64,000 nucleotides of DNA from Brachyspira aalborgi (GTDB lineage: Bacteria > Spirochaetota > Brachyspiria > Brachyspirales > Brachyspiraceae). The stretch spans positions 1,798,001 to 1,862,000 of the forward strand of contig NZ_SAXU01000001.1 in NCBI RefSeq assembly GCF_008016455.1. The letters run 5' to 3'. A model generated the notes under the pieces. The model saw nothing but the letters and a program-made list of their open reading frames with translations. It ran no database searches and had not been told where the DNA came from. The stretch's first letter is position 1; every line of letters begins with the position of its first letter. This document shows positions 1-64,000 of the stretch, in pieces. A program made the position numbers and the translations under genes.

Positions 1-1184
1 GAGAAGAATATGTTAGAGCGATATATAACGATTCGGACGCTAAAGATTTGTATGAGATATGCAATAAATATATTTCGTTTAAAGAATTTATATTTTTAAT
101 GGAATCTTATAAATATTCTTTATTTTCTTATACTTCTTGCGGATGGTTTTTTGAAGATGTTTCGAGATTAGAACCCGTTAAAAATATGCAATATGCAGAA
201 CAGTCTTTTCATTATGCGAGAATGCTCGTAAAAAATAAAAATGCAAAATTCGTAGAAGAAGCTTATAAAGAATTTTTAGAGACTTTAGAAAAATCAATAA
301 GCAATAAACCCGAGCATCTCACGGCGAGATATTTTTACGAGAAAGAAGAAAAAGAAGATTCGTTTTATAAATTATATATAATAAATCATTTTATATTTAA
401 TTTAATCGCGTCAGATTATAAAGAAGATAATTTAAATATATTTAAACATATAGTTAGAGCGACAAAAAAAGAAAAAAATTATATCGAGGGAATATTGATA
501 GATAATATAGATTCCGATATATATTTTAAGGCGAAAACAATTAAAGAAAATTACGAATTAAAAAATCAAATTCAAATCTCTCAAATTTACGAAGAGATTG
601 ACAATTCTCAAGTTTATACTTTATCTTTAAAAGATTTAACTTCCGATGTTAGAGATAAATTTGCAAACGAGATATTTAAAGACGACATAAAAAAATTAGA
701 TAAATTAATGCATGATATTTATCCCGAGTATAAAGAATTATTTGAATATTTTAATTCAAACGGAATAACTCCCGATTACGATTATAGGCGACTTATGGGC
801 GCTATGGCTTCTCCGATTTTAAGAGAAAAAATTCTTGAAAGAGGAAGAGACGCTTACGATGAAGTTTCCGAAGGTTTAAAAAATGCAAGGCATGCGGGAA
901 TGTTTGTTTCAAATAGCGGAATATCAAGTTTAATAGGAGACAATATTAAAAACGCTTTGAATCAATTATATGAAACGGGAAATCCTAAAATAATATTTGA
1001 GCTTTTAAGCGATATACAATTTTTATCAAATAACGATATGCCGATAGATAGAAACACTTACGAAAATATTTTTTATAAAATACTTGAAAAATATAAAAGC
1101 GGAAATATTCATTTTGAGGAAGAAGAAAAAAAGTTATTTGTAGAATTAGGATATTGGCTAAATTTTAGTATGAGCGATATTTAA
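1..1184 (+). CDS. GH57-like protein, DUF3536 C-terminal region (5' end outside window)
   Basis: The frame is open from base 3 with no start, so the gene begins before the window; the TTG at 48 is only an internal codon. The visible ~394 residues match the DUF3536 region found at the C-terminus of glycoside-hydrolase-57-like proteins: the near-start stretch MESYKYSLFSYTSCGWFFED corresponds to the family's M-Y-T-S-C-G-W-F-F block, followed by a helical, acidic C-terminal half. The catalytic GH57 domain would lie upstream and cannot be seen, so the substrate (an alpha-glucan is usual for the family) is inferred. The gene ends convergently, overlapping the end of the next gene by 4 bases. Family assignment is from recognised motifs only. 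Confidence 0.75.
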   Translation, partial: EEYVRAIYNDSDAKDLYEICNKYISFKEFIFLMESYKYSLFSYTSCGWFFEDVSRLEPVKNMQYAEQSFHYARMLVKNKNAKFVEEAYKEFLETLEKSISNKPEHLTARYFYEKEEKEDSFYKLYIINHFIFNLIASDYKEDNLNIFKHIVRATKKEKNYIEGILIDNIDSDIYFKAKTIKENYELKNQIQISQIYEEIDNSQVYTLSLKDLTSDVRDKFANEIFKDDIKKLDKLMHDIYPEYKELFEYFNSNGITPDYDYRRLMGAMASPILREKILERGRDAYDEVSEGLKNARHAGMFVSNSGISSLIGDNIKNALNQLYETGNPKIIFELLSDIQFLSNNDMPIDRNTYENIFYKILEKYKSGNIHFEEEEKKLFVELGYWLNFSMSDI

Positions 1185-1636
1185 TTATTGCTTATATTGT
1201 TTTTTAATAAAAGACTTCCGTTTATAAGACTTATAACAACGGAAAAAGAATCGTTTGTATAACAATTTACATTTACTTTTAATATTTTTCCATTTTCTGA
1301 AGAATTTTTTGCAAGCTCTACTCTTCCGTTTTCTTTTCCGAAATTATTATTCGTTATTATATAGTAACCTTCGTTTTTCCATAAATAATTTGCATATTTT
1401 ACGGCGTTAGAAATTGAATTTGAAACTTTATTAAAAGTTAAAATTTTTATTTTTTCGTTTTCTAAATTTTCAATTTTAGGAATAATTTTTAATCCATTAA
1501 CTTTATTAACAGAAGATATAACATCGTTTTCTATATTATAAAGTTGCGGATATTCTTTTTTTATTGAAACAAAAAAATAAGTTATTAAAGAAGCTATTAT
1601 AACGGTTAATGCCGTGATTATAGTTTTATTTTTCAT
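1181..1636 (-). CDS. hypothetical single-pass membrane-anchored protein
   Basis: 151 residues. Residues 5-24 form one hydrophobic segment behind a lysine-rich start (MKNKTII), so an inner-membrane anchor or uncleaved signal with the remainder in the periplasm is likely. The rest is lysine- and asparagine-rich with no motif I recognise. Its start overlaps the end of the RseC-like gene by 11 bases, so the two are probably one transcription unit read on the minus strand. I cannot assign a function. Confidence 0.6.
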   Translation of the reverse strand: MKNKTIITALTVIIASLITYFFVSIKKEYPQLYNIENDVISSVNKVNGLKIIPKIENLENEKIKILTFNKVSNSISNAVKYANYLWKNEGYYIITNNNFGKENGRVELAKNSSENGKILKVNVNCYTNDSFSVVISLINGSLLLKNNISNN

Positions 1637-2048
1637 TATCTGATATAACTTCGTTTTTGCAAATTATATTCGCTATTATTTTATTATTCTTTTTTAATTT
1701 TAAAATTCCAAAAATAATGTAGATAAAAAATAAAGCGAAAGAAAATACTGGTCCTAAATTTTGTTTTATCGATATTAATTTTGAAAAATAATCTCCGATA
1801 ACATATCCGATTATAAGACAAATTAAAGGAACGGCATAAACTAAAAAATTTAATCCTTTTTTTAATTCTTCGACTTCTATTATAACATTATCGCCTTTTT
1901 CCGCGTTTATATTATTTAAAGCTCGTAAAACGATAGGTTTGCCCGAAGAACAAATTGAACAACCTTCGCAACTTGAACTTCTTTGCAATTCTACTTTTGC
2001 TATATTATTATCATAGGTTTCTAAAACCAATGCGAATTCTCTTTTCAT
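1626..2048 (-). CDS. RseC/MucC-family SoxR-reducing-type membrane protein
   Basis: 140 residues with the hallmark layout of the RseC family: an N-terminal soluble part with a cysteine cluster (C27, C30, C33 in SSSCEGCSIC) followed by two transmembrane helices (about residues 68-86 and 100-118). In other bacteria RseC-like proteins act with the Rnf electron-transport complex or in sigma-E/SoxR control, at the inner membrane; no rnf genes are in this window, so the redox partner is unknown. It sits immediately upstream of the small membrane-anchored gene with overlapping ends and follows rlmE on the same strand. The family call is good, the precise role is not settled. Confidence 0.75.
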   Translation of the reverse strand: MKREFALVLETYDNNIAKVELQRSSSCEGCSICSSGKPIVLRALNNINAEKGDNVIIEVEELKKGLNFLVYAVPLICLIIGYVIGDYFSKLISIKQNLGPVFSFALFFIYIIFGILKLKKNNKIIANIICKNEVISDNEK

Positions 2049-2091
2049 AATTTATCCTTTTATTCAAATTAAAAATATTATATATAAAAAA

Positions 2092-2682
2092 TCATTTTGT
2101 ATCAATCGATTTATTAAAATATTTTGCGATTAAAAATATTTCTCTGCTTTCGTCTCTCGAACTTTTAGGTTTAAATATTTCAAGCGATTTAAAATATTTT
2201 TTAATTTCGTTTTTAAAATCGGACAAATCTTTTCCGTCAAAAACTTTTATAAAAAAATTTCCTCCGTTTTTAAGAACTTCTTTTGTAAGAGAAAATATAG
2301 ATTTTGCTAAAGCTATTGAGCGAAAATGATTTGTTTCTTTATCGGAAGTAGTATTTGGCATAGCATCGCTTATAACGACATCGAATTCTATATTATTAAA
2401 AGTTTTTAAATTCATTTCTTTAATATCGCCAAGTATAAAAGTAAATCTCTGATGAGAAAAAGAATTTGGAATAATATCAACTCCCACGACAAAACCGCTT
2501 TTTAAAATTTTATTAAGCATATATTGACTAAAAGAACCAGGAGAGCATCCTATATCCAAAACTCTATCGGAAGATTTTATAAACTTAAATTTATTTTGCG
2601 CTTCTTCAAGTTTGAATACGCTTCGCGCTTTATAATTTTCTTCTTTTGCTTTTTTGTAGTAGAAATCTTTTACTTTTTTCAT
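2092..2682 (-). CDS. rlmE: 23S rRNA 2'-O-ribose methyltransferase RlmE (FtsJ/RrmJ)
   Basis: 196 residues, the usual FtsJ length. The SAM-binding motif is VLDIGCSPGSFSQ at about residues 41-53. The K-D-K-E catalytic set is visible in order: lysine in ARSVFKLEE, aspartate in VVISDAMPN, lysine in FFIKVFDG and glutamate in SREIFLIAK. In Escherichia coli this enzyme methylates U2552 of 23S rRNA late in 50S assembly. It is first in a minus-strand run with the RseC-like gene 43 bases downstream. Confidence 0.93.
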   Translation of the reverse strand: MKKVKDFYYKKAKEENYKARSVFKLEEAQNKFKFIKSSDRVLDIGCSPGSFSQYMLNKILKSGFVVGVDIIPNSFSHQRFTFILGDIKEMNLKTFNNIEFDVVISDAMPNTTSDKETNHFRSIALAKSIFSLTKEVLKNGGNFFIKVFDGKDLSDFKNEIKKYFKSLEIFKPKSSRDESREIFLIAKYFNKSIDTK

Positions 2683-2796
2683 TTTATTTATTTTGAATTA
2701 TATTTAAATAAAAAGCAATAATAAATTCTATAAAGAAATTCTATTTTATAATATTGATATTAATTATATATTATAAAATTGATTAAGCAGTAAATA

Positions 2797-3627
2797 TTAA
2801 TCTATTATAAAAACTACCTTACAATTTTTTAAAGCGGTTTTTAATTTAACTCCGCTCATTATTATGCTTGCATCTTCATTTCCTATAACCAAATCGCTTG
2901 AAAGTCTTCCTCTCGTTCTCCAAGCCACGACATTATAAGGTTTTTTGCCGATTGCATTTTTAATATTTTCGTTTGTTAAATAAGAATTTGTTGAATATGT
3001 TATATAACCGTTTGTAGCGGCAGATTTTTTATTTATATAAGCTATATCGTAAATAGCGTTTCCATCTTCGTCATAAATTGTAGGAAATAAAGAAGGATTA
3101 AAACCTATATTTCTCGCGTCTACAACCAAACTGTCATAATCTTCTCCCGCGTCAAAATAAGTTACTATAGGTTCGGTTTTATACGCGTCAACGCTTTTAA
3201 TAAAATCGGAAATTAAATTATTCGTTATTATATCTAAAGCCATAAGAACTTTAACGCTCGTTCTTGTCGGATAAGAAACTCCCAAAAGTCTCGCGTTGTT
3301 TAGAGAATCCATTATTTTTTCCGTCAAATCTTTATCGCTTTCCATTAAATTATATATCGTATAATCGCTATTTATCGAAACTCTCGCCAAAGTGTCGTAT
3401 AAAGTTTTTATTGTCTCTTCTTCCGCTTGTTGTTGCAATATTAAAAAAGCTTCGGGTTGCAATGCTTTATCTGTAATCATATCGGCGGTAGCGTCCGCAT
3501 AAATTGTATATGTAGTATAGTCCACTCTTCCCGCTCCCGTATTAATCAATATATCGTTATTTGCAGTATATTGAGCGAAAAGAAAAATATTTATTATAAT
3601 AAACAGTAAAACAATTTTAATATTCAT
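2797..3627 (-). CDS. secreted protein of LPP20-like type, function unknown
   Basis: 276 residues with a Sec signal peptide (hydrophobic residues 4-18 ending in FLFAQ). The body contains the sequence DARNIGFNPSLFPTIYDEDG, a pattern I associate with periplasmic LPP20/FlgT-like proteins of spirochaetes and deltaproteobacteria, in which a conserved aspartate-arginine turn precedes a 'P-x-I-Y-D-E-D-G' strand. No lipobox cysteine is present, so it is probably periplasmic. It stands alone between rlmE and lipoprotein locus A. The family assignment is tentative. Confidence 0.55.
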   Translation of the reverse strand: MNIKIVLLFIIINIFLFAQYTANNDILINTGAGRVDYTTYTIYADATADMITDKALQPEAFLILQQQAEEETIKTLYDTLARVSINSDYTIYNLMESDKDLTEKIMDSLNNARLLGVSYPTRTSVKVLMALDIITNNLISDFIKSVDAYKTEPIVTYFDAGEDYDSLVVDARNIGFNPSLFPTIYDEDGNAIYDIAYINKKSAATNGYITYSTNSYLTNENIKNAIGKKPYNVVAWRTRGRLSSDLVIGNEDASIIMSGVKLKTALKNCKVVFIID

Positions 3628-3692
3628 ATTTACTCCGATTATGCTATTAAATATTTTCGGATTATTGAAAAATTTTTAAATATATTTTTAAT

Positions 3693-3727
3693 AAAAAACA
3701 ACGGACGAAGTTTTAACCTCGCCCGTT
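3693..3727 (-). terminator. rho-independent terminator of lipoprotein locus A
   Basis: On the minus strand a 9-bp stem (AACGGGCGA with TCGTCCGTT, one G-U pair) closes a 10-base loop and is followed by a run of six T. It lies 32 bases past the stop of the lipoprotein gene and makes locus A a monocistronic unit. Confidence 0.85.
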
Positions 3728-3758
3728 TAACTTGATGTTTGAAATTATATTATATTAT

Positions 3759-4328
3759 TCAAGGTTGTTTAGTTCCTTCAAATGACCACTCATTTCCATC
3801 CTTACCATCTTTAAAAGTTATTTTTAAAGTTGAAGTATCGTAATAATAAACAATATTAATATTTGTATGATTATAATCCCAACCCCATGAGTTTGTTGCA
3901 TATACTGATTCAAGTTTAATATCTTCTCCGTCTTCGTTTCTTTTCTTCCATTTTGGAACATTAAAACCAAATCTTGCAAATTTTCTTCCATCTTTATCTA
4001 CGATAAATAAATTTCCCGTTATGTCAGCAGGCGTACCTGGGTTTTTAACTTGAACTTCACCTATAGTGCCTTTATATGTTCCATCAAGTGTAGAAAAATT
4101 AGTTTCGTAAGTTTCCATTACACTTTTAGGAATTTCGACTGTTCCAGTTACCCCGCTTCCGCCATTTCCATCTGCTTTGCCCATTTCAGAGTTTCCGCCC
4201 GTTCCAACACCGACATGTCCAGTATTGTCCTTTCCTTTTACTCCGCTTTTATCTTCGGCGCTACAGCTTATGAAAGCTATCAAAGATAAAAAGCATAATA
4301 AGATTGTAATTTTTTTTAGTAGTTTCAT
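3759..4328 (-). CDS. lipoprotein A, probably phase-variable
   Basis: 189 residues when started at the ATG at 4328, which is preceded by AAGGAG at good spacing; an in-frame upstream start exists but has no ribosome site. Residues 1-22 form a lipoprotein signal ending in AFISC, so C21 or thereabouts is lipidated. A Gly/Asn/Ser-rich linker (GVGTGGNSEMGKADGNGGSG) follows, then a beta-rich C-terminal domain with several aromatic strands. I do not recognise the family. A hairpin of 9-bp arms (4353-4361 with 4364-4372) lies just upstream of the ribosome site. The promoter is about 390 bases upstream and is separated from this gene by a leader reading frame with a 20-copy pentanucleotide repeat, so expression is likely switchable. 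Confidence 0.8.
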   Translation of the reverse strand: MKLLKKITILLCFLSLIAFISCSAEDKSGVKGKDNTGHVGVGTGGNSEMGKADGNGGSGVTGTVEIPKSVMETYETNFSTLDGTYKGTIGEVQVKNPGTPADITGNLFIVDKDGRKFARFGFNVPKWKKRNEDGEDIKLESVYATNSWGWDYNHTNINIVYYYDTSTLKITFKDGKDGNEWSFEGTKQP

Positions 4329-4514
4329 ACTACACTCCTTAATTTTTATTAAAAACATTTAAATAAATGTTTCTTGCGAAATTAAAATTTTGATTGAATT
4401 GAAATAATTCAAATATTAGTTTTTTATTTGATAAAAATTTTTGCAATAAAATTGAAGCGCTTAAAAATTTAAATGCCTTTAAAAATTGAGATATATAAAA
4501 TTTAAAATTATTAT

Positions 4515-4667
4515 TTAAAAGACAATTATGGCTTTGCTTTGCTTTGCTTTGCTTTGCTTTGCTTTGCTTTGCTTTGCTTTGCTTTGCTTTGCTTTGCTTT
4601 GCTTTGCTTTGCTTTGCTTTGCTTTGCTTAACAAATTTACAGTATTGTTATTTATCGTAATTTTCAT
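4515..4667 (-). CDS. leader reading frame A containing the AAAGC repeat
   Basis: A 50-codon frame starting at an ATG with a GAGG ribosome site 10 bases upstream and 40 bases after the predicted transcription start. It encodes MKITINNNTVNLLS, six copies of KAKQS, then KAIIVF and stop. The repeat has 19 full AAAGC units after the initial AGC. With 18 or 21 units the frame would instead enter a 63-codon stop-free stretch that ends at a TAA (4339-4341) touching the AAGGAG of the lipoprotein gene. The first 13 residues are nearly identical to those of leader B and share N-T-V-x-x-L with leader C. That it is translated is inference. Confidence 0.6.
   Translation of the reverse strand: MKITINNNTVNLLSKAKQSKAKQSKAKQSKAKQSKAKQSKAKQSKAIIVF
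4531..4629. repeat. pentanucleotide tandem repeat (GCTTT)n, about 20 copies
   Basis: 99 bases of perfect GCTTT repeat on the plus strand (AAAGC on the transcribed minus strand). It lies inside leader frame A. A five-base unit changes reading frame with every gain or loss, the classic substrate for slipped-strand phase variation. Shorter relatives lie in the same place in loci B and C. Confidence 0.98.
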
Positions 4668-4681
4668 ATTAAACTTTCCTC

Positions 4682-4695
4682 ACCGATTTCTCGGC
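4682..4695 (-). promoter_or_regulatory. GAAA-tetraloop hairpin in leader A
   Basis: On the minus strand GCCGA-GAAA-TCGGT folds to a five-pair stem with a GNRA loop, immediately before the leader's GAGG ribosome site. Locus B has CCAA-GAAA-TTGG at the same place, so one base pair differs in a compensated way, supporting a real RNA structure. Confidence 0.6.
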
Positions 4696-4713
4696 AAATA
4701 TTTTTACAATTAA

Positions 4714-4742
4714 ATTATACAACATTTAAAAAAATTAGTCAA
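4714..4742 (-). promoter_or_regulatory. sigma70-type promoter of locus A
   Basis: Minus strand: -35 TTGACT (4737-4742), 17-base spacer, -10 TATAAT (4714-4719). A second, more distal candidate (TTGACA at 4813-4818, spacer 16, TAGAAT at 4791-4796) lies upstream; locus B has an equivalent pair. Confidence 0.85.
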
Positions 4743-4856
4743 TAGTTTATTTTAAATTTTTTTCAATATTGATTAATTTAATTTAACAATATTCTATAAT
4801 ATTTAAAAATTTTGTCAATAGTTTAATCGATTAAAATTATTAAAAATATTTTAAAA

Positions 4857-5696
4857 CTACTTCTTTTCTAATTTTTTTAAATATGTCGACAAATTATTAT
4901 AACCGTTATATCTTAAAACTTCATAGGCTTTTAATCCTATTGAATTAGGTTCTGAATAATCAATATCTTTATAAATTAAATATCTCGCTATATTTATTTT
5001 TGTTGCAAAAAATATCGCATTCTGTCCCCAATCGTCTTTTTCGTTTATATCGACTTCAATATCTTCAATTAAATATTTTATAAGTTCCAAATTCTCGCTT
5101 TCAACGGCATACATTAAAATAGTTTTTCCAAAAATATCTCTTTTATTTATATCGCTTCCGCTTTTTATTAATATTCTAACCGAATTTAAATTTCCAAACT
5201 CGCATGCATGAAATAATGCGGTTTTTCCTTTATTATCTGCGCTATCTAAATTATCAATATTATTATTCAAAATCAAATTTATTATATAAGGATAATCGGC
5301 GGACAAAATTAAAGCGTTCTCTCCGTTATTATTAGTCAATGAAATATCGGCGTTATTTAATAAAATATAATCCGCTAAATCGTAATATCCTAAATAAACC
5401 GATTTCATTAATAAAGTATTTCCTTCGCTATCCGCTACATTTATATCGCCGCCATTTTCTAAATATAAAGAAATATTTAATATCATATTTCTTACGCTTT
5501 CTCTATTATTTATTTTATCAAATATATTTGGTTTTTCGGGGATATTTGAATTTTGAATTTCCTCAATTTCTTTTTCCTCTTCTTCTATGGTTTCTATAAT
5601 TTGATTATAATCATTTTCTTCTAATAATGAATTTGAATAAAGATAATTTTGAAAAATTAAAACGATATAAATTATAATTAAAAAATATATTCTCAA
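4857..5696 (-). CDS. secreted ankyrin-repeat protein
   Basis: 279 residues. Residues 3-19 are a hydrophobic signal or anchor; an acidic stretch follows, then about six ankyrin repeats from residue 85 on, with the usual G-N/K-T-x-L-M-x-A-x and GADIN-type turns (for example GNTLLMKSVYLGYYDLADYI and GKTALFHACEFGNLNSVRIL). Ankyrin arrays bind other proteins; the partner is unknown. The start directly abuts the stop of the uracil-DNA glycosylase gene, so it is probably co-transcribed. A second ankyrin protein is encoded at 41602-42720. Confidence 0.85.
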   Translation of the reverse strand: MRIYFLIIIYIVLIFQNYLYSNSLLEENDYNQIIETIEEEEKEIEEIQNSNIPEKPNIFDKINNRESVRNMILNISLYLENGGDINVADSEGNTLLMKSVYLGYYDLADYILLNNADISLTNNNGENALILSADYPYIINLILNNNIDNLDSADNKGKTALFHACEFGNLNSVRILIKSGSDINKRDIFGKTILMYAVESENLELIKYLIEDIEVDINEKDDWGQNAIFFATKINIARYLIYKDIDYSEPNSIGLKAYEVLRYNGYNNLSTYLKKLEKK

Positions 5697-6464
5697 TTAT
5701 TCTCCGATAATATTATTTAATTCTTTTAACATAAATTTAAAATCTTCTATTACTTTAACTTCTTCTTTTTGATTTCTTAAAATATAAGCGGGATGATAAG
5801 TAGCAATTACGGGAACTTCTTTATCTTTATCTTTATTTTTATAATAATGAATTTTACTTCTTGCTTTTCCAAAAGGCATTTTCAAATCAAACTCGATTAA
5901 ATTTCCAAAACCATGTCGTCCAAGCGCGCATATTATTTTAGGATTAAGTATTTCAAGCTGACGCGTAAAAAAGTTTCTGCAATTAATTTTTTCTTCAGGC
6001 AAAGGGTCTCTATTTTCTGGCGGACGACATTTTAAGGCGTTCATTATATAAAAATTATATTTATTTATTTTAAGCTCTTCAATCCATTTGTCTAAAAGTT
6101 TTCCCGCTCTTCCAACGAATGGAAAGCCCAATCTATCCTCGTCAGCGCCTGGAGCTTCGCCAACAAAAACTATATCGGGATTTTCATCGCCTCGTCCAAA
6201 TACGACATTTAATCTCGTTTTGCATAATTGTTCGCATTTCATACAGCGCTTTACTTCTAAATATATTTCTTTTAATTCTTCGTTTTTAATTTCATTATTA
6301 TTTGTATTATCATTAATTTTATTTATTGTATCGATTTTTTTATTTGTATTTGATTTTTTATTTTTTAGAATAATTTTTTTATTTTTATCTTTATGCATCG
6401 TATCTGAAAATTTTATTTTATTATGTTGTAAAAAGTATTCTTCGGTTATATTTATATTTTTCAT
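5697..6464 (-). CDS. family-4 uracil-DNA glycosylase (Fe-S)
   Basis: 255 residues. The catalytic core begins near residue 75 after a lysine/asparagine-rich N-terminal extension of about 70 residues that is unusual for the family. The first motif is GEAPGADEDRLGFPFVGRAG, the last is ATYHPAYILRN. Four cysteines that fit the [4Fe-4S] ligands are visible (CEQLC near residue 76, LKCRPP, KINCRNF). The enzyme removes uracil from DNA in the cytoplasm. It is followed without spacing by the ankyrin gene and preceded by an outer-membrane protein gene three bases away. The function call is firm; the extension's purpose is unknown. Confidence 0.92.
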   Translation of the reverse strand: MKNINITEEYFLQHNKIKFSDTMHKDKNKKIILKNKKSNTNKKIDTINKINDNTNNNEIKNEELKEIYLEVKRCMKCEQLCKTRLNVVFGRGDENPDIVFVGEAPGADEDRLGFPFVGRAGKLLDKWIEELKINKYNFYIMNALKCRPPENRDPLPEEKINCRNFFTRQLEILNPKIICALGRHGFGNLIEFDLKMPFGKARSKIHYYKNKDKDKEVPVIATYHPAYILRNQKEEVKVIEDFKFMLKELNNIIGE

Positions 6465-6467
6465 TAT

Positions 6468-7214
6468 TTAATTTTTTATAAACCTATTAAAATCAAAAGT
6501 ATATGAAATATAAGCTCCGATTCCGCAATAGAAACCGCTTGCAAATTGTTCGCAATAAATACTAAAATTCAAAGATAAACTCGCTTCGTTATTTAAAACC
6601 AAATAAATTCCAGGTCCTAAATGATTTAAATATAAAACAGTCTTATTATAAAAATCGTAAGCAAAATGATATTCCAAATATATTCCCGCTAAAGAAAAAC
6701 CAAATAAAGAACCTGGATATACTCCGACTGCAAATTTTAATCTTATCGATTCAACGACTCCTCTCGTATCCTTAAAATACATTGGCAATTCTAAATTTGC
6801 AAACATTGTAAAGAAATCGCCCAAACCTATTAAATAATGCAATTGCGGATTAATTCCAAATTTTTGTTTTGAAGAGCCTGGAAATAAAAATTCAACCGCT
6901 CCGATAAAACCGTTAAAAAATTGATATCTCGGCATAATCGAAAATTGAGGTTGTCCTTCTATTCCGACTCCGACTTTAGGCAAATATGTTATAGGAAGAA
7001 CTCTTGCAAATATATCGAAATTTCTTAACACTCCAAAATTAAGCATTATCGGACTTGATAAAGTATATTCTTTGCTTCCTTTTTTTATTTTTGAATTATC
7101 CAAATAAAGAGTTCCGCCAAGTCTTAAAGCTCCCGTCATTCCCGTATACATTTTGTAAGGAAAAGAATAGGCAAGCGCCGATATAAATAAAAATATTACA
7201 ATGAATTTTTTCAT
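6468..7214 (-). CDS. predicted outer-membrane beta-barrel protein
   Basis: 248 residues. A Sec signal peptide spans about residues 1-17 (MKKFIVIFLFISALAYS). The mature part is an alternation of aromatic and glycine-rich strands without long hydrophobic helices and lacks cysteine near the start, which fits a small porin-like barrel in the outer membrane. Its length and composition resemble spirochaete 'hypothetical outer membrane' proteins, but I cannot name a family. It heads the minus-strand group that continues into the glycosylase and ankyrin genes. Confidence 0.6.
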   Translation of the reverse strand: MKKFIVIFLFISALAYSFPYKMYTGMTGALRLGGTLYLDNSKIKKGSKEYTLSSPIMLNFGVLRNFDIFARVLPITYLPKVGVGIEGQPQFSIMPRYQFFNGFIGAVEFLFPGSSKQKFGINPQLHYLIGLGDFFTMFANLELPMYFKDTRGVVESIRLKFAVGVYPGSLFGFSLAGIYLEYHFAYDFYNKTVLYLNHLGPGIYLVLNNEASLSLNFSIYCEQFASGFYCGIGAYISYTFDFNRFIKN

Positions 7215-7382
7215 ATATTTTTCTTTTATAATTTATTTAACTTTAATAATATAATATTATATAAAAAATATCAATCTAAACATTTTATAAACTTTAATTT
7301 TTTATATATAATAACTTGTATAAATATTTCTTTTGTAAAGATAAATTTAATTTGCATATTAATTTTGTTTCGTATAAATTGC

Positions 7383-7411
7383 TTGATTTTTTCAAGTTTA
7401 TAAATTATACT
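7383..7411 (+). promoter_or_regulatory. promoter of the ferritin gene
   Basis: TTGATT (7383-7388), 17-base spacer, TATACT (7406-7411). It lies 78 bases before the ferritin ATG, which has AAGGAG five bases upstream. I could not make out a convincing iron-regulator operator. Confidence 0.6.
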
Positions 7412-7489
7412 CTCTATAATTTCATTACTTGATATATTTAAAATTATTAATATAATATAACAAATAAAAATTAAATATAAGGAGATTTT

Positions 7490-8008
7490 ATGCCTATAAT
7501 TTCAGAAGCGACTATTAAACTTTTAAACAAACAATTAAACGAAGAGCATTATTCTGCAAATCTTTATTTTAATATGGCAGGTTGGTGTTCAAAACAGGGC
7601 TTAAACGGTTGCGCCGCTTTTTTGAATAATCATGCCGCCGAAGAACACACGCATTTAGAAAAATTTAGCGATTTTATTAAAAAGGCTGGAGGACAACCTA
7701 TTATAAGCGCTATGAAAGAACCCGAATATGATTTTAAATCCGTTGAAGAAGTTTTTGATAAAGTTGTTAAACATGAAAGATATATAACCGCTTTGATAAA
7801 AAAACTTGTAGACAAATCTATGGACGATAAAGATTATATAACCTTAAATTTTTTAGATTGGTTTATGAACGAACAATTTGAAGAAGAAGGATTATTTAAT
7901 AATATAATTGATACGATTAAAATTCTTGGCGATTTGAAAGGCAGAAACTTATATACTTTCGACAAATTTGTAGCCAATTTAGACCAAAAAGAACATAATA
8001 AAAATTAA
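7490..8008 (+). CDS. ftnA: ferritin
   Basis: 172 residues, typical for a bacterial non-haem ferritin. Ferroxidase-centre residues appear in the expected helices: the glutamate of LNEEHYSANLYF, the E-x-x-H pair of AAEEHTHLEKF and the glutamates of NEQFEEEGLF. Ferritin oxidises Fe2+ and stores the mineral in a 24-subunit cytoplasmic shell. It stands alone with its own promoter and a strong terminator. The only doubt is the gene symbol (ftn versus ftnA). Confidence 0.94.
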   Translation: MPIISEATIKLLNKQLNEEHYSANLYFNMAGWCSKQGLNGCAAFLNNHAAEEHTHLEKFSDFIKKAGGQPIISAMKEPEYDFKSVEEVFDKVVKHERYITALIKKLVDKSMDDKDYITLNFLDWFMNEQFEEEGLFNNIIDTIKILGDLKGRNLYTFDKFVANLDQKEHNKN

Positions 8009-8019
8009 AGTCCAATCCT

Positions 8020-8055
8020 ACGGCATTGTATTTTTTAATATGATGCCGTTTTTTA
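8020..8055 (+). terminator. terminator after ferritin
   Basis: ACGGCATTGTATT pairs with AATATGATGCCGT (13 pairs including two G-U) around a four-base loop and is followed by a T-run. Confidence 0.92.
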
Positions 8056-8071
8056 TTTATAAGGTTTAAAA

Positions 8072-9688
8072 ATGAATTCTCAAAAAACTTTAATTTGTAT
8101 TTCCGCTATTCTTTTAATTTTATCGGTTTTCTTAACTATATTTAATAGAATATACGCTTTTAATAAAGCTGGGACTGATTTTGTAGATTTTATGACGCAT
8201 TTTTACGACATGAAACAATATTATAAAAATAATATAATTCCGACAACGGGCGCAAGATTTGAAATGGGACCAATGTTAAAAGAAGTCGCTCCGAGAGTTC
8301 CTGGCGGATTTTTCTATATTCATTATTTATTATGTTATAAATTGGCTAGCGAAAATATAGAAATTACAAGAGTTTTTAATTTTATAACTATGTTTATTCC
8401 CGCTTTAATATTTTTATTTTGGATTTATAAAAGATTTGGATTTTCAATTTTTAGCGTTTTGTCGGTTTTGATTTTATTTAATATTTATTTTGTTTATACG
8501 AATAATATTTTTTATAATCCGAATATAACCTTGTCTTTATCGTTTTTATTTTTAACTTTATTTGGCGAATACATATATTATGAAGAAAACCATTATTTAA
8601 ATATTCCCGCTATGATGTTTTTTCCATGTTTGGCTTTAATGGGACAAGCGCATTTTGCGGTTTATTACGGAATAGTTCCGACAGTTATCGCGTATTTGAT
8701 TTTAAGATATAAAATCACTTTGAAAAATATTAAATATATTTTAATTGGAATATTTTTATCGCTTTTAACTTATTTGCCTTATTTAATCGCCGAAATAAAA
8801 AACGGTTTTTTGAATACTAATAAAATGCTTAATTTTTCATCCACAAGCGATTTGCGAAAAGTTTTCCCTTTTCCTCAAGTTCATTCTTTGATTATGTTTC
8901 CGACAAATGAATTTTCAACAATGTATGCGGCGAATAATTTTAAAAAGATAATGGATTTTTATTTAAATGATAATCCATATTTTATATTTTGTTTAATTAT
9001 TTTAGTTTTATCGATAATTTTAATTTTTACAGCTTTTATATATTCTATTATAAAATTTTTTAAAAATAAAGAATTTAAAATTGATTATAACAATAAAGAT
9101 AAAAGTTTAATTTTGATAAGAGAATTATTTTTATTATTCTTGCTTTATTTTCCAATAACGATTTTAATAACTATTTTAGGCAGAGGAATTGCAGGACAAT
9201 TTAGATATCATTACGGAGCTTTCGCTTTATCTTTTATTCCAATGATTTATTTTCTTTATAATTTGAAAATTAATTTTAAGTTTAAATATTTAAATTATAT
9301 TTCTATTTTTTATATGTTAAGCGCGATTGCAATGACTTTTAATATAATGATATTCTATAAAAATTATCAAGAGCCTTATAAATGGAGCGATTATATAGAC
9401 ACTGTTAGAAATATCGCAAATGATTCAAACGGAGAAAAATTTATTATAAGAAACGGTTCTGCATATTTTAGTCAAATGGGTTTTTCTTATAACGATAAAT
9501 GGAACGAGGCTTCCGTTGAGATAAATAAAGATTCTACTACAAATTTTATTTATCATGGAGATTTTGACGAAACTAAAAATAATGTTAATATAATTTATTA
9601 TTTGTATAATTCTAAAAACATTACAAATATGAATTTAGAAATAATTTCAAGCAATGGAATTTATACGGTTTATAAAGAAATAAAATAA
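8072..9688 (+). CDS. polytopic membrane protein, probably a GT-C-type glycosyltransferase
   Basis: 538 residues with around ten to twelve predicted membrane helices and a C-terminal hydrophilic domain of about 120 residues. The first external loop contains acidic residues near the membrane (GTDFVDFMTHFYD), as is usual in GT-C transferases that use lipid-linked sugars. The layout fits a dolichyl/undecaprenyl-phosphate sugar transferase, but no family motif is decisive. The following gene on the opposite strand is a family-2 glycosyltransferase, consistent with surface-glycan work. The terminator of ferritin ends 16 bases before the start. Confidence 0.5.
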   Translation: MNSQKTLICISAILLILSVFLTIFNRIYAFNKAGTDFVDFMTHFYDMKQYYKNNIIPTTGARFEMGPMLKEVAPRVPGGFFYIHYLLCYKLASENIEITRVFNFITMFIPALIFLFWIYKRFGFSIFSVLSVLILFNIYFVYTNNIFYNPNITLSLSFLFLTLFGEYIYYEENHYLNIPAMMFFPCLALMGQAHFAVYYGIVPTVIAYLILRYKITLKNIKYILIGIFLSLLTYLPYLIAEIKNGFLNTNKMLNFSSTSDLRKVFPFPQVHSLIMFPTNEFSTMYAANNFKKIMDFYLNDNPYFIFCLIILVLSIILIFTAFIYSIIKFFKNKEFKIDYNNKDKSLILIRELFLLFLLYFPITILITILGRGIAGQFRYHYGAFALSFIPMIYFLYNLKINFKFKYLNYISIFYMLSAIAMTFNIMIFYKNYQEPYKWSDYIDTVRNIANDSNGEKFIIRNGSAYFSQMGFSYNDKWNEASVEINKDSTTNFIYHGDFDETKNNVNIIYYLYNSKNITNMNLEIISSNGIYTVYKEIK

Positions 9689-9711
9689 ATTTTCTTTTAA
9701 TAAAAAATTAA

Positions 9712-10551
9712 TTATTTATAAACGCTTTCTTTTTTCGATATATTAAATTTAGAAAGTATAAAAACGCAGCCTCTTAAAAATAATAAAAAATACATTGAAA
9801 ATGAAAGCAAAGGATGAGCGAATAATTTTTTCCATTTTCCTTTTTCGATAAACACGCCAAAATAACGATAATAAAGTCCAAATTGTTTTTTAGTAATTTC
9901 GTCAAATCCCCATTTTTTAAAATAATTGTCAAAATTGGAAGCGTAATAACTTTTCTTTATAATATATTTTTTGAGATTATGATTTTCATGATGAAATAAA
10001 TTCGATTTTATTATTGAAACTTCGCCAATATTTTTTATTCTTCTGTCTATATCCCAATCTTCGGCGGCAAAAAGCGAAATATCAAATCCGCCTATTTGTA
10101 AAAAACTCTCTCTTCTGAAAAATCTCGCTCCGTCAATTACTGTAGCGTTATAAAATGAGCGTTCAAAATTTCTAACTTTATTAAAAAATCCTTCTCCAAA
10201 AATTTTCTCGGGAACATAAACGGCTTTTATATTTTCGTTATTTTCAAATATTTCAACGCATTCGCTTATAACTGTTTCGGATAATGTCATGTCAACATCT
10301 AAAATTCCGACAATCTCACCAAAAGCCATTTCTACTCCGTAATTTCTTTGAGCCGAACGCTCGGGACCTTTTATAAAAGTTTTCACTCCAAAAGATTTTG
10401 CAATTTCTACCGTTTTGTCAGTTGAATGATTATCGACTAATATTATTTCTACTTTTCCGCCTTCTTTAATATAATTAGAGTTTACAACCGACTTTATACA
10501 ATCGGCTATAAACTCTTCGGCATTTTTTGTAGTTATTACGATACTTACCAT
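9712..10551 (-). CDS. family-2 glycosyltransferase
   Basis: 279 residues. The GT-A fold is clear: MVSIVITTKNAEEFI at the start, LVDNHSTDKTVEIAK (nucleotide-binding acidic turn), the DXD-type GILDVDMTLS and the EDWDIDRRI motif. A hydrophobic C-terminal stretch (about residues 240-262) may tether it to the membrane. The donor and acceptor sugars cannot be told. It lies 9 bases from the AhpD-like gene in the same direction, so the two are probably co-transcribed. Confidence 0.85.
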   Translation of the reverse strand: MVSIVITTKNAEEFIADCIKSVVNSNYIKEGGKVEIILVDNHSTDKTVEIAKSFGVKTFIKGPERSAQRNYGVEMAFGEIVGILDVDMTLSETVISECVEIFENNENIKAVYVPEKIFGEGFFNKVRNFERSFYNATVIDGARFFRRESFLQIGGFDISLFAAEDWDIDRRIKNIGEVSIIKSNLFHHENHNLKKYIIKKSYYASNFDNYFKKWGFDEITKKQFGLYYRYFGVFIEKGKWKKLFAHPLLSFSMYFLLFLRGCVFILSKFNISKKESVYK

Positions 10552-10560
10552 AAATTAAAT

Positions 10561-11118
10561 TTATTTATTTTTAGCTCGCCAAGTTTCTTTTTCAAATTCG
10601 TCCGCAATAGGAACTAAAGAATCGTCCAAATCTATTTTTAAAACGGCGTTAAAATTATTCGTTGCCATCATTTGAGCTGCAAATCCTACTATAGTTACAA
10701 TTTCCGAATCTGAAAAATGTTTTTTCAAATTATTAATCAATTCGTCAGAAACGGCGTTTGGGTCTTTAACCATTTGCATTCCAAGTTCGGATAATAATTT
10801 TTCTTTTTCGTCTAATTTAAGATTTTTCGGATTATCTCCGATAGCCTTTAAATCTCTTATAAAAAATAACGAGCATAACATACAACCGTTTGTTGTAGAA
10901 ACAGAATGCGCCAATATCATAGCCGCTCTTTTTCCAACGATTTCAACGAGTCTTCCAAAAGAAACATACCAACCCATAAAAGCGTCATAAGTAGCGTAAT
11001 CGTTCAAAAGCGCTTTTTTCATGTTTGTTATGCTTCCGCTTTTCTTTATTTGTTCGTCAAAGGCTTCTTTTACTTTTCCTTGAGCTTCTTCATATTCTAC
11101 ATATTTTACTCTTGCCAT
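10561..11118 (-). CDS. carboxymuconolactone-decarboxylase/AhpD-like protein
   Basis: 185 residues in the CMD/AhpD fold. The redox pair is in TTNGCMLCSLFF (C-x-x-C), preceded by the AHS helix. In AhpD the C-x-x-C is followed three residues on by a proton-relay histidine; here that position is phenylalanine, and the glutamate upstream is also not obvious, so peroxidase-reductase activity may differ. The start has an AAGGAG ribosome site. It is probably a cytoplasmic thiol protein co-transcribed with the glycosyltransferase. Confidence 0.75.
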   Translation of the reverse strand: MARVKYVEYEEAQGKVKEAFDEQIKKSGSITNMKKALLNDYATYDAFMGWYVSFGRLVEIVGKRAAMILAHSVSTTNGCMLCSLFFIRDLKAIGDNPKNLKLDEKEKLLSELGMQMVKDPNAVSDELINNLKKHFSDSEIVTIVGFAAQMMATNNFNAVLKIDLDDSLVPIADEFEKETWRAKNK

Positions 11119-11359
11119 AAAAACTCCTTTATTTAATTTTATTTTTAATGATTAATAATAATTCACATTTGCAAATATATCAAGCGTTTTTTATGTTTAA
11201 TAATAAATGTTATATAGTTTATTATTAAAAACAAATAATAGAAATTTCAGAATTAAAAAATCTTGAAATTATTAATAAATATTTATATAATTATTCGGGT
11301 TTGACATTATTATTTATAGAAATTTAAAGATATAAAAAATTATAGAGTCGGGGGAATAA

Positions 11360-12643
11360 ATGGCTTCTGTTATCGTGGTCGGAACTCAATGGGGAGACGA
11401 AGGCAAAGGAAAAATTGTAGATTATCTTGCCGAAAAATGTCAGTATGTAGTTCGTTCTCAAGGCGGGAGCAACGCTGGACATACCGTTGTCGTTAATCAA
11501 AATAAATATAAATTGAGACTTCTTCCTTCTGGCATATTATACGAAGATAAAATTTGCATTCTTGGAAACGGAGTCGTTATAGAGCCTAAAATATTTTTGA
11601 AAGAAGTTGACGAGCTTAAAAACAAAGGAATAAAAATATCGAATTTAAAAATATCAAACCGCGCTCATATAATTTTGCCTTATCATAAAGTCCTTGACGA
11701 ACTTCAAGAGAAAGATTTGGGAGAAAATAAAATAGGCACTACAAAAAACGGAATCGGACCATGCTACATGGATAAAGCTATGCGAATAGGAATAAGAATT
11801 TGCGATTTAATTAACAAAGAATTATTTTCTAAAAAATTAAAATTCAATTTGGAATTAAAAAATAAACTTCTCAAAAAACTTTATAATCATAACGGTTTTG
11901 ATTTTGAAGAAATATTAAAAGAATATTTAGAATACGGAGAAAGATTAAAGCCTTATATAGCCGACACTACTACAATATTAAATAAAGCGATAAAAGAAAA
12001 AAATAATATTCTTTTTGAAGGCGCTCAAGCGACTATGCTCGATTTAGAACATGGCACTTATCCTTTTGTAACTTCCTCTATTCCGTCTTCAGGAGGAGCA
12101 TGCGTTGGAAGCGGAGTTGGACCAAGAAATATAGACAATGTTATAGGCGTTGTAAAAGCGTATTCCACAAGAGTCGGAGAGGGACCTTTTCCTTCGGAAC
12201 TTTTTGACGAAATAGGAAATCATATAAGAGATAGAGGAAACGAATACGGAACGGTTACGGGAAGAGCGAGAAGATGCGGTTGGCTTGATGCATGCGTTAT
12301 AAAATATGCATCGTATATTAACGGACTCGATTCTTTGGCTATCACAAGATTAGATATATTGGACGATTTGGATAAATTAAAATTATGCGTAGCTTATAAA
12401 TATAACGGAGAAATAATAGAAGATTATCCTGCAGATTTGGATATTCTTTCAAAAGTTGAAGCAGTTTACGAAGAGTTTGAAGGTTGGAAAACTGATACAA
12501 GAAATATAAGAGATTATAATAAACTTCCCGAAAATGCAAAAATATATTTGAATAGATTAAGCGAAATAACGGAAACAGAAATATCTATAATATCGGTTGG
12601 CGCTAGACGAGACGAAACTATAATTTGTAAGAAAATATTTTAA
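11360..12643 (+). CDS. purA: adenylosuccinate synthetase
   Basis: 427 residues. The start motif GTQWGDEGKGKIVDYLAEK binds GTP and IMP; NAGHTVV, GTTKNGIGPCYMDKAMRIG and TVTGRARRCGWLD follow in the usual order, and the end holds SVGARRDETI. It makes adenylosuccinate from IMP and aspartate, the first step from IMP to AMP. A GGGGG ribosome site lies a few bases before the ATG. aroF follows 33 bases later on the same strand. Confidence 0.97.
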   Translation: MASVIVVGTQWGDEGKGKIVDYLAEKCQYVVRSQGGSNAGHTVVVNQNKYKLRLLPSGILYEDKICILGNGVVIEPKIFLKEVDELKNKGIKISNLKISNRAHIILPYHKVLDELQEKDLGENKIGTTKNGIGPCYMDKAMRIGIRICDLINKELFSKKLKFNLELKNKLLKKLYNHNGFDFEEILKEYLEYGERLKPYIADTTTILNKAIKEKNNILFEGAQATMLDLEHGTYPFVTSSIPSSGGACVGSGVGPRNIDNVIGVVKAYSTRVGEGPFPSELFDEIGNHIRDRGNEYGTVTGRARRCGWLDACVIKYASYINGLDSLAITRLDILDDLDKLKLCVAYKYNGEIIEDYPADLDILSKVEAVYEEFEGWKTDTRNIRDYNKLPENAKIYLNRLSEITETEISIISVGARRDETIICKKIF

Positions 12644-12676
12644 TAAATTTAATTATAAAATTTTAAGGAGATAATT

Positions 12677-13720
12677 ATGATAGTAGTAATGAAACCAAAC
12701 GCAAAAGAGGAATATATAAACAATATTACCGAAAGATTAATTAACGCAGGACTTGGAACAAATAAAATTGTCGGAGTAGATTGCACGGTTATCGGCATAG
12801 TCGGAGATACTTCAAAAGTAGACAGAGAATTAATATCTACTTTGCCAGGAGTTGCGAGAGTTTTAAAAGTTCAAGAGCCATTTAAAAGAGCAAATAGAGC
12901 CTTCAAAAAAGAAGACACTATTGTCAATGTTTCGGGAGTTAAAATCGGAGAAAATAAACCCGTTATTATCGCAGGACCTTGTTCCGTTGAAAGCGAAGAG
13001 CAAGTTATTAATATCGCTAAAAGCGTTAAATCTGCTGGAGCTTCTATTTTAAGAGGAGGAGCTTTCAAGCCTAGAACTTCCCCTTACGCTTTTCAAGGCT
13101 TGGCTTTGGACGGACTTAAAATTTTAAAGCTTGCTAAAGAAGAAGTTGGAATTCCAATCGTAAGCGAAATCGTTTCAATTAGGCATTTGGAAGAATTTGA
13201 TAATACTGTAGATATGATTCAAATTGGAGCAAGAAATATGCAAAACTTTGAGTTATTAAAAGAAGTTGGAAAATTGAAAAAACCGATTTTATTAAAAAGA
13301 GGGCTTGCAAATACTATGGAAGAATGGTTAATGAGCGCCGAATATATTTTAGATAAAGGCAATAGCGATGTCGTTTTATGCGAGCGAGGAATAAGGACAT
13401 TTGAAAATTATACGCGTAATACTTTTGATGTTAGCGCAATTCCAATGATAAAGCGAGTAAGTCATTTGCCTGTGATAGGCGACCCTTCGCATGCGAGCGG
13501 AAAATCTTGGATGGCGCTTCCATTAACATTAGCCGCGTTATCTGCTGGAGCTGACGGAATGATAATAGAAGTTCATAACGACCCTGAGCATGCATTATGC
13601 GATGGAGCGCAATCTATAAAACCTGAAGTATTTGCAGATATAATGGAGGCTGTTAATATGATATCGGAAACTGTATTAAAGATAAAAGCTAAACATAATG
13701 GAAGAGTTTATACTAAATAA
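12677..13720 (+). CDS. aroF: 3-deoxy-7-phosphoheptulonate synthase (type I-beta, DAHP synthase)
   Basis: 347 residues. About 75 N-terminal residues form a ferredoxin-like regulatory domain as in the Thermotoga enzyme; the (beta/alpha)8 core holds IIAGPCSVES, LRGGAFKPRTSPYAFQG, ILLKRGLA and VIGDPSHASGK. It condenses phosphoenolpyruvate with erythrose 4-phosphate at the head of the shikimate pathway, so it works with aroK and pheA at 52-54 kb. AAGGAG stands seven bases before the ATG. It is probably transcribed with purA. Confidence 0.95.
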   Translation: MIVVMKPNAKEEYINNITERLINAGLGTNKIVGVDCTVIGIVGDTSKVDRELISTLPGVARVLKVQEPFKRANRAFKKEDTIVNVSGVKIGENKPVIIAGPCSVESEEQVINIAKSVKSAGASILRGGAFKPRTSPYAFQGLALDGLKILKLAKEEVGIPIVSEIVSIRHLEEFDNTVDMIQIGARNMQNFELLKEVGKLKKPILLKRGLANTMEEWLMSAEYILDKGNSDVVLCERGIRTFENYTRNTFDVSAIPMIKRVSHLPVIGDPSHASGKSWMALPLTLAALSAGADGMIIEVHNDPEHALCDGAQSIKPEVFADIMEAVNMISETVLKIKAKHNGRVYTK

Positions 13721-13752
13721 AATTTTTACAGGTTTATTGAAACTTTAATTTG

Positions 13753-13851
13753 TAATAACTACAGAGAATATTTTAATAAATAATGGCGAATAGATTTTTT
13801 AAATTTATTTTTGCTATTTTCACTATTCTTCGTTTATTCTCTATAATTATT
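13753..13851. repeat. 99-base imperfect palindrome downstream of aroF
   Basis: The outer arms TAATAACTACAGAGAATA and its counterpart ending in TTCTCTATAATTATTA are 14 of 16 complementary, and an inner pair (AATAAATAATGGCGAATAG with CTATTCTTCGTTTATT) is also partly complementary. The element sits between convergent genes. It may be a decayed miniature transposable element or a large attenuator-like hairpin; there is no open reading frame in it. Confidence 0.45.
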
Positions 13852-13894
13852 ACTTTTAAAAATATTTTATATAATATTTAATAATAAAAAGAAA

Positions 13895-13927
13895 ATAAAA
13901 AAGCTTGACTTAATTAAAGCCAAGCTT
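13895..13927 (-). terminator. terminator of the alpha-glucan phosphorylase gene
   Basis: On the minus strand AAGCTTGGCTT pairs with AAGTCAAGCTT (one G-U) and a T-run follows. It is 24 bases past the stop codon. The plus side also has a T-run, so it may work for aroF too. Confidence 0.85.
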
Positions 13928-13950
13928 AATTTTTTAGTATTGTTATGTTT

Positions 13951-16512
13951 TTAGCTCCAAATTATCATCTTCATGTCGAATTTATAACCCAAATCTTTAT
14001 GATAAGGATACATTCTTATCGCATATCCGCTTTGTCCTGTATTAACGCATTCTAAAGAACCTATAAAAGAATGTCTGCCGTTTCCTAAATCGGAAGAATG
14101 CTTCATTTCCACTATTGTAGGTTCTGTAATCTCGTCTTTCATACTCAATTTTCCATGATATAATTCTACTCTAACGGAATCGGGAGCGATATTTCCTAAA
14201 TTAACTATTGTTTTTACTTCAAATTTACTTCCGACTTGCAAATTCCTTGAAGGCATTTCAGACATAGTATTTTCAAAAGAAACTTTAGACCATTTTGAAT
14301 ATATATTATCTTTCCAAGATTTTAATTCTTTTGACTTTTTAAAATCATCGCTTGTCATATTGATATATCTTCTGCTTGCATTAGTATAGAATTTATTGAA
14401 ATAATCGGCAACCATTCTATTTGTTGAAAATTGAGGACATACGGTTTGCATGCTCCACTTCATAGCCGTAACCCATTGTCTCGGAATATCGTCTCTTCCT
14501 CTTTCATAATATAAAGGAATAATCTCATTTTCCAAAACATTGTATAAAGCGTTACTTTCAACTTCGTCTTGATATTCTAAATCCGTATATTCTTCTCTGT
14601 TTCCTATAGCCCAACCGTTTTGTCCGTCATAAGCTTCATCCCACCAACCGTCTAATATGCTAAAGTTTAATCCTCCATTAGGCGGAACTTTCATACCGCT
14701 TGTGCCGCTCGCTTCTAAAGGTCTTCTTGGATTATTAAGCCAAACATCGACTCCTTGAACCATATACCTTGCAACATTTATATCGTAATCTTCTAAAAAT
14801 ACTATATGGTCTCTAAACTCTTCTCTTCTGCATATTTCGGCTATATTTTTTATTAACTCTTTACCGCCATTATCATGAGGATGCGCTTTTCCCGCGAATA
14901 TAATTTGAACTGGACGATGAGGATTGCTTATAATTTTTTTAAGTCTCTCAATATCTCTAAATAATAAAGTTCCTCTCTTATAAGTCGCAAATCTTCTTGC
15001 AAATCCTATAGTCAAAGCTTCGGGAGTTAAAATCTGTTCTGCATGATTTATTTCATTTTTTGTAAATCCTCTATTAATTATTTGAGCTTTTAATCTTTCT
15101 CTACAAAAATCTATTAATCTTTCTTTTCTTCTTTCATGAGTTCTCCAAAGTTCAGCGTCAGGAATTTTTTGAACTCTTTCCCAAATTCCATATTCCAAAG
15201 GTTTTGTTCTCCATCGCGGTCCTAAATATCTATCCAAAAGATTTTGCATATCAAATGAAATCCAACTTAAAGTATGAATTCCGTTAGTTATTGAATCTAT
15301 TGGAAGCTCTTTTGCAGGAACTCCTTTCCAAATATCTTTCCACATATCTCGAGATACATGTCCATGAAGTTCGCTTACTCCGTTATTTTCAGCGGATAAA
15401 TTCAAAGCCAAAACCGTCATACAAAAATCTTCTTTTTGATTATTTGGGTCTATCTTTCCTAATTTAAGAAATTCTTCCATAGACATATCTATTTGTTTTA
15501 TATAATCTACAAAATATTTTTGCATCATTTCGATAGGAAATACATCGTTTCCAGCGGGAACGGGAGTATGAGTCGTAAATACATTTGAGCTAAAAACAAC
15601 TTCTCTTGCAGTTTTTCTATCTAATTTATCGTCTATCATTAATTGTCTTATTCTTTCTAAAGATAAAAAAGCGCTATGTCCTTCGTTCATATGGTAAATT
15701 GTGGGTTTTATTCCTAATTTTTTTAACGCTTTAATTCCTCCAATTCCAAGCAATATTTCCTGCTGTATTCTTGTTTCAAGATTTCCGCCGTAAAGTTGAG
15801 CCGTAATATCTCTATCTTCAACGCTATTTTCTTCTATATTTGCATCCAAATAATAAAGTTGTATTCTTCCAACATTTGCTTTCCATATTTGAGCGTAAAC
15901 TTTTCTTCCTGGCAAATCTACATCAACTTTCATAGTTTCGCCGTTTGAATCTAAAACTTTTTCCAAAGCTAAATTAAAAAAGTCGTTTTCAATATCGTAT
16001 TCTTGTTGCCAACCATCCGCATTTAAATATTGCCTAAAATATCCTTTTCTATATAAAAGCCCAACGGCAATGAAAGGCAAACCTAAATCGCTTGCAGATT
16101 TCAAATGGTCGCCAGATAATATTCCAAGTCCGCCAGAATAATTAGGCAAAGATTCATGAAGTCCGTATTCAAAAGAGAAATAAGCTATTTTTTCATTTTC
16201 CGTTTTTTGAGAATCGTCTAAACTTGCATACCAAGTTTCCTGATTCATATAAGTTTTAAACTCATCGTAAACCTCCGCTAAATTCATCATAGCCGCATCA
16301 TCATGAAGCATATTGTAAAAACATTCCTGTGAAGATTCCCCTAAAATTCTTATCGGGTTATGGTCCTTTTCGTCATAGTTATCAATGTCTATGGTTCTTA
16401 ATAAATTTACAGCTTTTTGATTCCAGCACCACCAAAAGTTTTTAGTTATCTCTAATAAAGGTTCTAATTCTTTAGGAAGAGATGGAGAAACCATATATTT
16501 ATTTATTTTCAT
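13951..16512 (-). CDS. glgP: alpha-glucan phosphorylase (DUF3417-containing type)
   Basis: 853 residues from the ATG at 16512, chosen because AAGGCGG lies eight bases before it; a GTG three codons upstream overlaps that site. The N-terminal 90 residues are the DUF3417 cap (LEITKNFWWCWNQ), and the phosphorylase body holds NYSGGLGILSGDHLKSASDL, MNEGHSAFLSLER, TTHTPVPAGNDVF and the pyridoxal-phosphate lysine in EASGTSGMKVPPNGG. It releases glucose 1-phosphate from glycogen or maltodextrin in the cytoplasm. The GH57/DUF3536 gene at the left edge belongs to the same metabolism. Monocistronic, with a terminator after it. Confidence 0.95.
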   Translation of the reverse strand: MKINKYMVSPSLPKELEPLLEITKNFWWCWNQKAVNLLRTIDIDNYDEKDHNPIRILGESSQECFYNMLHDDAAMMNLAEVYDEFKTYMNQETWYASLDDSQKTENEKIAYFSFEYGLHESLPNYSGGLGILSGDHLKSASDLGLPFIAVGLLYRKGYFRQYLNADGWQQEYDIENDFFNLALEKVLDSNGETMKVDVDLPGRKVYAQIWKANVGRIQLYYLDANIEENSVEDRDITAQLYGGNLETRIQQEILLGIGGIKALKKLGIKPTIYHMNEGHSAFLSLERIRQLMIDDKLDRKTAREVVFSSNVFTTHTPVPAGNDVFPIEMMQKYFVDYIKQIDMSMEEFLKLGKIDPNNQKEDFCMTVLALNLSAENNGVSELHGHVSRDMWKDIWKGVPAKELPIDSITNGIHTLSWISFDMQNLLDRYLGPRWRTKPLEYGIWERVQKIPDAELWRTHERRKERLIDFCRERLKAQIINRGFTKNEINHAEQILTPEALTIGFARRFATYKRGTLLFRDIERLKKIISNPHRPVQIIFAGKAHPHDNGGKELIKNIAEICRREEFRDHIVFLEDYDINVARYMVQGVDVWLNNPRRPLEASGTSGMKVPPNGGLNFSILDGWWDEAYDGQNGWAIGNREEYTDLEYQDEVESNALYNVLENEIIPLYYERGRDDIPRQWVTAMKWSMQTVCPQFSTNRMVADYFNKFYTNASRRYINMTSDDFKKSKELKSWKDNIYSKWSKVSFENTMSEMPSRNLQVGSKFEVKTIVNLGNIAPDSVRVELYHGKLSMKDEITEPTIVEMKHSSDLGNGRHSFIGSLECVNTGQSGYAIRMYPYHKDLGYKFDMKMIIWS

Positions 16513-16659
16513 AAATTGCACCGCCTTAAAATTTATTTTGTATTTTTAATAATTATTTAATCGATTATATAATATATTGCATATAAAATCAATGAATTTT
16601 TTATAAATATCGGATAAATTTTAAAATATAATATTAAAAATAAACGATATACAAATAAT

Positions 16660-18837
16660 TTAATGAATTATATAATTTTCTAATATTAATTGTTCTAATT
16701 TTCTTCCATTATACCTATCAATTTTTAATTTATAGCATATATCAATATAATTTGAATTTTCCAATTTTTTAACTTCTTCTTCGTTTGAATCCCATAACAT
16801 AGCGGCTATATTTTTATCGCCTTGATTAAGTTCAATTTTTAAATGCAATTTATCGTTTTTTGACAAAGTTTTAATTTTTACAACTTTAACTTTATTGCAA
16901 TAAAATATCGGCTCTTCGTTTGAAACTCCGAAAGGCTCGAAAGCTTCTATAATTTCCGCTAATTCTACATTTATATATTTTAAATCCAAAATCATATCGT
17001 AATTTTTAGATTCTTTTTCTGAAGATTCAAAATTATTTTCTAAAGAATAATTAATTATTTTTTCTGCAAACTTATCAAATTTATCAATATTTAAACTAAA
17101 TCCCGCCGCATTTTTATGTCCGCCAAATTTATTTAAATAAACGCTCGTAAACTCAAGCATTTCTCTCGCGTTATTATTTCCTCTGCTTCTTATACTTCCC
17201 GTGCAAATTCCAAGTTCTTCATCTTCGTGCAAAATAATCGCGGTTTTTCCGTATTCATTTAAAACTTTTCCCGCTATTAATCCCGTTAAGCCTTGCTCAA
17301 TTTCTTTGCTTTTTACTAATATAATAGGCATAGAGAGAGAATCATTATTTTTAATATATTCGCTAACCGTATTAAAACATTCGTCAGTTAAAGATTTTCT
17401 AGTTTCATTCATGTTATAAACTTCTTCGGAAAGTTTTAAAGCTTCTTCTTTCAATTCGGAAGTTAAAAGTTGTAAAGCATATTCGGGTTTATTCATTCTT
17501 CCCGCCGCATTTATAAAAGGCGCTAATCTCCAACCTATAGTTTGCGTATCGATTTTTGTATTTAATAGATTCATTTTTTCTAAAATGGCGTTATATCTTA
17601 TATGAGACGGTTTTGATAATTCTTCTAAAGCGCATTTTATATAAGCTCTATTTTCTTCTATAACGGGAACAACATCGGCTACGATTCCAAAAGCCGCCAA
17701 TATAGATTCTCTTTTTAAATAATTCTGGAATTGTTTTTGACTCATATAAAACATTCGTTTAAATATTTCCATTTTTATTATTAAATCTCTATATTCAATA
17801 TCTTCGTATTTATAAATATTAACATTTAAAGCGAGAGCAAATTCATTGAGAGTTTTAAAATTTTTTATATTGATATTTCCGTAAGCCGCTCCAAGTTGAA
17901 GTAAATCGTAAACTTTATCAAATGCAGGTAAAAATATTTCGTATTTTTCAAATATATATAATAATCTTTTTAATCTATCTTCGCCTCCCGTTAAAACAAG
18001 TATAGCTCCGTCTCCTTCAAACATATATGTGGCAAGCTCTTCCAATAATTCGTCTTCGGTTAATAATTCGTCATAAAAATCGGAATATATTGATTTATAA
18101 GAATTTTCATTTTCTTTTACGATTTCAAATCCGAAAGGCTCGCTATTTAGAACAAAATTAGTAGATTTTAAAGCTTTTACTTTTTTTAAAATATTATTTT
18201 TTTTATCGATTTCGTAATCTAATATTATAATATCTTTATTATAAACTCTTGTATATGATAAAACGAAAGCTTGCATCAACTTAAAAGCGACAACGCAACC
18301 TGCAAAATTTTTTGAAACGAATCCCGTATTTGAAAGTTTTGGATTAAAAATAGCGTAAGCGTTTGGAAGAATTTCGGGTATATCATGATGGTCGGTTACT
18401 ATTATATCTATAGAATGCTCTCTTGCAAATTCAACTTCTTCTACATTTGAAATTCCACAGTCTACCGTAATTATTAAACTCGTCCCAGAATTTGCATATT
18501 CTTCTATAACGGATTTTGAAAGCCCATAACCTGTAGAATGATTGGGAACGAAAGCCTCCACATTTTTTGTGACGGATTTTAAAGTGTTATATATTATTGA
18601 CGCCGCAGTTATTCCGTCAGCGTCTTTATCTCCGTATATTAATATTTTTTCTTCGCTTTCTATCGCCTCTTTTAATCTATCGACAAATATATTCATATCT
18701 TTTATTCCAAAAGGACTTGAAAGAGAATATATATCTTGAAAAAAGAAATCGAATATATCGGATTTTGTTTTTATTCCTCTTAAATTAAGCAAATCTTTTA
18801 TTATAGGATTTAAATTATTTATATCTATTCTATGCAT
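16660..18837 (-). CDS. recJ: single-stranded-DNA exonuclease RecJ
   Basis: 725 residues, longer than the roughly 580 of the E. coli enzyme because of an insertion near residues 200-320. DHH-family metal motifs are in order: LIYGDKDADGITA, IITVDCGISN, IVTDHHDIPE, and the DHHA1 half with SIRSRGNNNAREML and KFGGHKNAAGFSL (GGH). RecJ degrades single strands 5' to 3' in recombination and mismatch repair. No partner genes are adjacent. Confidence 0.93.
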   Translation of the reverse strand: MHRIDINNLNPIIKDLLNLRGIKTKSDIFDFFFQDIYSLSSPFGIKDMNIFVDRLKEAIESEEKILIYGDKDADGITAASIIYNTLKSVTKNVEAFVPNHSTGYGLSKSVIEEYANSGTSLIITVDCGISNVEEVEFAREHSIDIIVTDHHDIPEILPNAYAIFNPKLSNTGFVSKNFAGCVVAFKLMQAFVLSYTRVYNKDIIILDYEIDKKNNILKKVKALKSTNFVLNSEPFGFEIVKENENSYKSIYSDFYDELLTEDELLEELATYMFEGDGAILVLTGGEDRLKRLLYIFEKYEIFLPAFDKVYDLLQLGAAYGNINIKNFKTLNEFALALNVNIYKYEDIEYRDLIIKMEIFKRMFYMSQKQFQNYLKRESILAAFGIVADVVPVIEENRAYIKCALEELSKPSHIRYNAILEKMNLLNTKIDTQTIGWRLAPFINAAGRMNKPEYALQLLTSELKEEALKLSEEVYNMNETRKSLTDECFNTVSEYIKNNDSLSMPIILVKSKEIEQGLTGLIAGKVLNEYGKTAIILHEDEELGICTGSIRSRGNNNAREMLEFTSVYLNKFGGHKNAAGFSLNIDKFDKFAEKIINYSLENNFESSEKESKNYDMILDLKYINVELAEIIEAFEPFGVSNEEPIFYCNKVKVVKIKTLSKNDKLHLKIELNQGDKNIAAMLWDSNEEEVKKLENSNYIDICYKLKIDRYNGRKLEQLILENYIIH

Positions 18838-19076
18838 TATAATTTCAGAACCTTTAGAGTTTATATATTTTTTTAATATAGTATATTTTGTTTATAATAT
18901 TGTTTCAAGTATGATTTTATACAGTTTTGTTTTTGCATATTTTGTATAAAAATTAAAAGTTGAAAAAATACGAATATAAAAGTAAAATAATATTATGGTT
19001 TCAAGATTTGAAATCCTTATAATATTTAATTATAAAATCGATTAAATTTAAATTTCTAAATAAGGTTTATTATTTT

Positions 19077-19754
19077 ATGGATAAAGAATACGCTAAACAT
19101 TTAATGGGAATATATAAAGATAAAATATTGCATGAAAGAATGAAAAGAAGATTGGAATATTTTAAGAGAGTTTACAAAAGAGATAACGATAAAAGACTAT
19201 TTGCAGAACTTGCATTTTGTATATGCACTCCGCAAACAAAAGCAAGAAGCGGAGCGGCGGCTATAATAGACCTTTATAATCATAATTTGCTTTTTAATGG
19301 AAGCGCGGAAAAAGTTGCAAATATTTTAATTAAGCATGTGAGGTTTCATAATATGAAAGCTCAAAATATAATTCTTGCAAGAAAACTCTATTTTCCGAAA
19401 GAAAAATTCATTTTAAAAGAAAGAATAAACTATGCAATAAAAAACGATTCTATGGTTGAACTTCGCAATCAACTTGCTAAAGAAGTTAAAGGCTATGGAC
19501 TTAAAGAAGCGAGTCATTTTTTAAGAAATATCGGATTCGGGCAGAAAATAGGAATATTGGACAGACATATTATGCGAGTTATGGATAAACTTGAAATACT
19601 TCCCGAAGGAATGACTCCAAAAACAAGTTTAACTAAAAATAATTATTTAAAAGTAGAAGAGAATTTAGTAGAATATTCTAAAAAAGAAAATATACCGATG
19701 GAATATTTAGATTTTGTTTTTTGGTTTGACGCTACTAACGACATATTTAAATAA
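19077..19754 (+). CDS. ogg: Ogg2-type N-glycosylase/DNA lyase
   Basis: 225 residues of the archaeal-type 8-oxoguanine glycosylase (Ogg2) family. The helix-hairpin-helix is VKGYGLKEASHFLRNIGFGQ, with its catalytic lysine (GLKEASHF), and the catalytic aspartate is in ILDRHIMRVM. The protein ends in FWFDATNDIFK. It removes 8-oxoguanine and cleaves the resulting site. Its presence next to recJ and the other glycosylases in this window is a coincidence of repair genes rather than an operon. Confidence 0.88.
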   Translation: MDKEYAKHLMGIYKDKILHERMKRRLEYFKRVYKRDNDKRLFAELAFCICTPQTKARSGAAAIIDLYNHNLLFNGSAEKVANILIKHVRFHNMKAQNIILARKLYFPKEKFILKERINYAIKNDSMVELRNQLAKEVKGYGLKEASHFLRNIGFGQKIGILDRHIMRVMDKLEILPEGMTPKTSLTKNNYLKVEENLVEYSKKENIPMEYLDFVFWFDATNDIFK

Positions 19755-19809
19755 ATTTTTATAAAACTTTTCAATTTTATTTATTTTTAATAAATTATCA
19801 TATTTCTTA

Positions 19810-19837
19810 TTGACAATTAAAATAATAATGTTAAAAT
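19810..19837 (+). promoter_or_regulatory. promoter of the ABC peptide-transporter operon
   Basis: TTGACA (19810-19815), 16-base spacer, TAAAAT (19832-19837). AAGGAG follows just before the ATG at 19871. Confidence 0.7.
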
Positions 19838-19870
19838 ACAATTTATTTACAACTGACAAGGAGTTTAAAA

Positions 19871-21634
19871 ATGTCAAAATTATATTTTATATTTATATTG
19901 CTTATTTTAATATCATGCGGTTCTTCTCAACAATCCGCAAATAATGTGGATGTTCAAATAATAGGGATGGCTATAAATGAAAAAGAATTGAATGTTATGA
20001 GAGACATACTTTCAAAAAATGGTTTTAATCCAAAAATAAATATGCTGCCTGATTATGCAAGTTTTATTGGGCAATTAGAGGCAAATAATTACGATATTGC
20101 AATAAACAGCTGGAATACTGTAACAGGTAATCCAGATTATGCCGTAAGGTCGTTATTTATAAGCGGGGGAGATTATAATCGTTCAAAAATATCTAACGAA
20201 AAACTTGACAACCTTATAGAAAAAGCGTCAACCGAAAGCTCGGATGCGGCTAAAAATACATATAACGACATAGAAAAAGTTATTATAGACGAAAACGCTT
20301 ATATTATACCGTTATACAATAGAGTAAAAACGCAGGCTTTTAATAAAAAAATATTGGATGAAAGCACGGTTAATATTTATAAAGTCGCAAGTTTGAATAT
20401 AAGCGAAATGTCTTTTATTGATAAAAGTAAAAATGAAACAGACCCGTTATATGTAAGTCAGACATTATCTACTTTGACCTCTTTAGACCCTATAAAAGGT
20501 AATGACGGTTCTATTAATATGATAAATAATCAAATGTATATAAGAATAGTAAATCTTACTACAAACGACCAAATAACCACAAGATATTCTTTATCATATA
20601 ATTACGCTATAGCTCAAGGAAACAAAGATTATTATTTTATTTTAAGAGACGATGTTTATTTTGCAAAAGTTGAAAATAGGCAGGCTGTAAATACTGGGGA
20701 GAGAGTTGGAGCAAGCGATGTAGTATTTTCGTTAAAAAGAGCGAAAGATAGAAATAGCGTCCCTAACCATAGAACATATAGTTTGCATAGCAGTATGGAA
20801 AGAATATCGATAGTTACCGATATAAACGAATTAAGAAATACAAAAACTGAAAATAGCGATGTTTATACGGAACTTTCTCAAAATTTACCCGCTCCTATAA
20901 CCTCTTTAACTTCCGTTAGCTCTCAAGCAAATAATAAAAACGGAGTTTATCAAGTTGTAAAGATAACTACTATAAAACCTTTTCCTCAAGTGTTAAATTA
21001 TCTTGCTCATCAATCCGCTGGAATAGTAAGCGAAAAACAAATTAAAAAAGTTAATACTTATAAGGTTGAAAATTACGACCCAAAAAACGATATAGCTTAC
21101 GGGGACGAATCTACAATAACCGAAGGAGCGAGTTATAATAATACTTTAGTTGTGAGCGGACAATATATAGCTATTTATAAAAACGATTATGAAATATTAT
21201 TGGAAAGAAATCCCGCTTTTATGAAAGACACTGTATATTACCCGAATATAAAAACTTTAAATATAAAATTTATTAGAGATTTGGACGCTTCTGTTTCGGC
21301 TTTAAGAAGCGGAGATATTTATGTTCTATACGATATTATTCCAGATAAATTAAAAGTAATAGAATCCGACTCTAATTTGCTTCTTCAAAAAGTTCCAAGC
21401 AATGCATTAATATTTGCATTTATAAATATGTCGGATGGGCATATAACTTCCGATGTTAATATTAGAAAGGCGATTTTATATTCTATAGACCAAAACGCGT
21501 TTATAGCGGTTAATGATAATTATGGATATAGAGCTTATACTACTATTAGCCCTTTAATTGATACTGGAAATATTCTTAATCAAGATAGAGATAAAGTTAA
21601 AGAATATTTAAAAGCCTATGAAGAAAACAAATAA
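19871..21634 (+). CDS. ABC substrate-binding lipoprotein of the SBP_bac_5 family, apparently circularly permuted
   Basis: 587 residues. The lipoprotein signal ends in LLILISC (C16). In normal family members the sequence around 'LDPLYV...' comes first and the lobe with 'YDIALNGW...GDPDY' last. Here residues ~28-190 contain the normally C-terminal lobe (NNYDIAINSWNTVTGNPDYA, then IIDENAYIIPLYNRV), and residues ~195-587 contain the normally N-terminal part (TDPLYVSQTLSTLTSLDP, the VVFSLKRAKD motif, NIRKAILYSIDQNAF), ending with DKVKEYLKAYEE where the C-terminal lobe would usually begin. No frameshift is visible. It delivers peptide or nickel-type ligands to the permeases encoded next. Confidence 0.8.
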   Translation: MSKLYFIFILLILISCGSSQQSANNVDVQIIGMAINEKELNVMRDILSKNGFNPKINMLPDYASFIGQLEANNYDIAINSWNTVTGNPDYAVRSLFISGGDYNRSKISNEKLDNLIEKASTESSDAAKNTYNDIEKVIIDENAYIIPLYNRVKTQAFNKKILDESTVNIYKVASLNISEMSFIDKSKNETDPLYVSQTLSTLTSLDPIKGNDGSINMINNQMYIRIVNLTTNDQITTRYSLSYNYAIAQGNKDYYFILRDDVYFAKVENRQAVNTGERVGASDVVFSLKRAKDRNSVPNHRTYSLHSSMERISIVTDINELRNTKTENSDVYTELSQNLPAPITSLTSVSSQANNKNGVYQVVKITTIKPFPQVLNYLAHQSAGIVSEKQIKKVNTYKVENYDPKNDIAYGDESTITEGASYNNTLVVSGQYIAIYKNDYEILLERNPAFMKDTVYYPNIKTLNIKFIRDLDASVSALRSGDIYVLYDIIPDKLKVIESDSNLLLQKVPSNALIFAFINMSDGHITSDVNIRKAILYSIDQNAFIAVNDNYGYRAYTTISPLIDTGNILNQDRDKVKEYLKAYEENK

Positions 21635-21651
21635 AATATTAAAATTTATAT

Positions 21652-23046
21652 ATGAAAAATAATATAATTAACAATATTACAAATAATTTTTATAAAATGC
21701 AGAAATTGTTTCTATATAAAATTGCTATAACGATTTTTGGCATATTTACTTATTTATTTATATGGGTAAAAAAATATATCTTGTATAAATATCATAAAAA
21801 ACTATATAGAAACAATTATATTTATTCTGAAACGGATTTTGAAAAATTAGCGGAAGAATACTCTTTTCATATTGAAAAAGAAAAAGAGATATTATCAAAA
21901 AACATATCAAAAGAGGAAAAAGAAAGTCGAATAAAAAAATATATAGACAATATTAAAAAATCTATGAATAAATATATCAATAAAGAAATCAAATCCAATA
22001 TTGAAGATTCCGCCATATTAAAAAATTTATTAGAAAATAATATATTTTTTATATATTCCGTTATATTTTCATTGCCAATGTATATATTAATATATATTTT
22101 TTCTCATTGGTATATGAAATATATATTTGAAAGAATAGTTATGATGTTATTCGTAATGTTTGGGGTAATTTTTTTAGTATTTACAATATTATATATTTCT
22201 CCAATGGATAGCGCCGTAAATATTTTAGGACAGGACGCCACTAAAGAGCAAATAGAAGCTTTTAATAAATCATACGGTTTGGATAAATCGTATATAGAAC
22301 AGTTATTCTATTCTTTGAAAAATATTATTACATTTAATTTAGGCAAATCTTATGTTGGAAACGAAGATATATTTTCGGCAATCGCGCGCAAATTTCCTAT
22401 AACTTTATCTATTTCGTTTTTATCGTTGTTACTTGCAATAATTATAGCGATACCCGCGGGAGTAATATCTTCTATAAAACAATATTCTATATTCGATTAT
22501 GTTTTTATGCTTGTAGCTTTAATAGGTTTATCTATACCAAATTTTTGGATAGGATTAATATTGATATTAAATTTTTCAATTAATCTTAATATTTTTCCTG
22601 CGTCTTTTTCGGTTCATAATATAAGTTCTTATATTATGCCGACAATAGTTTTGGGAACGGGACTTTCGGCGGCGGTAGCGAGAATGACAAGAGCTTCTAT
22701 GTTGGAGATAAAATCATCGGAATTCGTTTTAACCGCTCGAAGCAAAGGGTTAAATGAAAATATCGTTATATTTAGGCATATATTTAAAAACGCTTTAATA
22801 CCAATAATAACGGTTATTGGAATACAACTTGGTTCTATACTTGGCGGAGCGGCGGTTACGGAAAAAGTATTTAATATTAACGGCATAGGAAGTTATATAG
22901 TCGATAAACAATTTATACCAGATATACCCGTTATTTTAGCTGGAGTAGTATATATTTCAATAGTCGTAAGTATAGTTAATTTAATAATGGATATATTATA
23001 CGCTTTTTTAGACCCAAGAATTAAATCGGATATGAAAAATTATTAG
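21652..23046 (+). CDS. ABC transporter permease, DppB/OppB type with N-terminal extension
   Basis: 464 residues; family members are usually 305-340. The core (about residues 155-464) has six helices, the usual LDKSYIEQLFYSL loop and the EAA-type coupling loop TARSKGLNENIVIFRHIFKNA, and ends in FLDPRIKSDM. The extra ~150 residues at the start contain two membrane stretches separated by a lysine-rich, probably cytoplasmic coiled-coil (EEKESRIKKYIDNIKKSMNK). It pairs with the next permease; 17 bases separate it from the binding-protein gene. Confidence 0.88.
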   Translation: MKNNIINNITNNFYKMQKLFLYKIAITIFGIFTYLFIWVKKYILYKYHKKLYRNNYIYSETDFEKLAEEYSFHIEKEKEILSKNISKEEKESRIKKYIDNIKKSMNKYINKEIKSNIEDSAILKNLLENNIFFIYSVIFSLPMYILIYIFSHWYMKYIFERIVMMLFVMFGVIFLVFTILYISPMDSAVNILGQDATKEQIEAFNKSYGLDKSYIEQLFYSLKNIITFNLGKSYVGNEDIFSAIARKFPITLSISFLSLLLAIIIAIPAGVISSIKQYSIFDYVFMLVALIGLSIPNFWIGLILILNFSINLNIFPASFSVHNISSYIMPTIVLGTGLSAAVARMTRASMLEIKSSEFVLTARSKGLNENIVIFRHIFKNALIPIITVIGIQLGSILGGAAVTEKVFNINGIGSYIVDKQFIPDIPVILAGVVYISIVVSIVNLIMDILYAFLDPRIKSDMKNY

Positions 23047-23055
23047 AGTATAATT

Positions 23056-24552
23056 ATGAATTATAGAAAAAGATTAGAAGAAAGCAAATTTATAAAATTT
23101 AGAGAATACGGTTCGCTCAAATTTTCAATAGGAGCTTCTTTATTTGTCGGTATTTTATTATTTTTATTTTCTATAGATATTCCTAAAAGAAGTTTTAATA
23201 TATATGTTATAATCGTATCGATTTTATATTTTCTTTCGTCTATAGTCTCTTATATAATATTAAATAAATTAAAAGAAGATGTCAAAAAATTTAATTATAT
23301 AAAACAAAATACGAGAAAATTAGGATTTATATTAATATCTTTTATATTATTTGCAAATATATTCGCCGTTTCTTCTGGTTTTCTTTTGATAGCTAAAAAG
23401 AAAGAACTTGAATATATATTATTATTTGAAGCTTTTTTAATAAATATTTATATTATATTGGTTTCGTTTATTAATTTATTTAAAGAAAGTATACCTCAAA
23501 AATTTTATATTGGAATAACGATACTTTTTATTACTTCGTTATTTTATTTAATTTCCATATATTTTGTTTCTAAAAAAGATTTAAAATCGAATAAGAAAAT
23601 TTTTTATATTATCGCTATAATATGTATAATTACGGTTGTATTTGGAAATATATTTGCATTGCTATCTGGAATTACGATTATAATTAAGATAAATCATAAA
23701 GACGAAGATATATCTATAGAATTTGTCGATACTTTATATAGAATATTCAAAAATGAAATGGCGGTTATAGGTATGTTTTTTGTTATATTTTTATTTTCAT
23801 TGTCTATAAACAGCGTATTTACATTTAATTATTCCGATGCCATAGAAAATAATTATTCGGCGTTATTAAATCATCCTTCGTTATCTTATCCTTTTGGAAC
23901 TGATAATTACGGCAGAGATGTTTTTAGTAGAATAGTTTTTGGAGCGAGAATATCTTTAATAATAGGAATAATATCCACTTTAATACCGATTGTAATAGGC
24001 GGAATATTAGGCGCGTTATCGGGTTATTATAAAAGAAATGTTGATAATATAATAATGAGAGCTTTGGATGTATTATATTCTATTCCCAATATACTTCTTG
24101 CGATAGCTATTATATCGGTTTTTGGCGCTAATGTTTTTGTATTGATAATAGCGTTAAGTATCAGCGCGATTCCAAAATATGCAAGGACTGTCAGAGCGAG
24201 CGTAATTTCGGTATCAAATATGGAATTTGTAGAAGCGGCTAAAGCTTTAGGAGCAAATAATTTTATAGTTATTTATAAACATATTATTCCAAATGTATTA
24301 TCTCCCGTAATAGTTAGAATGTCTTTAGATATAGGCTCTGCGGTTTTGCAAACCAGCAGTTTAAGTTTTTTGGGTTTAGGTATAGAGCCTCATATACCAG
24401 AATGGGGAAATATATTAAAAACGGGAAGCGTATATCTTGAAACCAATCCTTATATAGCCATATTTCCTGGACTTGCGATTATATTAATGGTATTGGCTTT
24501 TAATTTTTTAGGAGACGGTTTGAGAGACGCTTTAGACCCGAGAATGAAATAA
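23056..24552 (+). CDS. ABC transporter permease, DppC/OppC type with N-terminal extension
   Basis: 498 residues against about 300 for ordinary DppC. The first ~230 residues hold five or six additional hydrophobic segments arranged as a repeated 'FILFANIFAVSSGF ... IIAIICIITVVFGNIFALLSG' pattern, which looks like an internal duplication. The core follows with HPSLSYPFGTDNYGRDVFSR, the coupling loop EAAKALGANNFIVIYKHIIPN and the ending GDGLRDALDPRMK. It works with the other permease in the inner membrane. Nine bases after the previous gene. Confidence 0.88.
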   Translation: MNYRKRLEESKFIKFREYGSLKFSIGASLFVGILLFLFSIDIPKRSFNIYVIIVSILYFLSSIVSYIILNKLKEDVKKFNYIKQNTRKLGFILISFILFANIFAVSSGFLLIAKKKELEYILLFEAFLINIYIILVSFINLFKESIPQKFYIGITILFITSLFYLISIYFVSKKDLKSNKKIFYIIAIICIITVVFGNIFALLSGITIIIKINHKDEDISIEFVDTLYRIFKNEMAVIGMFFVIFLFSLSINSVFTFNYSDAIENNYSALLNHPSLSYPFGTDNYGRDVFSRIVFGARISLIIGIISTLIPIVIGGILGALSGYYKRNVDNIIMRALDVLYSIPNILLAIAIISVFGANVFVLIIALSISAIPKYARTVRASVISVSNMEFVEAAKALGANNFIVIYKHIIPNVLSPVIVRMSLDIGSAVLQTSSLSFLGLGIEPHIPEWGNILKTGSVYLETNPYIAIFPGLAIILMVLAFNFLGDGLRDALDPRMK

Positions 24553-24594
24553 AATAATGAATAAATAAATATAAATAAAGGTAAAAAATAATTT

Positions 24595-25569
24595 ATGAAA
24601 GAAAACGATTTACTGAATATAAAGAATTTGCATGTTCATTATATTAAAGAAGACGAAACGGTTAAAGCCGTTAACGGTATAAATATCTCGTTAAAAAAAG
24701 GAGAAAGTATAGGTATAGTTGGAGAAACTGGAGCGGGAAAAACTACTATGGCGTTGTCTATAATGGGACTTATACCGTATCCTCCTGGAATTATAGTGGA
24801 CGGAGAAATATATTACGAAGGAAAAAATATAATAAATAGCGATAAAAAAGAATACCAAAACATAAGAGGCAAGGGCATATCTATGATATTTCAAGACCCT
24901 ATGACCGCTCTAAATCCTACGATGACTATTGAAAAACAATTAATGGAAGTATTGGACAGCCATGAAAAAAATATGAGTAAAAATGAAAAAAGAAAAACCG
25001 TTATAGAATTACTTGAAATGGTAGGAGTTCAAAGAGATAGATTAAAAGAATATCCTCATCAGTTTTCGGGAGGCATGAAGCAAAGGGTTGTAATAGCTAT
25101 GTCTTTATTATTAAAACCAAAAATTTTAATAGCCGATGAACCGACTACAGCGTTGGATGTCACTATACAAGCTCAAGTTTTGGATATAATAAACAGCCTT
25201 AAAGAAAAATTTAATATGTCTCTTATTCTTATAACTCATGATTTGGGAATAGTAGCCGAAATTTGCGATAGAATATTTATAGTTTATGCGGGCGAAGTAG
25301 TTGAAAGCGGTAATGTAAAAGATGTTTATTTAAATACCAAACACCCATATACAAAAGGACTTTTTAATTCCATACCAAGATTAGATATTGATAACGAAAG
25401 ACTTACCCCGATAGAAGGCGACATGGTTAATCCTGCAAATCTGCCAAGCGGATGTTATTTTCATCCAAGATGCGTATACAAAAAAGATATATGCATAAAT
25501 AAAAAACCTAAATTTACTGGCGTTAATCATGGATATAGCTGTCATTTTTCGTTTGATAACGGAGAGTAA
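24595..25569 (+). CDS. ABC transporter ATPase, DppD/OppD type
   Basis: 324 residues. Walker A is GETGAGKTT, the signature is FSGGMKQRVVIAMSL, Walker B is ILIADEPTTALD and the H-loop is ILITHDLG. The C-terminal oligopeptide-transporter domain has CYFHPRCVYKKDIC, a cysteine-rich motif usual for these ATPases. It powers uptake with its partner encoded six bases downstream. Confidence 0.93.
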   Translation: MKENDLLNIKNLHVHYIKEDETVKAVNGINISLKKGESIGIVGETGAGKTTMALSIMGLIPYPPGIIVDGEIYYEGKNIINSDKKEYQNIRGKGISMIFQDPMTALNPTMTIEKQLMEVLDSHEKNMSKNEKRKTVIELLEMVGVQRDRLKEYPHQFSGGMKQRVVIAMSLLLKPKILIADEPTTALDVTIQAQVLDIINSLKEKFNMSLILITHDLGIVAEICDRIFIVYAGEVVESGNVKDVYLNTKHPYTKGLFNSIPRLDIDNERLTPIEGDMVNPANLPSGCYFHPRCVYKKDICINKKPKFTGVNHGYSCHFSFDNGE

Positions 25570-25574
25570 ATATA

Positions 25575-26531
25575 ATGTTTATACAAACAAAAAATTTATA
25601 TAAATATTTCGACACTCCAAGTGGTAAATTGCATGCCGTAGACAATATAAATATAGGTATGAACGAAGGCGAAACGCTTGGAATTGTGGGAGAATCGGGA
25701 TGTGGAAAAAGCACTTTGGGAAGAGTTATTTTAAGACTTCAAGAACCAGATAGCGGAAATATATATTATGACGGTATGGATATTACAAAATTAAACGACA
25801 GCGACATGAGAAAAATGAGAAGATATATGCAGATAATATTTCAAGACCCCTATTCTTCTTTAAATCCGAGATATACGGTATCGGAAATAATATCCGAACC
25901 TCTTAATTTTTTTAATATATACGAAAATCATAGAGATAAAAAATCGAGAGTGGAAGAGCTTATGGATATAGTGGGTTTAAGTAAGAGATGCTATAATATG
26001 TATCCGCATGAATTTGACGGAGGAAGAAGACAGAGAATAGTAATAGCACGAGCGCTTTCAATAAATCCAAAATTTATAGTTTGTGATGAACCCGTAAGTG
26101 CGTTGGATGTTTCGATACAGGCTCAAATAATAAATCTGCTTATGGATTTGCAAAAATCGTTAAAGCTTACATATATGTTTATATCGCATGATTTATCTGT
26201 GGTAAAACATATATCAAATAATATATCCGTTATGTATTTGGGCGAGATAATAGAAAGCTGCGATAAAAAATCTTTATTTGAATCTCCTATGCATCCATAT
26301 ACAAAAGCCTTGCTTTCCGCCATACCTTCTATAAATTTTAATGAAAATGATAAAATAAAAAAGAATATTATATTAAAAGGCGAAATTTCCTCTCCGATTA
26401 ATCCTAAAAAAGGATGCCGATTTTATAACAGATGTGTTTACGCTAAAGAATACTGTTTAAACGAAAATATAAAATTGGAAGAAGTTAATAATAATCATTA
26501 TGTAGCTTGTTTGAGAGCAAAAGAATTATAA
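25575..26531 (+). CDS. ABC transporter ATPase, DppF/OppF type
   Basis: 318 residues. Walker A is GESGCGKST; Walker B FIVCDEPVSALD; H-loop FISHDLSVV; C-terminal CRFYNRCVYAKEYC. The signature reads FDGGRRQRI instead of the usual SGGQRQRI. The same D-G-G variant is known in other peptide/nickel ATPases, so it is probably functional. It is the last gene of the five-gene operon. Confidence 0.93.
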   Translation: MFIQTKNLYKYFDTPSGKLHAVDNINIGMNEGETLGIVGESGCGKSTLGRVILRLQEPDSGNIYYDGMDITKLNDSDMRKMRRYMQIIFQDPYSSLNPRYTVSEIISEPLNFFNIYENHRDKKSRVEELMDIVGLSKRCYNMYPHEFDGGRRQRIVIARALSINPKFIVCDEPVSALDVSIQAQIINLLMDLQKSLKLTYMFISHDLSVVKHISNNISVMYLGEIIESCDKKSLFESPMHPYTKALLSAIPSINFNENDKIKKNIILKGEISSPINPKKGCRFYNRCVYAKEYCLNENIKLEEVNNNHYVACLRAKEL

Positions 26532-26588
26532 TCGTATTTTAATTTTTAAATAATATGTTATATAATAATAAAACAAAAAGGAATTAAA

Positions 26589-26651
26589 ATGACAGAAGCA
26601 AAACTAAAGCATACAACTTTAGATAATATAGGTTATCACTCTTTTGACTAG
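26589..26651 (+). other. 20-codon reading frame before the cas1 remnant
   Basis: AAGGAATT precedes an ATG and a 20-residue frame (MTEAKLKHTTLDNIGYHSFD) that ends in TAG inside the start of the cas1 remnant, in another frame. It does not look like the start of a Cas1 protein. It could be the 5' end of a lost first cas gene, fused to the 3' part of cas1 by a deletion. Confidence 0.3.
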
Positions 26652-27357
26652 GATTTATAAAAAAAGAGTTTCGCTAGCTAAAAAATTCGTTTACGGAGCG
26701 ACTGAAAATATATTAAGAAATTTGAAATATTATAATGTTAGAGGACGAGATTTAAACGAAGAGATAGAATCGATAACAAAACTTGAAGAAAGTTTAGATT
26801 CTTATAACAGAATAGATGAAATAATGGGAATTGAAGGAAATGTTCACAGAATATATTACAGAAGTTGGAATAAAATTATAAATCAAGAAATAGATTTTGA
26901 AAAAAGAGTAAAACGTCCGCCCGACAATATGATAAACTCTTTAATAAGTTTTTTAAACTCCGTTCTTTATACAAAAATACTTTCTGAAATTTATAGAACG
27001 CAATTAAATCCAACTATTAGTTATTTGCATGAACCTTCGGTTAAAAGATTTTCTTTATCTTTGGATGTCGCCGAAATTTTTAAACCTTTAATAGTCGACA
27101 GATTAATATTTTATTTATTAAATAAAAATATTATATCTGAAAATGATTTTGATAAAGAAAGCAATTTTTTAAGATTAAAAGAAAATGTTCTTCAAAATAT
27201 TATGGGAGAAGTAGAAAAAAGATTAAAGACTACTATAAAACATAGAACATTAAATAGAGATGTTTCTTATAGATATTTAATGAGACTTGAACTTTATAAA
27301 ATAATAAAACATTTGCTCGGAGAAAAAGAATATTCCCCGTTTAAAATATGGTGGTAG
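26644..27357 (+). pseudogene. cas1: cas1, 5'-truncated (type I-B-like)
   Basis: 238 residues against about 330 for a complete type I Cas1. The N-terminal beta-sandwich is missing and the sequence begins directly in the linker helix (KKRVSLAKKFVYGATENIL). The whole alpha-helical catalytic domain is intact, with the metal ligands in IMGIEGNVHRIYY (Glu), YLHEPSVKRFSLSLDVAEIF (His and Asp). The frame is open only from about 26632; there is no ATG, only a TTG with no clear ribosome site. Dimerisation and Cas2 contact depend partly on the missing half, so spacer acquisition is probably lost. cas2 follows two bases after the stop. Confidence 0.8.
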
Positions 27358-27359
27358 AA

Positions 27360-27644
27360 ATGTATATAATTTTAATATATGATATTCAGGTAAACGATGA
27401 AGATAATCCTTATGTATTGAAAAAAGTTTTTAATATTTGCAAAAGGTATCTTAATCATATACAAAAATCGGTATTTGAAGGCGAACTTTCAGAACCTAAA
27501 TACCTTAAATTAAAAGAAGAGCTCTTTGACATATTAAGAGAACATAAAGACTCATGTATAATATTTAAAAGCAGAAACGAAAAGTGGCTTGAAAAAGAGT
27601 TTTTAGTGAAAGAAGATATTGACAAAACTTCAAATTTTATATAA
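27360..27644 (+). CDS. cas2: CRISPR-associated endoribonuclease-fold protein Cas2
   Basis: 94 residues from the ATG at 27360, five bases after GGTGG; an earlier ATG inside the end of cas1 is in frame but lacks a site. The start MYIILIYDI carries the conserved aspartate of the ferredoxin fold, and SVFEGELSEPKYLKLK is the usual next motif. Full length. Cas2 bridges two Cas1 dimers during spacer integration. The CRISPR array begins 166 bases downstream. Confidence 0.92.
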   Translation: MYIILIYDIQVNDEDNPYVLKKVFNICKRYLNHIQKSVFEGELSEPKYLKLKEELFDILREHKDSCIIFKSRNEKWLEKEFLVKEDIDKTSNFI

Positions 27645-27810
27645 AATACAAGTATGTCGATGTTTAATCTATAATAATTTACGGATTATCGACAGACGAT
27701 TTTTAAAATTAATGTCGTATTTTGTATTGTTATATTATTTTATATCAATACTTGTATCAAATTAATATGTAGAAAATATTAGTTTTGCATATTTCAGAGA
27801 GAAAAAACGG
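27645..27810 (+). promoter_or_regulatory. CRISPR leader region with nested inverted repeats
   Basis: 166 AT-rich bases between cas2 and the first repeat, without a gene. An outer pair ATACAAGTAT and ATACTTGTAT flanks about 100 bases, and an inner pair TGTCGAT / ATCGACA lies just inside. This is where a leader promoter and integration-host-type binding would be expected; I cannot assign a -10/-35 pair with confidence. Confidence 0.55.
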
Positions 27811-28444
27811 ATAATAAATCTAACCATATTGGAATGTAAATGCTTTTTGGTGGTCGGCTACGCTTCTTTGAATCGCGATAATAAATCTAACCATATTGGA
27901 ATGTAAATACATTATAAGCAGTAGAAACAGTGATATTTTGGTCAAATAATAAATCTAACCATATTGGAATGTAAATCTTCAATTAATTTGTGTTTATCTA
28001 AATCAATATAAGATAATAAATCTAACCATATTGGAATGTAAATATCAATGATAGATACCAAATGACTTTACGAAAAAAAATAATAAATCTAACCATATTG
28101 GAATGTAAATATATATATAATATGTCAAGTGTATTATATATATCGATAATAAATCTAACCATATTGGAATGTAAATCTGATATATCTTGAAATTTTACGC
28201 CCGTTGCTGCAGATAATAAATCTAACCATATTGGAATGTAAATTCTCAAAAGAGTATAATTTTTCATTACTCCCGCTCCATAATAAATCTAACCATATTG
28301 GAATGTAAATATACATTTTTGACTGACGAACCTATACCGCAAATATATAATAAATCTAACCATATTGGAATGTAAATTAAATCTTTCCAAAATCGTCCTT
28401 TATTATTTCCAAGATAATAAATCTAACCATATTGGAATGTAAAT
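27811..28444 (+). CRISPR. CRISPR array, 10 identical repeats, 9 spacers
   Basis: Ten copies of a 31-base unit: ATAATAAATCTAAC followed by CATATTGGAATGTAAAT. They start at 27811, 27878, 27946, 28013, 28080, 28146, 28213, 28280, 28347 and 28414. Spacers are 35-37 bases. All ten repeats are identical, including the last. The 3' part GGAATGTAAAT matches the type I-B repeat class of Clostridia and relatives, whose last 8 bases form the crRNA 5' handle, so transcription is inferred left to right. The fifth spacer is low-complexity AT. No effector genes are in the window. Confidence 0.97.
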
Positions 28445-28544
28445 GCCCTATTATTCGTCTTTCCAAATTGACAATTCTATTTTAGTTATTAATCGTAGTT
28501 TGGTAAAGATAAACAAAAAAATAAAAAATTTCTCATTATTCCCC

Positions 28545-28573
28545 TTGACTTTTGCCGATTAATTTATTATATT
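28545..28573 (+). promoter_or_regulatory. promoter of the small RNA candidate
   Basis: TTGACT (28545-28550), 17-base spacer, TATATT (28568-28573). The predicted start falls on the G at about 28581, exactly the first base of the closing helix of the RNA. Confidence 0.7.
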
Positions 28574-28580
28574 AAGTATA

Positions 28581-28662
28581 GGTTGGATTTTCGCAAGAGA
28601 CTCAACGCTATAACGAGTAATTGTTATAGGACTGGCTGCTTAAATCCAATCTTTCATTTTTT
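28581..28662 (+). ncRNA. compact structured small RNA candidate, about 80 nt
   Basis: 5' and 3' ends pair in a 10-bp helix: GGTTGGATTT (28581-28590) with AAATCCAATC (28642-28651), one G-U. Inside is a second helix CTATAAC (28608-28614) with GTTATAG (28623-28629) and an eight-base loop GAGTAATT. The loop bases GAGT (28615-28618) are complementary to ACTC (28600-28603), which would make a pseudoknot. The closing helix runs into TTTCATTTTTT, so the same helix serves as terminator. A promoter ends just before it. No plus-strand gene follows, so it is not a riboswitch leader. I do not recognise the class. Confidence 0.6.
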
Positions 28663-28731
28663 GCAATTTTTACAATCATAATTATAAGGACATATCCACT
28701 CGCAATTACTATCTAATATCTCATTAGTCAT
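28654..28731 (-). CDS. 25-residue Cys4 mini-protein
   Basis: The ATG overlaps the stop of the preceding gene (ATGA) and is preceded by GGAGG at good spacing, so it is translationally coupled. The product (MTNEILDSN then CEWICPYNYDCKNCKK) has four cysteines, C10, C14, C20 and C23, in C-x3-C-x5-C-x2-C spacing, enough for one zinc or iron-sulfur site. Its stop lies in the U-tract of the convergent small RNA. I know no family; phage-encoded zinc-binding regulators such as Com are the nearest idea. Confidence 0.6.
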   Translation of the reverse strand: MTNEILDSNCEWICPYNYDCKNCKK

Positions 28732-29273
28732 TTTATTACCTCCAATAATTTATTTTTAATATATTTACTTTCAACTTGTCTGTAACTTAAAAATTGAATA
28801 TTTCTAATAAGCGGTATTTTTATTGAAACGCTTTTGTGAGATAAACTATATTTTGTATTCACGGCTATTTGCAAATATCTATCCTCTCCGACTTTATAGA
28901 GATATAAAAGATTTTTATTATTCTTTTGAAAATAAACATCTCCATAAAGCAAACATTTCAAAATATAATCGGCGTCCGATTTTTCTAAAGCCTCGTTTTT
29001 TAATGCATGTCTTTTCGCTTTTAATCCGTTTAATAATCTTGCTTCAAGTCCTACTGTAACGCTTTCGCCGATATCTATTCCAATTTTATTTTTTAAGTAT
29101 TTTGAAATAGCCGAAGAAATAAAACCGACTGCGGTTATATTTTTAGAATTATTATCATTTTCAAAAGCTTTTTCAATAAAACTTTCAAACTGTTCTTTTT
29201 TGATTTCGTTTCGTAAGATTGTCTCGGCTATATTTTCAAAACGCTTTGGGAAATCTTTTTTTCCTTTTCGCAT
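28728..29273 (-). CDS. phage-type protein, possibly a PBECR-like nuclease domain
   Basis: 181 residues, charged and helical in the N-terminal 90 (KDFPKRFENIAETILRNEIK). The C-terminal part, DYILKCLLYGDVYFQ then NLLYLYKVGEDRYLQIAVN, has the 'I-x-x-x-L...V-x-x-x-K-N-x-L-x-Y...Y-x-x-V-x-V' look of the small phage nuclease domains grouped as PBECR, with a possible active-site Arg-His in LKAKRHALK. Such domains are usually found next to phage head genes, none of which are here, so this may be a prophage remnant. The next gene starts within its stop codon. Function is a guess. Confidence 0.35.
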   Translation of the reverse strand: MRKGKKDFPKRFENIAETILRNEIKKEQFESFIEKAFENDNNSKNITAVGFISSAISKYLKNKIGIDIGESVTVGLEARLLNGLKAKRHALKNEALEKSDADYILKCLLYGDVYFQKNNKNLLYLYKVGEDRYLQIAVNTKYSLSHKSVSIKIPLIRNIQFLSYRQVESKYIKNKLLEVIK

Positions 29274-29479
29274 AAAGTCGTCAAAGAGGACTAAATCACG
29301 GCTATAATTTCCCTTACTTAATTTAATACAAATTAAAATTAAAAATAAGTTAAATAACTAGAAATTCCGACTGTTAATTTTTTACTTCTTTACATTGAAA
29401 AAAGAATTCGCTTTTTAGATTTTTTGTTATCAAAAAAAATAACATAAATACAAATAAAATAATAAAAAGTTTTCATATT

Positions 29480-29794
29480 TTATTTTTCTTCTATAGCGTC
29501 TATAAGTCTTATTAATTCTCTCGACCTGCTTGCTATACTTTCTTTTAATGCCGCTAAAGTGTCGCTTCCCGCTTTGCTGTTTGCAATTTCTAATTTCAAA
29601 TTATCGGCTATATTCAAACAGGCTAATATCGCTATAACATCTCTCGGTTTATCTTGTCCGTAATGTTGCGCTATATCGTTCATACTTTTGTCTACAAAAT
29701 CGGCAAGCTCTATTAAATATTCAATATTCTCTTCGCTCGATTTTATATTCAAAGTTCTTCCAAAAATATTAACTTCTAAACTATTGCTCATCAT
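29480..29794 (-). CDS. zapA: cell-division protein ZapA
   Basis: 104 residues, the family's usual size. It begins SLEVNIFGRTLNIKSSEENIEYL, holds the VDKSMNDIAQ helix and DVIAILACLNIADNLK, and ends in a coiled coil. ZapA bundles FtsZ filaments at the division site. Two adjacent ATGs are possible starts. A long coiled-coil gene lies 20 bases upstream on the same strand. Confidence 0.85.
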   Translation of the reverse strand: MMSNSLEVNIFGRTLNIKSSEENIEYLIELADFVDKSMNDIAQHYGQDKPRDVIAILACLNIADNLKLEIANSKAGSDTLAALKESIASRSRELIRLIDAIEEK

Positions 29795-29814
29795 TTTTCC
29801 TATTTATTATTTTT

Positions 29815-30786
29815 TTATCTCGATTCGTTATCAAAGAAAAATTCTTCTTCCTCATCGTCTCCAAACATATAATTATCTTCTTCGTTTTCTTCAAATAAAT
29901 AATCGTCTTCATTTTCATCGTTATTATTTATATCGTCCATTTCTTCGTCTATATTTTCTTTATCTTCTTCAAATTTATATTCTTTATGTTCGTCTTCAAT
30001 TTTTATATCGTTATCCCAACTCGAATCGGAAGCGCTTGAAAAAGGGTCTTCGTCCTCTGAAACTTTTACGGATGCAATATTTGAATTTTTTTCATAACTA
30101 TAATTAGATATTTCATTATCGCTATTTTCTTTATTATCAAATATATTATCTTCAATAAAATCTTCTTCTTTTTCTTCATTTTCTACTTTGTAATTTTCTA
30201 CATTATCATTATTATCGCTTTCTTTATTATCTAAAGTATTTTCAAAATCATTTTTATTTTCAATTTCTTCTTTATGATAATTAAATGTTTGATTATTATT
30301 TTTATTTTGAATCGACTCTTGATTAAATTCCTGATTATATTTCATTGCGCTGTCGATATCGCTTATTAATTGAGAGAGTTTGCTTTTTAATTTCGTATTT
30401 TCTCTTTTTAAGTTTTCATTTTCCGAATTAAGCAAATTGATTTTATTTTTAAGATTATCGTTTTCTTCTATTAAACTTATAGAATCTTTTTCGGTTTTTT
30501 CCGCGTTTATTTTGAAATTATCTTTTTCTATTCTTGCAGCTTCAAGTTGTTTAAATAAATTATCTCTCTCTTCTTTAAGGTTATTAAGATTATCTATAAT
30601 ATTTCTTTTATCGGTTTCGAGTATAGTTTTTTCTTCTTTAAAAGAATTAATTTTAGTTTCAAGTTCTAATTTCACTTTATTTAAAAAACTTATATTTTCG
30701 GTTAATGCTCTATGTTCCGCCAAAATAGATTCGTATCTGTTTAATAAATCTTTTACCTTTCTCTCTAAAATACTAAATTCTTCCAC
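29815..30786 (-). CDS. coiled-coil protein with acidic tail (ZapB-like partner of ZapA?)
   Basis: 323 residues. Residues ~5-150 are a continuous coiled coil (LKNKINLLNSENENLKRENT region); from ~160 the chain is Asn/Asp/Glu-rich and probably disordered, ending in DDEEEEFFFDNESR. Position directly upstream of zapA in one transcript suggests a divisome role analogous to ZapB. The acidic tail's low complexity means similarity searches will be unreliable. Confidence 0.6.
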   Translation of the reverse strand: MEEFSILERKVKDLLNRYESILAEHRALTENISFLNKVKLELETKINSFKEEKTILETDKRNIIDNLNNLKEERDNLFKQLEAARIEKDNFKINAEKTEKDSISLIEENDNLKNKINLLNSENENLKRENTKLKSKLSQLISDIDSAMKYNQEFNQESIQNKNNNQTFNYHKEEIENKNDFENTLDNKESDNNDNVENYKVENEEKEEDFIEDNIFDNKENSDNEISNYSYEKNSNIASVKVSEDEDPFSSASDSSWDNDIKIEDEHKEYKFEEDKENIDEEMDDINNNDENEDDYLFEENEEDNYMFGDDEEEEFFFDNESR

Positions 30787-30904
30787 TTTTCAACTCCAAA
30801 ATAGCATTCGTATAAATTGTATCATATATAATAGAATTGTCAATTTTAAATTATATGATAGAATAAAATAATATTTAAATAATATAACTATAAAATTAAA
30901 TAAA

Positions 30905-32020
30905 ATGAAAATATTAATTAAAATAATATTATTAACTTTGTTTTTAAGTCATATAAAAATTTATGCGCAATCTCCTTATACGGAAAAAGACCAAAAATTT
31001 TTTAAATCGATGACAACTCTTTTTTCTTTAGTTGAAATTGAAAGACCTACGGAAAGTTTTATCGATTATGATTATATTCATGAAAGTTATAAACGAAATA
31101 ATCCAAGAAAAGATTCTTTTTCTTCAAGAGCTTTATACGAATTATCAACTATAGAGTTTCACATGAATACTTTGATAGGAGCTAATTTAGAAAAAAAACG
31201 ATTTAGTATGCCCGATATGTATCTTTCGCTTGGCAAAAGTTTTCATTACGATTGGATTTTTTCCGCCACGCCTTTTGCGACTTTATCTGGAAAATTTGAT
31301 ATATTAGATAAAAATAAAGCTACAGGAAAAATAGAACTTTACGATGCAGGAATAGAAACGATAACATTTACAAGAATATTATTATCTTTTAGAGTAAAAG
31401 CCGCAAACGATATTAACGGTTCGACTTTTATGCTTATTCCTTCGGTTGTCGATTCTGCAACTGAAAATTTTGAAGATATTCCGCATTGGTATTTGCCTAG
31501 AGTAAATAATGAAATGGGATTAAGAGCGGGTTTTATAGGACATTATTTTGAACTTTCTTATTCTCAAGGTTTTTCTGAAAAATATTCGCCTTTGGCTATT
31601 TTATTTAAAATAAATGGAGATTTTTTTAAAACTCATTTTCTTTATCAATACGATAAAAATAATCTCTCTCCGCATAATTACGGTTATGATAATACTCGTC
31701 ATATAATTCAATTATCCGCTATGGGAAAATTGCCTTTACTAGATAAAATGATTTGGATTAATATGTTGGGTGAATATACTTGGAGACAAAATGACGCTCA
31801 TTATTTAAGATTTGAATTGGGTTTGGAATGGAAAATGCTTAATTTTGCGATTCGTCCTTTATTTTATATAAAAGATAATAATACAAAAGAAATTTATAAA
31901 GAAAAAAGAGATTCATTCTGTTTTGAATATTCGTTTTATTTAAAATTTTCGCCCGTTTATTTCGGTTTTCAAGGTTCTACGGACGGCAGATATTATATAG
32001 GATTGAAAGCTTTATTTTAA
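30905..32020 (+). CDS. predicted outer-membrane beta-barrel protein
   Basis: 371 residues. Signal peptide about residues 1-21 (LLTLFLSHIKIYAQS). The mature protein is rich in alternating aromatic strands with no hydrophobic helices, and finishes in GRYYIGLKALF, a terminal aromatic typical of BamA substrates. No family recognised. It is transcribed divergently from the coiled-coil gene with 118 bases between them. Confidence 0.6.
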   Translation: MKILIKIILLTLFLSHIKIYAQSPYTEKDQKFFKSMTTLFSLVEIERPTESFIDYDYIHESYKRNNPRKDSFSSRALYELSTIEFHMNTLIGANLEKKRFSMPDMYLSLGKSFHYDWIFSATPFATLSGKFDILDKNKATGKIELYDAGIETITFTRILLSFRVKAANDINGSTFMLIPSVVDSATENFEDIPHWYLPRVNNEMGLRAGFIGHYFELSYSQGFSEKYSPLAILFKINGDFFKTHFLYQYDKNNLSPHNYGYDNTRHIIQLSAMGKLPLLDKMIWINMLGEYTWRQNDAHYLRFELGLEWKMLNFAIRPLFYIKDNNTKEIYKEKRDSFCFEYSFYLKFSPVYFGFQGSTDGRYYIGLKALF

Positions 32021-32052
32021 AAAATTTATTATAAAAATTATTTAGGAGAATT

Positions 32053-32706
32053 ATTATAAGAAGTTTAAATCTTAATCAAAATATTTTAGAAGAATATATA
32101 CTTGACGACTTTAATATAACAGACAATAATATTATAATAAACGAACTTGAAAAAAGATTATTCGGTTATAAAAATATTGATTTGGAAATTGGAAGCGGAA
32201 ACGGAAAATTTATCGTAGAACTTGCGATTAATAATAAAGACAAATATTTTTTAGGAATAGAATATTCTTTTAAGGCGGCTAAAAAAACGGTAGAGAAAGC
32301 TTATAAAAGAAATATAAAAAATCTTACTATAATATTCGGCGAGGCAAATTCTGTTATAGAAAAATATTTTAATAACAAATATAGTTTCGAGAATATTTAT
32401 TTAAATTTTCCCGACCCTTGGCCCAAAAAAAGACATTCGCATAGAAGAATATTTAATAAAGAATTTTTAAATAAAATTTATTCTATACTTAAAGATAACG
32501 GAATATTTTATTCTGCAACAGACGATGACAATTACGCTTTAAAAATAATGAATCCAATATATAAAGAATCCGAAATATTTAAAAACATTTTGGAAAAAGA
32601 ATACGAGGAAAAAATTGAAAATTACGGAATAACTTTATACGAGGAGAAAATGCGAGCTATGGGACATAATATTTATTTTTTTGCTCATAAGAAAAATAAT
32701 ATATAA
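32053..32706 (+). CDS. trmB: tRNA (guanine-N7-)-methyltransferase TrmB, non-ATG start
   Basis: 217 residues from the ATT at 32053 (an ATA at 32056 is equally possible). The SAM site is LEIGSGNGKFIVEL; NLNFPDPWPKKRHSHRRI is the tRNA-binding signature of TrmB and the end carries TLYEEKMRAMGHNI. The frame is open upstream only to 32035 and has no ATG, GTG or TTG before 32182, which lies inside the SAM motif and cannot be the start. AGGAG at 32044-32048 stands in front of ATT/ATA codons. Starting there gives about 43 residues before the SAM motif, the family's normal length. The enzyme makes m7G46 in tRNA. Confidence 0.88.
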   Translation: MIRSLNLNQNILEEYILDDFNITDNNIIINELEKRLFGYKNIDLEIGSGNGKFIVELAINNKDKYFLGIEYSFKAAKKTVEKAYKRNIKNLTIIFGEANSVIEKYFNNKYSFENIYLNFPDPWPKKRHSHRRIFNKEFLNKIYSILKDNGIFYSATDDDNYALKIMNPIYKESEIFKNILEKEYEEKIENYGITLYEEKMRAMGHNIYFFAHKKNNI

Positions 32707-32721
32707 AACGGATTATTTTTT

Positions 32722-32877
32722 ATGTTTGCCAATATATTTAAATATACGATTATTACATTGCTGTTAATAATATTTATATTTTTTACTTTATTTGTTTTTA
32801 TGTTTATGGGAATATTGCCTTTAACTATAGCCATATTTATAGAAAAAATATATACAATTTTGCATTTATTATTTTAA
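32722..32877 (+). CDS. 51-residue membrane protein
   Basis: An ATG 16 bases after the trmB stop opens a 51-codon frame with one or two hydrophobic segments (TLLLIIFIFFTLFVFMFMG and PLTIAIFIEKIYTILHLLF). The ribosome site is weak. Coding cannot be distinguished from AT-rich chance with certainty, but the position behind trmB and the conserved-looking transmembrane layout favour a small membrane protein. Confidence 0.4.
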   Translation: MFANIFKYTIITLLLIIFIFFTLFVFMFMGILPLTIAIFIEKIYTILHLLF

Positions 32878-32972
32878 TTAATTTTTTATCAAATATTAAA
32901 TTTTATGATTTGATTTTTTTATTTTAAATGATACAATATATAAAGTAAACATAATATAGGATAATAAATAAA

Positions 32973-33626
32973 ATGAAAGAGTTACCAGATTTAATTAAAT
33001 TAATCAATTCAATAAAAGGCGAAGTCTGTTATTCTTATATTAATAAAATAGTCGCCGTTGATAAAAGTTATAAAGAGATGGAAAATATTAAAGGACAAAA
33101 AATAATCGACATATTGAGGCATGGCGGATATATACAATTTCAATTTTCTCAAGATGCAATGCTTATTGATTTAGGTTCTGAAGGTTCTTTTGTTCTAACG
33201 GAAAATGTAAATTATAAAAATAGCATAATAAAATTGGAAACCGATATAGGAAATTTATTTATTGTTGATGATGGAGAAAATAAAAACGATTTTACAAAAA
33301 TTATTCCTATATGGAAAGATTTTACAACGATGCCTCAAGTCGGATACGACCCGTTAACAAAACAGTTTAATTATAATTTATTCTGTCAATTACTTTCTGA
33401 AAATCAAACTACTGTGGAGAAATTAATAACAAATCCTCTTATAATAAGCGGAATTGGAGAAAATTACGGCGCTATGATATTAAAAAAATCTTCGATTAAT
33501 AAAAAAACCAAAACTTCCGAAATAAATAAAGCTAAAGCGAGAGTAATATTTGACGCTATAAAGCAAGTTTTAAGAGAAGCTTCGGGAAATACCGAAGAGG
33601 AAGAAAGCGATGGTTTGGATGATTAA
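32973..33626 (+). CDS. Fpg/Nei-fold protein without the N-terminal proline
   Basis: 217 residues. The start MKELPDLIKLINSIKG aligns with the MPELPEVE opening of formamidopyrimidine-DNA glycosylase; RHGGYIQFQFSQDAMLIDLG matches the second conserved block, and PQVGYDPLTKQF to KARVIFDAIKQVLREASG matches the helix-two-turn-helix domain. The catalytic Pro2 is lysine here, and the C-terminal zinc finger is absent. Related Firmicutes proteins start with M-I-E-L-P-E and keep a similar length. It may bind DNA without normal glycosylase/lyase chemistry, or use another nucleophile. Confidence 0.65.
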   Translation: MKELPDLIKLINSIKGEVCYSYINKIVAVDKSYKEMENIKGQKIIDILRHGGYIQFQFSQDAMLIDLGSEGSFVLTENVNYKNSIIKLETDIGNLFIVDDGENKNDFTKIIPIWKDFTTMPQVGYDPLTKQFNYNLFCQLLSENQTTVEKLITNPLIISGIGENYGAMILKKSSINKKTKTSEINKAKARVIFDAIKQVLREASGNTEEEESDGLDD

Positions 33627-33777
33627 AAATTCTTAATTGCAAGTCAATGCATATTTTAAAAAGTTAATTTTAAAAATTTTATTTCATTAATAATTGAATT
33701 TTATTAAAAATCTATTGCTCGCCAAAGGCGGACTTTAGTCTCGTCTATAAATAACCTATCAATGAAAAAAAATAATT

Positions 33778-36768
33778 TTAATCGATAAGATTTTTTACTT
33801 CATCCCAACTTAATTTATTTATATCGTTCACACAATCGCCTACAACATTATCTATAAGTTTTTTCTTTTTATTTTGAAGTTCTAATATTTTCTCTTCTAT
33901 AGTTCCTCTTGTAATTAATTTATAATTTGTAACCGCTCGTTTTTGTCCGATTCTGTAGGCTCTATCTGTCGCTTGATTTTCAACTGCGGGATTCCACCAT
34001 AAATCGTAATGAATAACCGTGTCCGCTTGAGTCAATGTCAAACCTGTTCCAGCAGCTTTTAAGCTTAATAAAAATATCGGCGCTTCTCCGTTATTGAATT
34101 TTTGAATCAAAGGCATTCTATCTTTAGTTTTTCCGTCCAAATATAAATAATCAATATTCAATTTTTTCAAAGCATCTCTCATTATATTAAGCATTTTTGT
34201 AAAAGAACTAAAAACCAAAATACTATGTCCGCCTGCAATTGCTTCTCTTATCATTTCAATAAATAAATTAAATTTTCCGCTTGAGCGAATATCCTTTCTC
34301 AAATCCGAATGCAATAATCTTGGATGACAACAAACCTGTCTTAATCTCGTTAATGCAGAAAATATTTCTATATGCGATTGAGCGAATCCTTTTCTTTTAA
34401 CCGTTTCAAATATTTCAATTCTTGCAGCTTCAAGTATCGACATATAAAGTTCTTTTTGTTCTTTAGTCAAATCGCAATAATTTATAACCGTATGTTTTGG
34501 AGGCAAATCTTTTAATACATCTTTTTTTAATCTTCTTAATATAAAAGGAGCGATTCTGTTTTTTAGATTTTCTAACGCTTCCTTTGAATCTTCGTTTGCA
34601 GAAATTATTGGCGCTTCATAATCTTCCAAAAAATCTTTATGCTTTCCTAAAAATCCAGGCATTAAAAAATCGAACATTGACCACATTTCGCTTATAGAAT
34701 TTTCTATAGGCGTTCCGCTTAAAGCGAGTCGTTTTTGAGATTTTAAACTCTTTACAGTTTTAGCGTTTTGAGTATTTGCATTTTTTATATGCTGCGCTTC
34801 GTCAAGCACTACATAATTAAATTCTTTTTCGCTTAAAAATTTTATATCTCTTCTTAAAGTAGAATAAGAAACTATAGCTATATCGTAATTATTCACGGCT
34901 TTTATTCTCTTCATTCTCGATTTTAAATTTCCCGTCAAAGTTATAACTTCAAGCGAAGGAGCGAATTTTTTTATTTCGTAATACCAATTTGCAACGCAGG
35001 AAGTCGGCGCTACTATTAAAGAAGTTAATTTTGAGCCGTTTTCTTTTTCTTTTAAAATTGACGCTATTGTTTGAAAACTTTTTCCAAGTCCCATATCGTC
35101 AGCAAGAATTCCGTTTAAAGACATATCGGCAAGTTTTCTAAGCCATTTATAACCGATTAATTGATAATTTCTAAACTCTCCTTTTATATTTTTCGGCGGA
35201 TTTTCGTCATAATCGACTTTTTTTATATCGTCTATAGTTTTTGCGGCGCTATCGTCTAAATTTAATTCTATTCCGCTGTGTTTTTCAAGCATATCGGCAA
35301 AATATGGAGCGCTGAACATTGGAATCAAATAGCGGTTATTTTCTTTTTCTTTTATCTCTTCAATCGGATTTTCTTTAAACATTTTAGCCAAATAATCTAT
35401 AATCTCCAAATCAATCGGAACAAAAGAACCGTTTTGAAGTCTTATATATTCTTTGTTTTCAGTTTTAACCGCTCTTATTATATCCGACAAATCGTAAATT
35501 TCTTTAACTCCTTCAAAAGAAAAATTAATTTCAAAAAAATTTATATCTTTCGTCAAAGAGGCTTTCATTTTTAAAGGCTTAACATTTAGTTTTAACGATT
35601 TAAAAGATTCGCTATAAAAAAATGTCCATCCTTTATCTTGAAGCATTGGAAGAACTTTATAACATAAATAAAATATTTTTTCATCGTCCGAAGTAGAAAA
35701 AGTATAATCTCCCGCTCTATTCAAATATTTTGAAAGAGTTTCGCAAAAATAATTTTCTTTTTCAATATCTCTGTAAATTTCTTCATTATCAAACATATAA
35801 CCGCTTGTGAATTTATTCGTGTAAGGGTCGAGAATAAAAGAACCGTATTTAAATTTAATAGTAGAAAAAACATTCGCTCCGTCATAATCCAAATAAACTA
35901 AAGCCTGAACGGGAAATGCAAGAATTTCGTTTTCGGATATATCTTCGGGAAGTTGCACAGAAAAATCTTTTTTTAGATTAGGCAAAACTCTTGAGCAGAA
36001 ATCTTTTATATAATCTTTATTTATTATAATCGAATTTTTAAATATATTTTTTTTTATTTTCGCATAAGACGGTTTCGTTTCGTAAAAAATATCTTTATAA
36101 AGTATAAAATTGCAATTCTCTCCGAAAGTATAAATTTTATTCAAATCGAAATCTTTTATATTTATATTCAAAATCAAATCTTTCTCTTCGTTATAAAAAA
36201 TATTTAGAGAGAGATTCAAAATTTCATCTGCAAATATAATAGCCTTGCTTTCGAGTCTTATATTTGAAATATTTTTTAATAAACTTAAACATTTATTAGC
36301 GTCATAATCTTTAAACCATAATTTTCCGTTTTCTTCTTTTTGCAAACCTTCGCTATAAATATTATTTAAAAATCTTATTAATCTTGCCTCTTCTCTGCTA
36401 AAATCTTCAAGTTCTATTTTATATTCTTTATCTTCTATATTTTGCTTTTCTCCGACAATGCATGAAAATAAAAAATTTTCAAGTTCGTTTATTCTCAATT
36501 CTTTTTTGCATTCGTTATCGATTAATTTTAATGAAAGTCCAAGAATTTTTTCGTTGCCTTCGCCTCTAACCGAAAGCAAAATTGAAAGCCCGAAATATTC
36601 TCTATAAAGATTATCTCGGTAATTTTCCATTAACGGCGCTCTCGTATAATAAAGCCAATTTTGACGCTCGTTTAGATTTTTATTTTCATTAAATTTATCG
36701 TTATAATTTTTATTATTAAATTTTTTTTTCTCAAAATTTATTGAATCATTATTCGACTCTTTCAACAT
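33778..36768 (-). CDS. SNF2-family ATPase/helicase
   Basis: 996 residues. The last ~470 hold the two RecA-like lobes: ADDMGLGKSFQTIA (motif I), VVLDEAQHIKN (II), LSGTPIENSISEMW (III), FSSFTKMLNIM and YLDGKTK (IV), and SLKAAGTGLTLTQAD with NQATDRAYRIGQKR (V, VI). The N-terminal half is a long family-typical region without obvious SWIM zinc ligands. Proteins of this type remodel protein-DNA complexes or act in defence and repair; the target here is unknown. It stands alone on the minus strand. Confidence 0.92.
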   Translation of the reverse strand: MLKESNNDSINFEKKKFNNKNYNDKFNENKNLNERQNWLYYTRAPLMENYRDNLYREYFGLSILLSVRGEGNEKILGLSLKLIDNECKKELRINELENFLFSCIVGEKQNIEDKEYKIELEDFSREEARLIRFLNNIYSEGLQKEENGKLWFKDYDANKCLSLLKNISNIRLESKAIIFADEILNLSLNIFYNEEKDLILNINIKDFDLNKIYTFGENCNFILYKDIFYETKPSYAKIKKNIFKNSIIINKDYIKDFCSRVLPNLKKDFSVQLPEDISENEILAFPVQALVYLDYDGANVFSTIKFKYGSFILDPYTNKFTSGYMFDNEEIYRDIEKENYFCETLSKYLNRAGDYTFSTSDDEKIFYLCYKVLPMLQDKGWTFFYSESFKSLKLNVKPLKMKASLTKDINFFEINFSFEGVKEIYDLSDIIRAVKTENKEYIRLQNGSFVPIDLEIIDYLAKMFKENPIEEIKEKENNRYLIPMFSAPYFADMLEKHSGIELNLDDSAAKTIDDIKKVDYDENPPKNIKGEFRNYQLIGYKWLRKLADMSLNGILADDMGLGKSFQTIASILKEKENGSKLTSLIVAPTSCVANWYYEIKKFAPSLEVITLTGNLKSRMKRIKAVNNYDIAIVSYSTLRRDIKFLSEKEFNYVVLDEAQHIKNANTQNAKTVKSLKSQKRLALSGTPIENSISEMWSMFDFLMPGFLGKHKDFLEDYEAPIISANEDSKEALENLKNRIAPFILRRLKKDVLKDLPPKHTVINYCDLTKEQKELYMSILEAARIEIFETVKRKGFAQSHIEIFSALTRLRQVCCHPRLLHSDLRKDIRSSGKFNLFIEMIREAIAGGHSILVFSSFTKMLNIMRDALKKLNIDYLYLDGKTKDRMPLIQKFNNGEAPIFLLSLKAAGTGLTLTQADTVIHYDLWWNPAVENQATDRAYRIGQKRAVTNYKLITRGTIEEKILELQNKKKKLIDNVVGDCVNDINKLSWDEVKNLID

Positions 36769-36883
36769 TTTTTATCCGCTTTGTAGTTCGATTATTTTTT
36801 ATAAATTATTAATGTGTTATGTTAATTTTAATTATTAAAAAAGTCAATATAATATATTCTTTTTGATAACAAAAAATAACAGC

Positions 36884-36915
36884 AAAAAAATGGTTTATGC
36901 AATTAAGTATAAACC
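36884..36915 (-). terminator. second terminator-like hairpin downstream of lipoprotein B
   Basis: On the minus strand GGTTTAT pairs with ATAAACC around a ten-base loop and is followed by seven T. It lies about 45 bases beyond the first terminator of locus B and may be a back-up. Confidence 0.5.
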
Positions 36916-36956
36916 GCGTCAAAACAGATAAAAATAAATTATTACCTTCATTCATT

Positions 36957-36998
36957 AAAAAAATAAAAACCCCCATGCTCTTTTTGAACATAGAGGTT
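36957..36998 (-). terminator. rho-independent terminator of lipoprotein locus B
   Basis: On the minus strand AACCTCTATG pairs with CATGGGGGTT (two G-U pairs) with an 11-base loop, then a T-rich tract. 42 bases past the stop. Confidence 0.85.
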
Positions 36999-37040
36999 GT
37001 TGTCTTAAATCTTTAGTTTATATGATAATATATTTACTGC

Positions 37041-37301
37041 TTATTTTATTAACTTATTAACTTCTGTTTTTAAGGCAATAACTGCTGTTTTTAAGTTTCC
37101 AGCTTTTGTTTTTACTTCAGTTGCATCTACTTTTGTTGCTGCTGCTGCCGCTACTACTGCTTGAGCTGCTAATTCCAGTCTACTTGGCGCTGGGTTGGTA
37201 GGTTTACTTCCGCCTTCGTCCTTGCTACAGCTAACTGCCAATAATGATAAAGCCATTACCATTATTAATAAAGATTTAAGAATGTTTTTTGTGTGTTTCA
37301 T
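37041..37301 (-). CDS. lipoprotein B, alanine-rich, probably phase-variable
   Basis: 86 residues from the ATG at 37301, eight bases after AAAGGAG (a GTG three codons upstream is inside the ribosome site). The lipoprotein signal ends in LLAVSC (C25 region). The mature part is short, Ala/Lys/Val-rich and helical (AAQAVVAAAAATKVDATEVK), reminiscent of Lpp-like rods. The frame stays open 54 codons upstream to the leader's repeat, and a hairpin (CAAGGA 37342-37347 with TCCTTG 37358-37363) lies upstream of the ribosome site. It is the second member of the repeat-controlled family. Confidence 0.75.
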   Translation of the reverse strand: MKHTKNILKSLLIMVMALSLLAVSCSKDEGGSKPTNPAPSRLELAAQAVVAAAAATKVDATEVKTKAGNLKTAVIALKTEVNKLIK

Positions 37302-37447
37302 TTTGCACACTCCTTTTGAATAAAATTTTTTTATAACTAAACAAGGATTTTTAATTTTCCTTGATAAGCTATCGAAATTGATTAAAGTTAAAAATATTTT
37401 AACTAAATGTAAAAAATATTTTTGAAATAGAAATTTAAAATAATTAT

Positions 37448-37525
37448 TTAAGATATAATTATGGCTTTGCTTTGCCTTGCTTTGCTTAACAAAATTACAG
37501 TATTGTTATTTGTCGTAATTTTCAT
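37448..37525 (-). CDS. leader reading frame B containing the short AAAGC repeat
   Basis: 25 codons: MKITTNNNTVILLSKARQSKA then IIIS and stop. It has the same GAGG site and ATG spacing as leader A and differs from it by few residues before the repeat. Four repeat units (one mutated to AAGGC) follow the initial AGC. One unit fewer, or two more, would fuse this ATG in frame through 54 open codons to the lipoprotein ATG (219 bases, a multiple of three). Confidence 0.55.
   Translation of the reverse strand: MKITTNNNTVILLSKARQSKAIIIS
37464..37487. repeat. short, imperfect (GCTTT) pentanucleotide repeat
   Basis: About five copies of GCTTT on the plus strand, one changed to GCCTT, at the same position in leader B as the 20-copy tract in locus A. 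Confidence 0.85.
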
Positions 37526-37539
37526 ATCAAACTTTCCTC

Positions 37540-37553
37540 ACCAATTTCTTGGC
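37540..37553 (-). promoter_or_regulatory. GAAA-tetraloop hairpin in leader B
   Basis: GCCAA-GAAA-TTGGT on the minus strand, in the same place as the hairpin of locus A, with one compensated base-pair difference. Confidence 0.6.
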
Positions 37554-37571
37554 AAATATTTTTACAATTAA

Positions 37572-37599
37572 ATTATACAATATCTAAAAAATTAGTCAA
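37572..37599 (-). promoter_or_regulatory. sigma70-type promoter of locus B
   Basis: TTGACT (37594-37599), 16-base spacer, TATAAT (37572-37577). A distal candidate TTGACA (37673-37678), 17-base spacer, TAAAAT (37650-37655) lies upstream, as in locus A. The sequence from the distal promoter to the repeat is nearly the same in A and B, so they are a duplicated cassette. Confidence 0.85.
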
Positions 37600-37959
37600 T
37601 AGTTTATTTTAAATTTTTTTTTCAATATTGATTAATTTAATTTAACAATATTTTACAATATTTAAAAATTTTTGTCAACAAAATAATTTAAATATTTATT
37701 AATTATTATACAATCTTTTTAAAAATATTTCAAGCGTTTATTTAAAAAAATTATCCATAATTTATTACTTATTAACTTAAAACTTTACCATGCATACATT
37801 ATGCAAGCTTTTGCAAATGGCAAACCATTATTTTATTATTATAAACGACTATTATAAAATAAATTATTTCAATTTTTTAAAAATATTATATGCTTTAATC
37901 TAAAAAATAAAGGAAAATGAAAAATCTTATTTACTAATTAAAATAAATTTGGAATAAAA

Positions 37960-39240
37960 ATGAACAATATAAACGAAGCTTTAAATTATATTTACTCTTT
38001 TATGGGTAAAAAAAATTTGCATAAAAATAGTTTCAATCATATTAATAATGTTAAAGAAATTTTAAATATTTTAGGATATAAACAAACTTTTAAGATTATT
38101 CATATAACGGGAACTAAAGGCAAAGGTTCTGCTACTTTAGTTTTATCGAATATGCTAAAGTTTGCAGGATATAAAACCGCTTCTTTCGTCTCTCCTCATA
38201 TAATAAATGTCAGAGAGAGAATAGCTATAAATAATCAATGGATAAGCGAAGAGGACTTTATAAATATAACTAAAAAAATAAAAAATATTTTAGAAGAAAA
38301 CAAAATATATAATATAACCGTTTTTGAAATATTTACTATAATCGGACTATATTATTTTTATATTCAAAATGTAGATTATGCATGCATTGAAGTTGGAATT
38401 GGCGGAAAATTAGATTGCACAAATATTGTAGATTCTTCTATAAGCGTAATAACTTCAATATCTTACGACCATATGGAAATATTAGGAAATACTATAGAAG
38501 AGATAACGGTGCAGAAAGCGGGAATAATAAAAGAAAATTCTTTAGTCGTTTCGGCGGCGCAAGAGAAAGAATCTATAAATATAATAAAAAAAATTTCAAA
38601 AGAAAAAAAATCAAAATTATATGTTTTCAAAAAAGATTTTGATGTCGATATAATTTCAAATACAAATAAAATTTTAGAATTTATTTATATTGAAAATGAA
38701 AAAAAATATAAATTTGAAACTACTCTTTTAGGAGAGCATCAATCGGAAAATATTTCTTTAGCTTTTAAAACTTTTACTCTGCTTATAAATAATGAAAAAT
38801 TATATTATAAAGCCGTTGACTCTATAAAAAATTTTAGTATAAATGCAAGACTTACTTTCGTTCAAAGAAATCCCGATATAATAATTGACGGAGCGCATAA
38901 TTCAAAATCTCTTTTTAGAATATTAAAAACGATTTATAAATGGTATGATTATCTTATAATACTTTTTGCGCCTTTAAGCGAAAAAGATATAAAAGGAATG
39001 TGCGAAATTTTACAAAATAGCGACTCTTTTATTATAGTAAGTTCGCCAAATACAAATTATAAAGAAAATGACAGTTATAAAACTTATCAATACTTGAAAG
39101 AAAGAGATAATATAATTCATATAGAAAATTTTAACGAAGCCGTGAAATATATGCAAAAATTATCGAAAGAAAAAAATATTCCCGCTTTAGTTATAGGCTC
39201 TTTATATAGCGCAAGCGATTATATTAACTTAAATATTTAA
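37960..39240 (+). CDS. folC: folylpolyglutamate synthase / dihydrofolate synthase
   Basis: 426 residues, normal length. Motifs: IIHITGTKGKGSATLVLSNM (P-loop), ASFVSPHIINVRERI, CIEVGIGGKLDCTN, ISYDHMEILGNTIEEI, IIDGAHNSKSL. It adds glutamate to folates, possibly also to dihydropteroate. The 258 bases upstream contain only AT-rich DNA, and the start has a weak GGAAT site. Its 3' end overlaps waaA convergently by 4 bases. Confidence 0.94.
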   Translation: MNNINEALNYIYSFMGKKNLHKNSFNHINNVKEILNILGYKQTFKIIHITGTKGKGSATLVLSNMLKFAGYKTASFVSPHIINVRERIAINNQWISEEDFINITKKIKNILEENKIYNITVFEIFTIIGLYYFYIQNVDYACIEVGIGGKLDCTNIVDSSISVITSISYDHMEILGNTIEEITVQKAGIIKENSLVVSAAQEKESINIIKKISKEKKSKLYVFKKDFDVDIISNTNKILEFIYIENEKKYKFETTLLGEHQSENISLAFKTFTLLINNEKLYYKAVDSIKNFSINARLTFVQRNPDIIIDGAHNSKSLFRILKTIYKWYDYLIILFAPLSEKDIKGMCEILQNSDSFIIVSSPNTNYKENDSYKTYQYLKERDNIIHIENFNEAVKYMQKLSKEKNIPALVIGSLYSASDYINLNI

Positions 39241-40499
39241 TTTTGTATTCCTTGAAATTTATTTATAATATCCATAGTCCTTTTTGAAGCGCCGTTATTT
39301 TGTATAAGCAAATTATAAGCTTTTTCGGAAATTGCATCTCTAATATTTTTATTTTCGTAAGCGTATTTTATTACTTCTGCAAGTTTATTTTTGTCTTCGC
39401 AATTAAAAACGCATTCTCTCATGTATTCGTAGATTTCAATAAAATTATACATATATCTTCCGACAATAACGGGTTTCTTAAAATAAATCGCTTCCAAAAT
39501 ATTATGTCCGCCTACATTTCCAATAAAAGTTCCGCCCATTATAACTAAATCTGAGAGTTTATACCAATTTAAAAGCTCGCCAATCGTATTTATTATAATT
39601 CCGTCTTCTGAGTTTGTTTCGTATTCCATATAAAGAGGCAAATTATAGTCTAATTTTGCGGCAATTTCTTTTATTTCGTTTCCTCTGTTAATATCTCTCG
39701 GAACGATTACTATAAAAATATTTTCTTTTATTCCTAAAGAATTTATAGCCTTTAATATAATCTCTTCTTCATTGCTATGTGTACTTCCAACGGTTATTAC
39801 GAATTTGTTTGCAGGAATTCTACTTTCCAAATCGTCTATTTTCTCTTCATTAACCGAATAATTAATATCGTATTTCAAATTTCCCGTTACGGTTATTAAA
39901 CTTTCGGGCATTCCAATTTTAATCATATTTTTTTTATCAATTTGACTTTGAGCTAGAATTTTTCTATACATATTAAAATAAGGCTTAAAGAAAAATTGAA
40001 AATTCTTATAACCTTTTATTTCTTTTTTTCCGATTCTTCCGTTAATCATATAAAGCGGAATAAGTTTTTTATGAAGGCAATAAATCATTGATGGCCAAAT
40101 TTCTATTTCCGTTATCATTACATATTCGGGCGAAATTAATTTAATAAGTTTATTTATCATATTAGGATAATCTAAAGTTAAATAAAATAATTCCACTTTA
40201 TCTCCGTAATTTTTTTTAGCAATATCGAAACCTCCGACTGTGGTTGTAGAAAGATAAACTGAATAACCTTTTTCAGCCAAAGTAAAAACTATCTCTTTAA
40301 CCGCTACAATCTCGCCAACGCTTACGGCATGAATCCAAATTGCATTTTTATTATTTTCTTTCGGATATATAAAACCCAATCTCGATAAAGCGCCTTTTCT
40401 TATAGGTTTATTGAAAAGCGCCATTATTGAAAATACAATAAATATTAACGGATAAAATAAATACATTAAAATAACATAAATCGCATATATAAAAATCAC
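39237..40499 (-). CDS. waaA: 3-deoxy-D-manno-octulosonic acid (Kdo) transferase
   Basis: 420 residues. An N-terminal membrane anchor (residues 3-28) precedes the GT-B fold: IWIHAVSVGEIVAVK, ITEIEIWPSMI, VTGNLKYDI, FVITVGSTHSNEEE, VIMGGTFIGNVGGHNILEA (donor site). It transfers Kdo onto lipid A precursors at the inner membrane, consistent with lpxD at 54.6 kb. The G9-interrupted methyltransferase lies 24 bases upstream of the start on the same strand, suggesting that it modifies the same glycolipid. Confidence 0.93.
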   Translation of the reverse strand: MIFIYAIYVILMYLFYPLIFIVFSIMALFNKPIRKGALSRLGFIYPKENNKNAIWIHAVSVGEIVAVKEIVFTLAEKGYSVYLSTTTVGGFDIAKKNYGDKVELFYLTLDYPNMINKLIKLISPEYVMITEIEIWPSMIYCLHKKLIPLYMINGRIGKKEIKGYKNFQFFFKPYFNMYRKILAQSQIDKKNMIKIGMPESLITVTGNLKYDINYSVNEEKIDDLESRIPANKFVITVGSTHSNEEEIILKAINSLGIKENIFIVIVPRDINRGNEIKEIAAKLDYNLPLYMEYETNSEDGIIINTIGELLNWYKLSDLVIMGGTFIGNVGGHNILEAIYFKKPVIVGRYMYNFIEIYEYMRECVFNCEDKNKLAEVIKYAYENKNIRDAISEKAYNLLIQNNGASKRTMDIINKFQGIQN

Positions 40500-40523
40500 T
40501 TAACTTTCCTAATATAAATAATT

Positions 40524-41236
40524 TTAAGAAGTTTTCTGACATACTAAAATAAAACATTCTGCCAACTCCTTATTTTCATTTGTAGTTTTTACTATTCCTC
40601 GCTTCTGCCTATGATTAAACGGGGTTATACTTCCGCTATTTTGATTATAACATTCAAGGATTTTACAATAATCGCTTAAAAGAGAAGTTATTTCCTCGTA
40701 AGTATAATCTCTTACATGATATTTAGTTTTTCCAAATAAATGTTTACTCCAAGCGTTCGGCGTAGAAACTATATAAAGTCCTCCGTCTTTCAATACTCTT
40801 AAAACTTCTTTTACTTGTCCTTTGTCGTCCTCAATATGTTCTATAGTTTCAAACGAAGTAACGACATTAAAAGTATTATCTTCAAAAGGCAAATTTAATA
40901 TGCTGCCTTTTAAATATGAAATTACCCCCCCCCGTATATGAAATTTGCATATTCTACAGCCATCTCGTCTATCTCAACGCCGATTATATCTATAGCGGGA
41001 TTATTTTTTCTCATATTAAAAGCTCCGTATCCCGTTCCGCTTGCAACATCCAAAACTTTATTTCCGTCTTTTATATATTTTGAAGCAAATTCGTATCTAT
41101 CCAAATGAAAATCGCATCTGTCGGGTTTGAATAATTCTTTTCTGTTTGCATCCATTCTTTCGCCAGCGTTCTTTTTAAGCCATTTAATATATTTATCTTT
41201 ATTTTCTTTTTTATTAAAAAAATCTAAAATTCCCAT
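40524..41236 (-). pseudogene. SAM-dependent methyltransferase, frame broken at a G9 run (phase-OFF)
   Basis: Two pieces of one class I methyltransferase. The first (41236-40922, 104 residues) has the SAM motif KVLDVASGTGYGAF and IIGVEIDEMAVEYA, then reads Y-G-G-G-stop through nine Gs. The second (from about 40920 in another frame) starts VISYLKGSILNLPFEDNTF and continues with VVTSFETIEHIEDD and a normal C-terminus. With 7 or 10 Gs the two halves would join into one protein of about 238 residues. Everything else is intact, so this is a reversible switch rather than decay. Adjacent to waaA, it may methylate a surface glycan. Confidence 0.85.
40925..40933. repeat. homopolymer of nine C (G9 on coding strand)
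   Basis: A run of nine C is exceptional in DNA of this composition. It lies in the methyltransferase coding region where the frame breaks. Confidence 0.97.
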
Positions 41237-41260
41237 TTTTTCTCCTTGCTTAATTAAAGA

Positions 41261-41551
41261 TTAAATTATATAGATTATAGTAAATATCGTTATAATAATA
41301 TATATGAAAAAAGAAATCGCTCCTTTCAAAACGGCATGTTGTTTTCTAGTTCCCCATTCGCATTTTGAAGCGACAATAATAAAAGCGGTAAAAATTCCAA
41401 TTTCTACTAAATTAAGAATTAATAAAATTGAGTAAAATCCGTTTTTAATTTTGTTATGCATTAATATAATATTTCCCGCTATTGGAAAAAGCATAAATAT
41501 TGAAAGATTAATTATTTTATGTATGGCGATATATTTATTTAATTTATTCAT
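41261..41551 (-). CDS. small three-helix membrane protein
   Basis: 96 residues with three hydrophobic segments (about 13-31, 41-60 and 75-95) and a short polar loop ASKCEWGTRKQHAV between the last two. No family recognised. It lies 24 bases upstream of the methyltransferase and may be in one transcript with it. Confidence 0.6.
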   Translation of the reverse strand: MNKLNKYIAIHKIINLSIFMLFPIAGNIILMHNKIKNGFYSILLILNLVEIGIFTAFIIVASKCEWGTRKQHAVLKGAISFFIYIIITIFTIIYII

Positions 41552-41601
41552 AAGAATTATTATATTATAAAAGCAAGTTATGTCAATTAATTGATTTAAA
41601 T

Positions 41602-42720
41602 TTATTTTTTATTCAAACTAACTTTTGTAATTAAATCGACTATATCTAAATTGCCGTTTTCCATAGCAAACATTAAAGCGTTTTTTGAAGATTTATCTAA
41701 AATATTTATATCCGCTCCAGCGTTTATTAAATATTCTACGGAATTATAATCTCCGTTTTCAGCCGCATACATTAAAGCGGTTTTGCCTTCATTATCGGAA
41801 GAGTTTATATCCGCTCTTGCATTTATAAGAGTTAAAACCGATTCGCTTTTTGAAGATATTGCAGCCCAAATTAAAGCGGTTTTTCCGTCTTTCATTTTAT
41901 AATTAATATTTGCCTTTCCTATTAAAAGCGAAGATATTATATCGGTTGAGCCTAAAGTAGAAGCCAAAGCGAGAGGAGTTATATTATTATAAGAATTATA
42001 AGAAGCGGAAATATTTCCTTCAGCGCCATTTTCTAAAAGCGTTTTTGCCACTTCGTTATTGCCTTTAGCTATCGCGTAAAATAAAGCGTTCGCTCCATAT
42101 TCGTTTATTCGATTAATTTCGCTTCCTTTATCTAATAATAGTTTGACGATTAAATCATGATTATTAAAAGCGGCTATCATAAGAGGCGTCATATTATAAT
42201 CGACTCCGTCATTATTTCCGCTTCTATAAATTCCCGCTAATCTTAAATCGGCTTTTGCATTAATAAGAGTTTCGACTATGCTATAATAACCTTTTCCCGC
42301 AGCTTGTAAAAGCGCCGTAGTTCCTCCGTTAATTATAATATTTGGATTTGCATTTTTAGCGAGCAGATAAGAAACTATATCAATATATCCTGAATCCGCC
42401 GCATAAGTTAAAGCGGTATTGCCATGACGGCAAGTAAGATTGATATCTAAAGATTGAGATAAAAGAATAATTGCAATATTTTTATATCCTTTTGAAGCGG
42501 ATATTATTAAAGCGTTATGTCCTAAACTATCGCCAAAATTTATAAAATTTGAAATTCCGCCTTGAGAGATTAAATTTCTTAATCCTTCCGCATTATCGGA
42601 ATTTGCATATTCTAATAATTGTTCCAATTTTCCCGTATTAGTTTCTGACGAAATAAAATTTTGAGCGAAGGCATAAAAATTGATAATTAAAAATATTAAA
42701 CTGAAAGCAAAATAACGCAT
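41602..42720 (-). CDS. secreted ankyrin-repeat protein
   Basis: 372 residues. Signal peptide 1-19 (FLIINFYAFAQ). Nine or ten ankyrin repeats fill residues 35-370, with well-kept consensus such as HGNTALTYAADSGYIDIVSY and EGKTALMYAAENGDYNSVEY. Periplasmic or outer-surface protein-binding scaffold. Paralogue of the protein at 4857-5696 but longer and more regular. Confidence 0.88.
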   Translation of the reverse strand: MRYFAFSLIFLIINFYAFAQNFISSETNTGKLEQLLEYANSDNAEGLRNLISQGGISNFINFGDSLGHNALIISASKGYKNIAIILLSQSLDINLTCRHGNTALTYAADSGYIDIVSYLLAKNANPNIIINGGTTALLQAAGKGYYSIVETLINAKADLRLAGIYRSGNNDGVDYNMTPLMIAAFNNHDLIVKLLLDKGSEINRINEYGANALFYAIAKGNNEVAKTLLENGAEGNISASYNSYNNITPLALASTLGSTDIISSLLIGKANINYKMKDGKTALIWAAISSKSESVLTLINARADINSSDNEGKTALMYAAENGDYNSVEYLINAGADINILDKSSKNALMFAMENGNLDIVDLITKVSLNKK

Positions 42721-42857
42721 AATTTTTCCTTGTTTAAAGTTTAAAATATTAACTTTATATAGTTTCGGAATTTTTGAGTATAAATTTTAAATTGATAAAA
42801 TCGTTTTAATAATTTTAATAATTGAAAATTTTATTAATTCATTTAAAATAATTAAAT

Positions 42858-44081
42858 ATGATTAAATTTATTAAAAATACATTTATAATATTTTTTATAT
42901 TAATAATTTTTACTTCAAAAGGTTTTTCTCAAAAAAGTATAATAATATTTAAAAACGATTATTCAAATAATTATATGAATTACGCGATTTACGATTTGAT
43001 AATTAAAAATATATTTCTTTATTCTAATTTAAAAATTATGAACTCGCATTCAAATTATTCAAGCTATAATAAAATAAAATCTCAAATAAAAAAATTAACG
43101 ATTAATAATAATGCAAATATTTCTATCGCTTATCAAATTCAAAATTTTAAAAACGGAATTTTGATTAATTATATTATTTTTGATAATGAAAAACCAAACG
43201 AATGGATTGAAAAAAGCGTTTATTCAAAAGAAGAAGATTTATTTATTTCTATTAATAAAATTTTAAAAGATATTTATGAGATTTCAAAAATAAAAAATAA
43301 AATAACTTATATAAAAGAAAAAGATTATATTTCGCTTTTAGGATATTATTCTCAAAAAATAATTTTAACTAATAACGAAGATAATATTTATAAATTATTT
43401 TACGATTTCCATAAAGACAATATTTATTTTAATATAGATTATTTGGAATATTTAACCGATAAATCGGATAGAACAAGCGTAGATATAATAAACGGTTTAA
43501 TTAAAAATATGCAGAATTATATCAATAAAAAGAAAAATCATTATTATTTATATTCGCTCGGATGTATGCATTATGGAAAATATAAAGTTAATGTTATTTT
43601 AAGCGATATTGAAGCGTCTATAGAAAATTACAATAAAGCTTTGAAATTAAAAAATAATTATTATAAATATTATTATAGATTGGCAAACGCTTATATTTTA
43701 AAAAACGATTATGATAACGCTATTAAATATTATGAAGAAGCGATTAAACTTAACGATGATATAAATATTATAAAAGAATTTGTATCTTTATTAAAAAGAG
43801 ATATAAATAAAAACGGAAACGAAGTTATAAGTTATTTGAAAAAAATAATAGAAATAAATAAAAATGACGAAGAGGCTTTGGAGGAGATTTCAAAATTATA
43901 CGAAAAAATCGGAGATTATGATAACGCTTTAATTTATTATAATAAACTTTTTGAAGTTATTAATTATAATCTTTATATAATAAATAATGAAACTAAAGAC
44001 GCTGACGCTTATGATAGATATATTTTTAAAAAGAATTCTATTAAGTTAAATATAGAATCTTTAAAAAAGAAAATTTTTTAA
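42858..44081 (+). CDS. secreted TPR-repeat protein
   Basis: 407 residues with a signal sequence (residues 5-25). The N-terminal 200 residues are unassigned; tetratricopeptide repeats run from about 230, for example YNKALKLKNNYYKYYYRLAN, YDNAIKYYEEAIKLN and YDNALIYYNKLFEV. The protein probably acts as a periplasmic assembly scaffold. The LysM/M23 gene follows 86 bases later on the same strand. Confidence 0.75.
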   Translation: MIKFIKNTFIIFFILIIFTSKGFSQKSIIIFKNDYSNNYMNYAIYDLIIKNIFLYSNLKIMNSHSNYSSYNKIKSQIKKLTINNNANISIAYQIQNFKNGILINYIIFDNEKPNEWIEKSVYSKEEDLFISINKILKDIYEISKIKNKITYIKEKDYISLLGYYSQKIILTNNEDNIYKLFYDFHKDNIYFNIDYLEYLTDKSDRTSVDIINGLIKNMQNYINKKKNHYYLYSLGCMHYGKYKVNVILSDIEASIENYNKALKLKNNYYKYYYRLANAYILKNDYDNAIKYYEEAIKLNDDINIIKEFVSLLKRDINKNGNEVISYLKKIIEINKNDEEALEEISKLYEKIGDYDNALIYYNKLFEVINYNLYIINNETKDADAYDRYIFKKNSIKLNIESLKKKIF

Positions 44082-44167
44082 TTTATTTTTATATATTAAA
44101 ATTCAAGTTGACAATATTTAAAAAATATTATATATTATTTAGAATTCTATAATATTAATAATTAATT

Positions 44168-45388
44168 ATGAGAAATATGAAGATTAAATATACAAAAATT
44201 TTAAAAAGCTATAAAAAAAATATAGCGAGGAAAAATTTTAAAAAAAATATTCTTTTACTTTTTGAATATATTAAATACAAATTAGAATTTTTTTTAGAAA
44301 ATATAAATTTGCCAAATGTATTAAATTTATTTAAAAATAAAATTTTCTTGTCCGTTTCGGTAATTGCATTTATAATATTATTTAATATTTCGATATTTGC
44401 TATTAAAAATAAATCTAACAATAATTTTTATTTTAATAAAAAATTTGATAATTCCGACAAAACTTACAGAAAAATATTATCCGAAATGAATCCAGAAACT
44501 AACGATATTATAGAAAATTATTTGCCAAAAATACCTCAAATTACTTCAATAGCGAATATAGACGGCAAAGTATCTGAAATTTTTTACGATTATATATCTT
44601 CCGACAATACTTTAAATAGCGATGGAGTAATAGGCGTAAAATACGAAGAATATACGATTGGAGAAGGAGAAAATCTAACCACAATATCGCGAAAAATCGG
44701 AGTAAATTTGGACACTTTAGTAAGCGTTAATAAAATAACAAATGCAAATAAATTAAAACCAGGACAGAAAATTATAATTCCAAATAGAAACGGATTATTA
44801 TATACGATTAAACAAAATGAAAATATAGAAGATGTTGCAAGTAAATACGATATTCAATTAAATAGAATTTTAGCTTTCAATAAAATTGACGAAATTTCGG
44901 ATATAGAAATCGGAGACGATATATTTTTACCAGGCGCAAAATATACTTTAGACGAGAGAATAGAAAAATTCGGACAAATGTTTAGCTTGCCCGTTACCGT
45001 AACGAGAATAAGCAGTTTATTTGGTTATAGAGTTCATCCTATTACAAAAGCTAGAACGAAACATACGGGAGTCGATATTCCTGGAAGTTTGAATACGCCC
45101 GTTTATGCTGCAAGAAAAGGAAAGGTAATATTTGCAGGCTATAGCGGAGGTTATGGAAATTTAGTAATTGTTCGTCATGATAAAGGCTATACGACTTATT
45201 ATGGACATCTTAATAAAATTACTACAAAAATCGGAGCTAATGTCGGAGTCGGAATTATGATAGGCAGAATGGGAAGCACGGGAAATTCTACGGGAAGCCA
45301 TTTGCATTTTGAAGTTAGAAGAAACGGCGAAGCTTTAAATCCGATAGATTTTATACCGATAAGAAAATTTCTAGCGAAAAGAAAATAA
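44168..45388 (+). CDS. LysM domain and M23-family metallopeptidase
   Basis: 406 residues. A transmembrane anchor lies at about residues 58-78 after a lysine-rich cytoplasmic tail. Two LysM motifs follow (EYTIGEGENLTTISRKIGVN and LLYTIKQNENIEDVASKYDI), then the LytM/M23 fold with RVHPITKARTKHTGVDIP (zinc His and Asp) and TGSHLHFEVRRNG (H-x-H). The zinc ligands are complete, so it should cut peptidoglycan cross-bridges or, if regulated, act in septum splitting. Periplasmic. Confidence 0.92.
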   Translation: MRNMKIKYTKILKSYKKNIARKNFKKNILLLFEYIKYKLEFFLENINLPNVLNLFKNKIFLSVSVIAFIILFNISIFAIKNKSNNNFYFNKKFDNSDKTYRKILSEMNPETNDIIENYLPKIPQITSIANIDGKVSEIFYDYISSDNTLNSDGVIGVKYEEYTIGEGENLTTISRKIGVNLDTLVSVNKITNANKLKPGQKIIIPNRNGLLYTIKQNENIEDVASKYDIQLNRILAFNKIDEISDIEIGDDIFLPGAKYTLDERIEKFGQMFSLPVTVTRISSLFGYRVHPITKARTKHTGVDIPGSLNTPVYAARKGKVIFAGYSGGYGNLVIVRHDKGYTTYYGHLNKITTKIGANVGVGIMIGRMGSTGNSTGSHLHFEVRRNGEALNPIDFIPIRKFLAKRK

Positions 45389-45413
45389 TAAAATAAATTT
45401 ATGCATTATCATT

Positions 45414-45893
45414 TCAAATAAAAATTTTTTCTATATAAAAACTTATTTTAAATAAATTATTAATCGACATTAAAATTTTAGAATTATTAATTATATCTAT
45501 AATCTTATTAATATTCTCATATTCTTCAGGCATTGAAAGTATTATTGAAGAAATAAAAGCGATTGTTATGCAAGCTATAAAAGTTAAAACTATAGCGCCA
45601 AGAAGTCTGTCAACCCAACCTAAAAATATGATTTTCAATAATTTTTTTATGCTGTCTTCAACTTTCGATAAAATTATACGAATTATTGAATAACTTACTA
45701 TAAAAGAAATTATTTTTAATATAATAGAATGATTAAAATATTTTGATGCAAAATTATATATTAAAGGCGCGATTATAAAAGTTATGATTATTGCGATTAT
45801 CGGAACGGTTATAGAAATTATGCCTTTGTATAATCCGTATAAAAAAATTAAAAATAAAATTATTATTATAAATATATCTAAAGAATTAAACAT
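45414..45893 (-). CDS. CvpA-family membrane protein
   Basis: 159 residues with four hydrophobic segments in the CvpA arrangement (start SLDIFIIIILFLIFLYGLYKG, conserved GWVDRLLGAI turn). In other bacteria CvpA is needed for colicin V secretion and for envelope stability. It overlaps the preceding chemoreceptor-like gene by one base and may share a transcript. Confidence 0.8.
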   Translation of the reverse strand: MFNSLDIFIIIILFLIFLYGLYKGIISITVPIIAIIITFIIAPLIYNFASKYFNHSIILKIISFIVSYSIIRIILSKVEDSIKKLLKIIFLGWVDRLLGAIVLTFIACITIAFISSIILSMPEEYENINKIIDIINNSKILMSINNLFKISFYIEKIFI

Positions 45894-47845
45894 TATCTTA
45901 TTTTACTGCTTTTTAATAACGCTATTATAGGAGCGAAAGTAATACTGCTTTTCATTTTATGCGTATTTATAATATTCGATAAAGCCTCTATATTCGTATG
46001 AGACATAGAAGAATAATTTCCAACTTTTTTAATCGCTCCGTTTAATCGCTCTCTATTTTCTATTACATTATTGAAATTATTAAATATTTTTATTATATCC
46101 TGATTTTGAAAATCTATTTTAGAATTTAATTGATTTTGAATATCAAGCATCGCGTTAATATTTTCTCTTATGTATGAAACTATATCATTTTGTTCTTCCA
46201 CCAATTCAAATATTTTATTATTAAAATTTTCTAAAGCTTCAAAAGAATCTATATTTGAAGATTCAAAACTCATATCGTTTTCTATTATTTTTAAATAATT
46301 GTCAATCTCTTCGGTTATTTTTTGAACGGATTTTTTTATTATCTCGCAATGCTCTTCCACATAAAAAGAAGAATTTTCAACCATAACCAAACCAGAAAAT
46401 ATATTTATAAGAATTTTCTCTATCGACTGCGTGCCTAAAGATATTTCATTAGATAAATTTCCTATTTCTTTAGCGACAACAGAAAAACTTTTTCCATAAA
46501 CTCCCGCTTTTGAAGATTGAATTCCCGCGTTTATTGAAAGTAAATTTGTTTTATTTGTAATATTTTTTATATATTCTATCGTTTCGTAAATTTCGCCCGT
46601 TATCGCGCTTATGTCTTTAAATTGGCTTGCATATTCTACAATATTGTCTATAAATTTTTTAGAAGTTTGATTAAGATTATTTTTAATATTTTTTAAATCT
46701 TCAGAAAGCTCTATAAGTTCGTTATGAGAAAAATCGGTTTCTTTAATTCTTTTTATAATTCCGTTTAATAATTTACAACTATCTTGCAATTGATTTTTAT
46801 ATCTTTCAAAAAAGCTAAATACGGAACTTGTAAATTTTATTCCTTCTCTAATTATTTGATTTTTATTATCTTTTGTTTCGGTAAGTTTATCTTTAGATTC
46901 TAAAATATTATTTACTTTTGAGTTCATCATATCTAAAGCGTCTTTATTTTCTTTGTCTATTTCAAATACGAAAAGCGAAGAGTCCATAAAATTTTTATCC
47001 ACAGAGTTTAATTTGTCTGAGATTCCATTTATATTTTTTAAGATATTTAAGTTATTTTTTAATTTATTTATCAAAACGGTATCTTTATTTATTTCGTTTA
47101 ATGCGCTTATCGTAAAACTTGAAAAAGTCGCTATAAATCTAATCATATAAGAGAGAGTTATTGCAAGCGCTGTTCTGTCAAAATCGGCGTTTAAATCTCC
47201 TCCAAAATGAATTATATCGGTAACGATTAAATATAATCCTATTAAACTAAAAATTGTAAACACTATATTAATTGCTATATTATGTCTTGCTATAATATCG
47301 AGTATTACGGGAATCAAAATAGCTGCAAATAAGAATAATATTATATACATTTTATAAAGATAAAATGAACCTTTAGGCTCAATGCTATAAAAATCGCCTA
47401 TATCGTTATATATTACATAAAAAGAGGTTTCAAAATTTATAAGGCTTATTGTAATAAGAGCTATTATTAAAATTCCCGTTATAATTAAAATTGCATCGCT
47501 CAAACTATTAAGAGTTCTATTATCGCTTAAAAAACTTTTATTATTAAGAGGCATAAGCATAACCGTAAATAATAAAAGTATATTATTAAAAATATATAAA
47601 TTAGAAGCTATATTCGGATAAACTCCGTATAATTCTAAAAATATAATCGCTATAGATATAATATTATATAAAGACAATAATTCCAAAGTTATAGCGACTA
47701 TCGTATAAACAAAGCTTTTTGTTCTTCTTGAAAGCAAAATAAATACAACGGCAAGTATTGTCATAAACGATAAATTTATCACGGGAGTTAAAAGTTTAAT
47801 GATATTAATATTATATCCTAATATAAAATTTGTAAGCAAATCCAT
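45893..47845 (-). CDS. divergent chemoreceptor-like protein with N-terminal membrane sensor
   Basis: 650 residues. Residues ~10-250 form seven to eight membrane helices (a multi-pass, 7TM-like sensor), followed by a long coiled-coil resembling a methyl-accepting domain. Its hairpin tip reads TNLLSINAGIQSSKAGVYGK against the classical TNLLALNAAIEAARAGE; the glutamate that contacts CheA/CheW is Q here, and the following helix (FSVVAKEIGNLSNE) is recognisable. It may not join standard chemosensory arrays. Tandem paralogue of the next gene. Confidence 0.7.
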   Translation of the reverse strand: MDLLTNFILGYNINIIKLLTPVINLSFMTILAVVFILLSRRTKSFVYTIVAITLELLSLYNIISIAIIFLELYGVYPNIASNLYIFNNILLLFTVMLMPLNNKSFLSDNRTLNSLSDAILIITGILIIALITISLINFETSFYVIYNDIGDFYSIEPKGSFYLYKMYIILFLFAAILIPVILDIIARHNIAINIVFTIFSLIGLYLIVTDIIHFGGDLNADFDRTALAITLSYMIRFIATFSSFTISALNEINKDTVLINKLKNNLNILKNINGISDKLNSVDKNFMDSSLFVFEIDKENKDALDMMNSKVNNILESKDKLTETKDNKNQIIREGIKFTSSVFSFFERYKNQLQDSCKLLNGIIKRIKETDFSHNELIELSEDLKNIKNNLNQTSKKFIDNIVEYASQFKDISAITGEIYETIEYIKNITNKTNLLSINAGIQSSKAGVYGKSFSVVAKEIGNLSNEISLGTQSIEKILINIFSGLVMVENSSFYVEEHCEIIKKSVQKITEEIDNYLKIIENDMSFESSNIDSFEALENFNNKIFELVEEQNDIVSYIRENINAMLDIQNQLNSKIDFQNQDIIKIFNNFNNVIENRERLNGAIKKVGNYSSMSHTNIEALSNIINTHKMKSSITFAPIIALLKSSKIR

Positions 47846-47854
47846 AAAAACCCT

Positions 47855-49789
47855 TTATATAACTTTAGAATGTTCTTTAATTACATCGTCTAAATTATTT
47901 GAATATTCTAAAAGTTTTTCTTTTTCATCGTTAAGTTTTCCGCTAACGGATTCCAAATCTTCCGAAGTCGCTAAAAGTTTATTCATATCCTTCATTAAAT
48001 TTTTTATTTCCGAATTTTGTTCAAAAGCCTTTTCTGAAATATCTATTATATAATCGTTAAACTCTTCAATTCTTAATCTTATATTCATAAAATCGTTTTC
48101 TTCGCTCGTTATTATATCTTTAATATCCGAAACGGAATTAAACATTTTATCCGTATTTTTTACGATAGTCATATTAAAATCGTTTTGCCTTTCCATTCCT
48201 TTATTAAACTGAATTAATTTATCATAATATGACGATATTTCTTTTATTAATTCCGTAAAATTATTATTTATATTAACGCTTGCATGATTAAATCTCTTAA
48301 AAATATCTTCTATTTGAAATAAAAGTTTTTGCATTTTCTCAGATACGCTCAAAGATTCTCCGACTAACTCGGATACTGATTTTGAAATTAAAGCAAAGTC
48401 ATTTGAATAAGCTCCCGATTTTGAAGCTTGAATTCCCGAGTTTATCGCCAAAGTTTTTGCCTTATCCGACATATTCGTCATAAACGCTATAATTTTATTT
48501 ATTTGAATATTTAAATGACTTATTTCTGAAGTTTTATTTAATTCTAATCCTATATTATATCTTTCTTTTTCCAATCCTCCTTGAAAAGAATCGAATTTAT
48601 CAAGCATATTTACGCTCTCTGCTTGCAAATTATAAATTTGTTCTATTGATTTTTGTAAAGTTATATTTAAAGATTCAAGCATTAATTTTTGAGATTTTGA
48701 AACTTCTTTTAATTTCGGATAAGTTTCTATAAGTTCGTTAATCTTTTCAATATTTGAATACGCATCGTTTACCTGAAAGTTTTCTATAGCAATGAATTCG
48801 TTTATTGAATCTATAATTTTTACAATTTCCGATTTTAAATTGCTAACCGAAGAATAAGAATTTGAAACATCTTCTTTTAATTCGTTTACCGCTTTTTGAA
48901 AATCTTCTTTATATTCAAGCATTTTTTTTGAAGTATTTGAAGCCGTATTTATTATAACCGTATCTTGCGCTCTAATCTCTTCAAAATTATAACTTTGTTT
49001 AGTTCTTCTACGAAAAACCGAAGAAATAAATTGATTTACCGAAGAGTGAATAATTATAATATTATAAATTACATAAGCTAAAGTTATTCTCGAAAATGGA
49101 ATACTTCTCAAAATTAAAAAATCTCCTCTCGATTGATATACTGAAATTCCGTTAAAGTCGTCAAAGAAAAATATCGCTATTATAGAAGCTAAAATTAAAT
49201 ATTGCGTATTTTTTGCAAAATTTTTAATAACGACTACTTCGTATATAAACGCGCTTATTACAATTAACATAGAACAAGAAACTACAAAATCTCTAAAAAC
49301 ATATAAAGGTCCTATTTTCCCTCTAATTTTTATGCTGCCTTTCATAGTTTCATTTAAAGTGTTTATCGCCTCCGTCTTTGAAATAAAAACTTCGGGATAA
49401 ACTATCGATATTACTATAATTATAGCGACTAAAAATACCGTCAAACTATAAAGAAATTCCAAAGCTTTATGATATTTTTTATTTAATTCCAAATTATTTT
49501 TTACATAAATCATCCAAGGAATAACCGTTACGGATAAAATCATTTGCTCTACTCTATATAAATGAAAAGCTATTTGATTATTATAATCCGATAGAGATAT
49601 TATTATATTTAAAAATTCTAAAAGCGAAAATAAAAAAGCTAAAATTCCTATCGATAAAGTTATTAATTGGCTTTCCTCAAATAATTTTAAATATATATAG
49701 GCGTAAAGTATTATGCCTACAAAACCCATAAAAGTTCCTATGGTTGGAATGCCTAATTCAAAAAATATATGAAAGAAATTTCTATCCAT
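47855..49789 (-). CDS. divergent chemoreceptor-like protein with N-terminal membrane sensor
   Basis: 644 residues, paralogous to the gene 9 bases downstream. Seven or eight helices occupy residues ~15-265. The cytoplasmic coiled-coil tip is TLAINSGIQASKSGAYSNDF, again with Q in place of the conserved glutamate, and SKSVSELVGES as following motif. The two probably form a hetero-oligomeric sensor. Output partners are not encoded nearby. Confidence 0.7.
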   Translation of the reverse strand: MDRNFFHIFFELGIPTIGTFMGFVGIILYAYIYLKLFEESQLITLSIGILAFLFSLLEFLNIIISLSDYNNQIAFHLYRVEQMILSVTVIPWMIYVKNNLELNKKYHKALEFLYSLTVFLVAIIIVISIVYPEVFISKTEAINTLNETMKGSIKIRGKIGPLYVFRDFVVSCSMLIVISAFIYEVVVIKNFAKNTQYLILASIIAIFFFDDFNGISVYQSRGDFLILRSIPFSRITLAYVIYNIIIIHSSVNQFISSVFRRRTKQSYNFEEIRAQDTVIINTASNTSKKMLEYKEDFQKAVNELKEDVSNSYSSVSNLKSEIVKIIDSINEFIAIENFQVNDAYSNIEKINELIETYPKLKEVSKSQKLMLESLNITLQKSIEQIYNLQAESVNMLDKFDSFQGGLEKERYNIGLELNKTSEISHLNIQINKIIAFMTNMSDKAKTLAINSGIQASKSGAYSNDFALISKSVSELVGESLSVSEKMQKLLFQIEDIFKRFNHASVNINNNFTELIKEISSYYDKLIQFNKGMERQNDFNMTIVKNTDKMFNSVSDIKDIITSEENDFMNIRLRIEEFNDYIIDISEKAFEQNSEIKNLMKDMNKLLATSEDLESVSGKLNDEKEKLLEYSNNLDDVIKEHSKVI

Positions 49790-49907
49790 AAAATCTATCC
49801 ATAAAAACTATAAAATCCTTTATTTATAAGAAATTTTCTATTAAATACATAATAATACAATATCGTTTATATAATCGGAATTTATCATTAAGTATTTATA
49901 TTTATTT

Positions 49908-51287
49908 CTAATCCGTTAATTTTCTAATCCATCTCTCTTTTTTAAGCATTATAATGCCAATCGTTATCTTTATAAAATCGGTTAATTTTGCTATTCCAAA
50001 CATAGCTACAGGACCAACCGAAGTAAATTTAGCCAAAATTAAAGCCGCAGGAGCGAATAAAAATAAAGATACGGGAACATCAACCGCAAAACCAAATAAA
50101 GCGTCTCCGCCCGCTCTTGAAACAGAAAATTGAGAGTTAATATAAGTCCATACGGGCATATAGCATGAAATCAATATTACTAAATTTCTTGTAATCGCTT
50201 GAGCGTTAACAGTAAGTTTTGAAAATATAAAAGGAATTAAAAATATTGAAGACATTTCTATTAATCCGACTATTAAACCCGCTATTATAGAACCGTTCAT
50301 TATCCATTTTGCCTTATCTTTAGCTTCTTTAAGTTCTCCTCTTCCTAAAGTTCCGCCAACAATAACCATAGACGCTACATGAACTCCTTGAAATACCAAA
50401 TAAAATATATTTGCAATCGTAAAACCCGAAGCCATTCCCGCAACCGTTTCCGCTCCGCCTCTGCTATTATAAAGCGCCGTCATAAACATTTCGCTTAATC
50501 CCCAACTAATTTCGCTTAAAAATATGAGACTCGATTTATTAACCATATCGATAAAAACGCCAATTTTAACTTTTAATATTTCTCTCGTTCTAACATAAAA
50601 TTTTTCTTTATGCAATTTAATATATATTATAAAAATCGCCATTTCTAATATTCTTGCTATTAAAGTCGCAATTGCAGCTCCCGTTTCTTCAAGTTTCGGA
50701 GCGCCCAAATTTCCATAAATTAAAATCCAATTTCCAAAAGTATTGCATGCTGTCGCTATAACCGATATTACTAAAGGAATATGAGGCTTTCCAATTTCTC
50801 TATAAGAACTTCCTATAGCTCCCGAAATTGAAATTGGAATAAATGTAAACGCTATTATTTTCATATATTTTGAACTAGATTCTAATATTTCTTTTTGAGC
50901 ATAATTTCCTTGCGTAAGAAGTCGCATAAAAATTTCGGGATTTATTAGCATTAAAATCATATATATAACTGAAATTATAAACGGAAGTATTACTTTAAAT
51001 CTAAAAGCCTGTTGCATTCCTTCTTGATTATCTGCGCCGCTATTTTGAGCCATATATATTCCGCCAGCTCCGTAGAAAGTATATAATAAAACCAAATATA
51101 TAAAATTTAATTGATTTGCAACATTAACCGCCGCCATTTTTGTATCGCCAAGTCCCGCAACCATAAAATTGTCTATAAGCGAAACCATTCCCATTATTAA
51201 TTGTTGTGCCATAACGGGAACGGCTACAGAAATGCATAATTTATAGAAATCCCAATTTCCGAATATTTTATTTTTTGAGTAATTCAT
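49908..51287 (-). CDS. MATE-family efflux transporter
   Basis: 459 residues with twelve hydrophobic segments. The start has the MATE sequence PVMAQQLIMGMVSLIDNFMVAGLG, and a second-half repeat begins near residue 240 (FLSEISWGLSEMFMTALYNS). It exports cationic drugs or metabolites with a Na+ or H+ gradient. Single gene, no terminator recognised; the 151 bases downstream of the locus C terminator contain its start region. Confidence 0.92.
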   Translation of the reverse strand: MNYSKNKIFGNWDFYKLCISVAVPVMAQQLIMGMVSLIDNFMVAGLGDTKMAAVNVANQLNFIYLVLLYTFYGAGGIYMAQNSGADNQEGMQQAFRFKVILPFIISVIYMILMLINPEIFMRLLTQGNYAQKEILESSSKYMKIIAFTFIPISISGAIGSSYREIGKPHIPLVISVIATACNTFGNWILIYGNLGAPKLEETGAAIATLIARILEMAIFIIYIKLHKEKFYVRTREILKVKIGVFIDMVNKSSLIFLSEISWGLSEMFMTALYNSRGGAETVAGMASGFTIANIFYLVFQGVHVASMVIVGGTLGRGELKEAKDKAKWIMNGSIIAGLIVGLIEMSSIFLIPFIFSKLTVNAQAITRNLVILISCYMPVWTYINSQFSVSRAGGDALFGFAVDVPVSLFLFAPAALILAKFTSVGPVAMFGIAKLTDFIKITIGIIMLKKERWIRKLTD

Positions 51288-51375
51288 AATAATATTTTTT
51301 TTAATTAATTTATAAAAATAATTTTAGGTTTACATAATATAATACTATTTTTTTATTTGTCAAGTATTTATAAAT

Positions 51376-51406
51376 AAAAAAAAGACGCCATTAAAAAATG
51401 ACGCCT
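51376..51406 (-). terminator. rho-independent terminator of lipoprotein locus C
   Basis: On the minus strand AGGCGTCATT pairs with AATGGCGTCT (two G-U) over a short loop, followed by a T-run. It lies about 33 bases past the stop. Confidence 0.88.
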
Positions 51407-51438
51407 CTATTTTCCGCTTAACAATAGATTAATAAATT

Positions 51439-51753
51439 TTATTTAACTCTTGCGCCTTTTCCTCTAACTCTCATTTTTGTGATTAAACCAGATTTGAAAA
51501 TCTCATAACGAGGCATAATTAAGAAATCATAAGTCGTTCCTTTTAAAGCTTCGGCTATAAGTCTTTCTTTCAAAGTGTTATCTTTAGCGTCATATTTGAG
51601 TTCCGCCGTTAAAACTTCTCCAACGGTTATATCGTTTCCAGAAAGTTGAAGAGATTGAGGAATGTTGTCGGCGGTTGCTATAGTTTGACAACTTACAAGA
51701 AATAAAATAAAAGTTAAGCAGAAAGTAATTAAAAATAGTTTTTTGAAATTCAT
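51439..51753 (-). CDS. lipoprotein C, probably phase-variable
   Basis: 104 residues from the ATG at 51753, which has AAAGGAG at proper spacing. A lipoprotein signal ends in ILFLVSC (C21); the mature part NIPQSLQLSGNDITVGEV ... KGTTYDFLIMPRYE looks like the small spirochaete lipoproteins with a TRL/DUF6567-like core and ends in a basic tail RVRGKGARVK. The frame is open 66 codons upstream, through the leader repeat. A GNRA hairpin (CGAATA 51794-51799 with TATTCG 51804-51809) lies before the ribosome site, as in A and B. Confidence 0.75.
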   Translation of the reverse strand: MNFKKLFLITFCLTFILFLVSCQTIATADNIPQSLQLSGNDITVGEVLTAELKYDAKDNTLKERLIAEALKGTTYDFLIMPRYEIFKSGLITKMRVRGKGARVK

Positions 51754-51913
51754 AATATGAACTCCTTTTAATAGATTTTTATTTATAACCAAACGAATAT
51801 CGCTATTCGATAAGCTATACAAATTGAGAAAATATCCAAAAGAGATGGATAAAAATTTAATAAATATTTTGATTGATTGATTTTTATTTTTACGAAATAA
51901 ATTTTGAAAAAGT

Positions 51914-51982
51914 TTAAACTGCTTGTTCTGTTCTGTTCTGTTCTGTTCTGTTCAACATAGTTACAGTGTTTTTAAATCTCAT
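51914..51982 (-). CDS. leader reading frame C containing the AACAG repeat
   Basis: 22 codons: MRFKNTVTMLNRTEQNRTEQAV and stop. The N-T-V-x-x-L start and the pentapeptide repeat (NRTEQ) match leaders A and B in plan. The ribosome site is weak (ATGGG). With one more AACAG unit, or two fewer, the ATG would be in frame with the lipoprotein (234 bases, a multiple of three) with no stop between. Confidence 0.5.
   Translation of the reverse strand: MRFKNTVTMLNRTEQNRTEQAV
51924..51953. repeat. pentanucleotide tandem repeat (TTCTG)n, about 6 copies
   Basis: Five perfect TTCTG units and partial units at both ends on the plus strand (AACAG on the coding strand). A different pentamer from loci A and B but in the same place in the leader frame. 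Confidence 0.95.
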
Positions 51983-52027
51983 ATAAAATACCCATTAATT
52001 TTTATAGTTTATTTTATTTACATTCAA

Positions 52028-52056
52028 ATTATACAATATTTAAAAAAATATGTCAA
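52028..52056 (-). promoter_or_regulatory. sigma70-type promoter of locus C
   Basis: Minus strand: -35 TTGACA (52051-52056), 17-base spacer, -10 TATAAT (52028-52033): a full consensus promoter. Its spacer and flanks resemble those of A. Confidence 0.88.
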
Positions 52057-52151
52057 GCGTTATAATTAAAATAATATTGAGTTTTTTTATTTTTAAATTA
52101 AACTTAAATAATATTTATTAAAATTAAAACATTTTTTATTAAATTTAAATT

Positions 52152-53249
52152 ATGGAAAAGTTAAAAAAATTAAGAGCCGAAATTGACGATATAGACAAAC
52201 AAATAGTAAAACTTATAGAGAATAGAATGAAAGTGAGCGTTAAAGTAGGCGAGCTTAAAAAAGAAAATAATATTCCCGTTTTTGACGCTGAAAGAGAAAA
52301 AGAATTAATAGAAGAAAAAATAAAATTATTAAAAAATAAAGATTTGTCTAATCTTATAATCACAATTTATAACGATATAATGTCGGTTTCAAAATCATTG
52401 CAAAAAAATTTAATCGAAAAAGATAATAAAAATAAAATTAATAAAAAAATAGATTATAATAAAATTGTAGCTTATCAAGGACGAGAAGGCGGAAACGGAT
52501 ATGAAGCGGCTAAAAAATTTTTTAATAATAAAAATAAATTAATAAATAAAGCGAGTTTTGAAGATGTTCTTGAAAGCATAAGAAATAAAGAAAGCTATTA
52601 TGGAATTCTGCCTCTTGAAAATTCTTCTACGGGAATGGTTAATGAAGTTTTAGATATACTTGTTCTTTATAATTGCAAAATAGTCGGAGAGATTTATCTT
52701 CCGATAGAATACGGACTTATGGCAAAAAAAGGAGATAAAATAAAAGATATAAAAAAAGTTATCTCTCATCCGCAGGCGTTAAAGCAATGTTCGGATTTTA
52801 TAAAGAAAAATAATTTTGAAGAATTAACGGCAAGCAATACGGCTGAAGCGGCTTATATAGTTTCAAAAAGCGAAGATAATTCTTTGGCTTCAATATCGAA
52901 TAAAAACGCTGCAAAAATTTATAATTTGGAAATTTTAAAAGAAAATATAGAAAATATAAAAGGAAATACGACAAGATTTATTATAGTTTCAAATTACGAT
53001 AACGCTCTTAAAAACGGAAATAAAATGACTATAAGATTTTTGCTTCCGCATGAAAACGGCTCTTTGGCAAACGCTCTTTTAAAACTAAAAAATTTTAATT
53101 TGACATCAATCGTAAGTCGTCCGCATAGAGAGAGAAAATGGCAATATTATTTTTATATCGATATGACGGGAAATTTTGACGAATCTACTTTAGACGATTT
53201 TAAAAATTCCGTTGAAAATTTTACCATACTTGGAATATACGATGAATAA
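52152..53249 (+). CDS. pheA: bifunctional chorismate mutase / prephenate dehydratase
   Basis: 365 residues in three parts: AroQ chorismate mutase (1-85, LRAEIDDIDKQIVKLIENRM), prephenate dehydratase (105-285; AYQGREGGNGYEAA, GILPLENSSTGMV, KGNTTRFIIV with the catalytic T-R-F) and an ACT domain (290-365). The ACT phenylalanine site usually reads E-S-R-P and is V-S-R-P here, which may weaken feedback inhibition. Makes phenylpyruvate from chorismate. aroK begins inside its stop region. Confidence 0.94.
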   Translation: MEKLKKLRAEIDDIDKQIVKLIENRMKVSVKVGELKKENNIPVFDAEREKELIEEKIKLLKNKDLSNLIITIYNDIMSVSKSLQKNLIEKDNKNKINKKIDYNKIVAYQGREGGNGYEAAKKFFNNKNKLINKASFEDVLESIRNKESYYGILPLENSSTGMVNEVLDILVLYNCKIVGEIYLPIEYGLMAKKGDKIKDIKKVISHPQALKQCSDFIKKNNFEELTASNTAEAAYIVSKSEDNSLASISNKNAAKIYNLEILKENIENIKGNTTRFIIVSNYDNALKNGNKMTIRFLLPHENGSLANALLKLKNFNLTSIVSRPHRERKWQYYFYIDMTGNFDESTLDDFKNSVENFTILGIYDE

Positions 53250-53784
53250 TAAAATAGAAAAGAAAAAAACTTTATTTATAATAGGTTTGCCAGGCTGCGG
53301 TAAAACTACTTTATCAAAAATTCTAGCTAAATATTTGAATTATAATTTTTATGACTTGGATTTAATAATAGAAAAAAAAGAAAAAATGAAGATAAGTCAA
53401 ATATTTGAAATGCGCGGAGAAAAATATTTTAGAGAAAAAGAAAGCGAGATTTTAGAAGAGTTAAGCGAATTAAAAAACGCCGTTGTATCTACAGGCGGCG
53501 GAATAATATTGTCTCAAAAAAATAGAGAGATAATGAAAAAAAAAGGAATAACGATTTTTATAAATAGAAACCTCGACATTCTTCTTAACAATATAGACGC
53601 AAGCGAAAGACCTTTATTAACTAAAGATAAAAATAAATTAATCGAATTATCGAAAGAGCGCGAACCTTTATATAAAGAAAGCGCCGATATAATTTTTACT
53701 CATAATACTTGGGAAGAAAATATTGAAGAAACTTTTAATATATTTTACGATTATATAAAAAATGAAATTTCTTTATCAAATTAA
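53242..53784 (+). CDS. aroK: shikimate kinase
   Basis: 180 residues from the ATG at 53242, which overlaps the pheA stop; an upstream in-frame TTG has no site. Walker A is IGLPGCGKTTLS; the shikimate site is DLDLIIEKK and EMRGEKYFREKE; STGGGIILSQ and SERPLL follow in order. It phosphorylates shikimate in the aromatic pathway, so pheA-aroK is a small aromatic operon. It overlaps ispE convergently by nine bases. Confidence 0.93.
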   Translation: MNNKIEKKKTLFIIGLPGCGKTTLSKILAKYLNYNFYDLDLIIEKKEKMKISQIFEMRGEKYFREKESEILEELSELKNAVVSTGGGIILSQKNREIMKKKGITIFINRNLDILLNNIDASERPLLTKDKNKLIELSKEREPLYKESADIIFTHNTWEENIEETFNIFYDYIKNEISLSN

Positions 53785-54633
53785 ATTTAGTTTATATATA
53801 TCCAAATCTTTAAATATATTTTTTAATTTATTATAATCTTCGTTTATTATATTTTCATTTTTGTCATATAAAGCGAAAAGCGAAGAACCCGAACCGCTCA
53901 TGCAAATTTTTCTTTTAATTTCATTTTCAGCTTTTTCTTTATATTCTTTTATTTTAGGCTCAATCTTAAAAACATTTTTTTCAAATATATTGTAAGTATG
54001 CGAATATAAATCTTCAAATTTTATTTTCTCATTTTTATCAAGCAAATTTTTAATATAAAAAATATCGGATTTGTTAAAATCGTTTTCTGCAAATTTTGAA
54101 TAAGCCAATTTTGTAGAAACTATTATATTTGGATAGATTAAAATTATTTTATAAGGAAAAGTAAAATTATATAAAAAAATTTTCTCTCCAATTCCCGATA
54201 CCCAACTTAAACCTCCATTTATAAAAAACGGAATGTCCGCTCCGAATTTTGAAAAAGATTCTATTAATCGATTGTCGGGCTTTATATTTAATTCTTCTAA
54301 AAAAAAGTTTATTATAGTAGCCGTATTTGAAGAACCTCCGCCGAGTCCCGCTCCCGTTGGAATATTTTTTTCTATATTTATTTTATAATTTTTTTTAAGA
54401 TTCATTTCATTTTTGAAATAATAAAATATTTTTGAAACTATATTTTCTTCGTTGTCGTTTAATTTATATTTTCCGCTCGTTGAAATTTTAAATTCTTTAT
54501 CTTCTTCAATTTTTATTATATCAAATAAATCAATCGTATGAAATAAAGATTCTATTAAATGATAACCGTCTTCTCTTTTTGATTTTATATCTAAAAATAA
54601 ATTAATTTTGCAAGGAGATTTTTTTATAATCAT
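53776..54633 (-). CDS. ispE: 4-diphosphocytidyl-2-C-methyl-D-erythritol kinase
   Basis: 285 residues. GHMP-kinase motifs: SPCKINLFLDI, EDGYHLIESLF, IPTGAGLGGGSSNTAT and KICMSGSGSSLFALY. Fourth step of the non-mevalonate isoprenoid pathway. The ATG is preceded by a weak ribosome site. lpxD lies 30 bases upstream on the same strand, so the gene is probably the last in the envelope operon. Confidence 0.93.
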   Translation of the reverse strand: MIIKKSPCKINLFLDIKSKREDGYHLIESLFHTIDLFDIIKIEEDKEFKISTSGKYKLNDNEENIVSKIFYYFKNEMNLKKNYKINIEKNIPTGAGLGGGSSNTATIINFFLEELNIKPDNRLIESFSKFGADIPFFINGGLSWVSGIGEKIFLYNFTFPYKIILIYPNIIVSTKLAYSKFAENDFNKSDIFYIKNLLDKNEKIKFEDLYSHTYNIFEKNVFKIEPKIKEYKEKAENEIKRKICMSGSGSSLFALYDKNENIINEDYNKLKNIFKDLDIYKLNLI

Positions 54634-54663
54634 ATATTTTGTTTAATTAAAGCCGTTAAATAA

Positions 54664-55704
54664 TTATTTCACTCTTCTTATTTTAGTTTCAAATTTTTCT
54701 TCAACCAATTTTATAAGTTCGGGCAATTTTTGCTCGGCTATCATTTTTAATTTTTCTCTATCAATATTTTGAGCGGGGCTTCCAAGCATAATAGAATTTG
54801 ATTCAATTTTAACTTTTGACATAACGCCGCTTTGTCCTCCCAAAATTACTCTATCGCCCAAAACCACATGGTCCGATAGTCCGACTTGTCCCGCCAATAC
54901 GCAATTATGCCCAATTTTACTGCTTCCTGCTATCCCGACTTGCGAAACTATTATCGAATGCTCTCCAATATCGCAATTATGAGCTATTTGAACGAGATTG
55001 TCTATTTTAACGCCTTCTCTTATAATAGTTGAGCCTAAAGTCGCTCTGTCAATACAAACATTAGCGCCAATTTCAACATCGTTTTCTATTATAACATTTC
55101 CCCTTTGAGGAATTTTCATTTGCTTTCCATTTACTTCAAAAAATCCAAATCCATCGTTTCCTATAACCGTAGAAGAGCCAATTATTACTCTGTCTTTAAT
55201 AACGCATCTATCATGAATTGAAACATTTGAATGAATTATGCAACTCTCTCCAATGATAACATTATCTCCTAAAAACGTTCCGCTTTCTATAATCGCTCCT
55301 TTTTTTATAATGCAATTTTTACCTATGCGAACATAATCGCCAATATAAACTTCTTTGTCGATATTTGAATTTTCTTCTATAATCGCCGTTTGTTTAATCG
55401 TTCCCAAATTATATTTTTTATCTTCAAACATAAAATACAATAATTTAATAAAAGCTTCTTTAGGATTTTGATAAATTATAATAGTTTTATTTTTAAAATC
55501 TTTAATACTTTCCGCAGTATCTTCTCTCATTATAATAGCGTTAGCTTTGCTATTAAATGCCGTTTCAATGTATTTATTATTATCAATGCAAATAATAGAG
55601 TTTTCAATAATATCGTTTATAGGCGAGAGAGTAGATATATCTAAATTTTCATCTCCTATTATTTTTTTAGCGTTCAAAAAATTAAATATATCTTTTACTT
55701 TCAT
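54664..55704 (-). CDS. lpxD: UDP-3-O-acylglucosamine N-acyltransferase
   Basis: 346 residues from the ATG at 55704, five bases after GGGAG; a TTG four codons upstream is less likely. An N-terminal uridine-binding domain (1-100) is followed by left-handed beta-helix hexapeptide repeats (for example [20 protein letters not shown]) with the catalytic [13 protein letters not shown] histidine. It adds the second acyl chain in lipid A synthesis. Located downstream of skp and bamA in one operon. Confidence 0.94.
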
Positions 55705-55722
55705 TTTATCTCCCAAAATTTT

Positions 55723-56145
55723 TTATTTTTTTAAAGACGCTTTTACATCCGCAATAACCGATTCTGTAATATCAAAAGTTCTGTCGGCGTATAATATAGA
55801 ATTTTCCGTTCTTTCCAAAATCAAAGTATAGCCTTCTTTTTTAACTATATTCATTAAAGAATTTGCAACCTGTCTCTTTACCATTCCTTTTAAAGAAGTG
55901 TCTCTAGTATTTGCAATAGAATTTTCAGAATTATCTTCGGTAGAATTTTGTTGTTTATATTCTTCTTGCTTTTCTTTTAATTTATCGGCTAATTCCTGGT
56001 CGCTTGTAACTTCTTTTATTACTCTTTGCAAATCTATATATCCTACTTTTGTAAGTCTATAAGATTGAGTGAATAATCTTGGGCTTATTATCGAAACAAA
56101 TAAAACAGCCGTAAATATTAAACCAAAAATATAATACTTTTTCAT
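55723..56145 (-). CDS. skp: OmpH/Skp-family periplasmic chaperone
   Basis: 140 residues. N-terminal signal (residues 4-27), then VGYIDLQRVIKEV, the family's opening strand, a helical coiled arm (LADKLKEKQEEYKQQ) and a closing half ending in ESVIADVKASLKK. Skp-like trimers hold unfolded outer-membrane proteins. It lies between bamA and lpxD, the standard order. Confidence 0.88.
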   Translation of the reverse strand: MKKYYIFGLIFTAVLFVSIISPRLFTQSYRLTKVGYIDLQRVIKEVTSDQELADKLKEKQEEYKQQNSTEDNSENSIANTRDTSLKGMVKRQVANSLMNIVKKEGYTLILERTENSILYADRTFDITESVIADVKASLKK

Positions 56146-56229
56146 TTTTTTCTCCTTAAAATTTTTTTATTAATTTTTTTATATAAAATCAATAATTATT
56201 ATACAATATAATCAATTTTTTCAATAGCT

Positions 56230-58854
56230 TTAATAAAAAGGATGATTCATTGTAAAAGCTATTCCCCAACCTCTTCCAAGCCATTTGCCAAGCGGAGAGA
56301 ATGAATCGCCTTCAAAAGCTTGTATGCCTTTTCCAAATCCGACATTATCTTTATTATAAACGAATCTTTGAGCAAAATAGAATCTTATATTAAATATAGG
56401 AATCGTTAATCTTAATCCAAAACCCCAAGAATACATATATTGCGAAGGGTCGAATATATCTTTAATATTCATAAATTGCGAAGGATAAGAATAAGCGTCT
56501 CCATCTTGATTGAGTCCCGAACTTCCTGGCATCCATAATTGTCCCGCATCCAAGAAAGTTACAAATCCTAAAGTTTTTGGAATAATAGGGACTCTTAATT
56601 CGGCAAATATTCTCACTTTAGCTCTTCCATAAGCCCAAGAATCTTTAGAACCGTCACTTCCAACCATATCGTAAGTTGACAAGCCTCTATTATGTTTAAA
56701 AAGCGTGTATCTTGAAGTATCCCAACCTCTAACATCTTCAAACGGATTAAGATAATATAAAACATCCGCATCGTTTCTAATATCCATTCCAGGTATTTTA
56801 ACAATTTGAGCAATCTCGCCGTAGAATGCAAATGAAAGTCTATCATTAACGGGAACTGCTAAAAATCCCGTAGCGTTTAATCTCATAAGTTGAGTATGAA
56901 GAAAATAAAAATCAACCGTTCCTCTTAAAAAACTTCCTCTTGTAGGATTTGAATAATCGTTTCTGCTATCTCTTAATAAAGAATAAGAAACTATAAAAGT
57001 AGTAAACCAATCGCTTTCCCATCTCTTATTTCCTCCAACTTTTTTCTCTATTCTATGTTTCAAATATTTTTTAATATCATTCAAAACATGGTCTGGTCCG
57101 CTATCGCTCGCTCCTTGGTCATCCCATTGCATATATTGTTGAACTAATGTATCGAAAGTTAAGAATGTAGAATAATAATCGTAAAAATAATATCCGACAC
57201 GAACTATTCCCTCTAAACCGTGCCTTGTATAATAAGAATATTTAGGAAGCCCAAAATCTCCCGTGCCTATTTGGTCGCCTGTGTTTACATTTTCGTAAAA
57301 ATAAGATAAATCCAATCCCAAATATATTGGCAAATTAAGTAAATAAGGCTCGGCAAAATTGAAAGCTATTCTTCTTTGATTCTGTCCGAATTCTCCGCTT
57401 AATCCTATTTGCAAACCTCTTCCCAAAAAATTCATTTCTCTAATTGAAGCGAAAACTTTAAAACCCGAACCTGTTGAAAATCCTCCTCCGCCTGAAACCA
57501 TAGCCGACCTTCCGTCCGTTACATTTAATGCTAATTCCATTAATCCTTCTGCAGAGCCTGGTTTTACATTTATATTTATATTTTCAAAAAATTGCGTATT
57601 ATATAATCTTTCCTGCACTCTTTGAATTTTTACTGAATTGAAAACTTCGCCTGGTTTTATATCAATGTATCTTTGTATAACGAAATCTTTTGTTTTTGTA
57701 TTTCCCGCTATTGAAATATTTTCTATATGCGCTTTATCATTTTCAACTATATCATACATAATATTTACTATCTTTGCATCTTCGTTTACGGTAATAACGG
57801 GAATAACTTGCCTAAATATGTATCCTCTTTCAGAATATTTATTTTGAATTCCTTGATAATCCGTCATATGATAAGTATAATTATATAAAGCGCCTTTTTT
57901 CGATTTTATATCTTTTTGTATATTATCCGAAGTAATAATTAAATTTCCTTTAAATCCTATATCTCCAAAATAATATTTTTCGCCTTCCGTTAAATAAATA
58001 TCGATTATCAAATCCTGGTCGTCTTTTATCTGCGGGTCTCTCCATTGATAAGTAAATTTAACATTATCTACCGCGGCTTTATAATATCCTCTGTCGGCGT
58101 AATATTTTACTACTTTTGCTTTATCGTCTTCAAATTTGAATTCGTTAAATTTTCCTAAAGATAAAAATCCGTTTTCTTTAGTGGACATTTGCCTTTTAAG
58201 TTCGTTATCCGAAAAATGCGTATTTCCATGAAATTTTATAAATGCAACTTTTATCTCGTTTCCTTCGACAATATCCATTTCTATATTTACTTCAAACAAT
58301 TCTTTATTTTCAGTAACTTTCGGTTTTACATAAGCTTTTAAATATCCTTTATCTTGATAATTCGTTATTATAGAATTAACAGCGTCATTTAAATTCTGCG
58401 GAATATAAGGGTCGCCCGCTTTCATTATAGGTTTTATAACATCGTTTAAAGCCGTTCTTGTTAATCTTTTATTTCCCGTATATGTAATGTCTTTTATTAA
58501 AAATCTTTCGGCTACGATTATATTTAATATTACTCCGTTTCCATCGCTTCTCGCATCGATTGCGACTCTTTCAAAAGATTGAGTATCGAATAATTTTTTT
58601 ATCGCTTCGTTAATTTCGGCTCTTGAAAATTTGCTTCCCGCTTTAATCGGAAAACTATTTTTTATTTGAGTTTCAGTAAGTCTAACCTCGCCCGTTACTT
58701 CTATATCGTTTATTATTAATCCTTCGTAAGCGGCTATATTTCTCGCGTTTTTTAAATTATCAAAATCGCTTTCAACGGCTATTAATAAAATAAAAGTAAA
58801 TAAAAGAATAAATACAGAAAATAAAATAATAAAATATTTTTTACAAAAATTCAC
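56230..58854 (-). CDS. bamA: outer-membrane protein assembly factor BamA
   Basis: 874 residues from a GTG at 58854, six bases after GGAG; an earlier TTG overlaps that site. A membrane signal, five POTRA domains (about residues 45-455; for example DIEVTGEVRLTETQIKNSFP) and a C-terminal 16-strand barrel with GGGFSTGSGFKVF and the conserved VRGWD motif in DVRGWDTSRY; it ends in aromatic MNHPFY. BamA inserts outer-membrane proteins. The tamB-like gene lies upstream, 14 bases before the ribosome site. Confidence 0.95.
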   Translation of the reverse strand: MNFCKKYFIILFSVFILLFTFILLIAVESDFDNLKNARNIAAYEGLIINDIEVTGEVRLTETQIKNSFPIKAGSKFSRAEINEAIKKLFDTQSFERVAIDARSDGNGVILNIIVAERFLIKDITYTGNKRLTRTALNDVIKPIMKAGDPYIPQNLNDAVNSIITNYQDKGYLKAYVKPKVTENKELFEVNIEMDIVEGNEIKVAFIKFHGNTHFSDNELKRQMSTKENGFLSLGKFNEFKFEDDKAKVVKYYADRGYYKAAVDNVKFTYQWRDPQIKDDQDLIIDIYLTEGEKYYFGDIGFKGNLIITSDNIQKDIKSKKGALYNYTYHMTDYQGIQNKYSERGYIFRQVIPVITVNEDAKIVNIMYDIVENDKAHIENISIAGNTKTKDFVIQRYIDIKPGEVFNSVKIQRVQERLYNTQFFENININVKPGSAEGLMELALNVTDGRSAMVSGGGGFSTGSGFKVFASIREMNFLGRGLQIGLSGEFGQNQRRIAFNFAEPYLLNLPIYLGLDLSYFYENVNTGDQIGTGDFGLPKYSYYTRHGLEGIVRVGYYFYDYYSTFLTFDTLVQQYMQWDDQGASDSGPDHVLNDIKKYLKHRIEKKVGGNKRWESDWFTTFIVSYSLLRDSRNDYSNPTRGSFLRGTVDFYFLHTQLMRLNATGFLAVPVNDRLSFAFYGEIAQIVKIPGMDIRNDADVLYYLNPFEDVRGWDTSRYTLFKHNRGLSTYDMVGSDGSKDSWAYGRAKVRIFAELRVPIIPKTLGFVTFLDAGQLWMPGSSGLNQDGDAYSYPSQFMNIKDIFDPSQYMYSWGFGLRLTIPIFNIRFYFAQRFVYNKDNVGFGKGIQAFEGDSFSPLGKWLGRGWGIAFTMNHPFY

Positions 58855-58879
58855 TAAAATCTCCAAGTTGCCAACAATA

Positions 58880-61800
58880 TCAAAATCTAGTTTTGAATCT
58901 CCAACGACCGATTAAATTAAAATCTTGCCCTATTTCTTGAATGTATTGTGGGTTTATTTTATATTCAAATGTCAAATTTGCAAGTCTGTAATTTTGCCAA
59001 ATAATTGGAGCTGATATTTCAAAACCGACTCTATTATCAAAATAGAAAGAATCTTTAGGTCTGCCAAAAAGATTCGGTCTATTCGGGTCTTTAGCGTTAT
59101 AAGTAATATCCCATTTTACATACAAATATTTTGAAAAAGTTTTTCCAATACTTGCGCTCGTATTATTAAAAAATTTAGCAAGACTCAAATTATTATTATA
59201 AGTTATAATATTATTTACGGCGGAGCTGCTTATATTAAAAGAATCTATTATTCCAATTCTCATTATCCATCTTTCAAAAGGTCTTAAAATAGTATTTCCA
59301 AATATTAAATCGCTATAGCTTCCCACAACCTGTCCGACTTGATTATTATTTTCGCTTCTGCTATTAAAATAACTTGTAGTTTGAGCATACATCTGCTCTT
59401 CTCTATTGTCAAAAGTTCCTTGCGGTATTCCCGCTAATTGATTTACTTGATATTGTCCTAATGTAGGTATTGTGTAAAATCTAACGGGCAATATTCCCGA
59501 AGTATCGGGATATAATAATTGAGATAATCTCGCGTTCATTTCCATATATAAAGTAATGCTCTCTCTCGATACTTCATTTTCAAAAGATTCTGAAGATGTA
59601 TTATTTGCAGTAGAAGGATAATATTTTTTATTTGCAAAAGCCGTAGCTTCTATTATAGGGTCAGAACTGTTATTATTCGGAAAAGTTATAGAACCGCTTT
59701 CTAATTTATATATATTTTGTAAATAATAAATATTTCCTCTTGCCAAATTAATCGTTCCCGTTAATTCTATTCCGTCCATTATGGAACTATAAACTCCCAT
59801 TTTAGAGCCTTCTTCCAAATAAAAATCTCCAACTAAAGCATTATAAGCTCTAACCTGTTTCCAAGCTTCGATTATAAAATCCCAATATATTCTGCTTGCT
59901 ATTCCATAAATATGCTGTGAATAAGTATTTCTATTATTTATAGTGTTAATTTGAATATCGCTTTTCATTAAAGTTAATATTCCGCCGATTCTTGGAGCGG
60001 ATAAGTTTCCGCCGACATTCATATCCAAATGCAAAGGTCCTTTTATTTTCGCCACATTAAAATCTATATCGCCTTCCAAAAGTCCTAATTGTTCGTCTGA
60101 AGAAAGCAAATCGAAATCCATATAATTTACGGCGTTTCTAAAAATTTCCGCCTCTCCCGTAACGCTTAAATTCTTTTTTCTTTTCGTATAGAAAGTTAAA
60201 TTATTAATATTAAACATATTTCCGTCAAAATTAAAATCTACTATAGCGTTATCGAATATGTCTGAAAAATAAGCTATCTTTACTTTTTTGCCATGCCCTA
60301 AAAATCTTCCGTTTATAGCCAAATTATCTTTATCGCCATGAACTCTCGCGTATAAAGTGTAAGGCTTATTATCGATTATAAAATTTGTAGGCGAAGATTG
60401 TATTTCGGTAAAAATTACATTAAATATTTCAAATATTTCAACATTGAGTTTGCTTGAAGTTAATAATAAATCTACTTGATTATTTTTAGCGTTTCTTATA
60501 ACTCCGTCTATATTTAGCATTTGATTATTATCGTATATATAATTTAATTTAGTTTTATTTTCTTTTTCTTCTCTTAAAATAGTTCCGTTTATTCCATGCG
60601 TTTTATTATTTGTAAAAGATATTAGATTGTCCGAGTAAGTCATTATAGTTCCAAATTCGGGCAATATTCTTCTGTTAATCGTTATCGGACTCGTTTGAAT
60701 TCTATATTCCGAAATTCCATTTGGCAATTTTCTCATATTATAATTTATATTTCCGCTATACGAACTGTAGATAAATAGATTATCAACTTCTATTTGCATA
60801 TTCTGTAAATCTTTTGAAAAATAAGCGTAAGGAATTCTAATCTGTTGAGGTTTTTTAAACGCTTTAGTTATAACCATTCCGCCTTGTCCCGTTTTAGTCA
60901 TAACAAAATCTTTAAACTCAAATTCGTTTTTTCCATAATAACCCGTTAATGAAATATCAAATCTATCTTCCAATAATTCCAAATTTTTTATATTAAATCT
61001 ATCAAGATAAATAATTGGATTATTTAATAAACCGATAACGGTAGCATCCGCCGATAATATTCCATAAATTCCGTTGGCGTAATTCAAATTAAAAGGCAAA
61101 TCCGAAACGGTTAATTTTCCATAAACATTATTTTTATTAATCGAAGCGTCTATTACCAATCCGCCGTCATTATCCGCCGATTTAAATAAAGCCGTAAATT
61201 TATTAATTCCGTCTCTATTATCCAAAATTCCGTTTCCCATAACTCTATTTGCGCCATAATCTACAATTATATTTGTGAAAACTAAACTTTGATTTGAAAG
61301 CTCGAATTGAGTATTTAAAGTAAAAATCGGAGCGACATTTTTATCGAATTTTACATTTCCGTAAATATAAAAAGGTTTTTGAGTATAATTGTCGATTGAA
61401 ATATCAGCGTTAATAACATTATTATTTATACTTAATTCTTTAGGCGTTTTAATATTTAAATTCAAAATTCCGTTTGTCGTTATAGAACCGTTTGCGATAA
61501 TTTCCGATTTTTCGGTAGAGGCGTAAATTATTTTATTTCCGTTTGTAGCATCTAAAGTAAAACCGTTTAAATTATATTTTCCAAAAGGACTTTCAACATT
61601 TCCGTTAAGTTTTACATTAAATTTTTTATCGTATTCTATATTTGCTTTAGCTTTTATATCGCCGCTATCGGATAGTTTATAATAAATATCGTTAAGCTCT
61701 ATTATATTGCTATAAGCCAAAGCGCCTATTCTTATTAAATATTCTTCCGTATAAATTTTTCTCGAAGCCAATTCTAAAGAATGAATATTTCCCTTTCCGT

Positions 61801-63349
61801 CCGTATATAAAGCGTTGCTCATACTATAATTAACATTTAAAGAAGATAAATTATCGATAGGATTTCTTCCTAAAATTACAATAAAAATATCTTGAGGAAT
61901 AGTTCCTTTTGCGTTTACAATTACGGGTTTTGTATTATCTAATGAAATATTAGCGTTTAAAGGCTCTTTATATTTATCTTCAACTAAATTAATATCTACT
62001 TCTTTATCTTTAATTTTATAAATTATATTCCAAGCCAAAGGTTCTTTTAAAGCTCCGTTATAACTTAATTCATGCATCGTAAATCTCGTTATAATTTTTT
62101 CTTTGCTTGAAGATATTGGTTTTAAAGTTAATTTTGAATAGAGATTATTTGCTCCAGCGTATATATCGTTAATATTTAATTCTAATTTGCTTAATATAGG
62201 ATTTTCTATAGGAATTATTCCGCTTGCTATTATATTTCCGTTTAATAAATTCATTATAGCGTTTGACAGAACTATATTATTATTAGTTAATTTAGCTTTC
62301 ACAAATAAATCGTAAAATTTATCTTTCGCTTTCAAATCCATATCCAAATATAAATTTTCATTTTCTTTTCTATTTCCAACAACATTTATATTTGCATATT
62401 TAAATCCTTCAATAGAGTTGCTTATGCTTTTTATTCTGTTATTGTCTAATTTGACGAATTTATGAACTATCGGCGTATCCAAAGCTATATTCATTAATTT
62501 GTAAATAGTATTTTTGTCTATATCGATATTTGTAATTGAAAAATCTAATCTCTTATCGTTATAATCGTATATTAAATTCGCCAAAATATCATCGTAGTTT
62601 TTTAACTCTCCTTCCATTTTATCATTATAATCGTTTGTAAAATCTAAATTATATTTAAATAAATCTTTCTTTTCGTCATGTCCTAATATTATAGAATGAA
62701 TTTCAGATAAATCGGGACTGCTTTCCATCGAAAAATATATTGAAGTTTTATCGGGCAAATTAATATTATAAGATAAAAAATATCTATAAGTTCTAAAATT
62801 TCCATTTAAAGAATCGAGAGATATTTCTGACACTTCGCCGTTGTCTACAATTTTTGTAGAGAATTTTTTTATTCTTATATTTTTATCAATAAACAAATCG
62901 GTAATATTATCTATAGCGGTTTTTATATCGCTGTTGTTTTTTGAAGGCTTATCTGTTTTTTTATTAAAAATAGAATTGTCAAATAAAGCGGGATAAAAAT
63001 TAGCGTTATTAATATCGGCTTCGCTAAACATATAAAAAATATCTCTATTTATTAAAAGCCTTAAAGGATTAAATCTAACGGAAGCAAAATCTAAATCAAA
63101 AAAAGCGTTTGAATTATTTTTTGAATATAGTTTAACATCTTCTAAAATAATTTCTAATTTATAAGATACGCTAATATCCGATATCGATATATTTATTGGT
63201 GAGACTCTATTTATATAAGATACGATATTGTCTAAATATTTTTGCTTATTTTTCAAAACCAAAGTCGCGCTAAAAATTGTCGGAATTAAAAAAGCTAACA
63301 AGGTTGTCGCCATATACATTTTAAATAAAGAGCGCTTTTTTTTACGCAC
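58880..63349 (-). CDS. tamB: TamB-like AsmA-family giant protein
   Basis: 1489 residues. A signal-anchor (residues 10-28) precedes a very long beta-rich region of repeating 'x-I-x-L-x-G-x-I' strands typical of AsmA/TamB bridge proteins; the C-terminal ~400 residues match the DUF490 (TamB) domain (GGNLSAPRIGGILTLMKSDI, SYSDLIFGNTILRPFERW). The start is GTG nine bases after GGAGG. TamB bridges inner and outer membranes for phospholipid transport or OMP assembly, consistent with bamA next door. No tamA is in the window. Confidence 0.88.
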   Translation of the reverse strand: MRKKKRSLFKMYMATTLLAFLIPTIFSATLVLKNKQKYLDNIVSYINRVSPINISISDISVSYKLEIILEDVKLYSKNNSNAFFDLDFASVRFNPLRLLINRDIFYMFSEADINNANFYPALFDNSIFNKKTDKPSKNNSDIKTAIDNITDLFIDKNIRIKKFSTKIVDNGEVSEISLDSLNGNFRTYRYFLSYNINLPDKTSIYFSMESSPDLSEIHSIILGHDEKKDLFKYNLDFTNDYNDKMEGELKNYDDILANLIYDYNDKRLDFSITNIDIDKNTIYKLMNIALDTPIVHKFVKLDNNRIKSISNSIEGFKYANINVVGNRKENENLYLDMDLKAKDKFYDLFVKAKLTNNNIVLSNAIMNLLNGNIIASGIIPIENPILSKLELNINDIYAGANNLYSKLTLKPISSSKEKIITRFTMHELSYNGALKEPLAWNIIYKIKDKEVDINLVEDKYKEPLNANISLDNTKPVIVNAKGTIPQDIFIVILGRNPIDNLSSLNVNYSMSNALYTDGKGNIHSLELASRKIYTEEYLIRIGALAYSNIIELNDIYYKLSDSGDIKAKANIEYDKKFNVKLNGNVESPFGKYNLNGFTLDATNGNKIIYASTEKSEIIANGSITTNGILNLNIKTPKELSINNNVINADISIDNYTQKPFYIYGNVKFDKNVAPIFTLNTQFELSNQSLVFTNIIVDYGANRVMGNGILDNRDGINKFTALFKSADNDGGLVIDASINKNNVYGKLTVSDLPFNLNYANGIYGILSADATVIGLLNNPIIYLDRFNIKNLELLEDRFDISLTGYYGKNEFEFKDFVMTKTGQGGMVITKAFKKPQQIRIPYAYFSKDLQNMQIEVDNLFIYSSYSGNINYNMRKLPNGISEYRIQTSPITINRRILPEFGTIMTYSDNLISFTNNKTHGINGTILREEKENKTKLNYIYDNNQMLNIDGVIRNAKNNQVDLLLTSSKLNVEIFEIFNVIFTEIQSSPTNFIIDNKPYTLYARVHGDKDNLAINGRFLGHGKKVKIAYFSDIFDNAIVDFNFDGNMFNINNLTFYTKRKKNLSVTGEAEIFRNAVNYMDFDLLSSDEQLGLLEGDIDFNVAKIKGPLHLDMNVGGNLSAPRIGGILTLMKSDIQINTINNRNTYSQHIYGIASRIYWDFIIEAWKQVRAYNALVGDFYLEEGSKMGVYSSIMDGIELTGTINLARGNIYYLQNIYKLESGSITFPNNNSSDPIIEATAFANKKYYPSTANNTSSESFENEVSRESITLYMEMNARLSQLLYPDTSGILPVRFYTIPTLGQYQVNQLAGIPQGTFDNREEQMYAQTTSYFNSRSENNNQVGQVVGSYSDLIFGNTILRPFERWIMRIGIIDSFNISSSAVNNIITYNNNLSLAKFFNNTSASIGKTFSKYLYVKWDITYNAKDPNRPNLFGRPKDSFYFDNRVGFEISAPIIWQNYRLANLTFEYKINPQYIQEIGQDFNLIGRWRFKTRF

Positions 63350-63500
63350 TAGGGCGCGCCTCCAAATATATTAATATTAATAATAATAACCTATTTTTAA
63401 AATAATTGTTATATATTAAATTTCGGTATATAAGGCTTATAATTCATTTATATAATAGCAAAAAAATTGCGAATTTTATATATATATTATTTTCAAAAAT

Positions 63501-63528
63501 TTGACAAAAAATAAAAATACTATAATAT
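63501..63528 (+). promoter_or_regulatory. promoter of the PTS IIA gene
   Basis: TTGACA (63501-63506), 16-base spacer, TAATAT (63523-63528); an overlapping TATAAT would need a 14-base spacer. GGAG stands eight bases before the ATG at 63560. Confidence 0.65.
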
Positions 63529-63559
63529 AAGGCTATTATTTAATTTATTTGGAGCTTTT

Positions 63560-63991
63560 ATGCTTAAAGAGTTTATAAAAGGAAATGTAAAAATAGTCGA
63601 TTCGGTAGCAAATTGGGAAGAGGCTTTGAAAATCGGAGCGGAGTCTTTGGTAAGAAACGGCAATATTGAAGAAAGATATATTCAAGCGATTATCGATAAT
63701 GTTTATAAAAACGGTCCTTATATTGTTCTTATGGATGGAGTTGCAATGCCGCATTCTCGCCCCGAAGAAGGCGTTATAAAAAAAGGAATGAGTTTTCTAA
63801 AAGTGAAAAACGGCGTTGATTTTTATAAAACCGAAGAAAAAGTTTATTTGTTTTTTACATTAGCGGCTGAAGATTCGGATGGACATCAGGATGCAATCGC
63901 CGAACTTGCGGACTTTTTGGGAGACGATGAAAAAGTTGAAAAATTAATAAAAAATGATATTGACGAAGAGGGTTTACTAAATTTATTATAA
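63560..63991 (+). CDS. ulaC: PTS IIA component, ascorbate/fructose-mannitol type
   Basis: 143 residues. The phosphorylated histidine sits in GPYIVLMDGVAMPHSRPEEG, and VKNGVDFYKTEEKVYLFFTLAAEDSDGHQDAIAEL completes the fold. The sequence resembles UlaC, the IIA of the ascorbate system, more than PtsN. It accepts phosphate from HPr in the cytoplasm. IIB and IIC genes would be expected just to the right of the window edge. It appears complete. Confidence 0.8.
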   Translation: MLKEFIKGNVKIVDSVANWEEALKIGAESLVRNGNIEERYIQAIIDNVYKNGPYIVLMDGVAMPHSRPEEGVIKKGMSFLKVKNGVDFYKTEEKVYLFFTLAAEDSDGHQDAIAELADFLGDDEKVEKLIKNDIDEEGLLNLL

Positions 63992-64000
63992 ATTAATATT

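Follow-up and report, generated by a model that had tools for sequence, protein, structure and literature searches.

Results

The window, the 64,000-nucleotide stretch of Brachyspira aalborgi DNA analysed here, carries on its forward strand a gene for a 587-aa substrate-binding lipoprotein (19871..21634, +; all coordinates are those of the window) that Pfam, an HMM of canonical members, rotation of the sequence and an hhalign scan identify as a circularly permuted SBP_bac_5 protein. The gene is preceded by an AAGGAG ribosome-binding site (19858..19863, +) and forms a single intact open reading frame from the ATG at 19871 to the stop at 21632-21634, free of frameshifts as the original prediction had it; its length, which had been called normal, lies inside the 501-609 aa range of the ORFs of canonical members. 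Sequence and homologue alignment place a lipoprotein signal peptide (19871..19918, +) at the start, ending with the lipobox LISC, whose Cys16 is invariant in 34/34 aligned homologues. It is followed by residues 24-183 (19940..20419, +), the canonical C-terminal part placed first, which contain the motif W81-TVTGNPDY. Residues 184-189 (20420..20437, +), recognised from the alignment and the AlphaFold2 model, link the old C-terminus to the old N-terminus and include the invariant D184, and residues 190-587 (20438..21631, +) hold the canonical N-terminal and middle part, placed last. The segment SIDQNAF, previously given as the end of the protein, does belong to this last part, but it occupies residues 538-544, 43 residues before the end, and the helix that follows is the true terminus.

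Seventeen bases after the SBP stop begins a set of linked importer genes, all on the same strand. These are a DppB-type permease of 464 aa with an N-terminal extension of ~150 aa (21652..23046, +; Pfam BPD_transp_1 266-458 and BPD_transp_1_N 155-254), a DppC-type permease of 498 aa with a hydrophobic N-terminal extension of ~220 aa (23056..24552, +; BPD_transp_1 315-498), and the DppD-type (24595..25569, +) and DppF-type (25575..26531, +) ATPases, each with ABC_tran and oligo_HPY. B (~480 aa) and C (~500 aa) permeases with D/F ATPases are found in almost all permuted-SBP loci where the flanks allow, the ATPases being often fused and divergent in Bacillales. The earlier statement that the gene was kept with its operon was therefore right and even understated, since the linkage to B, C, D and F spans Bacillota and spirochaetes.

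Several further features of these loci were recorded. The long N-terminal extensions with hydrophobic stretches of both permeases (21652-24552) are kept across the transporter family. The SBP gene is first in the operon in Brachyspira and last in Bacillota (L045, L046, L089) and in G048, which amounts to a cyclic shift of the operon. When neighbouring ORFs were clustered, the only conserved gene outside the transporter was a short ORF immediately 3' of the SBP gene (L048:9859-10416), which recurs in 28 homologous loci and has no Pfam family above cut-off. Rfam searches of eight homologous loci gave no riboswitch pointing to a substrate. Directly after the transporter the window carries a cas1 ORF, cas2 and a CRISPR array of 10 repeats with a unit of ~67 bases (26644-28465); the cas1 ORF has a TTG start and misses the first ~94 profile positions, and no interference genes were seen in 26400-32000. 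Elsewhere in the window genome an 869-aa open frame holds a partial SBP_bac_5 match (G000:C1:1558524-1559288, L041; profile 143-353).

The permuted SBP scores 102.8 bits against PF00496 (SBP_bac_5), for a gathering cut-off of 32.4, with a match split in two. Set separately against the profile, as had been suggested for the two halves, the first 183 residues align with positions 301-367 (weakly, E 0.0021) and residues 247-582 with positions 12-275. A second HMM of 549 positions, built from 38 canonical SBPs of spirochaetes and Bacillota, gave the same picture: residues 37-163 match positions 406-531, residues 197-298 match 51-141 and residues 363-586 match 177-372, each canonical part being present once and without duplication. 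Coverage is lacking only for some 35 positions around the cut and for the poorly scoring residues 299-362. When the sequence was cut at residue 193 and rejoined in the canonical order, Pfam returned one stretch over profile positions 12-367 with 110.5 bits. Because late profile positions come first, and the match from start to end is colinear only once the protein is rotated and not in its native order, we regard it as a permuted relative of SBP_bac_5.

This order was also scanned with hhalign, comparing a 34-sequence family profile with a canonical profile in the native order and in 13 rotations. Scores were maximal for cuts at 185, 190 and 195 (354-356 over 484-492 columns), against 258 over 377 columns in the native order, and dropped for cuts farther off to a lowest value of 200. 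A rotation scan against an HMM built from canonical SBPs of the window genome itself, which are too distant, gave a nearly flat total score and was uninformative. It is a loop of the C-terminal lobe that has been cut open: the new termini lie after the helix DRDKVKEYLKAY (DPEKAKxLLxEAG in canonical proteins) and before the strand that follows it, which now occupies residues 26-33, directly after the lipoprotein signal; the C-terminal helix DRDKVKEYLKAYEENK aligns with canonical DPEKAKALLAEAG.

An AlphaFold2 run with the 34-sequence alignment gave a model of the whole protein with mean pLDDT 86.9 and pTM 0.83, in which residues 181-190, joining the old termini, reach pLDDT 97. Residues 186-585 superpose on 1uqw 3-320 with Z 23.6 in the order-dependent aligner VIA, and have equivalents in DppA, OppA and AppA. 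Alignment of the whole model by Foldseek and VIA was almost confined to residues 183-587 because both aligners depend on chain order, and the first part was therefore modelled alone. Residues 24-192 then gave a fair model (pLDDT 75, pTM 0.49) whose top matches are family-5 SBPs, mostly their C-terminal part, the best being 5u4o 419-484 (Z 7.7, 62 residues at 1.7 A), with DppE 421-494 at Z 6.4. With Z values this modest and an incomplete fragment, the matches are to be read as support for, not proof of, the sequence-based assignment. The protein is thus predicted to adopt the family-5 fold.

We looked for the full-length permuted SBP in 61 genomes taken from around the window genome; 3/26 Brachyspira genomes have it (~80% identity), as does one spirochaete genome outside the genus (48% identity). 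A scan of GTDB contigs yielded 292 related stretches, of which the best 80 are all full-length single ORFs with the same permuted order at ~50% identity, mostly from Paenibacillus, Bacillus and relatives, and also from Alkaliphilus and other Clostridia; an even draw from the phylum of Alkaliphilus gave 4/398 genomes. Altogether the order recurs at full length in 83 further loci (46-80% identity), with 219 columns conserved at 95%. The original prediction had proposed looking for the same order in related genomes, and it was thus found in congeners, in another spirochaete and in the best 80 of the 292 GTDB loci. The permuted gene is under purifying selection, its dN/dS between congeners being 0.10-0.12; in the wider pairs, synonymous sites are close to saturation. 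Phylogenetically, the window protein clusters with sequences of Clostridia and not with the other spirochaete, a placement consistent with horizontal transfer from Bacillota.

A further permuted SBP, the second in Alkaliphilus peptidifermentans (L155:7425-9080), lies close to genes of purine catabolism (xanthine dehydrogenase, deaminase) and has the same cut as the window protein but only distant similarity to it. Searching with it uncovered further permuted groups in Bacillota, which we call types II and III, type I being the window type. Type II, cut as in type I, comprises L155 and L161-L167 together with the linker-free group L199-L206. Type III (L170, L175, L182, L186, L189, L207-L218) is cut near HMM position 246 rather than ~390, following GTGPF...YVPGEYVRLVKNPxYW. 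A rough count from match ranges gives a type II or III protein in ~31/299 sampled genomes, and ~30 of these proteins were checked individually. Intact B, C, D and F genes accompany the type II and III proteins wherever flanks were read, in operons that differ from those of type I.

Discussion

Taken together our results point to a predicted functional, membrane-anchored SBP that belongs to a Dpp/Opp-type ABC importer and has a circularly permuted family-5 fold, a reading to which we give a probability of roughly 0.93. The claim that the normally C-terminal part comes first and the N-terminal region last holds up, as domain order, rotation scan, structure model and more than 80 genomes agree. 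Ligand binding and transfer to the linked permease are very probable. The protein would act in the Venus-flytrap manner and, like DppA, pass the ligand on to the two permeases. A short ordered linker joins the old C- and N-termini, and the new termini lie in the C-terminal-lobe loop; its lipid anchor would enter the C-terminal lobe, so that the receptor may be tethered via the other lobe than DppA. As to the ligand, an Asp at the third position after the conserved Trp holds the peptide amino group in OppA and DppA. The alignment has Asp there in several canonical members (L125, L149 and L031, for example) and Val in L128 and in the permuted SBP (Val84), and ordinary free peptides may therefore not be the ligand. 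NCBIfam has no equivalog for the permuted SBP or for either permease, the SBP scoring 28.1 bits against a cut-off of 594 for GsiB (glutathione; NF011942) and 52.7 against 600 for NikA (NF045468).

How could such a chain order have arisen? An assembly error or a decaying gene is a vanishingly improbable answer, given the same order in more than 80 independent genomes, the intact frame and the dN/dS of 0.10, and a pseudogene or a two-gene frameshift was considered and rejected. A product of identical appearance would result from fusion of the C-terminal half of one SBP paralogue to the N-terminal half of another. Tandem SBP genes do exist (three in a row on G063:C8), and when HMMs specific to the N-half and the C-half were run against 80 canonical SBPs, the two best matches of the N-half, L125 and L126, ranked only 12 and 27 for the C-half. 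Against this, the canonical proteins L178, L176, L128 and L127 take ranks 1-4 with the C-half and ranks 3-6 of 80 with the N-half, and they have in common with the permuted SBP a W-x-TVTGDPDY-like motif, so that we hold fusion to be rather improbable: the presence of the same four canonical proteins near the top for both halves favours permutation within one GsiB/DppA-like gene. Duplication/deletion is a plausible route for it, though no intermediate turned up in our searches; such a gene might have been duplicated in tandem and trimmed in Bacillota, then transferred horizontally to Brachyspira. The permutation is old and did not originate in the window genome, and Brachyspira probably acquired the permuted SBP from Bacillota.

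From an evolutionary point of view the question is whether this happened once. All three types could descend from one ancient permutation, the type III cut being a later re-permutation; types I and II do have the same cut, types II and III are sisters in the LG+C20 tree (96/90), and a quick LG+G4 tree does not reject a clade of all three (p-AU 0.79). The more careful LG+C20 analysis, however, places II and III among canonical SBPs, in a clade from which type I is excluded (100/99), and rejects the single clade (p-AU 0.0015), which makes a common origin unlikely in our judgement. The same-cut permutation of type II was probably an independent event, and at least two origins are likely, though not proven because type I has a long stem. 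On balance we favour the view that family-5 SBPs have been permuted repeatedly: tree and cut speak for at least two events, there may have been three or more, and one loop of the C-terminal lobe would have served twice. The outcome would be widespread, predicted-functional receptors with their lipid tether on the lobe opposite to that of canonical ones.

Bacteria very commonly use SBP_bac_5 proteins as import receptors, and to our knowledge a single chain order is assumed wherever ligand capture, docking and anchoring are modelled. A large natural set with changed order, two cut sites and intact transporters nearby makes it possible to ask directly whether docking and folding depend on chain order and on where the tether sits, and so constitutes an overlooked natural experiment in how such receptors are built and anchored. 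The permuted proteins are also ready-made scaffolds for biosensor design. Profile searches see them as two partial matches, and under-annotation may result.

Like the canonical cluster C SBPs (DppA, OppA, NikA, GsiB, MppA), the window protein matches SBP_bac_5 above cut-off, has the predicted fold, is a lipoprotein by sequence and belongs to a DppBCDF-type operon; unlike them, it has a permuted chain cut in a C-terminal-lobe loop, the anchor on that same lobe, and Val84 in place of the ligand Asp. The nearest canonical relatives of both halves are the GsiB-like SBPs of Bacillota (L128, L127, L176, L178), themselves of canonical order, of which L127 and L128 come closest to GsiB in NCBIfam at ~300 of the 594 bits of its cut-off. 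SBP_bac_5 is the only Pfam family above its cut-off in the window protein, which places it outside cluster B (MglB-like). In the literature, which we covered in part, we found no report of natural permutation in family 5, weak evidence given that coverage, and a single natural permuted SBP. This is TpMglB-2 (Tp0684) of Treponema pallidum, a lipid-anchored sugar SBP of cluster B ("Type Ic / Cluster Bc") with counterparts in spirochaetes and Gram-positive bacteria (PMC4990184). Its crystal structure and glucose binding show that a permuted SBP works, and its authors proposed that the permutation may adapt the protein to anchoring (PMC4990184). The window protein resembles it in being permuted in topology and lipid-anchored, whereas TpMglB-2 belongs to an unrelated SBP family of another fold class and has three N-lobe strands moved to its end. 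Natural permutation of SBPs was thus already known from TpMglB-2; the family-5 case is new as far as we found, and makes a good case that such permutation recurs.
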